The notes under the pieces were generated by a model that was not told the origin of the DNA, did not search any database, and saw only the letters and a list, made by a program, of their open reading frames with translations. From Snodgrassella gandavensis (GTDB taxonomy: Bacteria > Pseudomonadota > Gammaproteobacteria > Burkholderiales > Neisseriaceae): a stretch of 55,249 nt of DNA. This document shows, in pieces, positions 1 to 55,249 of the stretch; the first letter of the stretch is position 1, and every line of letters starts with the position of its first letter. Location: positions 1 to 55,249 of the forward strand of contig NZ_CAJZCE010000014.1 in NCBI RefSeq assembly GCF_914768025.1, read 5' to 3'. Made by a program: the position numbers and the translations under genes.

Positions 1-1118
1 ATTTCATCATATGACTGTTTTTTAAGATTTTATTTTTGACACGCTTTGACTCGCTTTGCTTTACCCCCTCGCGCTTTTTCTTTTGACTACTCTCTCTTCG
101 CCTGCTTTTGGTTCTATTCTGTATTGGTTTTGGGCTTTTTTGTATCGGCTATTCTCTAAACAATGCCTTGTACTTGGTATTGTTGTTTCTGTAATCTGTT
201 TAGTTGTCACTTTAGTATAGTTATGATTTATCCAAAGCTATTTCAGTTGATATTAGGTGTTTATATTTTAGCGATGCTATATTCTTAGTGTCTTATAGGG
301 TTTCTCTGTGTTATAAATTTTAGCCATTTCTCAGTTATTTCCCTTGATTGTTTTAGTTGGCACTAGAATTTTTTATGTTCTCTTTCTGAAACTGTGATTT
401 TAAACTTAACTCGGCAAGCATCGGGTTTATTTTATTAGTTTCAGCTTTCTTCGTTTGATATTAGACATTTCCATACTACTTTCTTCATCTTGGCATTTAT
501 AAAAAATTGAGTTACCCAAAAGTTATATTTGCTGCAAAGGTTTTTACATATTGCCTAGATATCACTACAGTAAAAAATATCATCTATAGATACAATCAAT
601 TGATATTATTAATCTCTATTGATAACAATTCAGTATCAGCCGGATATTTATTAGTAGAGCACAATTATATTTATCAGCCTTTCAGCATAAGATGGCCAAT
701 ACTGTTCAGATATCAAGCAAAGTTTATCAGTGCTTAAACTGCATTTCCTGCTGATGCTGCACCATACGCATACCAGTATTTTTCAGATACAACACAAAAC
801 GCATTCAGTCACATCCTTTGTGTCAAATGGTGGCTCTAGCTAGATGTTTGTTGCAGCGCAATTAGCCTCAGAATTTCACAATAGCGCACTATAGCTGGTG
901 TTAACCCAAATATATTGGTAAACGCACAAATACTGTTTTGTTTGAAATTGTTAGTAGCCGTATTCATGTTTAAAACAAAGCTTCAATAGCAAAAATCAAT
1001 ATTTTAAAGAGAATGCAATAAATAATGTAACGGTCAGCAAAACTGCCCAAGATAATGCTTGAGTTAAAGTTAACTTTAGGTTTTATAATCAAATTCAGAT
1101 TACAACAGGAGCAAGCAC
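1..1118. other. gene-poor region, possibly decayed coding DNA
   Basis: No convincing gene. The first 480 bases are strikingly T- and C-rich on the plus strand. Read on the minus strand, short open stretches rich in Lys, Arg and Gln appear (for example one ending at the stop near position 61), broken by frequent stops, which resembles a decayed gene. A 76-codon open frame at 507-737 begins with TTG, has no clear ribosome binding site and no recognisable domain, so I do not call it. The end of the region carries the ribosome binding site of the cupin gene (AGGAG a few bases before 1119). Confidence 0.4.
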
Positions 1119-1517
1119 ATGTCATCAGTATTCAAACAGATTTTTCCGCAAGGTATGGTTAACAGTAATTATGCACAATATTTTATTGGCCAGAGCTATT
1201 TATGCAATCTGGCCGCTATAGATGACAATGTCGATGTTGACGTTAGTAATGTTACGTTTGAGCCCGGCTGCTATAACCACTGGCACAAACACTTGCATGG
1301 ATATCAGATTCTGCTGGCCACTGCCGGACAAGGCTGGTATCAGGAAGCTGGTAAGCCAGCACGTTTGCTTAACCCGGGTGATGTAGTGGTCATCCATGCT
1401 GGTGTAAAACATTGGCACGGTGCTACCAAAGAGAGCTGGTTTAGTCATGTAGCCATTACAAAAGGACAAAGTGAATGGCTCGAACCTGTAGCCAGCAGTG
1501 ATTACAGCATGCTGTAA
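1119..1517 (+). CDS. small cupin-domain protein
   Basis: A 132-residue single-domain cupin. Motif 1 is seen around residues 50-71 (Gly50, His54, His56, then a conserved Gly run) and motif 2 around 86-100 (PGD at 86-88, His98, His100), so the metal-binding histidines are present. Cupins of this size bind Fe, Mn or Zn and act as small enzymes or sensors; the substrate cannot be read from sequence. AGGAG precedes the ATG. The next gene, a carboxymuconolactone-decarboxylase-like protein, follows by 30 bp, and an SDR oxidoreductase lies about 190 bp beyond it. This trio recurs in bacteria, often linked to quinone or electrophile stress. Domain call is firm, function is not. Confidence 0.85.
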   Translation: MSSVFKQIFPQGMVNSNYAQYFIGQSYLCNLAAIDDNVDVDVSNVTFEPGCYNHWHKHLHGYQILLATAGQGWYQEAGKPARLLNPGDVVVIHAGVKHWHGATKESWFSHVAITKGQSEWLEPVASSDYSML

Positions 1518-1547
1518 TCACTCTATTTACAGGACAGGAGAAAAACA

Positions 1548-1874
1548 ATGAAAAAGCAGACAGCAGGTCATGATCTATTAGGTGAATTTGCGCCTCAGTT
1601 TGCTCATTTGAATGATGAGATATTGTTTGGTGAAGTATGGTCACGCGAACAACAATTACCGGCACATCAGCGCAGCATGATTACCATTGCGGCTTTAATC
1701 AGTGCTGATAATTTCGAGCAGCTAAGTGCGCATTTAAATCTTGGTAAACAAAACGGTATTAGCAAAGCTGAAATCGTTGAAATTATTACCCATTTACCTT
1801 TTTATGTCGGCTGGCCAAAAGCTTGGTCTGCATTTAATCTGGCGAAAGAAATTTATTGCAGCAACGAAAAATAA
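1548..1874 (+). CDS. carboxymuconolactone decarboxylase family protein
   Basis: A 108-residue all-helical protein matching the CMD fold (family of PcaC and AhpD). The core runs from about residue 20 to 100, with the typical segment Arg42-Ser-Met-Ile-Thr-Ile-Ala-Ala followed by a stretch ending with GWP and a helix rich in Ala. It has no CxxC, so it is not an AhpD-type peroxidase partner. No protocatechuate genes lie nearby, so true 4-carboxymuconolactone decarboxylation is unlikely. It follows the cupin gene by 30 bp with an AGGAG-type ribosome binding site and is probably co-transcribed with it. Function within the family is unknown. Confidence 0.85.
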   Translation: MKKQTAGHDLLGEFAPQFAHLNDEILFGEVWSREQQLPAHQRSMITIAALISADNFEQLSAHLNLGKQNGISKAEIVEIITHLPFYVGWPKAWSAFNLAKEIYCSNEK

Positions 1875-2065
1875 TTTGCGCTAGACTACGGATGGTATTC
1901 AGAAAAATTTATCTGTGTGCATTTTATTCATAGGTAGAAATCCATCTTGACAGTGATGTCTAAATTTCTTCAGCCAACATTTCAGTAAATCAGTGTAGGC
2001 ATATCTGGCAAGAAAGCAAACGAATCCTTGCTCAAACAATCAGAATTCAACCAAAGGAGTAAATT

Positions 2066-2809
2066 ATGGGCGTTCAGAATAAAGTAGTCATTATTACGGG
2101 TGCGTCGTCTGGTATTGGTGCAGCAACAGCCCGTTTGCTGACTAAAAATGGGGCCAAGGTCGTTCTGGCAGCACGCCGTGAACAGCAATTACAACAACTG
2201 CAACAGGAAATTACCCAGTCTGGCGGGCAGGCCATATATCAGGTTACTGATGTACGCCAGCCTGAACAACTACAAATGCTGGTTGAACTGGCACAACAAC
2301 ATTTTCAGGGTGTTGATGTGATATTCAACAATGCCGGAATCATGCCTAACTCCTACATTAGTGCGCTGCATACACAACAGTGGAATGATATGATTGATAT
2401 TAATCTGAAAGGGGTACTTAATGGTATAGCGGCGGTAATGCCGATTTTTATCAAGCAGAAAGCTGGTCATATCATTACTACATCCTCTATTGCCGGTATC
2501 AAAAGCTTTATGGGCTGTGGGGTTTATGGTGCCACTAAATTTGCGGTACGCAATCTGATGGAGGTTATTCGGCAGGAAAGCGCTACCGAACAAACTAACA
2601 TCCGCACCACCACTTTGTATCCGGCAGCGATTAATACTGAACTGTTGCAGAGCATCACTGATACTACAGTCTTACAAAGTATGACCGAACTCTATAAACA
2701 GGTAGGTATTAGCCCTGATGCTATTGCTCGTGTTGTAAACTTTGCGATAGAACAGCCAGAAGATACCAATATCTCTGAGCTGACTATCTACCCAACCAAA
2801 CAGGCGTAA
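2066..2809 (+). CDS. short-chain dehydrogenase/reductase (classical SDR)
   Basis: A 247-residue NAD(P)-dependent oxidoreductase of the classical SDR family. The cofactor motif TGASSGIG is at residues 11-18, NNAG at 88-91, an Asn at 113, the catalytic Ser at 140/141 and the YxxxK pair at Tyr154/Lys158. Arg37/Arg38 after the second beta strand suggest NADP(H) preference. Length is typical. A strong ribosome binding site (AAAGGAG) precedes the ATG. It lies downstream of the cupin and CMD-like genes on the same strand, with about 190 bp between, so it may have its own promoter. The substrate cannot be deduced; SDRs of this type in such clusters often reduce small carbonyls or quinones. Confidence 0.9.
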   Translation: MGVQNKVVIITGASSGIGAATARLLTKNGAKVVLAARREQQLQQLQQEITQSGGQAIYQVTDVRQPEQLQMLVELAQQHFQGVDVIFNNAGIMPNSYISALHTQQWNDMIDINLKGVLNGIAAVMPIFIKQKAGHIITTSSIAGIKSFMGCGVYGATKFAVRNLMEVIRQESATEQTNIRTTTLYPAAINTELLQSITDTTVLQSMTELYKQVGISPDAIARVVNFAIEQPEDTNISELTIYPTKQA

Positions 2810-3166
2810 GCAGGCAAGGGATAAGTAAATGGTAGTCGCATATCCAACCTGGATGAACGGATATAGTTCTTGCTTTGTGAAAATGTGAAATTTAAAAGTC
2901 TGTTGGGCTATTAATTCCAGAAATGTACTTAATAGTCCATTAAATTTTAATTAACCCGTATATTGAAATATATTCAGATGATTGAATTCTGCAATATATT
3001 TAATCTCATATCAGCTGAAATTTCTGATAGATTGGTCAGCACTGAATTTTGGTTTTAATCGCTGTAGTGCAACATCACTCACGGAAATTGAAGCTTGATT
3101 CTTGGATTGGTCATCGTTGATATCAAACATTCATTTGTGCTGTGCCATATATTTTTCTACAAGTAG

Positions 3167-3194
3167 AAAAGCCCGGACAATCTGCCGGGCTTTT
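3167..3194 (-). terminator. rho-independent terminator of the atp operon
   Basis: A perfect 10-bp inverted repeat (AAAAGCCCGG and CCGGGCTTTT) surrounds an 8-base loop. It lies about 50 bp after the atpC stop codon on the minus strand. The A/T ends make it able to work in both directions, though the forward SDR gene ends some 360 bp away. The 2810-3166 stretch shows no gene. Confidence 0.85.
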
Positions 3195-3246
3195 AAACAT
3201 TTCCTTATAGTAACCAAGCCAGTTTGGTGGCTACTATTATGGCTGT

Positions 3247-3669
3247 TTATTTTCGATGTGTGCGCAGGTAATCCAGCGTTTTCAGTTGGGCAATTGCCGC
3301 AGCTAAAGCCACATGTGCTTTGGCCAGAGAAACATCATCTTTGGCCTCATGGATACCGGATTCGGCTGCTTTTTTAGCTTCTTCGGCACGTTGCTGATCC
3401 ATTTCTTCACTGCGAACGGCCACATCTGCCAAAAGTGTTAGCTTATTCGGTTGCACTTCCAGAACACCGCCTGATACTGCCACCAGAATTTCTTCTTTCT
3501 GGCCAGGAACTGTCAAACGCAGGGCACCGGGACGCACCAAGCTCATAATGGGTTCATGGCGAGGATAAATACCCAGCTCACCTTCCAGAGTTGGCACAAC
3601 TATAAAGCAGGCCTCTCCAGAATAGATGTTCTCTTCATTACTCACCACTTCCACTTGCATGGTACTCAT
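3247..3669 (-). CDS. atpC: ATP synthase F1 epsilon subunit
   Basis: A 140-residue epsilon subunit, part of the central rotor stalk and an inhibitor of ATP hydrolysis. The N-terminal beta-sandwich (about residues 1-85) has the family signature around YPRHEPIM and a Leu-Thr-Leu-Leu-Ala-Asp-Val-Ala segment near its end; the C-terminal helical pair (about 90-135) is rich in Ala, Lys and Glu. The ATG at 3669 is chosen over the TTG one codon upstream because AAGGAG sits six bases before it. It is the last gene of the operon, 10 bp after atpD, and is followed by a strong terminator hairpin. Confidence 0.97.
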   Translation of the reverse strand: MSTMQVEVVSNEENIYSGEACFIVVPTLEGELGIYPRHEPIMSLVRPGALRLTVPGQKEEILVAVSGGVLEVQPNKLTLLADVAVRSEEMDQQRAEEAKKAAESGIHEAKDDVSLAKAHVALAAAIAQLKTLDYLRTHRK

Positions 3670-3679
3670 CAAGCGCTCC

Positions 3680-5086
<1,407 letters not shown>

Positions 5087-5110
5087 CTAAGTTTATTTGA
5101 CCTGCACTGC

Positions 5111-5986
5111 TTAAACAGCAGCAGCACCGGCCACAATTTCTGACAACTCTGTGGTAATCGCTGCCTGACGCGATTTGTTATACACCAGACGCAATTCTTT
5201 AATGGCGTTGCTCGCATTATCGGTAGCGGCTTTCATTGCTACCATACGCGCAGCCTGTTCGGCAGCCATGTTTTCAGATAAGGCCTGATAAACCACAGAC
5301 TCTAAATAACGGCGGACTAAAAATTCCAGCACCTGCTGTGGTGAAGGTTCGTATACGTATTCCCAGCCGTATTCCTTGCTTTCAGGTACCTGATCCAGAA
5401 CATTCTGCCCGATTGGCAGCAGTGTTTCCAGACGTGCTTCCTGACGCATGGTATTGATAAAGCCGGCATAAACCAGATAAATTGCATCCAGTTTACCTTC
5501 GGCATAACGCTGAAAAATTTCCGTTAACGGACCTAATAATGTAGCTACTCTGGGTGTATCACCCAAGCCCACAGCACTGGCAATGACATTCAAACCCACG
5601 CGGTTGCATGCCGCCAGCCCTTTGCTGCCCAGACACACAACTTCGGCATCCAGCCCCTGATGATTGCATTCTTGCACTTTACTGAAGAATGCTTTCAAAA
5701 TATTGGCATTTAAACCGCCACACAAGCCCTTGTCGGTAGTAATAACGATGAAGCCAACACGCTTGCTATCATTAGTACTACGCAATAAAGGTATGTTATG
5801 ACTGGAATGGGTTTGTGCCAGATGGCTCATTACCAGACGAATTTTATCGGCATACGGACGCGCCTGACGCATCCGTTCCTGAGTCTTCCGCATTTTAGAG
5901 GTTGACACCATTTGCATCGCTTTAGTGATCTTTTGGGTATTCTGAACACTGCGAATTCTGGTGAGAATCTCTTTTCCTACTGCCAT
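5111..5986 (-). CDS. atpG: ATP synthase F1 gamma subunit
   Basis: A 291-residue gamma subunit, the coiled-coil shaft that turns inside the alpha3beta3 ring. The N-terminal helix shows the family start (KEILTRIRSVQNTQKITKAM, residues 4-23), the central part contains the TDKGLCGGLN segment near residues 84-93, and the C-terminal helix carries the conserved ATDNASNAI and LVYNKSRQAAITTELSEI elements. Length is normal. It follows atpA by 24 bp and precedes atpD by 33 bp in the classic operon order. Confidence 0.98.
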   Translation of the reverse strand: MAVGKEILTRIRSVQNTQKITKAMQMVSTSKMRKTQERMRQARPYADKIRLVMSHLAQTHSSHNIPLLRSTNDSKRVGFIVITTDKGLCGGLNANILKAFFSKVQECNHQGLDAEVVCLGSKGLAACNRVGLNVIASAVGLGDTPRVATLLGPLTEIFQRYAEGKLDAIYLVYAGFINTMRQEARLETLLPIGQNVLDQVPESKEYGWEYVYEPSPQQVLEFLVRRYLESVVYQALSENMAAEQAARMVAMKAATDNASNAIKELRLVYNKSRQAAITTELSEIVAGAAAV

Positions 5987-6010
5987 TTCAGACTCCTTTC
6001 AATGACACGC

Positions 6011-7558
6011 TTACGCCTGAAAGCTGTAAGACGATTTGAAGGTCTTCATGGCGTTGTCCAATGCTTTGGCATTATCATCGCTCAAGGCACCGGTTGCATC
6101 AATGTCCTGCAATACGTTCGGACACTGGGTACGCACATAGCCTAAAAACTCTGCTTCAAAGCCCAATGCTTTTGACACTGGTACATCATCATAAGAACCG
6201 TTGTTTATCGCCCACAAGGTCAGCGCCATTTCTCCGGTACTCAGAGTGCTGAACTGTTTCTGTTTCATCAGTTCTGTCACAACTTCACCATGACGTAGCT
6301 GTTTGCGGGTTGCTTCATCCAAATCAGAAGCAAACTGTGAGAATGCAGCCAGTTCGCGGTACTGTGCCAGAGCCAGACGAATACCACCACCCAGTTTTTT
6401 GATGACTTTGGTCTGGGCTGCACCACCTACACGGGATACAGAGATACCGGCATTGATGGCAGGACGGATACCAGAGTTGAACAGGTCCGTTTCCAAAAAT
6501 ATCTGGCCGTCTGTAATGGAAATAACGTTGGTTGGTACGAATGCAGATACGTCACCAGCCTGAGTTTCAATAATCGGCAGGGCAGTTAATGAACCGGTTT
6601 TGCCTTTTACTGCACCCTTGGTCAGCTCTTCTACTTCATGTGCATTGATGCGGGAAGCGCGTTCCAGCAGACGTGAATGCAAATAAAATACGTCGCCCGG
6701 ATAAGCTTCTCGGCCAGGTGGACGGCGCAACAACAGGGAAATCTGACGGTATGCTACTGCCTGTTTAGACAGATCATCATAAACAATCAGCGCATCTTCA
6801 CCGTTATCTCGGAAAAATTCACCCATGCTGCAACCAGCATATGGGGCAATATATTGTAGAGCAGCTGCTTCAGAAGCAGTAGCAGCAACAATAATGGTGT
6901 GATCCATCGCACCATGCTCTTCCAATTTGCGCACTACGCTGGCAATGGAAGAAGCTTTCTGGCCGATAGCTACATAAATACAGATTACGCCGGTGTCTTT
7001 CTGGTTAACAATGGCATCCAGAGCCACGGCGGTTTTACCGGTCTGACGGTCACCAATAATCAATTCGCGCTGGCCACGACCAATAGGAACCATTGAGTCA
7101 ATGGCTTTCAGACCAGTTTGCATGGGCTGATCCACAGACTGACGTGCAATCACACCCGGGGCAATTTTTTCTACTGGAGCAGTGTGCGTGGCGTTAATTG
7201 GACCCTTGCCATCAATCGGACGACCCAGTGCATCAACTACACGGCCTACCAGCTCACGGCCTACCGGTACTTCCAGAATACGACCGGTACAGGTAACTTC
7301 GTCACCTTCTTTAATATGTTCTGATTCACCCAGAATCACGGCACCTACAGAATCGCGCTCTAGGTTCATGGCGAGACCAAATGTATTACCGGGAAACTCG
7401 AGCATTTCACCTTGCATCACGTCTGACAAGCCGTGAACGCGCACAATCCCGTCAGTTACAGACATTACGGTACCACGGGTACGTAATTCTGTATCTACGT
7501 TCAGGTTTGCGATTTTAGCTTTAATCAAATCGCTAATTTCAGCAGGATTAAGCTGCAT
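6011..7558 (-). CDS. atpA: ATP synthase F1 alpha subunit
   Basis: The 515-residue non-catalytic nucleotide-binding subunit of F1. The P-loop GDRQTGKT is at residues 169-176. The DELSEED-equivalent and the C-terminal helical domain are intact, and the segment [14 protein letters not shown] is typical of proteobacterial alpha subunits. The beta-barrel N-terminus includes the [10 protein letters not shown] element near residues 35-44. It follows atpH by 10 bp and is part of one transcription unit with its neighbours. Confidence 0.98.
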
Positions 7559-7568
7559 GAAAACTCTC

Positions 7569-8105
7569 CTAATTCATCAATGCCGCATGCAGGCTGTTTA
7601 ATCTGCCTTGCACCGACAAATCCAATACTCGGTCACCAACTTCTACTTTTACGCCACCAATTAATTCCGGGGCAACCACCTGATGCGCTTTCAACCGGCT
7701 GTTGAAATGGGCTTCCAGATCCACAACGACTTGTGCAAACTGCACTTTATCAATGGGATAGGCCGTATATACGGTGGCTTCTTTTATATCGTTAAGGGAC
7801 AAAGCATAGTCTTGGAATAACGTATAAATTTCTGGCAAAACTGTTAAGCGTTTGTTCTGCGCCAACACGAAGATGAAATTTTTCAGTTCATCAGCAGGCG
7901 TAAAATCGACTAATGACAGGATTTCTTTTGCCTTCTGTGCATATTCGCATTCCGGCTCGTCAATCAGTAACTGCACTTTTGGTTGCAGGATAACTTCAGC
8001 CAGTGTTTTCAGTTCGTCCAACCAAGACTCAATCTGATTCTGTTCTTGTGCCAAACTGAACAATGCCTTGGCATATGGTCTGGCTATGGTTGCGAACTCA
8101 GCCAT
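7569..8105 (-). CDS. atpH: ATP synthase F1 delta subunit
   Basis: A 178-residue delta subunit that links the peripheral stalk (b dimer) to the top of F1. The N-terminal helical domain begins with the usual [13 protein letters not shown] at residues 7-19. The C-terminal part has the family pattern ending with [20 protein letters not shown] near residues 145-164, and a final helix. It starts four bases after atpF ends and lies 10 bp before atpA, so the genes are tightly coupled. Confidence 0.97.
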
Positions 8106-8109
8106 GGGA

Positions 8110-8580
8110 TTACAGCTCCTGTTTCAGGTTCGCCAGTAAATCAGCGTGATGTGAAGGGTTAACTTCGCTGCGCAGGATGGATTCGGCACCTTTAACAACC
8201 AAATCTGCTACCTGCTGACGCAGTGCTTCACGGGCCCGATTGGCTTCTTGCTCAACATCAGCTTTTGCCTGAGCCATGATACGGGCAGCTTCTTCCGATG
8301 CCTGTGTTTTGGCATCTTCAACAATCTGCGCGGCACGCTTTTCCGCATTGGCCACCATTTCGGAGACCTGACTGCGACCCTCGGCCAAGATATCAGCAAC
8401 ACGTTTTTCCGCCTGAGCAAAATCGTTTTTTCCACGTTCAGCAGCAGCTAAACCTTCGGCAATTTTGTCGGCACGGGCATCAAGTACTTTGACGATGGGT
8501 GGCCATACGAATTTCATCGTAAATAGCACAAACATAACAAAAACGAGTACTTGTGCAATTAGGGTTGCGTTGATATTCAC
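8110..8580 (-). CDS. atpF: ATP synthase Fo b subunit
   Basis: A 156-residue membrane-anchored peripheral stalk subunit. One hydrophobic N-terminal helix (about residues 4-26, with [16 protein letters not shown]) is followed by a long charged, Ala/Glu/Lys/Arg-rich coiled coil (about 35-150), the dimerising stalk. The start is GTG at 8580, in frame with the normal N-terminus ([10 protein letters not shown]) and at the expected length. It lies between atpE and atpH. Confidence 0.97.
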
Positions 8581-8644
8581 GATTAAACCTTTAGAATTTG
8601 TGTTTATTAATTAAAACAGTTAACAACCAGCAAATCCAAGTTTA

Positions 8645-8875
8645 TCAGCCGCCGATTTTGGCGAAGTACAAGAATGATACGCCCAGGGAGATAATGAACG
8701 CAGCATCAATCATACCCATGATAATGAAGAATTTACCCAGCAATGAGTTCATTAATTCAGGCTGACGGGCAGAAGATTCCATGTATTTTGCACCCAGCAT
8801 ACCAATACCGATAGAGGCACCCATGGCAGAAATACCGATCATCAAACCACAAGCGATAGCGATTAAACCACCCAT
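8645..8875 (-). CDS. atpE: ATP synthase Fo c subunit
   Basis: A 76-residue two-helix hairpin that forms the rotor ring. Helix 1 has the Gly/Ala-rich packing motif around residues 13-28, the polar loop carries the invariant ARQPE (36-40), and helix 2 has the ion-binding carboxylate Asp57 in GMIDAAF. The lack of the extra Gln/Glu ligands of sodium-type rings argues for a proton-driven enzyme. It lies between atpB and atpF; a 64-bp gap before atpF is the largest in the second half of the operon. Confidence 0.97.
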   Translation of the reverse strand: MGGLIAIACGLMIGISAMGASIGIGMLGAKYMESSARQPELMNSLLGKFFIIMGMIDAAFIISLGVSFLYFAKIGG

Positions 8876-8927
8876 TTACTTCACTCCTTAAATAAAAGAA
8901 AAGAATACTACAACAAATAAATTACCC

Positions 8928-9788
8928 TTAATGGGAATCGTGAGCCTGACCCAGATAAACAAAGGTCAGTACCATAAAGAGATACGCCTGCAAAGCAATC
9001 ACCAAGATATGGAATATAGCCCAAGCCAGACCAGCAATGATTTGCAGGACGAAGAGAACCACATCGCTAACACCAGCAGCACCAGACATACCCCAGGCAC
9101 CGCCCATCAAGGCAATAACCATAAACAGAATTTCACCCGCATACATGTTACCGAACAGTCGCATACCATGCGATAGGGTTTTGGAAAAGAATTCAATGAT
9201 ATTCATCAAAAAATTGGGAATAAACAGCCAAACCTTGTTACCAAATGGCGCACTGAACAATTCGTGAATCCAACCACCCAAACCTTTGATTTTGATATTG
9301 TAAACAATACACAAAAATAAAACGGAAATGGCCATGGCCATGGTGGTATTCAGGTCTGCAGTAGGCACAACGCGCAGATAAGCATGATGATCACCTGTGC
9401 TATGCTGCCAAGCCCATGGCAATAGATCAACTGGCAACAGATCCATGATATTCATGAACAGAATCCACATAAATACGGTCAACCCCAGCGGAGCAATGGT
9501 CTTACGGGATTTCTCATTGTGAACCATATCCTTGCAGATACCGCCTACAAATTCAATCAGCAATTCTATGGCCGCCTGAAAACGAGTGGGTACACCTACT
9601 TTCATGCGTCGCGCTGCCACAAACATGATGGCAGAAGCGATAACACCAGTTAGGATGGAAAAAAACAGGGTATCCAAATTGAGAAACGAGAAATCAACCA
9701 TATTTGTCTGATAATCTGGTGATTTCTGGGTGTAATTGATTAAGTGATGGCTAATATATTCGCCCGGAGTCATCTCTGTGCCGCTCAT
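8928..9788 (-). CDS. atpB: ATP synthase Fo a subunit
   Basis: The 286-residue stator membrane subunit that forms the proton half-channels. Five to six hydrophobic helices are visible. The essential arginine is Arg210 in HGMRLFGNMYAGEI, matching Arg210 of the E. coli protein by number and context. The conserved ending with helix AWAIFHILVIALQAYLFMVL is present. The start codon overlaps the atpI stop (ATGA), so translation is coupled to atpI. Confidence 0.97.
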   Translation of the reverse strand: MSGTEMTPGEYISHHLINYTQKSPDYQTNMVDFSFLNLDTLFFSILTGVIASAIMFVAARRMKVGVPTRFQAAIELLIEFVGGICKDMVHNEKSRKTIAPLGLTVFMWILFMNIMDLLPVDLLPWAWQHSTGDHHAYLRVVPTADLNTTMAMAISVLFLCIVYNIKIKGLGGWIHELFSAPFGNKVWLFIPNFLMNIIEFFSKTLSHGMRLFGNMYAGEILFMVIALMGGAWGMSGAAGVSDVVLFVLQIIAGLAWAIFHILVIALQAYLFMVLTFVYLGQAHDSH

Positions 9789-10129
9789 AGTAACAATCTT
9801 TTTCTAAATGTGAACAATCCAGCCTGACTGACTAGTATCAGTCCTGTCAGGTAAGCAAACCAGTTAACAGCAGAATAGCATACATACACCAGCAACATCA
9901 TCAGGCATATCATGAGGATTTTGCTGATTTCTGCCATTAACAGTGTTGCAGGTAATAGCGCCGGTAATTTTTTTGCAGCGATAATGGTTAATATCGCCAG
10001 TAATGTTGGTATCAGGTAACTCAGGCCACCCAATACTGCTGACCAGATAGCAGAATAATTCCACAACCATGCAGACACGCAAATTGCGGCAAACAACATG
10101 ACTGTTTGCCAAAACATGATTGACTTCAT
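9785..10129 (-). CDS. atpI: ATP synthase assembly protein I
   Basis: A 114-residue protein with four predicted membrane helices (roughly residues 6-24, 30-48, 64-84 and 88-106). This matches AtpI/UncI, which helps assemble the c ring and is the usual first gene of the operon. The sequence of AtpI is weakly conserved; the call rests on size, topology, and position directly before atpB with a four-base ATGA overlap. The 200-bp gap to parB upstream (10130-10329) is the likely place of the atp promoter, but I see no clear consensus promoter. Confidence 0.9.
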   Translation of the reverse strand: MKSIMFWQTVMLFAAICVSAWLWNYSAIWSAVLGGLSYLIPTLLAILTIIAAKKLPALLPATLLMAEISKILMICLMMLLVYVCYSAVNWFAYLTGLILVSQAGLFTFRKRLLL

Positions 10130-10329
10130 TCTGTTACTCTGGAAAACACTACGGTAAGCTGCGCTAATATAATCAACTAATACAATATCGTCAAGTGATT
10201 TTGTGAAATTTCGTTAACCAATCTTTCGCTAATTGATTAATTTTTCTATATATTTCTATAACATTAACATTGTCAGAATTATTAACTAAACTGAAAAGTA
10301 TTTGCGCAGTTAATCTCTGTTTCACAGGC

Positions 10330-11184
10330 TTATTCCAGCCCCAACCTTTGTAATATATGGCTTAATGTTTCAGGATTATCAAACTGCAAAATAATCCGGC
10401 CACTGCGCTGATTCCGGCTTTGTACCTGCACAGGTACGGAAAAACGCTGCTCTAGTGCGGCTTCAATTTGTTGTATTTCGCTGCTTTTTTCCGCCGGATG
10501 ACGTGTGTCAGCCTCTGGTTTGGCCTGTGCCTGTTGGCAACGGCGTTCTACTTCCCGTACTGACCAGCCATTTTGTGCTGCTTTTTGTGCCAGATCAATT
10601 TGTTGGATAACCGACAGGGTTAATAAAGCACGTGCATGCCCCATTTCCAGTTGTCGACTGTACATCAGATCCTGAACTGGCTGGGGCAGATTAAGTAAGC
10701 GCAGGCTGTTGGAAATGCTGCTGCGGCTGCGTCCAACTGCTTTGGCAACTGTATCATGAGTGAGGCCGAATTCATCTACCAGACGTTTTAAACCTTGCGC
10801 CTCTTCAATGGGATTGAGGTTCTGGCGCTGGATATTTTCAATCAGCCCCATGGCTAGGGCAGCTTCATCGGAAATGCTTTTAACGACTACGGGAATTTCC
10901 TGCAACTGTGCCAATTGTGCAGCACGCCAACGGCGCTCACCGGCAATCAGCTCGTATTGCTGCAAACCCATTTCGCGCACGATTACCGGTTGAATAATGC
11001 CCTGAGCACGTATTGACTCGGCCAATTCCTGTAAGGATTCATCATCAATCTGAGTGCGCGGCTGGTAACGCCCGGGAATAATATCGGTAATCGCTACTCT
11101 GGTTAAACGATCTCCACCGGTGATGTCACTGCCGGAACCGAGTAAGGCATCCAAACCTGCGCCCAAACCTTTTGCTTTTACCAT
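10330..11184 (-). CDS. parB: chromosome-partitioning protein ParB
   Basis: A 284-residue ParB/Spo0J-type protein that binds parS sites and spreads along DNA as a CTP-dependent clamp. The N-terminal domain has the PxRYQPRTQ segment (37-45) and the CTP-binding GERRWR motif at 82-87. A helix-turn-helix follows around LTHDTVAKAVGRSRSSISNSLRLL (residues 135-160), and a C-terminal dimerisation domain ends at Leu-Glu. It lies 74 bp after parA. The pair acts in origin segregation, which fits an origin-proximal position. Confidence 0.97.
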   Translation of the reverse strand: MVKAKGLGAGLDALLGSGSDITGGDRLTRVAITDIIPGRYQPRTQIDDESLQELAESIRAQGIIQPVIVREMGLQQYELIAGERRWRAAQLAQLQEIPVVVKSISDEAALAMGLIENIQRQNLNPIEEAQGLKRLVDEFGLTHDTVAKAVGRSRSSISNSLRLLNLPQPVQDLMYSRQLEMGHARALLTLSVIQQIDLAQKAAQNGWSVREVERRCQQAQAKPEADTRHPAEKSSEIQQIEAALEQRFSVPVQVQSRNQRSGRIILQFDNPETLSHILQRLGLE

Positions 11185-11258
11185 GTATCACTCTTTAAAT
11201 TTGTTGGTTGACTCTATTATCTGCTACGTCGATGCTGTTGTTAGGTTGATAAGTGATT

Positions 11259-12038
11259 TTATGCCTGTTTCACTGCTGTACGCACCAAAATCTCATCGGC
11301 AAGTGCCAGATAGGCTTTGGTGCCGGTAGCTCGTGGGTCATATTGCAGTGCCGGCATGCCATGACTAGGTGCTTCGGCCAAACGGACATTACGCGGAATA
11401 GGCGTGCTGAACAGTTTATCCGGGAAATGGGCACTTAGCTGTTCATCTACCTGTTTGGCCAGCAGGCTGCGCGGGTCATACATTGTGCGGACAATGCCCA
11501 GAATGTCCAGTTGCGGATTGATTGCCTGACGGATTTTACGCACAGTGGCAATCAGGTCGGAAATACCTTCCAGAGCATAATATTCACACAACATGGGTAC
11601 AATGATGTGTCGTGCCGCTACTAAGCCATTGATGGTTAGTAAGGTTAATGTTGGCGGGCAGTCGATAATAATATAGTCGTACTGGCTGACTACCTGTGCT
11701 AGGGCATTTTTTAGGCGCATTTCGCGAGCCAGTTCCTGCACCAACTCGACTTCGGCACCTGCCAGAGCCCGATTGGCCGGCAGGACATCAAAGCCACCAT
11801 TTTGGGCAGGGATAATGGCGGTGTGAATTTCTTCATTGCCCAGCAATACGGCATAAACTCCGCTGGTTACGTTGCCTTTGTTAATACCGCTGCCGGTAGT
11901 GGCATTGCCCTGAGGGTCGAGGTCAACAATCAGAACTTTGGATTTTTTTTCTACCAGTGAAGCAGCCAGATTAACGACGGTGGTGGTTTTACCCACACCA
12001 CCCTTCTGATTGGCTACGGCAATAATATGTGCGCTCAT
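11259..12038 (-). CDS. parA: chromosome-partitioning ATPase ParA
   Basis: A 259-residue ParA/Soj ATPase. The deviant Walker A motif KGGVGKTT is at residues 12-19, the Walker A' segment is VLIVDLDPQGN (about 35-45), and Walker B is in YIIIDCPPTL. With ParB it moves origin regions apart, using the nucleoid as a matrix. Its ATG overlaps the rsmG stop (ATGA), so it is translationally coupled. A sequence with eight bases of parS (TGTTTCAC) lies in its last codons, probably by chance. Confidence 0.97.
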   Translation of the reverse strand: MSAHIIAVANQKGGVGKTTTVVNLAASLVEKKSKVLIVDLDPQGNATTGSGINKGNVTSGVYAVLLGNEEIHTAIIPAQNGGFDVLPANRALAGAEVELVQELAREMRLKNALAQVVSQYDYIIIDCPPTLTLLTINGLVAARHIIVPMLCEYYALEGISDLIATVRKIRQAINPQLDILGIVRTMYDPRSLLAKQVDEQLSAHFPDKLFSTPIPRNVRLAEAPSHGMPALQYDPRATGTKAYLALADEILVRTAVKQA

Positions 12039-12670
12039 GGATGATCTTTCTTGCGTACCAACACCATATGGCGTTCTGCATCCAGATGGGGAACGCTGAG
12101 TTTGTCTACCCGAACCAATTCTACATTTTCTGGCAGGCGCTCAATTTCTTCATACGGATACACGCCTTTCATGGCCGCCCAGTAACCACCTTTTGCCATT
12201 AGCTGCTTGGTGATGGTGACAAAGTCGCTTAATTCGGCAAAAGCTCGGCTGGTAATGACATCAAACTGTTCACCCACCATAGCTTCTACCCGTGCGGTAA
12301 TCACCTGTACGTTGCTTAAGCCCAGCTCGATAACTGCCTGTTGCAGAAATGAGGTTTTTTTGCTGTTGGCGTCTAGGAGGGCTACGGGTAAATCCGCACG
12401 GGCAATGGCCACGGGGATTCCGGGCATGCCGCCACCACTACCGACGTCAATCAGACCACGGGCGTGCTCTACATAGGGTAACAAGGTTAGGCTATCGAGA
12501 ATATGATGGCTGATAACATCCTGATCGTTACGCAGTGCAGTCAGGTTGTAGGTGCTGTTCCATTTTTTTAACAGTTCTACAAATGCCAGCAACTGTAATT
12601 GCTGTGGTACTGTCAGGTTGATATTCATCTGCTGCAAACCTTGTTGCAGCATGGCTTTCATGTCACTCAT
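12035..12670 (-). CDS. rsmG: 16S rRNA (guanine-527-N7)-methyltransferase
   Basis: A 211-residue class I methyltransferase (GidB). The SAM-binding motif is [15 protein letters not shown] near residues 96-110. The substrate-binding N-terminus carries the family stretch [15 protein letters not shown], and [12 protein letters not shown] lies further on. It methylates N7 of G527 in 16S rRNA; loss gives low-level streptomycin resistance in other bacteria. It overlaps the mnmG stop and the parA start by ATGA junctions, an arrangement conserved near many bacterial origins. Confidence 0.97.
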
Positions 12671-14556
12671 GCTGTTTTTGCTCCTTCAAAACCCCGTCTC
12701 AGATGGACCATCAATAATGCTACCGCTGCTGGCGTGATGCCGGATATACGTGATGCCTGCCCTACAGTTTCGGGGCGGAACTGATTCAGTTTTTGTTGTA
12801 CTTCAGCGGAAAGGCCTTTCACCAGTGTGTAATCGATACTGACTGGCAATTTTAGTTTTTCCAGATTCTGGCGGTGACTGATTTCATCGTTTTGCCGTTC
12901 GATATAGCCCTGATATTTTGCCTGAATTTCTACCTGTTCTGCGGCATCTGTACTGAGTATTTCCTGCTGCGCATTTGGCAAAGTCATTAAGGCGGCGTAG
13001 CTGACATTTGGCCGGCGTAACATGTCCAGCAGGCTTGATTCCTTACTTAATGGCTGCCCCAGTACGCGCTGCTGTTCACTCATGGGCAGATTCAGTGGGG
13101 TATACCAGGTATGGCTTAGGCGTTGCAGTTCACGCTCTACCGCTTCCTGTTTCTGCTGGAACATTTGCCACTGTTCATCACTCACCAGCCCTACTGCCCG
13201 CCCCAGCTCGGTTAGCCGCATATCGGCATTATCTTCGCGCAGTTGCAGGCGGTATTCGGCACGGCTGGTAAACATGCGATAGGGTTCGGTTACACCCTTG
13301 GTAATCAAATCGTCAACTAGTACGCCTAAATAAGCCTGATCACGCTGCAACACCAGTGCTTCGGCTTCACGGGTATAAAGCACTGCATTGGCTCCAGCCA
13401 GTAATCCTTGTGCGGCAGCCTCTTCATAACCGGTGGTACCATTAATTTGTCCGGCAAAAAACAGGCCGGCTACACTTTTGGTTTCCAGACTGGCCTTGAG
13501 GTTGCGCGGGTCGAAGTAATCATATTCGATGGCATATCCGGGGCGCAGGATATGTGCATTTTGTAATCCGGGCATGGAATGTACCAGCTGCAGCTGGATA
13601 TCAAACGGCAGGCTGGTGGAAATACCGTTAGGGTAATACTCGTGAGTGGTTAGTCCTTCCGGTTCCAGAAAAATCTGATGACTGTCTTTATCGGCAAAAC
13701 GGTTGATTTTGTCTTCGATAGAAGGACAGTAGCGTGGCCCAACCCCTTCAATCTTGCCGGTAAACATCGGGCTGCGGTCGAAGCCACTGCGAATAATGTC
13801 GTGGGTATGACTATTGGTATGGGTAATCCAGCAGGAAATCTGCTGCGGGTGCATGGCACGGCTGCCACGCACGGAAAATACCGGCGCCGGATTATCACCC
13901 GGCTGCTCTTTGAGCTGACTAAAATCAATGCTGCGGCCATCAATCCGTGGCGGGGTGCCGGTTTTCAGGCGCCCCTGCGGTAAATTCAGCTCTTTCAGGC
14001 AACCAGACAGACGCTGGGCGGCCGGGTCACCGGCACGGCCACCGGCATAGTTTTCTAGACCAATATGAATTTTACCGGCCAGAAAAGTACCAGCGGTCAG
14101 CACCACTGCTCGGCCTCGGAATGAAACACCCATTGATGTCATCACGCCAACGGCACGGCCATGTTCTACAATAATATCTTCGACCTGTTGCTGGAATAAT
14201 TGCAGATTCGGCTGATTTTCCAACACGGAGCGGATAGCCGCTTTATATAAAATACGGTCAGCCTGCGCGCGCGTGGCGCGTACTGCTGGCCCTTTTGAGG
14301 CATTCAGACGCCGAAATTGAATACCACTGTGATCGGCTGCCAATGCCATTGCGCCACCCAGCGCATCCAGTTCGCGCACTAGATGGCCTTTGCCGATGCC
14401 GCCAATAGACGGATTGCATGACATTTGTCCCAGCGTTTCGATATTGTGGGTAAGCAATAATGTATTTGCGCCCATGCGTGCAGCGGCCAGAGCTGCCTCT
14501 GTACCGGCATGGCCACCACCTACCACAATTACATCGTATTCAATCGGATAATTCAT
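12667..14556 (-). CDS. mnmG: tRNA uridine-34 carboxymethylaminomethyl-modifying enzyme MnmG
   Basis: A 629-residue GidA/MnmG flavoprotein that, with MnmE, modifies U34 in the tRNA wobble position. The FAD dinucleotide motif [10 protein letters not shown] lies at the N-terminus, then [14 protein letters not shown], and CCxx-type family elements such as [18 protein letters not shown] in the middle. The C-terminal MnmE/tRNA-binding helical domain is complete. The frame is open to an ATG at 14577, but the inner ATG at 14556 gives the N-terminus normal in the family (M[14 protein letters not shown]). Neither start has a strong ribosome binding site. It heads the mnmG-rsmG-parA-parB unit. Confidence 0.96.
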
Positions 14557-14577
14557 TTTGACAACAGTTGATTCCAT

Positions 14578-14604
14578 AACGTTGTTTTTTCACGAAACAA
14601 CGTT
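14578..14604. repeat. 10-bp inverted repeat upstream of mnmG, parS-like spacer
   Basis: AACGTTGTTT and AAACAACGTT are perfect inverted copies separated by TTTCACG. It lies directly upstream of mnmG on the minus strand. The spacer plus the right arm gives TTTCACG-AAACA, which is the parS consensus (TGTTTCACGTGAAACA) lacking the central TG. It may be an operator, an mRNA leader hairpin or a decayed parS. Confidence 0.5.
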
Positions 14605-14707
14605 TAAGCAAAAGGTAGCTATTTTACGCGAGCTGCTGCTGTTTGTCAGGCCGGTAAAAATACAAAGAGATTTTTAGTACAGATAGTTGCTGTTGTCATA
14701 TGCTGTT

Positions 14708-15031
14708 TTAATGGCTGTGTACGGCCTGCCATGCGGCATCCAGTCTGGCTCCAGCAGCCTGCAATGCAGCTTCTGCCTGCTGACGCTGGACATCAGCCTG
14801 ATTGAAATCACTTTGCAGACGAGTAACATTATCCTGTGCATTTTTTAGCTGCAACTGTGCCGATTGTAACTGAGTTTGCAGTTGCAAGGCTCTGCTCTGG
14901 CTGGCACTTTGCCCTGACAATGCTGCCTGATAGGCTTTCTGTGCACTAAGCAGCTCTACATCGGCAGGAGACTCAGCCCATGCCGTAACAGCCAAACCCC
15001 AAAATAACCACAAGCTATATTTTACTTTCAT
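14708..15031 (-). CDS. exported coiled-coil protein, function unknown
   Basis: A 107-residue protein with a clear signal peptide (Lys at 2 and 4, hydrophobic core 6-17, likely cut after AWA at 17-19). The mature part is almost wholly Ala/Gln/Leu/Ser-rich with regular heptad spacing (about residues 25-103), which predicts one long coiled coil. It ends in His-Ser-His. I recognise no family. It is followed downstream on the same strand by mnmG (about 130 bp), and preceded by the surface-protein-E-like gene, 24 bp away, with which it may be co-transcribed. A periplasmic structural or envelope-spacer role is possible but is a guess. Confidence 0.7.
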   Translation of the reverse strand: MKVKYSLWLFWGLAVTAWAESPADVELLSAQKAYQAALSGQSASQSRALQLQTQLQSAQLQLKNAQDNVTRLQSDFNQADVQRQQAEAALQAAGARLDAAWQAVHSH

Positions 15032-15055
15032 GCCTGATCACTTTCTCTATCAGAT

Positions 15056-15496
15056 TTAATGACTACACACTTGCTGATATTGCTGCTCGGAGGCTGAACC
15101 ACTGGTAATACTCATCGGGCGCAAATCAGTTTCGCCAAAATGATCCTGACGAATCAGTTCACCATGCGCATCTAGCAGCTCTACATCCAGTACTCGGAAC
15201 AGTTTCCGGCCACAGTCAATCTGGATGGTGCTCAGTGCTGTTTTATAGGCCGGGGTATTGCTGTAATGCTGCTGTTTCGAGTCGATAACGGTTTTACGAT
15301 CACGGAAAGTAACCAGATTACCCTGACGTCTGATGCTGTCGCTATCCAGTGCATGTTGAACATTACCGCTGGCAGATACGCCCAGCTCAATCCAGCTTCC
15401 ATCTGCTTTTTTGGGCACACTGGTTGTTGTACATGCAGCCAGTATGGTACAAACAGTCAGACTGGTCATCAGGTGACGGAGATAAATGATTTTCAT
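15056..15496 (-). CDS. lipoprotein, surface-adhesin-E-like
   Basis: A 146-residue protein that starts at the inner ATG (15496), giving a signal peptide with a lipobox-like LAAC at about residues 18-21, so it is probably a lipoprotein. The mature domain has a central beta-rich stretch with W and conserved VxFRDRKTVID..., and two cysteines, in the manner of the small family annotated as surface-adhesin protein E or the similar CNP1/YceI-neighbour proteins of Neisseriaceae. The longer frame to 15607 would overlap the recQ start and hide the signal peptide, so I reject it. It is divergent from recQ; the 93 bp between must hold both promoters. The binding function is not shown by sequence. Confidence 0.75.
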   Translation of the reverse strand: MKIIYLRHLMTSLTVCTILAACTTTSVPKKADGSWIELGVSASGNVQHALDSDSIRRQGNLVTFRDRKTVIDSKQQHYSNTPAYKTALSTIQIDCGRKLFRVLDVELLDAHGELIRQDHFGETDLRPMSITSGSASEQQYQQVCSH

Positions 15497-15589
15497 GCTA
15501 ATTCCTTGCAACAACCGGTGAGTGGCTGTCGGAAATAAAGGTAAGTTGCAGTACAATGCCCGTTTCAGATTAAGTGTAACAGGTGTTAT

Positions 15590-17380
15590 GTGACCCATGC
15601 TGAGCAAATTTTACACGATGTTTTCGGCTATCCGGAATTTCGCGGCCAACAATCCGAAATTATTAACACCGTGGCAAAGGGCAATAATGCATTGGTACTG
15701 ATGCCCACCGGCGCGGGTAAGTCGTTATGTTATCAAATTCCGGCGTTAATGCGCGATGGTGTCGCCATCGTTGTATCCCCGCTGATTGCACTGATGCAGG
15801 ATCAGGTTACGGCTTTAAATATCAATGGTATTGCCGCAGCTTGTGTACATGGTGGTACCAGTAGCGAGGAAGTACAGCGCATCGGCGATGAAATCGCTGC
15901 CGAACATTTGCAGCTATTGTACGTGGCTCCGGAACGGCTGGTGATGCCGCGTTTTTTACAGTTTTTACATAATACCCGCATCAGTCTGTTTGCGATTGAT
16001 GAGGCTCATTGCGTTAGTCAATGGGGACATGACTTTCGTCCCGAGTATCAACAGTTATCTGTACTGGCGGATGAGTTTCCTAGCATACCGCGAATTGCAC
16101 TAACTGCTACAGCCGATAATGCCACTCGTGCCGATATTCAACACTATCTGGATTTAACAGATGCACCGGTATTTATTTCCAGCTTTAACCGCCCGAATAT
16201 TGATTATCAGGTTGTTGAAAAAAATAACGGTAAAAAACAGCTGCTGCAATTTATCCGCAGCCAGATGCATGGTGAGAACGGTATTGTCTACTGCCTGTCG
16301 CGCAAACGTGTGGAAGATATTGCTGCTTTTCTGGGGGAAAACGGGCTGACTGCCCTGCCCTACCATGCCGGACTAGACTGGGACACCCGCAGCCAGAACC
16401 AACGCCGTTTTACACAGGAAGACGGTATTATCGTAGTGGCCACGGTGGCGTTTGGCATGGGTATAGATAAGCCGGATGTGCGTTTTGTAGCCCATCTGGA
16501 CATGCCGGCCAGTATTGAACATTTTTATCAGGAGTCGGGACGTGCCGGCCGTGATGGCCTACCGGCCACCAGCTGGCTATGTTATGGCCTGAATGACTGG
16601 GTATTGCTGCGCGAACGGATTCAGCTAGCCGAGCGGGATGAAACACAAAAACGCATAGATTTGCAAAAATTAGATGCCATGCTGGCATTTTGCGAAACTG
16701 CCGATTGCCGCCGCCAACTGCTGCTGCGCTATTTTGGAGAGGACAGCCAGCCCTGCGGGCATTGTGATAACTGCATTGACCCACCCAGCCGGTTTGACGG
16801 TACTGTACTGGCGCAAAAACTACTTTCCTGCGTGTATCGGGTGGGGCAGCGTTTTGCTACTGGCCATGTGATTGATGTTTTACGTGGCCGTGAATCGGAG
16901 TGGGTACTACGTTATGGTCATCAGCAATTATCCACCTTTGGCATCGGCCGTGAATTGAGTGTCAAGGAATGGCGCACAGTGGTACGACAATGTGTTGCTG
17001 CTGGCTACCTGAATGTTGATATGGCCAATCAGGCTTTACAACTGACTGAACAGGCGCGCGCAGTATTAAAAAACCAGCAGCAGGTTTGGTTGCGCCCACT
17101 GAAACATGACAAAACCCGCAGTAGCCGCAGTAATGATATCTGGCTGCGCACCGAACGCGAAGAACGCCTGTGGCAAACCTTGCGCCGCTGGCGTAAAGAG
17201 CGCGCCAGCGAGAATAATGTACCCGCCTATACCATTTTTGCCGACCGCACCTTGCAGGATTTGGTACAGCATCCACCTGCCACACTGGCTGATTTAAATC
17301 ATATTTATGGACTGGGCGAAAGTAAAATCAGAAATTTTGGTGCAGATATTCTGGCTCTGTGCCGCGAATGGGCGCAATAG
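15590..17380 (+). CDS. recQ: ATP-dependent DNA helicase RecQ
   Basis: A 596-residue 3'-5' helicase of the RecQ family. Motif I GAGKS is at residues 41-45 and motif II DEAH at 137-140, followed by the aromatic-rich loop CVSQWGHDFRPEY typical of RecQ. Motifs V and VI (TVAFGMGIDKPDVRF, QESGRAGRDG) are present. The zinc-binding Cys cluster (CRRQLLLRYFG...CGHCDNC) and winged helix come next, and a C-terminal HRDC domain closes the protein (about residues 520-596). The start codon is GTG within ATGTG at 15588-15592; the ATG one base earlier leads to an immediate stop. Roles are in RecF-pathway recombination and fork repair; in Neisseria RecQ also supports pilin variation. Confidence 0.97.
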   Translation: MTHAEQILHDVFGYPEFRGQQSEIINTVAKGNNALVLMPTGAGKSLCYQIPALMRDGVAIVVSPLIALMQDQVTALNINGIAAACVHGGTSSEEVQRIGDEIAAEHLQLLYVAPERLVMPRFLQFLHNTRISLFAIDEAHCVSQWGHDFRPEYQQLSVLADEFPSIPRIALTATADNATRADIQHYLDLTDAPVFISSFNRPNIDYQVVEKNNGKKQLLQFIRSQMHGENGIVYCLSRKRVEDIAAFLGENGLTALPYHAGLDWDTRSQNQRRFTQEDGIIVVATVAFGMGIDKPDVRFVAHLDMPASIEHFYQESGRAGRDGLPATSWLCYGLNDWVLLRERIQLAERDETQKRIDLQKLDAMLAFCETADCRRQLLLRYFGEDSQPCGHCDNCIDPPSRFDGTVLAQKLLSCVYRVGQRFATGHVIDVLRGRESEWVLRYGHQQLSTFGIGRELSVKEWRTVVRQCVAAGYLNVDMANQALQLTEQARAVLKNQQQVWLRPLKHDKTRSSRSNDIWLRTEREERLWQTLRRWRKERASENNVPAYTIFADRTLQDLVQHPPATLADLNHIYGLGESKIRNFGADILALCREWAQ

Positions 17381-17442
17381 CAACCAGCCCACGCCATTCA
17401 TACCGCTAACAGATTAACTTATTTTCTCAGAGTGCTTTCCTC

Positions 17443-18177
17443 ATGCCTTTTACCCTTTCTCATCCGGCCATCATTCTGCCTTTGTATCGTTACAGCAAAT
17501 GGTTTTCCATGACTGGGCTGATTATTGGCAGCATGTCACCAGATTTTGAATATTATATCCGCATGAGAATGTTTGGCGTATATGGACATGCCTGTACCGG
17601 TATCTGCCTACTCAATATCCTTACCGGCCTGACTGTGGCTTTTATTTTTCACCTCATCATCCGCAATCCATTAATTCGACACCTGCCGTCCAGTTTACAG
17701 CGGCGCTTTAATGTTTATCTGACATTCAACTGGACGCAATATTTCTGCCGGCACTACCTGATTGTTATCTTTTCACTGTTTCTCGGTAGTCTGTCGCATG
17801 TATTCTGGGATGCTTTCACTCATCCGTCTGGCTGGTTTGTCAGCCACAGCCTGTGGCTACAGCAGGAAATAACACTGCCATTTTTGCAACCACTGCCTGT
17901 CTACAAACTATTACAGCATGGCAGCTCAATCGGTGGTCTGCTGTGCATTGCTGCTTTTATTTTGTACATGCCCCAATCGAACCTGCCTGTTGTGCAGATT
18001 AACTATCGTTACTGGCTGCTGATTGCTGTGAATGCTTTGCTGATTGCAAGTATTCGCATCAGCTTCAACCCAGATTGCCTACGCAGTGGACATCTAATCG
18101 TGACGATTATTATGTCGTTGTTTATTAGCACGACCATCACTTCGCTCTACACACAGTACGCTAAGCGCCATATTTAA
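17443..18177 (+). CDS. DUF4184 family integral membrane protein
   Basis: A 244-residue protein with about six hydrophobic helices. The N-terminal signature MPFTLSHPAIILPL and the SMSPDFEYY motif near residues 28-36 define the DUF4184 family, as does the HVFWDAFTHPSGW segment around 118-130. Conserved His and Asp residues recall the membrane-bound metal-dependent hydrolase (YdjM/DUF457) fold, but no activity is established for this family. It lies 62 bp after recQ on the same strand. I call the family with good confidence and leave function open. Confidence 0.85.
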   Translation: MPFTLSHPAIILPLYRYSKWFSMTGLIIGSMSPDFEYYIRMRMFGVYGHACTGICLLNILTGLTVAFIFHLIIRNPLIRHLPSSLQRRFNVYLTFNWTQYFCRHYLIVIFSLFLGSLSHVFWDAFTHPSGWFVSHSLWLQQEITLPFLQPLPVYKLLQHGSSIGGLLCIAAFILYMPQSNLPVVQINYRYWLLIAVNALLIASIRISFNPDCLRSGHLIVTIIMSLFISTTITSLYTQYAKRHI

Positions 18178-18401
18178 AGCATATTCATAGTTAACCGTAC
18201 ACGTTCTATTTAAATTGAGGCATCAGGCAACCTTTGCTACGGAAACCGGCATCTACGCCAGCCAGCAAGAAATGACTATTTTTTACACTTCCATTTCATT
18301 TATATAAATATATGATTTTTATAAATAAAATAACCATGTCAACCCTACTTGATGCGCTATGTCAAATAAAAGCGAAAAATGCCGCTTTATTCACCACACC
18401 A

Positions 18402-18417
18402 ATCCCATATATAGTAA
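18402..18417. promoter_or_regulatory. NrdR box 1 (candidate)
   Basis: ATCCCATATATAGTAA matches 11 of 16 positions of the NrdR consensus ACACTATATATAGTGT. Its start lies 41 bp, about four helical turns, before the second box, as expected for paired NrdR boxes on the same DNA face. It lies about 140 bp upstream of nrdD. Confidence 0.6.
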
Positions 18418-18442
18418 AAAAAAAGACCGCAACGGCACTTTG

Positions 18443-18458
18443 ATACTAAATATAGTAT
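18443..18458. promoter_or_regulatory. NrdR box 2 (candidate)
   Basis: ATACTAAATATAGTAT matches 13 of 16 positions of the NrdR consensus. With one flanking base each side it is a perfect inverted repeat, GATACTA-AATA-TAGTATC (18442-18459). NrdR is the ATP/dATP-sensing repressor of ribonucleotide reductase genes; no nrdR gene is in the window. Confidence 0.7.
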
Positions 18459-18559
18459 CTACGACACATAAATACCCGGATCAGGCAAATTGTTATTAGT
18501 TAATAGCAAAGCAGTAACTGCTGCCTGTTATGGCAGGCAGTAGCAGAAGGATAATCAGC

Positions 18560-20701
18560 ATGAAACCCATTGTAATTAAAAGAGACGGCTGTCACGTCCC
18601 CTTTGATGCAGCCCGAATTCAGGATGCCATACAGCGAGCCGCCAGCGCCGTACACATTGATGACAGTGCCTACTGTACACAGGTTGCTGCTCGCGTCACC
18701 AGCATCATTGCCAGCCGAGAGTATGTTGATATTCATGATATTCAGCAGGCTGTGGAAGACCAGTTAATGGCTGGCCAGTATAAAGAACTGGCACGTGCCT
18801 ACATTGAGTACCGCCACTCCCGCGATGTAGCGCGCGAATCGCGCGGCCGTCTTAACCGTGAAATTCAGGGACTAGTAGAACAAACTAATTTCAACCTGCT
18901 CAATGAAAATGCCAATAAAGACAGCAAGGTTATTCCCACTCAGCGTGATTTACTTGCCGGTATCGTAGCCAAACACTATGCGCAGCAGCATCTGTTACCG
19001 CGCGATGTGGTACTGGCACATGAACGTGGCGAAATCCATTACCACGATTTGGACTACGCACCCTTTTTCCCGATGTTCAACTGCATGCTGATTGACCTGA
19101 ATGGCATGCTTACTCACGGTTTCAAAATGGGCAATGCCGAAATCGAACCCCCGAAATCGATTGCCACCGCCACCGCCGTTACCGCACAGATTATTGCTCA
19201 GGTAGCCAGCCATATTTACGGTGGCAGCACCATCAACCGTATCGATGAAGTACTAGCACCCTTTGTCCGTGCCAGCTACAACAAACACCTTGCCGTCGCA
19301 GCAGAATGGCAGATTGCCGATATTGAGGCTTATGCCCGCAACCGTACCGAAAAAGAATGCTACGACGCATTCCAGTCACTGGAATATGAAGTTAATACTT
19401 TGCATACCGCTAATGGTCAGACCCCCTTTGTGACCTTCGGCTTTGGTCTGGGCACTAGCTGGGAAAGCCGGCTGATACAAACCGCTATTCTGCGCAATCG
19501 TCTGGCCGGCTTGGGTAAAAACGGCAAAACAGCAGTTTTTCCGAAGCTGGTATTTAGCATCAAAGACGGCATTAACCACAAGGCCGAAGACATTAACTAC
19601 GATATCAAACAGCTAGCTTTGGAATGTGCTTCCAAACGCATGTATCCCGATATTCTCAACTATGATCAGGTAGTGGCGGTTACCGGTTCCTTCAAAACCC
19701 CAATGGGCTGCCGCAGCTTTTTGGGCGTCTACGAAGAAAATGGCGAACAAATTCATGAAGGGCGTAACAATCTGGGCGTTATCAGCCTCAACCTGCCGCG
19801 CATTGCCATCGAAGCCAAACATGATGAAGCACGTTTCTGGCAACTACTGGATGAGCGCCTGCAACTGTGTCGCACCGCACTGATGACGCGTATTGCCCGT
19901 TTTGAAAACGTCAAAGCACGAGTTGCACCGATTCTGTATATGGAAGGTGCCTGTGGCGTACGCCTGAATGCCGATGACTCAGTAGCGCAGATATTTAAAA
20001 ATGGCCGCGCCTCTATTTCTCTGGGCTATATTGGCCTGCATGAAACCATCAACGCCCTATATGGTAGCGACACCCATGTCTTTGACAGCGAAACCTTACG
20101 CCAGAAAGCCATCGCCATCGTGCAGAAACTGCGCACCACTGCCGACCAGTGGAAAGCTGAAACCGGCTATGGTTTCAGCCTCTACAGCACCCCGAGTGAA
20201 AATCTGTGCAACCGCTTCTGCCGTCTTGACACCGCTAAATTCGGTGTGATTAGCGGCGTAACCGACAAAGGCTACTACACCAACAGCTTCCATCTGGACG
20301 TAGAGAAAAAAGTGAACCCGTACGACAAAATCGACTTCGAGACTCCCTATCCGAAAATGGCCAGTGGCGGCTTCATCTGCTACGGTGAATATCCCAACCT
20401 GCAACATAATCTCAAGGCGCTGGAAGACGTATGGGACTACAGCTATCGCCATGTACCTTATTACGGCACCAATACCCCCATCGATGAATGCTACGATTGC
20501 GGCTTCAGTGGTGAGTTTTCCTGTACCAGCAAAGGCTTTGTCTGCCCTAAATGTGGCAACCACGACCCGGCACGCGTATCTGTTACCCGTCGTGTCTGCG
20601 GCTATCTGGGCAGTCCGGATGCCAGACCATTTAACACAGGCAAACAGGAAGAAGTCAAACGGCGGGTCAAACACCTTAGCCAACAGTGTGGTGCACTGTA
20701 A
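18560..20701 (+). CDS. nrdD: anaerobic ribonucleoside-triphosphate reductase
   Basis: A 713-residue class III ribonucleotide reductase that reduces NTPs to dNTPs with a glycyl radical and formate. An N-terminal ATP-cone domain (about 3-95, with VIKRDG and the RYxxxRxxA-type end) gives allosteric control. The C-terminal zinc site is formed by two CxxC pairs (CYDCGFSGEF and CPKCGNHD), and the radical Gly is Gly684 in RVCGYLG. The ATG at 18560 is preferred to 18530 because it follows AGAAGG and gives the family N-terminus MKPIVIKRDG. nrdG begins three bases after the stop. The enzyme is oxygen-sensitive, implying growth in low-oxygen niches. Confidence 0.97.
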   Translation: MKPIVIKRDGCHVPFDAARIQDAIQRAASAVHIDDSAYCTQVAARVTSIIASREYVDIHDIQQAVEDQLMAGQYKELARAYIEYRHSRDVARESRGRLNREIQGLVEQTNFNLLNENANKDSKVIPTQRDLLAGIVAKHYAQQHLLPRDVVLAHERGEIHYHDLDYAPFFPMFNCMLIDLNGMLTHGFKMGNAEIEPPKSIATATAVTAQIIAQVASHIYGGSTINRIDEVLAPFVRASYNKHLAVAAEWQIADIEAYARNRTEKECYDAFQSLEYEVNTLHTANGQTPFVTFGFGLGTSWESRLIQTAILRNRLAGLGKNGKTAVFPKLVFSIKDGINHKAEDINYDIKQLALECASKRMYPDILNYDQVVAVTGSFKTPMGCRSFLGVYEENGEQIHEGRNNLGVISLNLPRIAIEAKHDEARFWQLLDERLQLCRTALMTRIARFENVKARVAPILYMEGACGVRLNADDSVAQIFKNGRASISLGYIGLHETINALYGSDTHVFDSETLRQKAIAIVQKLRTTADQWKAETGYGFSLYSTPSENLCNRFCRLDTAKFGVISGVTDKGYYTNSFHLDVEKKVNPYDKIDFETPYPKMASGGFICYGEYPNLQHNLKALEDVWDYSYRHVPYYGTNTPIDECYDCGFSGEFSCTSKGFVCPKCGNHDPARVSVTRRVCGYLGSPDARPFNTGKQEEVKRRVKHLSQQCGAL

Positions 20702-20703
20702 GC

Positions 20704-21174
20704 ATGAACTACCATCAGTATTATCCGGTTGACGTAGTCAACGGCCCCGGTACCCGTTGCACCCTGTTTGTAGCTGGCTGCGAACACAAATGCCGCGGCT
20801 GTTATAACGCTACCACATGGCGGGTAGATTCCGGCAAGCCGTTCGACCAGCAACTGGAAGACCGCATCATCAGCGACCTCAACGACAGCCGTATTATGCG
20901 TCAGGGTTTGTCACTAACCGGCGGGGATCCGTTACATCCACACAATCTGAGTACCATCCTGCATCTGGTTAAACGAGTACGGCATGAAACCGAGCATAAA
21001 GATATCTGGTTGTGGACCGGCTACACCCTATCAGAACTATCCGCAGCCCAAAGACGGGTCATTGATGAAATTAACACCCTGATTGACGGCAAATTTATAC
21101 AGGAACTGAAAGACCCGTCACTACTCTGGCGCGGCAGCTGCAATCAGGAAATTCATTACCTGCGCCCCGCATAA
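20704..21174 (+). CDS. nrdG: anaerobic RNR activating enzyme (radical SAM)
   Basis: A 156-residue radical-SAM enzyme that creates the glycyl radical on NrdD. The 4Fe-4S motif CEHKCRGC (C-x3-C-x2-C) is at about residues 23-30, and GGDP (the SAM-binding GGEP-type motif) lies near residue 74. Length matches E. coli NrdG. The ATG at 20704 fits the family N-terminus MNYHQYYPVD; the frame is open further upstream but would overlap nrdD. It is co-transcribed with nrdD (2-bp gap) and followed by a hairpin. Confidence 0.97.
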   Translation: MNYHQYYPVDVVNGPGTRCTLFVAGCEHKCRGCYNATTWRVDSGKPFDQQLEDRIISDLNDSRIMRQGLSLTGGDPLHPHNLSTILHLVKRVRHETEHKDIWLWTGYTLSELSAAQRRVIDEINTLIDGKFIQELKDPSLLWRGSCNQEIHYLRPA

Positions 21175-21186
21175 CCCAAAGCGTTC

Positions 21187-21238
21187 TGCACCATTGCGAT
21201 TGACCGATTACTCCCGTCTAATCACAACGGTGCATTTT
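21187..21238 (+). terminator. terminator hairpin after nrdDG
   Basis: TGCACCATTG and CAACGGTGCA form a stem with one G-T pair; the long interior can fold into a second small stem. TTTT follows directly. It lies 12 bp after the nrdG stop. The rest of 21175-21550 holds no gene; the open frame reading into hpt from 21287 lacks a ribosome binding site and family similarity. Confidence 0.6.
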
Positions 21239-21550
21239 CTTATTTAGGCCAGAAAAATTACATTAACAAACCAGCCAGTTATCAACATGCTTCATCCGCA
21301 GATTGCCCGCAACCGCCAGAAATCGCATAAAATACGCGTCTTGCAAGTAAAATTTGGGAATAATTTATCTTTTATCTGCATAAAACCAATAAATCACATC
21401 AACCCTAGTGCAGCAACATCACCTCAACAGCACAAATTTACCCAATTAAACAGTAGCCAACGCCACCTGCTCCTATCCTGTGCATATTGCTGGCCAGCCG
21501 AAAGTGGCAAAAATGGTTTTACCTTACCCAGACAGACATGGAAAACGCCA

Positions 21551-22114
21551 ATGAGCACAATTGATTTAACCGCCAAACGCGCCGAAACTCAGGCAATGCT
21601 GGATAAAGCAGACTTGCTGTTTGACCGTAGCACCTGCGAAGCCAGACTGGAACAGATGGCTGCGGACATCACCGCAGCACTGAGTGACAAATATCCGCTG
21701 GTATTACCGGTAATGGGTGGTGCGGTGGTCTTTACCGGCAAATTATTGCCATTGCTGCGTTTTCCGCTGGATTTCGATTACATCCATATTTCACGCTATG
21801 GTGACAAACTTCAGGGGGGTAGCTATCAGTGGCTGCGTGCCCCGCAAAACGCCGTAGCAGGACGCCATATTCTGGTACTGGATGATATTCTCGATGAAGG
21901 CCATACGCTGGCCGCAGTAAAAAAACAGATACTGGAAATGGGCGCAGCCAGTTGCTCCACTGCTGTTTTTGCCAACAAGCTGATTGGCAAAGACAAACCG
22001 ATTATGGCCGACTTTGTCGGACTGGATGTCCCTAACCGCTATGTATTTGGCTATGGCATGGATGCCGAAGGCAAATGGCGCAATCTGGATGAAATTTACG
22101 CGCTGGCTGAATAA
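21551..22114 (+). CDS. hpt: hypoxanthine-guanine phosphoribosyltransferase
   Basis: A 187-residue type I phosphoribosyltransferase that salvages hypoxanthine or guanine to IMP/GMP using PRPP. The PRPP-binding motif is ILVLDDILDEGHT at residues 107-119; the preceding loop has ISRYGD (80-85) and a hydrophobic core PVMGGAVVF. The C-terminus has the purine-binding FVGLDVPNRYVFGYGMD. The ATG at 21551 gives the normal size. Neisserial homologues with this DILDEGHT form are annotated as hypoxanthine-guanine phosphoribosyltransferases. Confidence 0.92.
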   Translation: MSTIDLTAKRAETQAMLDKADLLFDRSTCEARLEQMAADITAALSDKYPLVLPVMGGAVVFTGKLLPLLRFPLDFDYIHISRYGDKLQGGSYQWLRAPQNAVAGRHILVLDDILDEGHTLAAVKKQILEMGAASCSTAVFANKLIGKDKPIMADFVGLDVPNRYVFGYGMDAEGKWRNLDEIYALAE

Positions 22115-22124
22115 TAATTACTGC

Positions 22125-22151
22125 GCCACGGTAATGTAGTAATGCCGTGGC
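22125..22151 (+). terminator. possible terminator after hpt
   Basis: GCCACGG and CCGTGGC are perfect inverted copies around a 13-base loop, 10 bp after the hpt stop. The following run (TGCTTTA) is only modestly T-rich, so confidence is moderate. Confidence 0.45.
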
Positions 22152-22377
22152 TGCTTTAATCAGCTTATATATACTGTTAACCCAAAGCAATATGGGATGG
22201 CGCAATATGCGGCTTTGTTAATTTTTCTAATACCTATTCACTTAAACTGATTAATTAAAAAATCAGATAAAAGCTGTTTATTGCTTGAAATATATGAAAG
22301 TGACTATCAATTTCATATATTAATTTATTATTATTCATATGATGATTGGAATGGCAACACATATTCAAGAAACAAAG

Positions 22378-23510
22378 CTAAGGAGTGGCCATTTGTAAAA
22401 TTCCATCGGAAGCAAATAGCTTAACGAGGAATGTAACCGTTTGGGATTGTATCAATAAGCATCAGCCACAAAGCCTTGTTGTAATTCTTGGGTTGTCATG
22501 AATTTTACTCCTTTAACAAACTAAGTTTTAATACTTTTCAATGTTGCTTTCGCTACTGTATTGTTATACGGAAACCCTTTTTTTAATCAGCTTGTAATTA
22601 GCGATCGTTGAATATTAAATATATTAAAACACTCATCTAGCAACTGATTGTTAAACTTTTTCTCTATCTGAATGAAATAGATTTAATAATGATTGCGGTA
22701 GCTTAAACTGACTTAATACACACATCACTACAACTGCTGTTTTATATTAACCAACACCATAGCCGGCAATCTGTCGATTAGATAAATTCAGTAACACACA
22801 TAAATAAATCCCGTGATGGTGAACACGCTTATAGGTTAAGTCTGCCACTATAATCTATAGTTAGGCACCTGCATCCAACTGACGCTGTAAATGATTAGCC
22901 GTTGCTGCGTCATTGCTTGCTGTTTGATATCCTCAATAACGTGTACATTGATATTAATGTTAGCGACCTCATTACCTAGGCAATGTAACAAAGGAAAACA
23001 CTGATGCCCACTTGTTATAAGGCAAAACGAGTGCGTCTGGTTTGATATGATTGATAACTGCGATCAAAAATAGCTAATATTTTGTCGGCGTAATTGGCCA
23101 TCGATTTCTATTTGGTTGCTTTGCACTGATTATAGACATAATGTCTGGATATCCCTAAGCAGCGACATAGTACCGCTACAGCATAACAATGTTGGTTTAC
23201 TTTCAGAGTTTTAATTTTCATCCCATGATCAGTATAGCCTACTTTGGAATAACGTTTTCCATCCGTAGCTGTTTAAGCTCTTTTCGTAACGCAATTAGTT
23301 CATTTTGTTCTGGAGCGGTTATCTTTAGTCTTAAATGAACCACTCTTGCTTGATTGGTTTATCCAGCTGTCTAAAGCGGATGGCGTCAATTCATATTCCT
23401 TGAGCACTTCACTGCGGGATTTTCCCTATTGATATAGTTTAACTATTTGCCCTTTGAAACCAGCACTAATAGTGCGTTGTGCAAGTTTTTATTGATATAT
23501 CATTTTTTCC
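22378..23510 (-). pseudogene. dead IS3-family insertion sequence (orfA and orfB remnants)
   Basis: On the minus strand the orfA product begins near 23504 and is readable as IS3-type transposase: GFKGQIVKLYQ, then GKSRSEVLKEYELTPSALDSW and a GSFKTKDNR stretch, but with in-frame stops and a frameshift. OrfB fragments follow: a KVNQHCYAVAVLCRCLGISRH-like segment near 23200, the catalytic-core piece VADLTYKRVHHHGIYLCVLL at about 22770-22850, and the C-terminal KGFPYNNTVAKATLKSIKT and LHSSLSYLLPMEFYKW at about 22390-22600. Frames change several times, so no transposase is made. Possible end sequences with CTTGCCCCTAAAAGTTG lie near 23540. It is of a different subtype from the element at the right edge. 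Confidence 0.85.
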
Positions 23511-24048
23511 TTTTTAGTTTTAGAGTTAAGTTTGTCTTGCCCCTAAAAGTTGTATGACTTAGTGTAGCCATTCCACTAATTCAAACCACCGATGAGGAGA
23601 TGAATGGCTGACAGAATATTTTTATCCTATTTGCTTAAAAAACTAATAAATAACCTAGTCTACTAATTCAAAGACAAATTTGAATTTTAAACATATAGCA
23701 TATTTCAATTGCATTAATATCATAATATGGTACAATTTCTATACAACTATCAGTTAATCCGCAGATAAAACAACTTTTTACCTCAGACCTATGCATAGCT
23801 TACAATAAATTCAATATATGTCTTTAATATTACATTTATTATTGATTACAATATTAATTTAACGAATTATTGACAAACATAATTATTCACCAGTATGATA
23901 ACCAAGCCGTATTAAATAGTACGGCCAGCTCTGGAAGGCTGTTTCATCAGGCAGATAAGCCATTGATATTTTCACATGATGGTGTCTTATATTCTGTTTA
24001 CCAAGTCATTGGCATACCTCTCCCATGGTAGACAATGGCAGGGAGGCT

Positions 24049-24246
24049 TTATGCCTGCCGGTTCTGATTAACGGTCTTCCAGCCTTGCCATTCTTCTGCC
24101 GCCCCATGCGTCTGGAAGCGCATAGCGGTTTGATTAGGATAATCAGGAAAGGCAGTGTTTATGACTACTTTTGTGGCGAGAAACCGCCATTTGGAAGCGT
24201 ACATGTTACGCCTGTTTCCTCCAGCGATGGTTTTAATCAACAGCAC
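24049..24246 (-). pseudogene. possible remnant of a phage-type tail-fibre knob
   Basis: The 65-codon frame ends MRFQTHGAAEEWQGWKTV..., close to the consensus of pyocin-knob domains at the tips of phage and pyocin tail fibres, where a Q, then paired tryptophans and a W-K-x-V end are conserved. Only the C-terminal strand set is present, and alternative frames upstream look just as open, so it is at best a broken relic. No other phage genes are nearby. Confidence 0.25.
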
Positions 24247-24605
24247 GCAGGTGTCAACGAAGTTTTGTCATATTAATTTGCGTGAAAACAACACTTTTAA
24301 ACCTGATAGATACCCATTTATCAGATATAAACTGAAATACCTAAAAAACTGATTATTTACCCAGTGAAGCTTAACAGCGTGACTAATTAGGTATTATAAT
24401 CAGCAACGGGATAATCAGTTTTTATAACTTATTATATTTATTGCATTTAGTATATTATTTTGTATTAATCGCTACAATTTTCAGAGTGTAGCAAAGGGTT
24501 GAAGAAATGTTTCAAAAAAGGAATTGTCTAAAGAATTTCGGATGATGTCAGTACAGAATCACAAGTTCTAGTCATTATCCACTACCGCATTGTTTGTCTA
24601 TGTTT

Positions 24606-24645
24606 CCTGGTTCTTTAGCTTTTAAGGGGCGGAACCAGGCTTTTT
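24606..24645 (+). terminator. hairpin with T run, no gene assigned
   Basis: CCTGGTTC and GAACCAGG are perfect inverted copies around an 18-base spacer, then CTTTTT. Read on the plus strand it looks like a rho-independent terminator, yet no forward gene lies upstream. It could end a small RNA that begins in 24400-24600. Confidence 0.4.
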
Positions 24646-24703
24646 ACATTCTGTAGCAGCATTATTTTCATAAAATCTATCAACAGCTTAGTTTATAGTC
24701 ATT

Positions 24704-25102
24704 TCAGTGTTTCATCGCGGCATGACCCTCATCACGCAATTGCAGTATTTTCTTACCCTCAGTTTTGGCTTGTGCCATTTTCCCAGCTTTAACTAGCTTG
24801 CTGGTTTTATCGATTTCAGCAATTAATTTATCCATTTCTGACTGATATACCCGCAGTTTAGGGTTATTTGCCGCAGCGTTTGTCAGCCCGTATGGTTTTT
24901 GTGCACGAGCTGCCACAGCAGCAGTACGCATACTGGCTAAAGCCTTGCTGGCATCAGCCACCGTTTGCGCCGCATTAAAGCGCGCATAGCTCATCGTAAT
25001 CGCACTCATATACATATTTACTTCATTAGCCTGTACCGTCACAGCAGATAGCACCAGAGATAATAACAATATCCCGGTAGACAGAAAGCGTTTCATTTTC
25101 AT
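24704..25102 (-). CDS. cytochrome b562 family protein
   Basis: A 132-residue periplasmic four-helix protein. A signal peptide (hydrophobic 8-22, cut near Ala25) precedes a mature chain that aligns with E. coli cytochrome b562: the SMRTAAVAA stretch (57-65) matches KMRAAALDA, and placing that alignment puts Met32 at the heme ligand Met7 and His127 at the ligand His102; Arg123 matches Arg98. No CxxCH is present, so heme would be non-covalent. It is probably a small electron carrier or heme buffer. AGGAAAA precedes the ATG at 25102. It is followed downstream by no gene, and argE lies upstream on the same strand, 180 bp away. Confidence 0.85.
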   Translation of the reverse strand: MKMKRFLSTGILLLSLVLSAVTVQANEVNMYMSAITMSYARFNAAQTVADASKALASMRTAAVAARAQKPYGLTNAAANNPKLRVYQSEMDKLIAEIDKTSKLVKAGKMAQAKTEGKKILQLRDEGHAAMKH

Positions 25103-25281
25103 CTAATTTTCCTGTTATTCAGTTAACCTTACCAGCCAATAATCAAACCACCAAGCATATTTAATCGTGCGTAGTTAACTCTTTTCAATCATGTTTACAG
25201 CCAGCATACTCTGATAAAAATATTTTAACAGCAGTATGCCGTTATGTAGCAAAAACTAAGAATTTCGCCTTGTTAGCAATA

Positions 25282-26439
25282 TTACAGACTTTGTGCCTGA
25301 ATCAGCCTGTGCAAAAAATGATCACAACGACTCAACTGTTCCAGCTCAATATACTCATTAGCCTTATGTGCCACCGTAATGCTGCCGGGACCACACACTA
25401 CCGTGCTGATACCGCTATGCTGAAACTGGCCACCTTCAGTAGCATATGCTACTTTAGCACGCTGGTCAGTATCCACCAATTGGGCAATCAATGCATGCAA
25501 CTGCTGATTATTCGCATCATTTAAGGCCGGTACCTGCACATTATGCGTTAATTTAATTGCTGCTTCTGGTGCAACTGCCTGCATGGCAGGTAAGAGTTGG
25601 GTGGTAATATAGTGCTGAACAGGTTCAATCAGCTCTTCCACTGTCATATGCGGCAGATTACGGTAATCAAACTCAAAAGCACAGTAATCAGGCACAATAT
25701 TGATGGCCGTACCACCACGAATCAGGCCGGTAGATACCGTAGCAAACGGTACATCAAACGCATGATCCAAATCAGCACGGTGCTGTAACTGGTGCGCCAA
25801 CTGGTTGATAAATACAATCAGGCGGGCAGCATACTCAATCGCATTCACGCCATTGGGTGTAAGCGAAGAATGGGCATTCTTACCGTGTACTTCACAACAG
25901 AACGTATGGATACCTTTGTGAGCCACCACCATCTGCATGGATGTAGGTTCCCCCACTATGCAGGATTGTGGCTGCAAACCTCGTTTTTCCAGCTCTGCCA
26001 GCATAACTGGTGCACCCAGACAGCCGATTTCTTCATCAAAAGACAAGGCGATATGTAACGGCATTTTCAGCTTGGCCGCCTGCATGGCCGGAACCGCAGC
26101 CAGCACACTGGCAATAAAACCTTTCATGTCACTACTGCCGCGACCATATACACAACCATCGCGCACATCGACCACAAAGGGGTCAGACAGCCAGTTTTGT
26201 CCATCCACCGGCACCACATCGGTATGACCGGAAAACACCAGCCCGCCAGAAGTACTGCCATCAGCCGCAGCAATGGTTACAAACAGGTTAGCTTTGTCAC
26301 CGCTTACATTATGTGCCAGCCATGGCGACAGTTTTCGGCTTTCCAGATAACCGGCCACATGGTTAATCAGAGCCAGATTACTCTGGCGGCTGGTGGTATC
26401 AAAAGCAATGAGCTGACGTAACCAGTTAAGGGTATCCAC
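25282..26439 (-). CDS. argE: acetylornithine deacetylase
   Basis: A 385-residue M20 metallopeptidase that removes the acetyl group of N-acetylornithine in arginine biosynthesis. Metal and catalytic residues are visible: His72 and Asp74 in SGHTDVVPVDG, bridging Asp104 in GSSDMKGF, the Glu136-Glu137 pair in DEEIGC, and the late His in GSITVAHKANEYI. The lid domain lies between about residues 180 and 290. The start is GTG at 26439, with GGAG upstream. Length and motif spacing fit ArgE better than DapE. The gene stands alone, which is common in beta-proteobacteria. Confidence 0.93.
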   Translation of the reverse strand: MDTLNWLRQLIAFDTTSRQSNLALINHVAGYLESRKLSPWLAHNVSGDKANLFVTIAAADGSTSGGLVFSGHTDVVPVDGQNWLSDPFVVDVRDGCVYGRGSSDMKGFIASVLAAVPAMQAAKLKMPLHIALSFDEEIGCLGAPVMLAELEKRGLQPQSCIVGEPTSMQMVVAHKGIHTFCCEVHGKNAHSSLTPNGVNAIEYAARLIVFINQLAHQLQHRADLDHAFDVPFATVSTGLIRGGTAINIVPDYCAFEFDYRNLPHMTVEELIEPVQHYITTQLLPAMQAVAPEAAIKLTHNVQVPALNDANNQQLHALIAQLVDTDQRAKVAYATEGGQFQHSGISTVVCGPGSITVAHKANEYIELEQLSRCDHFLHRLIQAQSL

Positions 26440-26568
26440 AACAATTCTCCAGTAAATTCTGCTTTAACCATAACATATTTTATGCGCCTAGCGTAGTTAC
26501 AGCAGCATACAATAACCTGTTGCACGCAGATAATCGCTACAATAGCTATTTATTTAAAGGCACAACAA

Positions 26569-26793
26569 ATGAAACAGCAATTCGATTTAGCCGGACATCC
26601 TCATATTGCGTTATGTGATTTACTTAAACTAGCCGGACTGGCAGAGAGCGGAGGGCGTGCCAAACAACTGATTGCCGAAGGCAGGGTACTGCGCAATCAC
26701 CAGCCGGAAACCCGCAAAACAGCAAAAATTATTGCTGGTGACTGTATCCAACTGGCAGACAATGAAATCTGCGTCATTAATAGTCAGGCATGA
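26569..26793 (+). CDS. S4-domain RNA-binding protein
   Basis: A 74-residue protein that is a single S4 domain of the YbcJ/RlbA kind. The core LLKLAGLAESGGRAKQLIAEG (about residues 19-39) is the typical RNA-binding helix pair, followed by a beta strand region with GDCIQL. Such small S4 proteins bind structured RNA; YbcJ binds RNA in E. coli, but the physiological target is not settled. Its stop overlaps the start of the next gene (ATGA), so the two are translationally coupled, and a third gene is coupled in turn. Confidence 0.88.
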   Translation: MKQQFDLAGHPHIALCDLLKLAGLAESGGRAKQLIAEGRVLRNHQPETRKTAKIIAGDCIQLADNEICVINSQA

Positions 26794-26963
26794 ACACACC
26801 AGAATTATTAACTGCACCAGTACCACCAGAAGACTGGGAGTGCTGTAACAGCGATTGTGGCGAAGCCTGCGTCTGGCAGATTTATTACCGCGAAAAAGCT
26901 GCCTATAAAGCACAACAGGCGCAACTGGCCACATCATCTCATACAGATGGAAATAACCCATGA
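26790..26963 (+). CDS. oxidoreductase-like Cys-rich small protein
   Basis: A 57-residue protein too short for ordinary gene-length cutoffs. It has the PPEDWECC...CGEACVWQIYYRE pattern of the Oxidored-like domain (PPExCCxxxCxxCVWxxYxxE), with Cys18, Cys19, Cys23 and Cys27 and the conserved Trp29 and Tyr32. In eukaryotes the domain occurs in small mitochondrial and plant proteins; in bacteria its role is not known. It overlaps the S4 gene by four bases and the PHP gene by four bases (ATGA at both ends), which makes it near certain to be translated. Confidence 0.8.
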   Translation: MNTPELLTAPVPPEDWECCNSDCGEACVWQIYYREKAAYKAQQAQLATSSHTDGNNP

Positions 26964-27793
26964 GTATTGACTTACATTGCCATTCTACTGTTTCTGATGG
27001 TGCCTTGACACCAGCAGAAGTTGTACTACGGGCACATGCCAATGGCTGTACCCTGCTGGCGCTGACAGACCACGATCACACCGGTGGCATGGCTGCGGCA
27101 CGCTTGCAGGCTGCGCAATCAGGAATAACTTTAATTAATGGTGTGGAAATCTCAGTAAGCTGGCGCGGCCGCACCATCCATATAGTCGGCCTGAATATCG
27201 CTCTGGAAGACGAGGTATTACAAACCCTGCTCCAGCGCCTGCGCAGTGGCCGTCTGCTGCGCTTACAGGCCATTGCCGACAAGCTGGCCAAGAAAGGCAT
27301 AAGCGGTGCCTATGAAGGTACACTGGCACTAGCTACCAATATAGATATGGTAACCCGGACGCATATTGCTGATTTTCTAGTCAACACCGGCCATGTGAGC
27401 AAAAAAGCGGATGCTTTTCGCAAATATCTGGGCGATGGTAAATCCTGTAGCATCAAACACCAGTGGGCTGAACTGACTGAAGTTGTTGCTGCTATCCGGC
27501 ACGCTGGCGGTATTGCCGTTATCGCCCACCCAATGCGCTATGAACTCTCTGCCACGGCCCGCCGCAATCTGTTTAGTGATTTTAAGGCCTGTGGTGGTGC
27601 GGCTATAGAAGTACACAGCGGCCGTTCCAGTCTGAACGACCGTCTGAACTATGCCTTGCTGGCACAACAATTCGGATTTTTAGCCAGTTGCGGCAGTGAT
27701 TTTCACCGCGATGGTGATTTTGGCGGTGGTCTGATTGGCTCCTGCCCACTATTGCCACCAATATGCCAGCCAGTGTGGTCTCATTTTACTTAA
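26960..27793 (+). CDS. PHP-domain nucleotide phosphatase (RNase AM/YciV type)
   Basis: A 277-residue PHP-family protein. Metal ligands His6, His8, Asp13, His38 and His40 are in the motifs DLHCHSTVSDG and LTDHDHTGG. Later ligands are in NGVEISVSWRGRTIHIVGL, VIAHPMRY and the end motif GSDFHRDGDFGG. Homologues in Chromobacterium hydrolyse 3',5'-bisphosphonucleotides, and E. coli YciV (RNase AM) is a 5'-3' exoribonuclease acting on short RNAs. The gene is coupled to the S4 and Cys-rich genes, so an RNA-linked role is plausible. Family call is firm; the exact substrate is not. Confidence 0.88.
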   Translation: MSIDLHCHSTVSDGALTPAEVVLRAHANGCTLLALTDHDHTGGMAAARLQAAQSGITLINGVEISVSWRGRTIHIVGLNIALEDEVLQTLLQRLRSGRLLRLQAIADKLAKKGISGAYEGTLALATNIDMVTRTHIADFLVNTGHVSKKADAFRKYLGDGKSCSIKHQWAELTEVVAAIRHAGGIAVIAHPMRYELSATARRNLFSDFKACGGAAIEVHSGRSSLNDRLNYALLAQQFGFLASCGSDFHRDGDFGGGLIGSCPLLPPICQPVWSHFT

Positions 27794-29623
<1,830 letters not shown>

Positions 29624-29676
29624 CACACAAGTGTGCACATAATCTATTTACATTAAAGCAACACGGATAAACTGAT

Positions 29677-30519
29677 ATGGCTGAAATCACTCTACTGGCT
29701 ACCCACAAACTGTTTAACGGCGAACAACGACGTTATCGGCATTACAGTCACTTCAACCAGTGTGACATGACTTTTTCCGTGTACCTGCCATCACGTGCCT
29801 TACAGGGTTATCAGCTACCCGTAGTCTACTGTCTGGGCGGGCTTACCTGTACCGATGAAAATTTTGCCGTTAAAAGTGGCGCACAACGTTTTGCAGCTGA
29901 ATGGGGCATAGTACTGGTTATGCCAGATACCAGCCCACGTGGCACTGATGTAGCCAATGTAGATATCTACAGTTTGGGGCAAGGTGCCGGATTTTATGTT
30001 AATGCCACTCAGCAGCCATGGGCACAGCATTATCAGATGTACGATTATGTGGTAACAGAATTACCCAAACTCATCGAAAAACATTTTCCAGTCAATGAAC
30101 AGCGCAGTCTGTGCGGACACAGCATGGGTGGCCATGGTGCGTTGATGATTGCCCTGAAAAACCCGCAGCGTTATCTCGCGGTATCAGCATTTGCCCCCAT
30201 TGCCCATCCGAGTGCCGGAGCATGGGGGCAAGAGGCATTCACCACCTATCTGGGAAACAATCAGGCAGACTGGGCTGCATACGATAGTACGGAGCTGCTT
30301 ACCCAAAATCTGCCCTCATTACCCATTCTTATCGATCAGGGCAGTGTGGATGAATACTATCCGGCACAATTACATCCACAGGATTTCGTACAGGTTGCCA
30401 GAAGCAAAGGAGTCAATATCCGTTATCACCTGCGCGAAAACTACGATCACAGTTACTATTTCGTTAGCACCTTTATCGAAAGCCATATCAGCTTTCATGC
30501 CGAAGCATTCGGCTTATAA
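29677..30519 (+). CDS. fghA: S-formylglutathione hydrolase
   Basis: A 280-residue esterase-D type alpha/beta hydrolase. The nucleophile is Ser149 in GHSMGGHGALM; the catalytic Asp and His lie in the segment after LIDQGSVDEYY and in NYDHSYYF. The N-terminal oxyanion strand (YCLGGLTCTDENF, about 51-63) is typical. The enzyme releases formate and glutathione, the second step after AdhC. It lies 53 bp downstream of adhC on the same strand, an operon common in proteobacteria. Confidence 0.95.
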   Translation: MAEITLLATHKLFNGEQRRYRHYSHFNQCDMTFSVYLPSRALQGYQLPVVYCLGGLTCTDENFAVKSGAQRFAAEWGIVLVMPDTSPRGTDVANVDIYSLGQGAGFYVNATQQPWAQHYQMYDYVVTELPKLIEKHFPVNEQRSLCGHSMGGHGALMIALKNPQRYLAVSAFAPIAHPSAGAWGQEAFTTYLGNNQADWAAYDSTELLTQNLPSLPILIDQGSVDEYYPAQLHPQDFVQVARSKGVNIRYHLRENYDHSYYFVSTFIESHISFHAEAFGL

Positions 30520-30543
30520 ATAAACCATCGAGAAGATTAACAA

Positions 30544-31005
30544 TTAGGCCTCAATCACCGATTCGCGCGCAAACGTTTTTTCGCAATAATGACAGCGCAA
30601 ACGTGTTTCGCCATGGCTAACCCGCACCGAAAAACGGCTTTGTACCGGTTCACCATGGCTGGCACAATTGCTGTTCGGACAACGAAACACTTCAGTGATG
30701 TTTTCCGGCAAAGTGAGTGTGCGTTTGCGTACCACGCGAAAATTCTCAATATCATTAACCGTAGCCTGTGGTGCAAACAGGGCTAAGCGATTGGCAGCCG
30801 CATCATCCAGAAACTGGCCGGATATTTTAATAATATCCTTGCTGCCACTGGACTGGCTGCTCAGATTGAAACCCATAGTAACCGCATTACCAGAATGCAG
30901 TAGCCTGAACTGGCGCAAAATGGTCAGCCCCTGCCCTACCGGAATGTGATCAATCACTGTGCCGTCTTTTATTGCCTCAATACTCAGCTTGGTCTGATTC
31001 ATCAT
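30544..31005 (-). CDS. pyrI: aspartate carbamoyltransferase regulatory subunit
   Basis: A 153-residue regulatory chain that gives CTP inhibition and ATP activation to PyrB. The N-terminal nucleotide-binding domain has the [10 protein letters not shown] motif, and the C-terminal zinc domain has four Cys (CPNSNC and CHYCEK) that bind Zn and contact PyrB. The start at 31005 (first of two Met codons) follows AAAGGA; the longer frame to 31035 would overlap pyrB by more than 20 bases. The reading overlaps the pyrB stop region, so the two are co-translated. Genes lie in reverse order to no other ORF: pyrB upstream, then pyrI. Confidence 0.96.
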
Positions 31006-31009
31006 TTGT

Positions 31010-31951
31010 TTATCCTTTTGCACTGACTGCATCAATATGTTGATTCAGAATCGCTGCCAGAATAGCCTGACGCGCAAACATACCATTATTGGCCTGCTGA
31101 AAGTAATAGGCATGAATACTATTATCGACATCCGCGTGAATCTCATCCACACGCGGTAAAGGATGCAGAATACGCATATTCGGCTTAGCCTGTTTCAGCA
31201 TGGCGGCACACAGACTAAAGTGGCCATTGATTCTGGCAAATTCCTGCTCATCAAAACGTTCACGCTGAATACGCGTCATATACAGAATATCTGCCCATGC
31301 CAGGGCCTCTTCCAAACTGTCAGAGGTTCGATAGGATATACCATTTTCATCTAGCTGTTCACAGATATAGACGGGCATCGCCAGCGTTGGCGGAGAAACA
31401 AAAATAAACTCACAGCCCCAGCGGCTGAGCGCCTGCGCCAGTGAATGTACCGTGCGACCATATTTCAAGTCACCCACCAACGCAATTTTTAAATTCTGCA
31501 AACATCCCTGTGTTTCATATATCGTCACCAAATCAAGTAGCGTTTGCGACGGATGCTGATTAGTCCCATCACCAGCATTAATCACCGGTACATGAGCAAA
31601 CTCACTCACCACTCGCGCCGCGCCATCTTTCGGATGACGCATCACAATTGCATCAGCATAATTACTGATAATCCGTGCCGTATCAGCCAGCGTTTCCCCT
31701 TTTTTAGCGCTGGTATTGGCACCATCGGCAAAACCGATTACCTTACCGCCCAACCGTTGAATAGCCGTTTCAAATGATAAGCGGGTACGGGTAGATGGCT
31801 CAAAAAAACACGAACCAACCAAACGCCCATTCAATAAATCAGCCTGTGGCTGCTGCTTTAACTGTAAAGCAAGTGCCAGCAAAAATTCCAGCTGCGCAGT
31901 AGATAAATCATTAATAGAAATGAAATGTTGGCGATACAGCGGATTAGCCAT
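31010..31951 (-). CDS. pyrB: aspartate carbamoyltransferase catalytic subunit
   Basis: A 313-residue catalytic chain that makes N-carbamoyl-aspartate in de novo pyrimidine synthesis. The carbamoyl-phosphate loop STRTR is at residues 53-57 in [21 protein letters not shown] is around residue 135; and HPLPRVDEI is near the C-terminus. Length is that of the class B enzyme that pairs with a separate PyrI. The gene is preceded by an attenuator with its own small leader peptide, so synthesis probably rises when UTP falls. Confidence 0.97.
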
Positions 31952-31981
31952 AATTTAACCTTCAGCATTTTCAATAGGCAC

Positions 31982-32005
31982 AAAAAAACCCGTTCACAAA
32001 CGGGT
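31982..32005 (-). terminator. pyrBI transcription attenuator
   Basis: On the minus strand ACCCGTT and AACGGGT form a 7-bp stem with loop TGTG, followed by seven T. It lies about 30 bp before the pyrB ATG, inside the transcript, and so would stop transcription before the operon unless prevented. The stop codon of the leader ORF sits at the base of its loop. Confidence 0.8.
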
Positions 32006-32032
32006 AAGCATACAGTAATTAACTACTTGCAT
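31994..32032 (-). CDS. pyrBI leader peptide (12 residues)
   Basis: ATG at 32032 opens the frame MQVVNYCMLTRL and ends with TGA at 31996-31994, within the attenuator hairpin. GGAG lies ten bases before the ATG. A ribosome ending translation at that stop would cover the hairpin and prevent termination. E. coli pyrBI works by the same coupling, where low UTP lets the ribosome keep up with polymerase. The sequence of the peptide itself does not matter. The frame is seen; its translation is inference. Confidence 0.6.
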   Translation of the reverse strand: MQVVNYCMLTRL

Positions 32033-32196
32033 GTAATATCTGCTCCAGACAAATTGTAAAGCCTGCTGCAAGCATCCACATCACACAGTAATCCCGTAAT
32101 AAACTGGTGCAAATTATCGCATAAACAGCGCAATGATAAAAGCTAGCCACTTTGAGTTACAATAAACAGTTCATTGTATTTTTATTTCTGTTTACA

Positions 32197-34377
32197 TTGA
32201 TTTATCATCAACTGGCACTAAACGTGCCCCTGTATCCCTTGCTTACCTACGCGCACCCCACAGCCCTGCCGGCAGGTACACGTGTGGCCGTGCGTTTTCG
32301 CAAACGTCTGCTGGCAGCAATTGTGTGGGAAAGCAATGTGCAGCCAGAAATTGATATCAGTAAAATACTGCCAATTGAAACCATATTCCCCGACGGCTGG
32401 CAATTACCTGCAGACTGGCGTGCCTTACTCAGTTTTACTGCCCGCTATTATCACTATCCGCTTGGACAGGCAGTCATGGCAGCCCTGCCCAAAGGCCTGC
32501 GCCAGCCGGAAGCGGTATCATTACCGCGTCAGGAGATGATGTATACACTCAGCGCCAGTGGCCACCTCAGGCCTCCGCCACCAGCACGTTTTCACAAACA
32601 GCATGCTTTATGGCAATGTCTGCAATCAGCACCAGCCACACTGCAACAGCTCAAAGCCAAGCACACTCAGGCCACGCATTACCTCAACCAGTGGCAACAA
32701 CAGGGCTGGATACAGACCAAGCCTGTTCCAGCCTGCGCTAGCATTCCGGCCAGTCAGCATCAGCTTAATCAGCAACAACAGTACGCCAGCACATCAATAC
32801 AGACCAAAGTCGGCCAGTTTGCCCCATTTTTGCTATATGGCATTACCGGCAGTGGCAAAACCGAAGTCTATTTTGACATCATGGCCAAAGTATTACAGCA
32901 GGGCAAACAGGTTCTGTTTCTACTACCGGAAATTAACCTCACACCGCAATTAATGCAACGCGTGCGCCAACGCTTTCCGCATACCGTCACCGCCGTATTA
33001 CACAGCCAGACTGCTGCCGGCCAGCGTACCAGCAATTATCTTCAGGCCGCACTGGGGCAGGCTGCGCTGGTAATTGGCACACGACTGGCCGTGTTTACAC
33101 CCATGCACAATCTAGGATTAATTGTCGTCGACGAAGAGCATGATTACTCATTCAAACAGGAAAGTGAGCTGCGCTATCAGGCACGTGATCTGGCTGTATG
33201 GCGTGCCCGGCAGACAAATTGTCCGATTGTACTGGGCAGTGCCACCCCATCATTAGAAAGCTGGTACAAAACCCAGCAAGGAGACTACCAATTACTCCAA
33301 CTGAGTGAACGCGCCCATGCCAGTGCCCAGTTGCCACAGATTCATTTACTGGATATTCGCCGGCTGGCATTGGATAACGGCCTTAGCGACATCATCAAGC
33401 AAAAATTACAAGCCAATTTTGCTAACGGTGGCCTAAGCATGGTATACCTGAATCGGCGCGGCTTTGCTCCAGCCCTATTTTGTGCAGCCTGCGGACATAC
33501 ATTCGGTTGTCCAAACTGCTCGGCCAAAATGGTTTTACATCAGCATGCCGGACAATTACGCTGTCATCATTGTGATTATCATCAGCGTATCCCGCATTGT
33601 TGTCCAGAATGCGGTAATCAGGATTTGACTGCCGTTGGTCAAGGAACACAACGGATTGAAGAAAACCTGCAACATTTACTGCCCAATGCGCGCATTTTGC
33701 GCGTAGATCGCGATAGCACCGCACACCGGCAGGATTGGGCAGAAATCTATAGCAGAATCATGCAACGGCAGGTTGATGTACTGGTGGGCACCCAGATGCT
33801 GGCCAAAGGTCATGATTTTCCCCATCTGAATCTAGTAGTAGTTTTAAATGCTGATAACAGCCTCTACAGTGCCGATTTCCGAGCCCCAGAACGTTTATTT
33901 GCCGAACTAATGCAGGTGAGTGGCCGTGCCGGCCGTGCGGATTGTAGGGGTGATGTATGGGTACAAACACGACAACCTGAACACAAAGTTTATCAGGCTC
34001 TGGCCGCACAAAATTATGCCTCCTTTGCCACAACCGAACTGACGGAAAGACAGGAGTTGGGCATGCCACCATTCAGCCATATGGCAGCCATCCGCGCCGA
34101 TGCAAAAACCATGCGCGCAGCACAGGAACTACTGCGTCAGGCATTACAGGGCATTGAGCAGCAACAGTCATTACCGGCCAATGTTAGTACTTTCGGGCCA
34201 GTACCGATGCTCATGGCACGACTGGCCGGTTACGAACGGGCACAAGTATTTCTGGAAAGTAAAAACCGGCGTGATCTGCACCACAGCATCTCCATATGGC
34301 AAAGCTGGCTACAACATCTGGAAAAAATCTATCCACATACACGCTGGCTGATTGATGTTGATCCACTGGAAATGTAA
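32197..34377 (+). CDS. priA: primosomal protein N' (replication restart helicase PriA)
   Basis: A 726-residue PriA helicase that reloads the replisome at stalled forks. An N-terminal 3'-DNA-binding domain (about 1-100) is followed by a Walker A motif in YGITGSGKTEVYF, a DEEH box (VDEEHDYSFKQ), and the zinc-binding region with eight Cys (from CAACGHTFGC to CCPECG). The last helicase motifs and C-terminal domain end at Glu-Met. The start is the TTG at 32197, as it gives the N-terminus MIYHQLALNVPL usual in the Neisseriaceae; the frame extends to a TTG at 32152. Neither start has a clear ribosome binding site. Confidence 0.95.
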   Translation: MIYHQLALNVPLYPLLTYAHPTALPAGTRVAVRFRKRLLAAIVWESNVQPEIDISKILPIETIFPDGWQLPADWRALLSFTARYYHYPLGQAVMAALPKGLRQPEAVSLPRQEMMYTLSASGHLRPPPPARFHKQHALWQCLQSAPATLQQLKAKHTQATHYLNQWQQQGWIQTKPVPACASIPASQHQLNQQQQYASTSIQTKVGQFAPFLLYGITGSGKTEVYFDIMAKVLQQGKQVLFLLPEINLTPQLMQRVRQRFPHTVTAVLHSQTAAGQRTSNYLQAALGQAALVIGTRLAVFTPMHNLGLIVVDEEHDYSFKQESELRYQARDLAVWRARQTNCPIVLGSATPSLESWYKTQQGDYQLLQLSERAHASAQLPQIHLLDIRRLALDNGLSDIIKQKLQANFANGGLSMVYLNRRGFAPALFCAACGHTFGCPNCSAKMVLHQHAGQLRCHHCDYHQRIPHCCPECGNQDLTAVGQGTQRIEENLQHLLPNARILRVDRDSTAHRQDWAEIYSRIMQRQVDVLVGTQMLAKGHDFPHLNLVVVLNADNSLYSADFRAPERLFAELMQVSGRAGRADCRGDVWVQTRQPEHKVYQALAAQNYASFATTELTERQELGMPPFSHMAAIRADAKTMRAAQELLRQALQGIEQQQSLPANVSTFGPVPMLMARLAGYERAQVFLESKNRRDLHHSISIWQSWLQHLEKIYPHTRWLIDVDPLEM

Positions 34378-34540
34378 TCTTATTCCTTTCTACATAATAA
34401 GCATCTTCGATGCATGACTTATACATCTATCCCATTGCAACATCGGTCTACCAAGCCAATGTCATTTGAGCAACAATTATTTCATTTCAGATAGAACAGA
34501 ACTCAGCCACTCTATTTAGTCATATTGTCATTTCAAAAAT

Positions 34541-34578
34541 AAAAAATCTGGTCGTCAGCCATATCAGCAGACGACCAG
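34541..34578 (-). terminator. rho-independent terminator of the GT gene below
   Basis: CTGGTCGTC and GACGACCAG form a 9-bp stem around a 13-base loop. On the minus strand the stem is followed by ATTTTTTATTTTT. It lies 19 bp after the stop of the gene at 34597-35493. The loop and stem contain GGTCGTCTG, nine bases similar to a Neisserial DNA-uptake core, which may be chance. Confidence 0.85.
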
Positions 34579-34596
34579 TCAGATTTAATTCAAAAT

Positions 34597-35493
34597 TTAC
34601 TTGCGACCACTCAGGCTATGCCAGACACGCGAAAGCAAAGATTTTGGTTTTTTTTGGCGCGTAACCTCATTACCCTCATAGCCAACCTGTGACTCCTTAG
34701 GGAAAGTACCGAAAGGTTTAACAGCATAATTTTCCAGCTTATAGCCAGCATCCAAGGCTTCCTGATAATACCGGTCAAATAGCTCAATCAAATCCTTGCG
34801 CGGATGTGGCAGAATATCACTGTCAAACCAGTGTTTCTGCCCAGCAGCAGTTAAACGTGGAATTGAGTATTTATGACTGAACTGCGTACCCATATCCGAA
34901 TAGTGCAAAATTTTCATCTGCTCAATCGGCAGACCTTCACCATCAACACAATTCCAGGCTGCAGTATAAGCCTGCACCCATTCTGGATGTTGCTTAAATT
35001 TGGCCATCATTTTTTTGTGTGAATCAGGATCAGCACGCAAAGTAGCCTGTTCAGGCAGTTTGGCTTTTGCTTTGGCACAATCCCAGACACAGGTACATAA
35101 ACGGGTAAAACGTTTGCCCTTGGCATGATCATGCACTTCCTTGGCAGCAACAATCGCTTCACCTTCAATAGGATGTTCCCACAACTCAGCTAAATCAGCC
35201 AGAACAATCATGTCCGCATCCATATAAATGGCACGTCCCTGGTAATTACAGGCAGCAGGAATACCCCAGCGGAAACCGGAAAACGGCGTTGCCCATTTCT
35301 CAGTATGCCAGCCAGCGCCAGATTGCGGGTCAGAATACCAAGGACTGTCCGGATCATGACTTAACTGCATCCAGACGATTTCTACCGGCCGCGATGTATG
35401 TTTATGGATACTGTAATCCACCACCATCATCTGCTCCAGATCACAGTTATTGGGGTCACAACCCACAAAAACCTTAATAACATCGTTGCTCAT
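34597..35493 (-). CDS. glycosyltransferase, GT-A type with DxD
   Basis: A 298-residue protein with a GT-A-like pattern. It begins VFVGCDPN, continues with a mixed strand-helix core, and has the DxD metal-binding motif at residues 92-94 in YMDADMIVLADLAELW. This resembles family 8-like or similar nucleotide-sugar transferases. A Cys-rich stretch (CTCVWDCAK) near residue 133 and a basic C-terminus (RQKKPKSLLSRVW) suggest association with the membrane or with partners. It stands alone and has its own terminator. Neighbouring genes to the right make surface glycans, so it probably adds a sugar to LOS. Donor and acceptor are unknown. Confidence 0.75.
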   Translation of the reverse strand: MSNDVIKVFVGCDPNNCDLEQMMVVDYSIHKHTSRPVEIVWMQLSHDPDSPWYSDPQSGAGWHTEKWATPFSGFRWGIPAACNYQGRAIYMDADMIVLADLAELWEHPIEGEAIVAAKEVHDHAKGKRFTRLCTCVWDCAKAKAKLPEQATLRADPDSHKKMMAKFKQHPEWVQAYTAAWNCVDGEGLPIEQMKILHYSDMGTQFSHKYSIPRLTAAGQKHWFDSDILPHPRKDLIELFDRYYQEALDAGYKLENYAVKPFGTFPKESQVGYEGNEVTRQKKPKSLLSRVWHSLSGRK

Positions 35494-35947
35494 GCATAAA
35501 CTCCCAATTTTGCTTACAAAATAAATATCATTGTAATATTAACGCAAAAAATACCAAGACAAATGATAACATTAATCAAATACCTCCTGATATAAAACAA
35601 GCAACGGCATCTAACCTTACCAAAATCAGCCAAACCAGATTGAGCGATTAGTCCATATAATTTTGCTGCTTAGTCTCTTAGCCAGCCATATCTGTCACAT
35701 CCTTAAGAATATGATAACACTCAAAAGCACAGCTTTCCCATATCGTCAGATGATGCTCAGTAACGTACAAGGCTCAACTACCTATATCAAACACAGCATA
35801 TCCTGTATAGCCATAAAAAATCTCATATTCAAATGCCCAACAGAATTAAATTAATCCATGCTACACCCAAGAGCAAATATATTCGGTTCAAATACAAAAA
35901 CCGCTGTCAGAGTACACAGCGGTTTCAAAAATAGTCCTAATACAGGC
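35494..35947. other. intergenic, no gene seen
   Basis: 454 bp between a minus-strand GT gene and the end of sstT. It is AT-rich and should hold the promoter of the GT gene. A 63-codon plus-strand frame at 35663-35854 has no domain and no ribosome binding site, so it is not called. A terminator hairpin lies at 35898-35925. Confidence 0.6.
35898..35925 (-). terminator. terminator hairpin after sstT
   Basis: AAACCGCTGT and ACAGCGGTTT are perfect 10-bp inverted copies around an 8-base loop. It lies 23 bp after the sstT stop on the minus strand; the T tract is short (TTTTTG read on the minus strand), but the A/T ends lengthen the stem. Confidence 0.75.
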
Positions 35948-37183
35948 TTATTCTGGCAACAACTCAATTTTACTCGGATCCCTGCCCTGCTGCTTCAGCG
36001 ACACCACCGAAGTAAACAGCATATCACTGGAAGAATTCAAAACCGTCTCGGCAGAATCCTGAATTTCACTGATTACAAACCCGATTGCCACCACCTGTGC
36101 AGCTATAGTCGGATCAACACCAAACATACTGCACGCAACCGGAATCAGCAGCAACGAACCGCCCGGTACACCAGAAGCACCAAGAGCACATACCGTAGCC
36201 AGAATACTCAGCAATAAAGTCTGAATAAAACTAACATCCATACCCAAAGTATGCACAGTGGCCATCGTCATCGTGGTAATAGTAATCGCCGCACCATTCA
36301 TACTCATCGTTACCCCAAGCGGGATAGACAGAGAATAAATTTCTTCCGGCAACTGCATACGCTGAGCCAAACGGATATTTACCGGAATATTCGCAGCCGA
36401 ACTACGGGTAAAGAACGCCGTAATCCCGCTATAACGTAAGCAGGTAAATACCAGCGGATAAGGATTTTTACGAAAATTCAGGAATACAATCAGCGGATTA
36501 ATCACCAGTGCCACAAACACCATTAACCCCAATAATACCCCGATCAGCTCCAAATAATTTTTTAACTTGGCCAGACCATCACTGGTAAAGTGCGAAGCAA
36601 CCAGACCCAACACCCCGTAAGGCGCAATAGCCACCACCAGACGAACCACCCAAATAGTCGCATCTGACCAGTTTTTAATAACCGATTTCGTTGCTTCACT
36701 GCTCTGGCGTAAAGCAATACCCAGTGCTGTTGACCAGGCCAGAATACTCAGGAAATTACCATTTGCCAAAGCATCAACCGGATTATCCACAAACTTGAGG
36801 ATAATATTCATGAGAATTTCTGCCACACCTTCTGGCGGTTTCTCTGATATCGGCGGAACATCCATCACCAGATGCAGCGGATATAAATAACTTACAGTTG
36901 AAGCCAATATTGCGGAAATCAGAACAGTTACTGCATATAACCAGGCCACCGATTTAATACTGGAAACATTATCAAACTTATTATTAACAATAGAAGATAT
37001 CACCAACACAAAAACCAGCATAGGTGCAGCTGCACGCAAAGCCTGAATAAATACCCTACCCAAAAACTCCAATTTAACCCCATATTGCGGCAAAAAGGCC
37101 GCAATAAACGCGCCAATAATCATACATACCAGCATGCGTACAATCAGATTACTCTTAAACAATACCCATAAAAGTTTCTTCAT
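35948..37183 (-). CDS. sstT: serine/threonine:sodium symporter
   Basis: A 411-residue dicarboxylate/amino acid:cation symporter family (DAACS) protein. About eight hydrophobic helices are visible, and the C-terminal half has the family signature GASGVPGGSLLLI and, near it, NGAAITITTMTMAT. The N-terminus LFKSNLIVRMLVCMIIGAFIA is close to SstT of E. coli rather than GltP. The most likely role is Na+-coupled uptake of serine and threonine. The gene has its own terminator and is divergent from the GT gene at 37524. Confidence 0.92.
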   Translation of the reverse strand: MKKLLWVLFKSNLIVRMLVCMIIGAFIAAFLPQYGVKLEFLGRVFIQALRAAAPMLVFVLVISSIVNNKFDNVSSIKSVAWLYAVTVLISAILASTVSYLYPLHLVMDVPPISEKPPEGVAEILMNIILKFVDNPVDALANGNFLSILAWSTALGIALRQSSEATKSVIKNWSDATIWVVRLVVAIAPYGVLGLVASHFTSDGLAKLKNYLELIGVLLGLMVFVALVINPLIVFLNFRKNPYPLVFTCLRYSGITAFFTRSSAANIPVNIRLAQRMQLPEEIYSLSIPLGVTMSMNGAAITITTMTMATVHTLGMDVSFIQTLLLSILATVCALGASGVPGGSLLLIPVACSMFGVDPTIAAQVVAIGFVISEIQDSAETVLNSSSDMLFTSVVSLKQQGRDPSKIELLPE

Positions 37184-37523
37184 TCACAATCCTTGGTTAT
37201 AGCCGGAAACAAACAGATTTAAAAACAGATTTTAAAAATCACTCGGCCAAACACACAAACTCACCAGTAACAAATCATGCCCATAAAACCCGTTTCAACT
37301 CACCTTCACAGCGCCATTAAACCTTAACAGAAAACCATTTCAGCTTACCGGCAGAATAATAAGTTTAGCATTAAACTAGTCTAAAACAACGAATAATCAA
37401 CAAAACAACTAGAAACAGTTAAAAAGTATCAGCTATTTATTAACATGCATCATACAGATTAAACAGCACATAATTCTAAAATGTTATACTGCACCACCCC
37501 AAATCACCCAGACAAAACAAACA
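37184..37523. promoter_or_regulatory. divergent promoter region
   Basis: 340 bp between sstT and the forward GT operon at 37524, which start in opposite directions. It is AT-rich, with no repeat or hairpin that I can call, and must hold both promoters. Confidence 0.5.
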
Positions 37524-38270
37524 ATGGACACACCTTCACAAAACTACATTTTATGTATGAAATGGGGGCAAAAATATGGTGCCGAATACGTCAATCGCCT
37601 CTATAACATGGTAAAACGCCACCTCACGCTCCCATTTACCATGATCTGCCTGACCGATGACACCAAAGGCATTGATCCAGCCGTTCAGTGTTATCCACTG
37701 ATATCTTTAGACTTGCCCAACGGCCTACCCGAACGTGGCTGGAATAAACTCACTACCTTCAGTGCCAACCTTTACGGATTACAGGGCACAGCACTATTTC
37801 TTGACATTGACATTGTTATCATCGATAACATCGACTGCTTCTTCACCCATCCGTCCAGTCAAGACGACGAAGTATGGATTATCCGTGATTGGAAAAAACC
37901 ATGGCGAAAAGTCGGCAACAGCTCGGTATATCGATTCCAAATTGGTGCATTACCAGATTTAATGGATTATTTCCGTAAGCATTTTCAACACATCCAGCAA
38001 CAATTTCGCCATGAGCAGGCATTTTTATCCTGGTATGTGCGTGAAAACCACCAACTCAGCTACTGGCCAGATAATTGGTGTCTGAGCTATAAATATAATG
38101 TATTAAAGAAAATGCCTTATGCTTTATGGAAGCCTCCAGAAAAACCGAATTACGGCAAAATCATCGTTTTTCATGGCGAAGTTAACCCGCCAGATGCTAT
38201 CAGAGGCGGTGGCGGAAAATGGTACCGTAAAGTCTTACCAGCTCCATGGCTAAAAAATTATTGGCAATAA
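37524..38270 (+). CDS. glycosyltransferase, GT-A type
   Basis: A 248-residue protein. The core starts YILCMKWGQKYGAEYVNRLYNMV; the DxD motif lies in LFLDIDIVII (Asp94, Asp96). The pattern is that of small glycosyltransferases that recur in Neisserial and Snodgrassella surface loci as 'glycosyltransferase family protein'. It ends with a W-rich C-terminus (PWLKNYW). A second gene follows by 13 bp, so the two form an operon. The sugar it transfers cannot be told from sequence. Confidence 0.75.
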   Translation: MDTPSQNYILCMKWGQKYGAEYVNRLYNMVKRHLTLPFTMICLTDDTKGIDPAVQCYPLISLDLPNGLPERGWNKLTTFSANLYGLQGTALFLDIDIVIIDNIDCFFTHPSSQDDEVWIIRDWKKPWRKVGNSSVYRFQIGALPDLMDYFRKHFQHIQQQFRHEQAFLSWYVRENHQLSYWPDNWCLSYKYNVLKKMPYALWKPPEKPNYGKIIVFHGEVNPPDAIRGGGGKWYRKVLPAPWLKNYWQ

Positions 38271-38283
38271 AAACACCACTACC

Positions 38284-38856
38284 ATGAAAACAGTACAACC
38301 ACACAGCAGATTCTTCATCATCGGCAATGCTAACGAACAGAACTCTATTGCACACCTGATTACAGAAGACGATATCGTAGTCCGCTTTAATAATCCCAAT
38401 CCAACTTGCACACTCATGGCAGAATGGGTGTTTATAGCCAATGGCTATACTCAAATCCGGCATTTAACTATCGACCATCAGTTCTTCAAGCCAGATACAC
38501 AAATATTTTTCCGCTATTCCAAAGAAGATATCTGTTCCAGCCGGTATCAGAATATTCCCTTACACAAACGGATAAAATACCTCTGGCGGTTTCCTAAATG
38601 GATAAAACATTCTCATCTGGATCAATATCAAATCAACACCATCCCCACAGACATCTATCGGCACTGTGCCGATGCGCTAGGCTGTCGCCAGCCTAGCACA
38701 GGTCTGTTAGCCATTGATTATATTTGCCAGTATTACCCCAGAAATAAAATCTATATTCATAACTTTACCAGTGAAGGCTGGACAGGACATAACTGGGATG
38801 ACGAAAAGCAATTAATACATAAATGGATTATCGCAGGTAACATAACTGCGGTCTGA
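38284..38856 (+). CDS. GT29-like glycosyltransferase
   Basis: A 190-residue protein with the sialyl-motif layout of CAZy family GT29: an L-type motif FFIIGNANEQ...DDIVVRFNNPN (10-39) and an S-type motif QPSTGLLAIDYICQYYP (136-152), then a HNWDDEKQLI stretch near 169-178. Bacterial proteins with this pattern are annotated as GT29-family transferases, though few have been shown to use sialic acid. No CMP-sialic acid synthesis genes are in the window. It is the second gene of a two-gene operon and ends 24 bp before the converging GT2 gene. A short length suggests a minimal catalytic core. Confidence 0.65.
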   Translation: MKTVQPHSRFFIIGNANEQNSIAHLITEDDIVVRFNNPNPTCTLMAEWVFIANGYTQIRHLTIDHQFFKPDTQIFFRYSKEDICSSRYQNIPLHKRIKYLWRFPKWIKHSHLDQYQINTIPTDIYRHCADALGCRQPSTGLLAIDYICQYYPRNKIYIHNFTSEGWTGHNWDDEKQLIHKWIIAGNITAV

Positions 38857-38879
38857 ACAGAATCTGAACAGAAATTGTT

Positions 38880-39902
38880 TTATTTACCAGAAAGTCTGGC
38901 TAAACCTGACTTCAACATCAGTTTAGCCGCTTTCCCCCACATACCCGTGCGCATCAATAGCAAAATCGTAGCACAAGTTGACAAAGGTTTTTCCGCATAC
39001 TGCTGTTTAGCCAAAAGCAAAATAGCTACTTTTTCCTTCTCAGGCAAGTTAATTTTTGCCAGTTTACGACACAGCCGAAAATAATACAGATGAGCCTTAT
39101 ATAATAAATAGGCACAGCATTTTTTATCGCCTACCACAGCATCGGCATAGTCTGCCTGTGTTAAATATGCCTTAATACCATAAGCCTGTTTCAGATTCAT
39201 TTTCTGCACAATAGAATCCGGCCAGATACGATAATGCACCAAAGTTTGCGGATAATAAAAATATGTTTGACACTGATTCAGCACAGTCGGCGTATTCGCA
39301 ATATCCTCATAGGCAGGAATGGTAAAATCACACACATCTGCCACCAACATTCGCCGAAAAACCTTATTCCAGAAATAATGCTTACCATCCATAATAGCAA
39401 AGCGGTACAACTCCCCACTTTTCTGATGCAACAAAGTATTGGCAGGAGCAATAGACAAATGCTCATGATATTTAACTTTTCCACTGCCATCAAAAAACAC
39501 ATCATAATCAAATAGCACAACGTCAGGATGATACTGATTCAGAATAGCCTGTATCTGCTTAACAGCCTGCCGTTCAACCCAGTCATCCGAATCAATAAAC
39601 CAGACATATTCAGCATGGCTGGCCTGCAACAAACACTTGCGAACCTGAGTAATGCCCAGATTTTTCTGCCCACACAGCACACGAATATTCACATTTGGAT
39701 AACTTTGCTGATATTGACGGATAACAGCAAGTGAATTATCCGGCGAATAATCATCATAAAATATAACTTCAGTCAGTGCAGGTAAATCTGGCAGCAAAGT
39801 ATCCAGCAATCCGGAAAGATAGGATTCCACATTAAATACAGGAATCAGAATACTTAAATCCACCCTGCCTGCACCCGCGTAACTATCCTTTATCCCCTCC
39901 AT
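38880..39902 (-). CDS. GT2 family glycosyltransferase
   Basis: A 340-residue GT2 transferase. The N-terminal nucleotide-binding strand LSILIPVFNVESYL (17-30) is followed by YDDYSPDNS (49-57), and the metal-binding DSDD is at residues 104-107 (FIDSDDWVE). A C-terminal helical, basic region probably contacts the membrane. The ATG at 39902 is chosen because GAGG lies about ten bases before it and the upstream gene ends at 39907; the longer frame begins with GTG inside that gene. It is the last of a four-gene minus-strand glycan operon (42409 down to 38880). Confidence 0.88.
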   Translation of the reverse strand: MEGIKDSYAGAGRVDLSILIPVFNVESYLSGLLDTLLPDLPALTEVIFYDDYSPDNSLAVIRQYQQSYPNVNIRVLCGQKNLGITQVRKCLLQASHAEYVWFIDSDDWVERQAVKQIQAILNQYHPDVVLFDYDVFFDGSGKVKYHEHLSIAPANTLLHQKSGELYRFAIMDGKHYFWNKVFRRMLVADVCDFTIPAYEDIANTPTVLNQCQTYFYYPQTLVHYRIWPDSIVQKMNLKQAYGIKAYLTQADYADAVVGDKKCCAYLLYKAHLYYFRLCRKLAKINLPEKEKVAILLLAKQQYAEKPLSTCATILLLMRTGMWGKAAKLMLKSGLARLSGK

Positions 39903-39906
39903 AAAC

Positions 39907-40710
39907 CTATTCCTCAAAGTCACTTTTTATTATAGGCACCATCATACGTTGCGCACAGCCGAATACCGACAGCTGTCGCCATCCCATACGAATTTGTGCA
40001 GCTAAACGGCGATATCTAAAGCAAACTCTACTATAAAAATTGTTTGCCTGTGGTTTCAGATTATTCTGTGGTGTTATCGTCGAAACAAAAGAAACCGGTG
40101 ATTCCAAGCCATAATTAATACACTGATCCAGCTGAATCGCAGCGGCCGGATAGACCTGCCAAGCATTTAACTCATATGAACGACATAAAAATGCATCTGC
40201 CAATGCTGGTGCCGAATGTTTTGCTCTATTTAACAATTTCTGTGCACCTGAGGGAAATAGAATATATGCAGCCGCACCAGTTCGATCCTGATATAACTGA
40301 CGTAATTCATAGCCAGCAACAAACACATCGGCTTTTTTACCCAACCACTTACGACGATGGCGTGTTTCCAGATTCACATAATCCACTTCACCAATTCGGG
40401 AAAATAACGCTGCCAAAACATCAGCAGTTTTATGCGAAAGCAAAGCATCATCTTCAAGAATCAACCACGGCTTACCAGTGTCTAGCACATACTGCCATGC
40501 AGTCTTGTGACTCAAAAAACAGGCCACCTCAGCTGGGCGCATTTTACGTTCCCAACCATTTGCCAGTTGTTCATATCTCTCAATCAGAATATCAGAACTG
40601 TTAACAGCAGCCAGACGCTGCATCGGTATCTGTAAATGAGCCAGCTGCTTGCGCTGAAATTCCAACCGCTCAGATGAATGGTTCAGATTAATTACCAAAG
40701 CAGAAATCAT
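39907..40710 (-). CDS. GT25 family glycosyltransferase (LOS type)
   Basis: A 267-residue GT25 (LgtB/LgtE/Lex-1 type) protein. The N-terminus MISALVINLNHSSERLEF matches the family's start; the DxD-like metal site EDD is at residues 86-88 in WLILEDDALLS, and CFLSHKTAWQYVL precedes it. GT25 enzymes usually add galactose or glucose to LOS. It is clearly related to the GT25 gene at 41558 but not close enough to be a recent copy. It is 21 bp downstream of the neighbouring transferase gene in the same operon. Confidence 0.9.
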   Translation of the reverse strand: MISALVINLNHSSERLEFQRKQLAHLQIPMQRLAAVNSSDILIERYEQLANGWERKMRPAEVACFLSHKTAWQYVLDTGKPWLILEDDALLSHKTADVLAALFSRIGEVDYVNLETRHRRKWLGKKADVFVAGYELRQLYQDRTGAAAYILFPSGAQKLLNRAKHSAPALADAFLCRSYELNAWQVYPAAAIQLDQCINYGLESPVSFVSTITPQNNLKPQANNFYSRVCFRYRRLAAQIRMGWRQLSVFGCAQRMMVPIIKSDFEE

Positions 40711-40731
40711 CTGTTTCCTTCACTACAGATA

Positions 40732-41526
40732 TTACAGTGAACCACCAGAACTGTGCCGGAACAGAATATCCTCAATCTCACGTATCCGATCCATACGGCG
40801 CTGTACTTTGCTTTTACGAATTGAAAATAATTTCCCACTGGTTCTCAGATTTTCATGAACCACTCGTGCTGCCTGCAATTGCTCAATATAAACCTGCTGC
40901 TTCGGCGCACGTAAATTATCTTCACGATCAAATATCCAGCAAAAGCCAACTGGCAAGTGAAAAACCTTATAACGAGGCTGGGCTGAAGCCTGATCAGCAG
41001 CAATAACAGACTGCAATACTTCCTGATCCCATATTTCTGGATGGGCTATACACTGCCGATTCCATTCTGCCAGTAAATGTCTTACAGCCTCCGTATCCTG
41101 TAAAAACAGAGTTGCAGATACTAAATGTCCATCGCCCAGATCATAATAAACTGCTATATCACAATCTAAGCCAGCCAGATATTTCAGTGGAGAAACATGG
41201 AAAACCGCATCAACATCCACATAAAGCATAGGACCACTGACCAAATCACGTTCACGCAGCAAATAAGCCGATTTAAAAGATGTATTGGCCTCCCAGCCAC
41301 CCTGACTTGGAATCGTTGTTGTTTTAACGCCAATCCCCAAACGCTCAGCTGAAGTACACATACGTTTAGCTTCATGAGTGTAAAACTCATCGTCAGTATG
41401 ATAGGCCACAACCGTTACACCATCACCTGCTGACGCTTTCATGTCCTCAGTAACCACCTCAGCCAGTGGAACCACAACCCGACGATTCTTGGCACGCCAT
41501 GCATATTCCCTACCCAGTTTAACCAT
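40732..41526 (-). CDS. putative nucleotide-diphospho-sugar transferase
   Basis: A 264-residue protein with a GT-A-like fold. The core begins GVTVVAYHTDDEFYTHEAKRM, and the DxD motif is Asp104-x-Asp106 in MLYVDVDAVFH. A conserved region around WDQEVLQSVI and VFHLPVGFCWIFDRED is typical of proteins annotated as 'putative nucleotide-diphospho-sugar transferase' in Neisserial loci. The C-terminus is basic. It lies between two GT25 genes in one operon. Sugar and acceptor are unknown. Confidence 0.75.
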   Translation of the reverse strand: MVKLGREYAWRAKNRRVVVPLAEVVTEDMKASAGDGVTVVAYHTDDEFYTHEAKRMCTSAERLGIGVKTTTIPSQGGWEANTSFKSAYLLRERDLVSGPMLYVDVDAVFHVSPLKYLAGLDCDIAVYYDLGDGHLVSATLFLQDTEAVRHLLAEWNRQCIAHPEIWDQEVLQSVIAADQASAQPRYKVFHLPVGFCWIFDREDNLRAPKQQVYIEQLQAARVVHENLRTSGKLFSIRKSKVQRRMDRIREIEDILFRHSSGGSL

Positions 41527-41557
41527 TATTACTATTCTCTAACATTACAAATATTCA

Positions 41558-42409
41558 TTATAACCGTGTCCAGCCATACATACGCACAACATCAAGCAAG
41601 CGCTGCCAATGTCGCCCCTTAACAAAAAATCTTTTAACTCTTTGTACTAAAGTCAGTTTAAAGCGCACACGGTGAGGAATATCCGAGTCCAGAGACTGGA
41701 AGGCCAGCGGTTCAACCAGAAATGCTTCTTTTAACTGGCCACCACTATAATGCCAAACCTTATCAATAGGATAAAAAAGGGTTTTACTTGCTAAAAGCAT
41801 GTTTTTAGCCCCCTGTAAAGATACAATATAACAACAGGCCAATGATGGAGCAATATCACATTCACAAGCAGTCATACCATTACTCAAAGCATGCAAACGA
41901 AAAATCTTCCACCTGACAATCGCCTTACTTTCCATTGAGTGCCATGACCTGCGTTTAAAAAATTGCCAGAATCGTGGACGAATAAACTGCTGTTGAGTAA
42001 TGCAAAAATTAACAGCTGTAACATCAATATCATAAAAAGGTCTTTTTAAAGTCAGGTTCAAAAAATCAAATGACTCATAATTTCTCTTATCAGCTAACAA
42101 AGAAACCAGCTCAGGTTTAAGCTGGACATCATCTTCCAGAATCAAAGCATAAGGTATATTTTCAGCCACTATTCGCTGCCATACGGCCTGATGAGACAAA
42201 GCACAGCCAATCTCCCCATTTACAGCCTTACGCTTACATTCCAGTGCAAATCTTTGCTGATTAAAAAAAACTTTCTGCTCATCAGTTAAACAATTACCAT
42301 CAACAGCACTTACTCTTTCAAAAGCAATACCCAGATTTTCCAATTGTTGTTTAACAAACATTAATCTATCTGGACGACGATCCAGATTAATTAAAAAAGT
42401 TTTGAGCAT
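41558..42409 (-). CDS. GT25 family glycosyltransferase (LOS type)
   Basis: A 283-residue GT25 transferase and first gene of the four-gene operon. N-terminus MLKTFLINLDRRPDRLMFV, the conserved EIGCALSHQAVWQRI (66-80), and EDD at residues 92-94 (LILEDDVQLKPE) are family hallmarks. Likely adds a hexose to the LOS core. Its start faces the start of the forward gene at 42611 across 201 bp, so the two share a divergent promoter region. Confidence 0.9.
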   Translation of the reverse strand: MLKTFLINLDRRPDRLMFVKQQLENLGIAFERVSAVDGNCLTDEQKVFFNQQRFALECKRKAVNGEIGCALSHQAVWQRIVAENIPYALILEDDVQLKPELVSLLADKRNYESFDFLNLTLKRPFYDIDVTAVNFCITQQQFIRPRFWQFFKRRSWHSMESKAIVRWKIFRLHALSNGMTACECDIAPSLACCYIVSLQGAKNMLLASKTLFYPIDKVWHYSGGQLKEAFLVEPLAFQSLDSDIPHRVRFKLTLVQRVKRFFVKGRHWQRLLDVVRMYGWTRL

Positions 42410-42610
42410 TTATCCAACACCATACACACTTCAATCGCATATTATTCATAAATTATAACCAAAAACAGCTCCACCATTAACTGATAAATCCTGCATTCAG
42501 ACACAATCAGTAACATAAACTGCTAAAATACCAGTCTGACACTACACTCCCTATTCTATTGCAACTTCACAATTATCAAAAACACCGAACCTTACTAAGT
42601 TAATTTAACA

Positions 42611-43684
42611 ATGTCGCAACATACTATTATTCTGGCCATGTCTAGCTACAGCGACTTTGCCTGTGCTATTAAAACCCATTTAGAATATCATAATTTCCAA
42701 GTGACCTTTATTGACAGCACTTCAGAAAAACTGAAAAAGCAGATAGATACCAATTTTCGCTACCCCAGCCTGAAAGCACACCTAATTCACACAGCTCGAA
42801 AAATTTTTCTGTCAGACTGTTCCTATAAAACCCATCTAAAAAAACAGATATACAACCAAAAATTACAGGAAAATATACATAGTATTCTGGGTAATAATCT
42901 TTATGACTATACTCTGGTTATTCGCCCTGATCTATTTTCCCTACCAGCTTTACAGTTACTGAAAAAACATACAAAAACAAATTTTGTGGGTTATCAATGG
43001 AATGGAATCAAACGATTTCCCAAAACCATTCCCACAATAGCTTTATTTGACCGTTTTTTCGTATTCGACTCTGCGGATTTGAATAATCCAGAATACAACC
43101 AGTACCACCTCAATGGAATCAGTAATTTTTATTTTGACATGTACCAGCCACAACCAGTCCCTCATAGCGGTTCCACTGCCTATTTCGTTGGATTACATGT
43201 AGACACCCGCATTGCAGCCATAGAGGCCTGCGCTAATGCCCTAATGCAAAATGGCGTGAGCTTAAATTTCAATATCAAATTTCGCCCATCCGAAGCCTAC
43301 AAAGCTGCCCAGTATTCATGCAGACAGATTCATGTTATTCCAGAAAATATTACTTTTGAAGATAACTTACAGCATGTTAACATGGCAGATATACTCATCG
43401 ATATCGTCAATCCCGTGCATAACGGTTTATCGTTCCGTGTATTTGAATCCCTATATTATCAAAAAAAATTAATCACTAATAACCCACAAATAAAAAGTTA
43501 TGATTTCTACCATCCAGATAACATCTTTATCTGGAGGAGAGCAGAAGACTTACAGCAAATTGCAGACTTTCTGGCAAAACCACTGATTAGCATCAATCCA
43601 GATATTGTACAAAAATATAGTTTTGCAAACTGGATCAAAAATATTCTGAATAAACCGCCCTTTCAGCCCATATCAGTTATATAG
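42611..43684 (+). CDS. unassigned surface-glycan protein, paralogue 1 of 3
   Basis: A 357-residue protein I do not recognise by family, with two close relatives in the window (46469-47476 and 50985-52031). Shared motifs run in order: YDYTLVIRPDLF (98-109), GYQWNGIKRFP (127-137), a LFDRFFVFD segment (145-153), NFYFDMYQP (172-180), GLHVDTRIAAIE (194-205), HNGLSFRVFESLYYQKKLITN (270-290, with the Glu279 likely important), YDFYHPDNIFIW (297-308), FLAKP, and a C-terminal KYSFANWIKNIL. The layout of an N-terminal half followed by a conserved ExxYYxKKLITxN loop resembles GT-B enzymes such as CgeB-like transferases, so a sugar transferase is my inference. It stands alone, divergent from the GT25 operon. 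Confidence 0.6.
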   Translation: MSQHTIILAMSSYSDFACAIKTHLEYHNFQVTFIDSTSEKLKKQIDTNFRYPSLKAHLIHTARKIFLSDCSYKTHLKKQIYNQKLQENIHSILGNNLYDYTLVIRPDLFSLPALQLLKKHTKTNFVGYQWNGIKRFPKTIPTIALFDRFFVFDSADLNNPEYNQYHLNGISNFYFDMYQPQPVPHSGSTAYFVGLHVDTRIAAIEACANALMQNGVSLNFNIKFRPSEAYKAAQYSCRQIHVIPENITFEDNLQHVNMADILIDIVNPVHNGLSFRVFESLYYQKKLITNNPQIKSYDFYHPDNIFIWRRAEDLQQIADFLAKPLISINPDIVQKYSFANWIKNILNKPPFQPISVI

Positions 43685-44136
43685 TCGAAAATAATTGCTA
43701 AAGAAACTATAGCCGAAGCTTTACTGGTACCAAATCCAGCTAAGTACGTTCAATTGCATCATCAGCTAAAAAGAATCAGCTAAAAGCTATTCTTCAAAAA
43801 CGTATATCCCAAATTACTCAACAACAATTTCACACCATATTGACAAACCTAAAGCTCTTTTCTACCTGGATATCAATGTCAGTCGAACAAACCTGTGTCT
43901 ATAACTCAACAGAAACACCAGCTTCAATGTATTCTTCATAACTACACATATCAAAACTAGCCAGATACTATAATTTTCCAAAATCACAGCATCTGGATAT
44001 AAATACTTACCAATATTCTATGTATGAAAAAAAGCAAATTAGCACTTCCAACTTACATTAAAATGTACAGCATGCATAAATCAAAATTTACTATGCAAAA
44101 CCGAATAATTCATATAGAAAAACTTTCTTTTATCAA
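43685..44136. other. intergenic, nothing recognised
   Basis: 452 bp between paralogue 1 and the end of msbA. A stretch at 43755-43930 reads open for about 60 codons on the plus strand (LKAILQKRISQITQQQFHTI) and could be a scrap of a transposase, but it has no start and I cannot assign it. A small frame at 44024-44206 overlaps the msbA end and is not called. Confidence 0.4.
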
Positions 44137-45924
44137 TTACTTTAATAAAGTGCGTTCAGCTGGATTACGGTTTTCGCCAAACTGCATACGGTGTAAAAAC
44201 GCATAACGACCATTTTTCGCCAGCAAAGCCTCGTGTTTACCCTGCTCCACAATTTTGCCCTGATGCATCACCACAATATTATCAGCATTTTCAATAGTCG
44301 AAAGCCGATGAGCAATGACAATTGTTGTCCGGTTTTTCATTAAAGTTTCCAATGCCGATTGTACTAATCGCTCAGATTCAGTATCCAGCGCACTAGTGGC
44401 CTCATCCAAAATCAAAATTGGTGCATCTTTTAACAATGCCCGTGCAATAGCCAAACGCTGTCGTTGTCCACCAGAAAGCTTCATTCCCTGATCACCTACT
44501 TCAGTCTGCAAACCTTCTGGCATATTACTAATAAACGCCCACGCATTAGCGGCTTTGGCTGCCTGAATAATATCTGCTTCTGTTGCATGCGGGGAACCAT
44601 AAGCAATATTATTGGCGATCGTATCATTAAACAAAACAACATCCTGACTAACCAGCGCCATCTGGGAACGAAGATTTCTCAACTCAAAATCCTCTACATC
44701 AATTCCGCCAATACTCAACCGTCCACTAGTAACATCATAAAACCGTGGAATCAGATTTACCGTAGAAGTTTTGCCACAACCCGACTCCCCTACCAACGCA
44801 ACGACACTACCTTGTTTAATCGTCAGATTCAAAAGATCAACTGCATTTTTATCTGCATGCTGATAACGCAAAGTCACATCCTGAAAAACAATGTCACCTA
44901 TAGGAGAAGCCAGCTGTTTTACACCTTGGTTTTTTTCTTCAGGTACATCCAGAAAACGGAATACACTGTCAGCAGCCATCAATCCGGTCTGTAACACACT
45001 AGACATATTGGTAATCCGTTTTAACGGATCAAACATCATCAACATGGCCGATAGAAAAGACATAAAATCACCAGCAGTAAAACCTGCATGACTGGCTCTT
45101 TTAGCGGCGACATACAAAATAATCGATAACGACGTGGCAATTAACAACTGGGTTACCGCGCTGCCGATTGAAGTATAGGATTGACGTCGTACAGCCAAAC
45201 TACGTAATGCCCGATTAGTCTTTTCCAAACGACTCTGTTCATAGTGTTGCCCACCATAAATACGTACAACCCGCGTACCATCAATAGACTCAGACAAAAT
45301 CTGCATGACCTGACCAAGATCATTCTGGCTTCTCGTTACCAACTGTCGGATACGCTTATTAATGATTCGTACACACCAAGCAATCAACGGAATCGTAACG
45401 AAAGTAATCAATGTCAATTGCCAGTCAAGATAAAACAACCAAATGAGAAGACCCAGAACAGTAACACCATCTTTAGCAAACACGGTAATCACATCAAAGC
45501 CAGCGGCCGTTATCCCTTTAGCATCATTGGTAATGCGCGACATCATGCGGCCACGGCTATTGTCCTGATAATAACCAATGGGTAGCATCATCATCTTTGC
45601 AAACAAATCACGCTGAATTACTTGAACCATCTGGTTAGAAATATAAGCACTGGTATATTCATTAATATAATTGGCGATGCCACGGAAAATAAACAAGCCT
45701 ACAATTTCAAATGGTACCCATTTCATGGCTTCAATATTTTTTTCAACGAAACCATTATCAATAATCGGTTTCAGTAAATAAGCAAAAAGAGGCCCAGTTA
45801 CGCCTACAACAACCATTGCTAACACGGAAATAAAAAAATACTTTACCAATCCGCGCATATATGGGAACAGTCTTTTATACAGATTCTGTGGTGAATAAGA
45901 ATTGGTTTCTTTACTTTTTTTCAT
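44137..45924 (-). CDS. msbA: lipid A export ATP-binding/permease protein
   Basis: A 595-residue ABC exporter with an N-terminal transmembrane domain of six helices (about 20-320) and a C-terminal nucleotide-binding domain. Walker A GESGCGKTST, Q-loop, signature LSGGQRQR, Walker B ILILDEATSALD and the switch His in VIAHRLSTI are present. It moves lipid A-core (LOS) from the inner leaflet for further transport. Position amid LOS transferase genes fits this job. The nearest gene to its right starts 545 bp away on the other strand. The annotation as MsbA rather than another flippase rests on size and motif match. Confidence 0.93.
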   Translation of the reverse strand: MKKSKETNSYSPQNLYKRLFPYMRGLVKYFFISVLAMVVVGVTGPLFAYLLKPIIDNGFVEKNIEAMKWVPFEIVGLFIFRGIANYINEYTSAYISNQMVQVIQRDLFAKMMMLPIGYYQDNSRGRMMSRITNDAKGITAAGFDVITVFAKDGVTVLGLLIWLFYLDWQLTLITFVTIPLIAWCVRIINKRIRQLVTRSQNDLGQVMQILSESIDGTRVVRIYGGQHYEQSRLEKTNRALRSLAVRRQSYTSIGSAVTQLLIATSLSIILYVAAKRASHAGFTAGDFMSFLSAMLMMFDPLKRITNMSSVLQTGLMAADSVFRFLDVPEEKNQGVKQLASPIGDIVFQDVTLRYQHADKNAVDLLNLTIKQGSVVALVGESGCGKTSTVNLIPRFYDVTSGRLSIGGIDVEDFELRNLRSQMALVSQDVVLFNDTIANNIAYGSPHATEADIIQAAKAANAWAFISNMPEGLQTEVGDQGMKLSGGQRQRLAIARALLKDAPILILDEATSALDTESERLVQSALETLMKNRTTIVIAHRLSTIENADNIVVMHQGKIVEQGKHEALLAKNGRYAFLHRMQFGENRNPAERTLLK

Positions 45925-46468
45925 TCGCTAGCCAGAACAATCAAATACATAAAAAATTTCATATAAATTAAAATACGAAACACGATAAAAGAGCGTGCTC
46001 ACCAAATTACTTGGTTATTCGCACACATAAACACAGCACAAATCTATTGCATTGAGTAAATATCCAGACTAAAACTATATCTAGAGTATAAAACTCCCAA
46101 GACTATACATTAGCAGTATTCTACCAAATCAAAAACAACCTGCATGAAATACTTAACATATAATTATATCTGTGATTGATATAAAATCATAACTCCGCGT
46201 AGCTACAACCCATATAAAGATAGCAAGTTTGTGTGTCGCTTGAATTTAGTTAAATATCGATTAAACACGTTCCCATACCATATATTCCAAATACAAAAGT
46301 GCTACAGACTAATTTCAGTCTGAAAAATTAATGCAAATAAGCCGAATATATAGCGATGTACAAAATAAATTAAAATATCAAATAATCATCCAATATTGAT
46401 TAAAGCATGCATAAACGTTTAAAATAAGTTGCCTAAATCCGTTGTTAATCTCTTATCTGTTGTATTCC
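45925..46468. other. long AT-rich intergenic region
   Basis: 544 bp between msbA (minus) and paralogue 2 (plus), which start away from each other. It is AT-rich and should hold both promoters. I see no hairpin, repeat or further gene. The frame at 46442 adds nine residues to paralogue 2 from a TTG, but the ATG at 46469 is the better start. Confidence 0.5.
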
Positions 46469-47476
46469 ATGACCCGTAAAACCATAATATTAGCCATGCC
46501 GCCGAGCAATGGTATAGTAGAATTAATTGAAAAAAATCTTCAATTTCATGGATACGAGGTATTACGTATAGATAGTATTTTAAAATTCAAATACAACAAT
46601 CTTTGGGAACGCACATACCAGTTTTTTCACAAACACATTACCAAGAGCAACACATATAAAAAGAAACTGAAAGTAAAACAAAGTTTTTATAAAGCACAAC
46701 AACTGCTTGCAAATAATCATTATGACTATACCTTAGTCATTCGTCCGGATATTTACCCACAGAATGTTCTAACTTTATTAAAACAACACACCAAGAACAA
46801 ATTTATTGGCTATCAATGGGATGGACTAAAACGATTTCCAGTAAAAAATATTATTCATCTATTTGACCAGTTTTATATTTTCGATCATACCGATTTAACT
46901 AACCCAGACTACCAAAACTATCAACTTCATAACATTACTAATTTTTATTTTGATATGGTACAGCCACACCGCGTCAAAAATAACAAACTATTGGCTTATT
47001 ATATCGGTGATCACCAAGCCTGCCGTGTCGCAGCAATAGAACACTGTGCCGAGAAATTAGCTAAAAATGGAGTAGATATCAAATTTATTATACCTACGAG
47101 CAAGACTAAAGATATTAAATGCTATAAATCAAAGCACATTACTTTTGGCAAACAAAACCGACTCTCCTATTATGAGAATTTAAAGCATGTCGATTCATCA
47201 GATATTCTGGTTGATTTTGTTATTGCCGGGCACAATGGACTGTCATTTCGTCATTTTGAGGCACTCTATTATCAGAAAAAACTGATTACTACTAACACAC
47301 ATGTTCAATATTATGACTTCTATCACCCAAATAACATATTTATATGGGATGAAAAAAATCTAGATGAAATACAGGAATTTCTGGCAAAACCATTTATTCA
47401 AATAGATACTCATATTGTAGAAAAATATAGCTTCAAAAACTGGATAAAAAACATTTTAGATAAAAGCTTCTATTAA
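46469..47476 (+). CDS. unassigned surface-glycan protein, paralogue 2 of 3
   Basis: A 335-residue relative of the proteins at 42611 and 50985. It begins MTRKTIILAMP, and has YDYTLVIRPDIYP, GYQWDGLKRFP, LFDQFYIFD, NFYFDMVQP, HNGLSFRHFEALYYQKKLIT, YDFYHPNNIFIW and KYSFKNWIKNIL in the same order. The N-terminal ATG at 46469 gives the family start; the ORF is open to a TTG at 46442. One conserved-motif difference is RHFEALYY, where the others have RVFESLYY. It has its own promoter space on both sides, and no partner gene is within 350 bp. Confidence 0.6.
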   Translation: MTRKTIILAMPPSNGIVELIEKNLQFHGYEVLRIDSILKFKYNNLWERTYQFFHKHITKSNTYKKKLKVKQSFYKAQQLLANNHYDYTLVIRPDIYPQNVLTLLKQHTKNKFIGYQWDGLKRFPVKNIIHLFDQFYIFDHTDLTNPDYQNYQLHNITNFYFDMVQPHRVKNNKLLAYYIGDHQACRVAAIEHCAEKLAKNGVDIKFIIPTSKTKDIKCYKSKHITFGKQNRLSYYENLKHVDSSDILVDFVIAGHNGLSFRHFEALYYQKKLITTNTHVQYYDFYHPNNIFIWDEKNLDEIQEFLAKPFIQIDTHIVEKYSFKNWIKNILDKSFY

Positions 47477-47827
47477 AAAATTCACCAATTAGAAATAAAT
47501 TAGCCTGAAAATGCTCAAGTCAGTACAGTTTGAGCAATACAGTCTGAAGCTAAATATATATAATAATATAACTATACACATAAGCTAAAAATGAATGCCA
47601 GATACCAAATCCATACAAAAGAACATTCTAAATAGTTTTATTTAAATCAATTATTTGGATGGAATTTAATTTACATTATTTCCATAAATATTAACTAATT
47701 TTTTAATTAAAAACTTAAATTAACATTTTAACGAATAATAATAATAATTTTATTTTATCTGCAGCAGAATTACATATGTGTACAAAACTAACTCTTTAAC
47801 ACAAAAGAATAAAGAATAGCCATTATT
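47477..47827. other. AT-rich intergenic region
   Basis: 351 bp between paralogue 2 and the HAD-domain gene, both on the plus strand. Very AT-rich; the end holds a weak ribosome binding site (AAAGAAT) before 47828. No gene or repeat seen. Confidence 0.5.
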
Positions 47828-49957
47828 ATGAATACTTCAAGCCTCAACTCTTTATTAGATTCGGTAAACCTTTACTATTCACAAAATAAAGCAGAAATAG
47901 ATACAAAATACATCAATAAAATGTTAAAAGAGCTGGAAAACTATCCGATTATATCTTTTGATGTTTTCGATACCGTATTAACACGTTTGTTTGAATGTCC
48001 CATTGATTTATTTGCCTGTGTAGAAGGCATACTAATTGAACAGAAAATCTTTTTGCCAAATTTTGCACAAAAACGTCTAATAGCAGAGGAAATCAGCAGA
48101 AATTATTATGCCAAGAAAGAATTTCAGGAAGAAATAACTCTAGAGAATATCTATACCCAATTATTATCATTTTATCCTGGACAAGAAAAAGAATTGAATC
48201 AGGCTCAAAATATAGAACTTGCTACTGAAAAATCAAGTATGGTTGCCGTTATCGACAACCTCTGTCTGATTGAGAAACTTAAAAAACAGGGTAAAAAGAT
48301 TTACTTTGTATCTGATACCTACTTTTCAAAACAATTTGTTCAGGAATTACTTCAGCATGCAGGACTTGCAGATTACGATAAATTATTTATTTCTTCAGAC
48401 CTAATGAAAACCAAGCATAGTGGCAGAATCTGGGAAGAAGTACAAAAAAATAATATCAATAATAAAATTTTCCATATTGGCGACAATCTATATTCAGATG
48501 TTATAAAACCAAATCAAAATGATATTAAAACCTATCACTATTCGCGCTTTCTAGGAGAAAGACGATTAGGCGCTCAACTATCACCAGCATTAGTTCCTTT
48601 CTCACTGCTACAGAAAATGAGTAGTTTATCCCAGAAAATCAACTCAGATGAAAATAATGAAGAATCAGAATTCTGGACAAATTTAGGTAACACATTTGGT
48701 GCAGTTATACTCCAAAGTTTTGTTTTATGGCTGGAACAACAAATAACGAAGTATAAGATTGAACACATATTTTTTTGTGCACGCGATGCGCAAATTATCC
48801 AGAAAGTATGGAATTTACTTGAAATGGATAAAAAACACCAAACAACATCCAGCTATCTTTATTTATCACGTCAGGTACTACGTTTTCCAGTTTTTTATAT
48901 AGACATAATCACAACAGGAAAATTATCAAATTTCTCATTAGATTTAATGATTAACGAATCCGTAAGAAAAGGAGAGTCCTATAAAACATTTTTCAATAGA
49001 ATAGGCATTAACAATAGCATATTAACAAAAACAAAATTTAAATCAAAATTTGGAAATTTAAACCAAAATTTTGATTTCGAAAAAATTTCTGAAATTAAAA
49101 ATTACATTCAATACGAACTAACACCTTATTTAGTCTCAATTTACCAAGATTACTATACTAGTGCTATGGCTTATTATGAACAAGAAGGTCTATTTAATCA
49201 TAATAAACGCATTGCTATTGTAGATTTAGGATGGAAAGGAACGCTACAAACCGCATTAACAGAACTCCGTGAGCATAAAGGTATTAAACACAAAATATAT
49301 GGTTTTTACTATGGTTTATTTAATCACAGTGCACCCGGACGTTTATACAAAAATGGCATAATGAAATCTGCGTTTTTCAACATGTTCCAACGACCAAATG
49401 AAGAATTGCTTTTAGAAAATTCTATAAATATTCTAGAAAATCTCCATTCGGCCAATCATCAGACAACCATAAATTTTACTAATCATTCTGACACAAGTCT
49501 GTATCTGCCAGTATTAAAGCCAGATACAGACTATACGTATATTAATCAGTTTAATCAAACAATTAATCTGTTTCAGCAAAGTACAATTCAAACAATTACA
49601 AAATGGGCACGAAACGAACACATTTTTGGTATTGGTTCTGAATGGATTAATGTTTCTGTTGCAACAGCAGCTATTTTACAAATTTGCATCACACCAAATC
49701 GTTACGAACAAAAATATCTGGGAAAAATCAGCCACTGTACGTTAAATGATCACCAAACATCATATCATTTAATACCACAGAAATTACCTGTAGAGAAAAA
49801 AGAAGTTATACAATTACTGACTTTAGGAGGCTGGCCTTGTGGAGTTATAGGGCATTGGAAAGCAAACAAAAATAAAATCAAACCAGACATATACAAAATG
49901 GCAATTCATTTTTTTAAACGATATCCCGAACTAATTAAAAATTATCTGGCGAATTAA
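47828..49957 (+). CDS. HAD-superfamily protein with unassigned C-terminal domain
   Basis: A 709-residue two-part protein. Residues about 40-240 form a HAD phosphatase-like domain: motif I SFDVFDTVLTR (Asp45 nucleophile, with Asp48 at the third position of DxxxT-type order), motif II Ser162-Asp163 in FVSDTYFS, and motif IV GDN at 218-220 with Asp224 (HIGDNLYSDV). The C-terminal 450 residues contain a segment FFCARDAQIIQKVWNLL and IYGFYYGLFN, as in the COG5610-type predicted hydrolases found in polysaccharide loci. I do not recognise a catalytic motif there. The gene is followed by a GT2 gene one base after its stop, so they are co-transcribed. A role in processing a sugar phosphate or nucleotide-sugar is possible. 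Confidence 0.7.
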   Translation: MNTSSLNSLLDSVNLYYSQNKAEIDTKYINKMLKELENYPIISFDVFDTVLTRLFECPIDLFACVEGILIEQKIFLPNFAQKRLIAEEISRNYYAKKEFQEEITLENIYTQLLSFYPGQEKELNQAQNIELATEKSSMVAVIDNLCLIEKLKKQGKKIYFVSDTYFSKQFVQELLQHAGLADYDKLFISSDLMKTKHSGRIWEEVQKNNINNKIFHIGDNLYSDVIKPNQNDIKTYHYSRFLGERRLGAQLSPALVPFSLLQKMSSLSQKINSDENNEESEFWTNLGNTFGAVILQSFVLWLEQQITKYKIEHIFFCARDAQIIQKVWNLLEMDKKHQTTSSYLYLSRQVLRFPVFYIDIITTGKLSNFSLDLMINESVRKGESYKTFFNRIGINNSILTKTKFKSKFGNLNQNFDFEKISEIKNYIQYELTPYLVSIYQDYYTSAMAYYEQEGLFNHNKRIAIVDLGWKGTLQTALTELREHKGIKHKIYGFYYGLFNHSAPGRLYKNGIMKSAFFNMFQRPNEELLLENSINILENLHSANHQTTINFTNHSDTSLYLPVLKPDTDYTYINQFNQTINLFQQSTIQTITKWARNEHIFGIGSEWINVSVATAAILQICITPNRYEQKYLGKISHCTLNDHQTSYHLIPQKLPVEKKEVIQLLTLGGWPCGVIGHWKANKNKIKPDIYKMAIHFFKRYPELIKNYLAN

Positions 49958-49958
49958 C

Positions 49959-50981
49959 ATGAATATTAATGAAAATCTCTATCCCATCAAAAGCTGGTCA
50001 AATATACAATCCGATAACATTAAACATGATAATTCAGTTGCCGTTATCATGCGCACTAAAAACCGCCCAGTACTTCTAGCACGTGCATTAGAAAGTGTTA
50101 TACAGCAAACCTATACAAATTGGCATTTGTATCTAATTAATGATGGAGGCGATGCTCAACCTGTAAATCAACTAATCGAACTTAATTTTATCGATTTAAA
50201 TCATAAAATCACTATTATACATAATACACATTCCTTAGGTATGGAAGCAGCATCAAACTGTGGCTTTAATATAGCCAATCAAGAATATTTAGTTGTACAC
50301 GATGATGATGATGCATGGCATCCTGATTTTCTGAAAGAAACTGTTACCTTTCTAAATACAGAACAACAGGCTGTAGCAGTATTAACTAATTGCACCATAA
50401 TTAATGAAGAAATTCAGGAAGATCAATCAACACAACTCAGTACAATACAATGGCCTATTTGGCATGATCAGATTGATATTACAACTCTAATTAGAAATAA
50501 TGTATCTCCACCTATATGTTTGCTTATTAGAATGGATGTAGCTAAACAAGTGGGTGAATTTAATAAAAATTTACCTGTTTTAGGTGACTGGGATTATATT
50601 TTGCGTCTTTTTAGAGCTGGTGAAATAAAAACATTAAATAAGAACTTGGCCTATTATTACCACAGACCAAATAACAATAATACATATGGTAATTCTGTAA
50701 TAGCGGCAATAGATAAACACCAAAAATATCATGTTGAATTTAGAAACTCATTAGTTCGACAATCAATTTTAGAAAATCAGGGTAATTATGGTATTTTACA
50801 TATTCTGTTAAATGACAGTAAAGAAAAATACGACCTCTTATCCCATAAAATAAATCAATTAGATCATAAAATTGGCGATATTCAGGGTCATGTTTATTAC
50901 TTAAGAAGAAAATCCTTTCCATTAAAAAGATTTGCTGCGAGTATAAGGCAGCTAATACGAAAGTGGAGGCATAAAACGTAA
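49959..50981 (+). CDS. GT2 family glycosyltransferase
   Basis: A 340-residue GT2 transferase. The nucleotide-binding strand VAVIMRTKNRPVLLARAL (27-44), TNWHLYLINDGG (53-64) and the acidic metal site DDDD at 115-118 (VVHDDDDAWHPDFLKE) are clear. The C-terminal part, about 260-340, is a coiled-coil, basic tail (LSHKINQLDHKIGDIQGHVYYLRRK broken by charged residues), which may tether it to the membrane or to partner proteins. It is coupled to the HAD gene (1-bp gap) and converges on paralogue 3 three bases later. Confidence 0.88.
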   Translation: MNINENLYPIKSWSNIQSDNIKHDNSVAVIMRTKNRPVLLARALESVIQQTYTNWHLYLINDGGDAQPVNQLIELNFIDLNHKITIIHNTHSLGMEAASNCGFNIANQEYLVVHDDDDAWHPDFLKETVTFLNTEQQAVAVLTNCTIINEEIQEDQSTQLSTIQWPIWHDQIDITTLIRNNVSPPICLLIRMDVAKQVGEFNKNLPVLGDWDYILRLFRAGEIKTLNKNLAYYYHRPNNNNTYGNSVIAAIDKHQKYHVEFRNSLVRQSILENQGNYGILHILLNDSKEKYDLLSHKINQLDHKIGDIQGHVYYLRRKSFPLKRFAASIRQLIRKWRHKT

Positions 50982-50984
50982 CAA

Positions 50985-52031
50985 TCAAAGAGGTAAATTT
51001 ATCTTTTCATATGGTGATAAATCTAGAATATTCTTTATCCAGTTACCAAATCCGTATTTTTTTACAATTTCACTGTCTACTGGTTTATAGGGTTTAGCTA
51101 AAAAATTCTGAATTTTTTGAGAAAGATCTTCTTTATGCCAAATAAGGATATTATCAGGATGATAAAAATCATACTTGCAAATAGTTTTATTATTAGTAAT
51201 TAATTTTTTCTGATAATACAAGGACTCAAAAACCCTGAAAGATAAACCATGGTGAAGAGGATTAACAAAATCTACAATAATATCTATTTCATTCAATATT
51301 TGCATATTTTCAGAAAAATCAATTGCATTTTCTTCACCAAAAGTAATAAGATGAGGATACTGATATTGATTAATTTTGTTTTGATTGCTAGTTGGAATAA
51401 TAAATCTTAACTGAATATTATTTTTCACTAACTCAGAAATACAATATTCAATATCAGCAACACGCTCAGAAACATGTGTGCCAACAAAATAAGCTATCCT
51501 ACTAGCGTGTCTTACTGGTTCTGGTTGATACATATCAAAATAGAAATTGGTTATGCCTGTCAGCTCATAATCCTGAAAGTCCTTATCAACTAAATCATGA
51601 GCATCAAAAACATAAAATTCATCAAATAAATTTATTATCTGCTTACTACATGGCATACGCCTTAAACCATCCCACTGATAAGCAATAAATTTTTTTCTGG
51701 TAAATTCTTTCATTAGCTGTAGTAATTTTACCGGATACAGATCAGGTCTAATGACAATAGCATAATCATATTTTGTTTCTGCAAGCAATGCTTTTGAATT
51801 GGATAACAGCAATTCCTCTTTTAATTTTACTTTATATAAAAAATTTTTGAATAACAGCTTTTGCATCGTACTACACAAGCGCTCTTTCAAACTTTGATAT
51901 TTAAAATACTTGATATATTCTGGAAAATTATCAATATACAATACTTCAAAGTCATAAAACTCCAGATTTTTTTTAATTTGCTGGTAGATATTACGACTTT
52001 TAGGCATACCCAAAATGATTGTTTTTTTCAT
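50985..52031 (-). CDS. unassigned surface-glycan protein, paralogue 3 of 3
   Basis: A 348-residue relative of the proteins at 42611 and 46469, on the opposite strand from both. It starts MKKTIILGMPKSRN at the ATG at 52031 (a TTG one codon before is unlikely). Motifs YDYAIVIRPDLYP, AYQWDGLRRMP, LFDEFYVFD, NFYFDMYQP, HHGLSFRVFESLYYQKKLITN, YDFYHPDNILIW and KYGFGNWIKNIL are in the same order as in its relatives. Its stop lies three bases from the end of the GT2 gene, and its start is 287 bp from rfbB on the other side. Confidence 0.6.
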   Translation of the reverse strand: MKKTIILGMPKSRNIYQQIKKNLEFYDFEVLYIDNFPEYIKYFKYQSLKERLCSTMQKLLFKNFLYKVKLKEELLLSNSKALLAETKYDYAIVIRPDLYPVKLLQLMKEFTRKKFIAYQWDGLRRMPCSKQIINLFDEFYVFDAHDLVDKDFQDYELTGITNFYFDMYQPEPVRHASRIAYFVGTHVSERVADIEYCISELVKNNIQLRFIIPTSNQNKINQYQYPHLITFGEENAIDFSENMQILNEIDIIVDFVNPLHHGLSFRVFESLYYQKKLITNNKTICKYDFYHPDNILIWHKEDLSQKIQNFLAKPYKPVDSEIVKKYGFGNWIKNILDLSPYEKINLPL

Positions 52032-52318
52032 CAAATATACCTTGTTTACCTTAATAAATTCATAAAGCGATTATATAATATAAATTTAAACCCAATCTAC
52101 GTTATATCATCATTACATCTATAAGAAAATATAACCAATCAAAAAATTTAAATATTTATCTTTTAATATAACTCAAAATAAAAAAACATATTCAATTTAA
52201 CATTATATTACTTATAAAAATAGGCTATACGATCGTGCATTTTATTTGAAATTTTTTATAAAAAAATGAATTTTATATTATAAAATACTACGTTTTACTA
52301 ATTTTTGAATGTAATTTT

Positions 52319-53389
52319 ATGAATATTCTTATTACTGGTGGAGCTGGATTCATTGGCTCTGCCCTTATCAGGTATCTAATCAATGAAACCGACCATAACA
52401 TTCTCAATGTTGACAAATTAACCTATGCTGGTAATCTTGAATCATTAGTAACCGTTGCAAATAATTCTCGCTACCACTTTTTTCAAGCTGACATTTGTGA
52501 CAAAAATCATATAATACAACTATTTAATAAGTTCCAACCAGATGCAGTAATGCATCTGGCTGCAGAATCACATGTTGACCGTTCAATTTCCAGTTCTACC
52601 GAGTTTATCCAGACCAATATTGTGGGAACTTTTCAACTACTGGAAGCAAGCCGTCATTACTGGAATGGCTTATCTAAAGAAAAACAGGATTTATTCCGTT
52701 TTCATCATATTTCAACTGATGAAGTGTATGGTGATTTAAGTGATTCAACTACAGAATTATTCACTGAAATTACATCATATGCACCAAGTTCGCCCTACTC
52801 CGCCAGCAAAGCCAGTTCTGATCATCTGGTTCGAGCTTGGTATCGTACTTATGGGCTCCCTATTATCATCACTAATTGTTCAAATAATTATGGACCTTAC
52901 CATTTTCCAGAAAAATTAATTCCATTAACCATTCTTAATGCATTGCAGGGAAAAAAATTACCAGTATATGGAAATGGTGAGCAAATTCGTGACTGGTTAT
53001 ACGTTGAAGATCATGCACGGGCTTTATATCAAGTTGTGACAAAAGCAAATGCAGGGGAAACCTATAATATCGGCGGACACAATGAACAGAAAAATATTGA
53101 TGTAGTAAAAGATATCTGTAATCTTCTAGATGAGTTAGTACCTAATAAAACACTAGGAATAACATCCTATAGCGACTTAATCACATTTGTTCCAGACCGC
53201 CCCGGACATGATGTTCGTTATGCTATCGATGCCAGAAAAATTAAACAGGATCTAGGCTGGGTACCTCAAGAAAGTTTCCAGTCAGGTTTGCGTAAAACTG
53301 TTCTATGGTATCTAAACAACCAGGAATGGGTAAATCGCATTTTGACTGGGGAATACCAAAAATGGATTCAAAAACAATATCAGCCATGA
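52319..53389 (+). CDS. rfbB: dTDP-glucose 4,6-dehydratase
   Basis: A 356-residue extended SDR enzyme that makes dTDP-4-keto-6-deoxyglucose, the second step of dTDP-rhamnose synthesis. NAD motif GGAGFIG at residues 7-13, the catalytic Thr133-Asp134-Glu135 (ISTDEVYG), and YSASK at Tyr160/Lys164 are present. Length is typical. The 287 bp before it is very AT-rich and should hold its promoter. rfbA follows by 76 bp. Confidence 0.96.
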
Positions 53390-53465
53390 TTAAAAAAGGT
53401 CATATCAAACAGCAGAACAATTTAAAAGCTAATCTGAATAATATTTATTATAAGGAACAAATAAA

Positions 53466-54356
53466 ATGATTAAACGAAAAGGCATTATTCTGGCCGGAGG
53501 CTCTGGAACCAGACTTTATCCTATTACCATGGGGGTATCAAAACAGCTTTTACCTATCTATGATAAACCAATGATTTACTATCCTCTTTCTGTGCTCATG
53601 CTAGCAGGAATACGGGAAATCATGATTATTTCAACCCCAGAAGATTTACCTAATTTCAAAAAACTATTAGGTGATGGTCATGATTTCGGCGTTGAATTGG
53701 TGTACAAAATACAACCATCTCCAGATGGGCTGGCACAAGCGTTTATTTTAGGGGAAGAATTTATCGGTCAGGATAATGTAACGCTTATTCTGGGAGATAA
53801 TATTTTTTATGGGCAAAGTTTCGGTGCACAATTACAGCATGCTGCAAACCAGAAAAAAGGTGCTACAGTATTCGGATATTATGTTAATGATCCTGAACGC
53901 TTTGGTGTTGTTGAATTTGATACAACAGGAAAAGCATTATGCATAGAAGAAAAACCTATTAAACCAAAATCCAATTATGCCGTAACAGGGCTTTATTTTT
54001 ATGATAATGATGTAATTGAAATAGCAAAAAATATTCGCCCATCCGCCAGAGGGGAACTGGAAATCACTGATGTTAATAATGCCTACCTGAATGAAAAGTT
54101 GCTAGATGTTGAAGTACTTGGACGCGGCTTTGCGTGGCTGGACACAGGTACTCATGACTCGCTGCTTGAGGCCAGCTCTTTTGTCCAGACAATTGAAAAA
54201 AGACAAGGACTAAAAATAGCTTCACTTGAAGAAATTGCTTTTAATAATAACTGGATAAACTTAGACCAGTTGTTTACACGTGGCAAATTTTTTCAAAAAA
54301 CAAATTATGGACAATACTTATTAAAAATATACAACGAATTTTCAAAGAAAGCATAA
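53466..54356 (+). CDS. rfbA: glucose-1-phosphate thymidylyltransferase
   Basis: A 296-residue nucleotidyltransferase that makes dTDP-glucose from dTTP and glucose-1-phosphate. The signature GGSGTRL is at residues 11-17, followed by the conserved [28 protein letters not shown] and the late [12 protein letters not shown] are also typical. AAGGAA precedes the ATG. The gene is followed by rfbC, two bases later. Confidence 0.96.
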
Positions 54357-54358
54357 AT

Positions 54359-54937
54359 ATGAATGTTATTGAGACTAAGATAAAAGACTTACTTATTTTA
54401 GAGCCAAAAATTTTTGCAGATAATCGTGGCTGGTTTATGGAAAGTTTTAACCAAAAAACGTTTAACTCTATTCTTACTGCACATAATCAACCTGTTGTAA
54501 ATTTTGTACAAGATAATCATTCAATATCACATCGTGGTGTAATTCGAGGATTACATTATCAGGTCAATCCATATTCACAAGGTAAACTGGTACGAGTAGT
54601 TAGCGGTAAAGCGTGGGATGTTGCTGTAGATATACGAGTAACTTCACCAACATTCGGTCAGTGGGTAGGAATCGAGTTATCAGAAAAAAATCACCGACAG
54701 TTTTGGATTCCTGCGGGATTCGCACATGGGTTCATTGCTTTGGAAGATGATACCCAGTTTCTATATAAAACAACAAACTACTATTTTAAAGAATGTGAAC
54801 GCAGTTTATTATGGAATGACTCCGATATAGCCATTAATTGGCCAATCGAAGATAATATGCTAATCAAGCAAACAGATAAAGATAATACTGCTCCTGGCTT
54901 TAAAGACCTAATAGACAACAATATTGATTTGTTTTAA
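54359..54937 (+). CDS. rfbC: dTDP-4-dehydrorhamnose 3,5-epimerase
   Basis: A 192-residue RmlC-type cupin-fold epimerase, the third step of dTDP-rhamnose synthesis. The catalytic His is in RGLHYQ (His66) and the paired Asp in VAVDIRV (Asp91). The region QFWIPAGFAHGFIAL near residues 118-133 is also conserved. Length is normal. It is coupled to rfbA. The last gene of the pathway, rfbD, does not follow; an IS element begins about 100 bp away. Confidence 0.95.
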   Translation: MNVIETKIKDLLILEPKIFADNRGWFMESFNQKTFNSILTAHNQPVVNFVQDNHSISHRGVIRGLHYQVNPYSQGKLVRVVSGKAWDVAVDIRVTSPTFGQWVGIELSEKNHRQFWIPAGFAHGFIALEDDTQFLYKTTNYYFKECERSLLWNDSDIAINWPIEDNMLIKQTDKDNTAPGFKDLIDNNIDLF

Positions 54938-55035
54938 GAAAATAAAATGTACTAGCTTAAACTTAATCTGACAGACACTTCCTACTCATCGGCATTCGTT
55001 CTAACACAATGACTGTCTGATGAGTAAAATAAATT

Positions 55036-55249
55036 TGTAACTACCCCCTAAAATAGTACAGCTCCGAAGTAGAAAATTCTCTTCATTAACCCACAGAGGA
55101 TTTAAACATGAAAAAAATGACTGAACATCAGATCGTAGCTATTTTAAAAGAAGCTGAAGCCGGTATTCCTGTTAAAGAACTTTGCCGTAAATATGGCATC
55201 GGCAATTCGACTTTTTATAAATGGCGGGAAAAATACGGTGGTATGGAAA
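55036..55249 (+). mobile_element. left end of an IS3-family insertion sequence (cut by window edge)
   Basis: A likely left terminal sequence begins near 55036 (TGTAACTACCCCCTAAAATAG); similar CCCC-TAAAA ends occur in other IS3 elements. It lies about 100 bp after rfbC. The element runs beyond the window, so its right end, its target duplication and its orfB cannot be checked. Confidence 0.7.
55108..55249 (+). CDS. IS3-family transposase OrfA (partial)
   Basis: The ATG at 55108 opens an unbroken frame to the window end (47 codons seen), beginning MKKMTEHQIVAILKEAEAG and continuing IPVKELCRKYGIGNSTFYKWREKYGG. This is the N-terminal helix-turn-helix of OrfA of the IS3 family, in the group with this distinctive KEAEAG start. 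AGAGGA lies before the ATG. The frame is intact as far as seen, unlike the dead copy at 22378-23510. Translation to OrfAB would need a frameshift further on. Confidence 0.85.
   Translation, partial: MKKMTEHQIVAILKEAEAGIPVKELCRKYGIGNSTFYKWREKYGGME

Follow-up and report, generated by a model that had tools for sequence, protein, structure and literature searches.

The window analysed here, a 55,249-nucleotide stretch of Snodgrassella gandavensis DNA (contig NZ_CAJZCE010000014.1), carries three intact open reading frames (ORFs) whose products, 335-357 amino acids long, are 48-52% identical over their entire length. Copies 1 and 2 share 49% of their residues, as do copies 1 and 3, and copies 2 and 3 share 52%; the three align colinearly from end to end and have in common the motifs from YDY..VIRPD through KY.F.NWIKNIL, a likeness far beyond chance. 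The ORFs and this alignment agree with the initial annotation, which had reported three related genes with shared motifs at the positions and on the strands given below. Alternative TTG starts lie at 46442 for copy 2 and at 52034 for copy 3. When the whole 2.5 Mb genome was searched with copy 1, the three known copies were recovered and no fourth was found. The locus contains the following features:

38880..40710, minus strand: further transferase genes of the locus, one GT2 (PF00535, 84.3 bits) and one GT25 (PF01755, 85.4 bits)
41558..42409, minus strand: GT25-family transferase, adjoining copy 1 (PF01755, 109.1 bits)
42611..43684, plus strand: WaaS/CpsH-family glycosyltransferase copy 1 (357 aa; NF053598, 263.7 bits; clade support 99/99; dN/dS 0.07-0.15)
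44137..45924, minus strand: msbA, encoding the lipid A exporter; separates copy 1 from copy 2 (TIGR02203, 722.3 bits, cut-off 602)
46469..47476, plus strand: WaaS/CpsH-family glycosyltransferase copy 2 (335 aa from the ATG; NF053598, 278.6 bits; clade support 100/99; AlphaFold GT-B model; dN/dS 0.06-0.14)
47828..49957, plus strand: gene for a HAD-domain protein, part of the variable cargo that separates copies 2 and 3 (TIGR01549, 25.6 bits, cut-off 23.3)
49959..50981, plus strand: GT2-family glycosyltransferase, variable cargo between copies 2 and 3 (PF00535, 84.1 bits)
50985..52031, minus strand: WaaS/CpsH-family glycosyltransferase copy 3 (348 aa; NF053598, 258.7 bits; within one of two copy-3 clades; dN/dS 0.13-0.17)
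52319..53389, plus strand: rmlB, dTDP-glucose 4,6-dehydratase (TIGR01181, 505.7 bits)
53466..54356, plus strand: rmlA, glucose-1-phosphate thymidylyltransferase (TIGR01207, 504.5 bits)
54359..54937, plus strand: rmlC, dTDP-4-dehydrorhamnose 3,5-epimerase (TIGR01221, 243.9 bits)

The gene order is thus GT25, copy 1, msbA, copy 2, HAD-domain gene, GT2, copy 3, rmlB. The three genes had been placed between known sugar-transferase genes; this holds for the GT25 gene beside copy 1 and the GT2 gene beside copy 3, but msbA, the HAD-domain gene and rmlB are neighbours as well. The rmlBAC genes directly adjoin copy 3, and rmlD lies on another contig (G000:C2). Separate promoters had been proposed; gene orientation alone speaks for them, and the 41 sigma-70 promoter-like sites counted between 42300 and 52500 were no more than in shuffled sequences (mean 54.5, SD 8.6). 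The 709-amino-acid product of the HAD-domain gene has its HAD-type domain at the N-terminus, and its long C-terminal remainder has no Pfam or NCBIfam match. A relative of this gene lies just outside the set, past rmlC, in one other Snodgrassella genome (G006, locus L062).

Family assignment and predicted fold

All three proteins match the NCBIfam model NF053598 (WaaS/CpsH family glycosyltransferase) at 259-279 bits over positions 1-318 of its 318, far above the curated cut-off of 60 bits. They are therefore members of an already named glycosyltransferase family, which upholds the initial idea of a glycosyltransferase family and corrects the statement that the proteins match no named one. Pfam held no usable model for any of the three and returned chance-like matches only, which would explain the earlier lack of a family name. 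Searching solved structures by sequence likewise gave chance-like matches and no convincing one, and no strong match to a non-glycan family was seen.

Escherichia coli K-12 WaaS, also called RfaS (from NC_000913), matches NF053598 at 179 bits. Two reviews, citing Klein et al. 2011, describe WaaS as a lipopolysaccharide (LPS) inner-core rhamnosyltransferase, the rhamnose needing a third Kdo (PMC4651636, PMC6358824). The E. coli protein resembles the Snodgrassella proteins in its full-length match to the model, in its invariant residues and in its glycolipid-type locus. However, waaS is a single-copy gene of the waa operon in E. coli K-12, whereas the S. gandavensis genome holds three members, with rmlBAC and msbA as neighbours. 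The resemblance to E. coli WaaS is also slight, at 27% across 146 columns in the C-terminal half, and a change of donor is therefore possible. A search for E. coli-type WaaZ, the enzyme that adds the third Kdo, lacked a positive control and gave no match in three of three genomes. As for the other half of the family name, no paper in the literature searched mentions both CpsH and WaaS, and WaaS does not appear in the passages seen of a streptococcal paper. Scanning viral contigs revealed no relative of the three proteins; three weak phage matches showed 25-40% identity over 30-57% of the protein.

We modelled copy 2 with AlphaFold from an alignment of 15 proteins, obtaining two Rossmann domains that face each other (mean pLDDT 86.7, pTM 0.82). 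When this model was compared with the PDB by Foldseek, the 50 matches listed were mostly GT-B glycosyltransferases, with E-values down to 2e-8, query TM-scores of 0.38-0.62 (0.50-0.62 for the top ten) and identities of 7-14%; among those listed were also non-transferases of similar fold, namely the secretion protein Asp1 and UDP-sugar 2-epimerases. Of the viral matches with a name, many were glycosyltransferases. The predicted fold is GT-B, and the guess that the proteins look like GT-B enzymes was right because these matches are mostly of that type. GumK and the GT4-like GT-B transferases TreT, SenB and WbnH share the two Rossmann domains, with query-normalised TM-scores of about 0.5-0.6; the family differs from GT4-like transferases in lacking the E-x7-E motif and any convincing sequence match to solved structures.

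Eight residues, G180, R186, G257, R261, E264, K271, T274 and N276 in copy 2 numbering, are common to all 35 family rows aligned, E. coli WaaS included. Retaining GT4 enzymes carry an E-x7-E motif, whose first Glu is missing from 35/35 rows, and PF00534 (Glycos_transf_1) gave no match at E up to 1; the proteins thus show neither mark of that group. The missing Glu, with R186, R261, E264 and K271 invariant, fits an inverting enzyme, though it is not proof of one, and the proteins are probably inverting. Forming an alpha-linkage from dTDP-beta-L-rhamnose implies inversion. The N-terminal half, over which the wide alignment is of poor quality, showed no invariant residue that would serve as catalytic base. 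For Acinetobacter baumannii KdoT, an inverting GT-B mechanism that does without an essential base has been proposed (PMC12856342).

Distribution and history of the set

Copy number was compared across the genus Snodgrassella: seven of 14 genomes carry exactly three copies and the other seven none, so the genes are not present as identical copies in all strains. One genome without a copy (G007) is only 60% complete, and one with three (G004) is 86% complete, with its copies on two contigs. Synteny maps show no member of the family in the stretches from the seven empty genomes, two of which (G003, G005) begin at a contig end and miss the place. It is mildly notable that, in the related genomes examined, either all three genes are present or none is.

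Matches were found in 2/11 genomes from other genera of the family Neisseriaceae and in 1/16 other genomes of the order. Within the former, G016 has a single member, which is interrupted, and G023 has one intact member (299 bits, the best score of the survey) and one interrupted. The interrupted genes (loci L070 and L071) lie far from rmlC. In an even sample of the phylum, ten genomes of 398, our own included, exceeded the NF053598 cut-off and seven more had matches below it. Lactococcus lactis alone matched among the 14 control genomes of the two NF053598 surveys; the E. coli control was silent although K-12 WaaS scores 179 bits, so that 10/398 is a lower bound. Either that control strain is without waaS or the first look of the survey can miss diverged members. 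A pattern-based, non-exhaustive scan put names to carriers, which include Snodgrassella Nev4-2, wkB298, WF3-3 and the metagenome-assembled genome S-bin9, together with three Acinetobacter species. The strain descriptions in PMC9239279 give the hosts as Apis cerana for wkB298, Bombus pensylvanicus for WF3-3 and B. nevadensis for Nev4-2. A trait confined to bumblebee strains was rejected, since the carrier wkB298 is from Apis cerana.

A tree built from 35 rows unites all seven copies 1 in a single clade (99/99) and all seven copies 2 in another (100/99); copies 3 split into two clades, of four rows (100/99) and three rows (96/91). Paralogues within a genome are 46-53% identical (seven genomes, three copies each), and orthologues, putative ones in the case of copy 3, average 74, 71 and 62% for copies 1, 2 and 3, copy 3 going down to 47%. 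The frames of all 21 copies in the seven genomes are uninterrupted, and the dN/dS values listed above, calculated among four genomes and rough for the G006 pairs because their dS is above 1, show all three copies to be under purifying selection. The clades, identities and dN/dS values indicate that the triplication is old, that each copy has been kept under selection and that there is little sign of exchange among copies. Exchange was assessed by sliding a 40-column window along the same seven genomes and three copies: in 20 of the 21 proteins, every window was at least as close to the nearest orthologue as to any paralogue from the same genome. Only copy 3 of G004 departed from this, with six windows closer to a paralogue by small margins. 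Divergence by duplication and recombination had been proposed earlier; the tree and the identities bear out old paralogues, but recombination among the copies is not supported.

What lies between copies 2 and 3 varies. The HAD-domain and GT2 genes stand there in the S. gandavensis genome (G000), nothing in G009, only a short GT2 fragment in G006 and other short genes in G010; G004, G008 and G013 have the HAD-domain and GT2 genes plus a further gene. This extra gene (loci L061, L064 and L069) was scanned in one of them, L061:8185-8982, and is a polysaccharide pyruvyl transferase (PF04230). A pyruvylated glycan is thus possible in some lineages.

G002 is without the three genes and groups with G000, G009 and G010 on a tree of the nearby sstT (95/93), a single, slowly changing gene. 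Between rmlB and msbA (L059, 4389-10198) it has an alternative glycan cassette: two GT4 genes, a gene for a DXD transferase and one of mannose-1-phosphate guanylyltransferase (ManC) type. This one clear case suggests that the whole cassette was swapped for other transferase genes. Relatives of the G002 ManC-type gene and DXD transferase also adjoin rmlB in G003 (L060). In three further genomes that do not have the set (G001, G011 and G012; loci L058, L067 and L068), rmlB and rmlC stand side by side, with no adjoining rmlA relative in the stretch covered.

Rhamnose genes and the role of the three transferases

We hypothesized that L-rhamnose is the sugar transferred, and rate this donor as slightly more likely than not. 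Across the phylum sample, rmlC exceeds its cut-off in 10/10 carriers and in 267/398 genomes overall, a weak co-occurrence (hypergeometric p 0.017, which ignores relatedness); six of the seven genomes below the NF053598 cut-off also have an rmlC match, and G067 (54 bits) has none. Six of 12 WaaS-family genes, in five of ten genomes, lie within 10 kb of rmlC (G000 copies 2 and 3, G031, G219, G365 and G370). Other transferases are found near rmlC as well: in these ten genomes the figure for GT4-type matches is 11 of 76, and six of the genomes hold at least one such nearby match. With distances counted by eye from listings and genomes that are not independent, the difference gives a Fisher p of 0.010 by gene and 0.017 with one WaaS gene per genome. 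In 5/10 carriers, and also in G016 and G023, a long distance or a contig break separates the gene from rmlC. Among the genomes so placed are G196 and four of the five from family f30, a family with proteins that cluster with E. coli WaaS.

Three Acinetobacter species carry close homologues (52-55% identity in the best segment), one per locus as far as seen, versus three in Snodgrassella. They sit among GT25, GT8-like and other transferase genes, and in Acinetobacter qingfengensis rmlBDAC is one gene away; no rml genes were found in the 8 kb flanks of the other two loci. The outer core locus OCL6 of A. baumannii carries rmlBDAC and is predicted to direct the synthesis of an L-rhamnose-containing lipooligosaccharide (LOS) (PMC4172580). 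In this respect OCL6 is a possible parallel to the A. qingfengensis locus and to that of Snodgrassella.

We propose a model in which the three copies are paralogous dTDP-L-rhamnose-dependent GT-B transferases, inverting, with a distinct LOS-core linkage for each copy, and give it somewhat better than an even chance. The adjacent rmlBAC and the distant rmlD would make dTDP-L-rhamnose, from which each copy would take L-rhamnose and add it with inversion to a different position, most likely of the LOS core. These additions would take place at the cytoplasmic side of the membrane, ahead of the flipping of the lipid by MsbA, and would leave a core carrying several rhamnose residues. Kept or lost as one cassette, the set would help to set the glycan type of a lineage. 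A further step, which we advance only tentatively, is a dedicated oligo-rhamnose module with one rhamnose and one linkage per copy, swapped en bloc for other transferase cassettes, which would give bee-gut symbionts LOS types that are switchable through repeated use of a single family. The copies had been thought to add different sugars or linkages. Given the adjoining rml genes and the precedent of WaaS, rhamnose for all three is the likelier case, so different sugars are not favoured; different linkages most likely hold.

The three proteins could instead be WaaS-family GT-B transferases of the LOS core that use different donors, such as UDP-hexoses, with the rml genes serving other transferases of the locus. 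NF053598 is defined by sequence and not by donor, the old paralogues, 46-53% identical within a genome, leave room for such change, and rmlC is found in 14/14 genus genomes, seven without WaaS genes among them, so the rhamnose pathway also serves something else. Yet the only family member found with a described function is described as a rhamnosyltransferase (PMC4651636, PMC6358824), and several genera have rml genes close to a member of the family; we regard different donors as the less probable case, though a serious one. Redundant or decaying duplicates without separate roles are very improbable: interrupted members do occur in two other genera (the sole member in G016 and, in G023, one beside an intact second), but every genus copy is uninterrupted, dN/dS stays at 0.06-0.17 per copy among the four genomes, and copies 1 and 2 form position-specific clades.

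GT25 genes and msbA as neighbours are usual for LOS loci. This, and the company of GT25 and other transferase genes kept by the Acinetobacter homologues, makes it unlikely that the set builds another surface glycan, be it a capsule, an O-chain or a glycoprotein glycan. That reading draws on the G031 homologue, which adjoins a Bac_transf initiating transferase, and on a Wzy_C-type protein found once in each of six genus genomes (open frame 609-634 aa). The G000 protein (L074:1594-3423, on G000:C4) also matches Wzy_C_2 and PglL_A, as O-glycosylation ligases do, and looks like a protein O-glycosylation ligase, not WaaL. Such a PglL-like gene is, however, present in genomes both with and without the set, and because the sole Wzy_C-type match looks PglL-like, LOS is a likelier product of the locus than LPS with an O-chain. 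No Snodgrassella LOS structure was found in the literature searched, though one may exist.

These results give a family name and, on the model of rhamnose addition to the LOS core, a testable donor to three proteins beyond the reach of Pfam's naming, and leave the understanding of how such enzymes work unchanged. They also point to variation at a glycan locus of a bee-gut symbiont; the surface of this bacterium may have a part in strain and phage specificity. With three members per locus, versus one in E. coli K-12 and in each of the three Acinetobacter loci, Snodgrassella offers a natural set for locating the residues that determine linkage. Separately, the PglL-like protein suggests general protein O-glycosylation in Snodgrassella.
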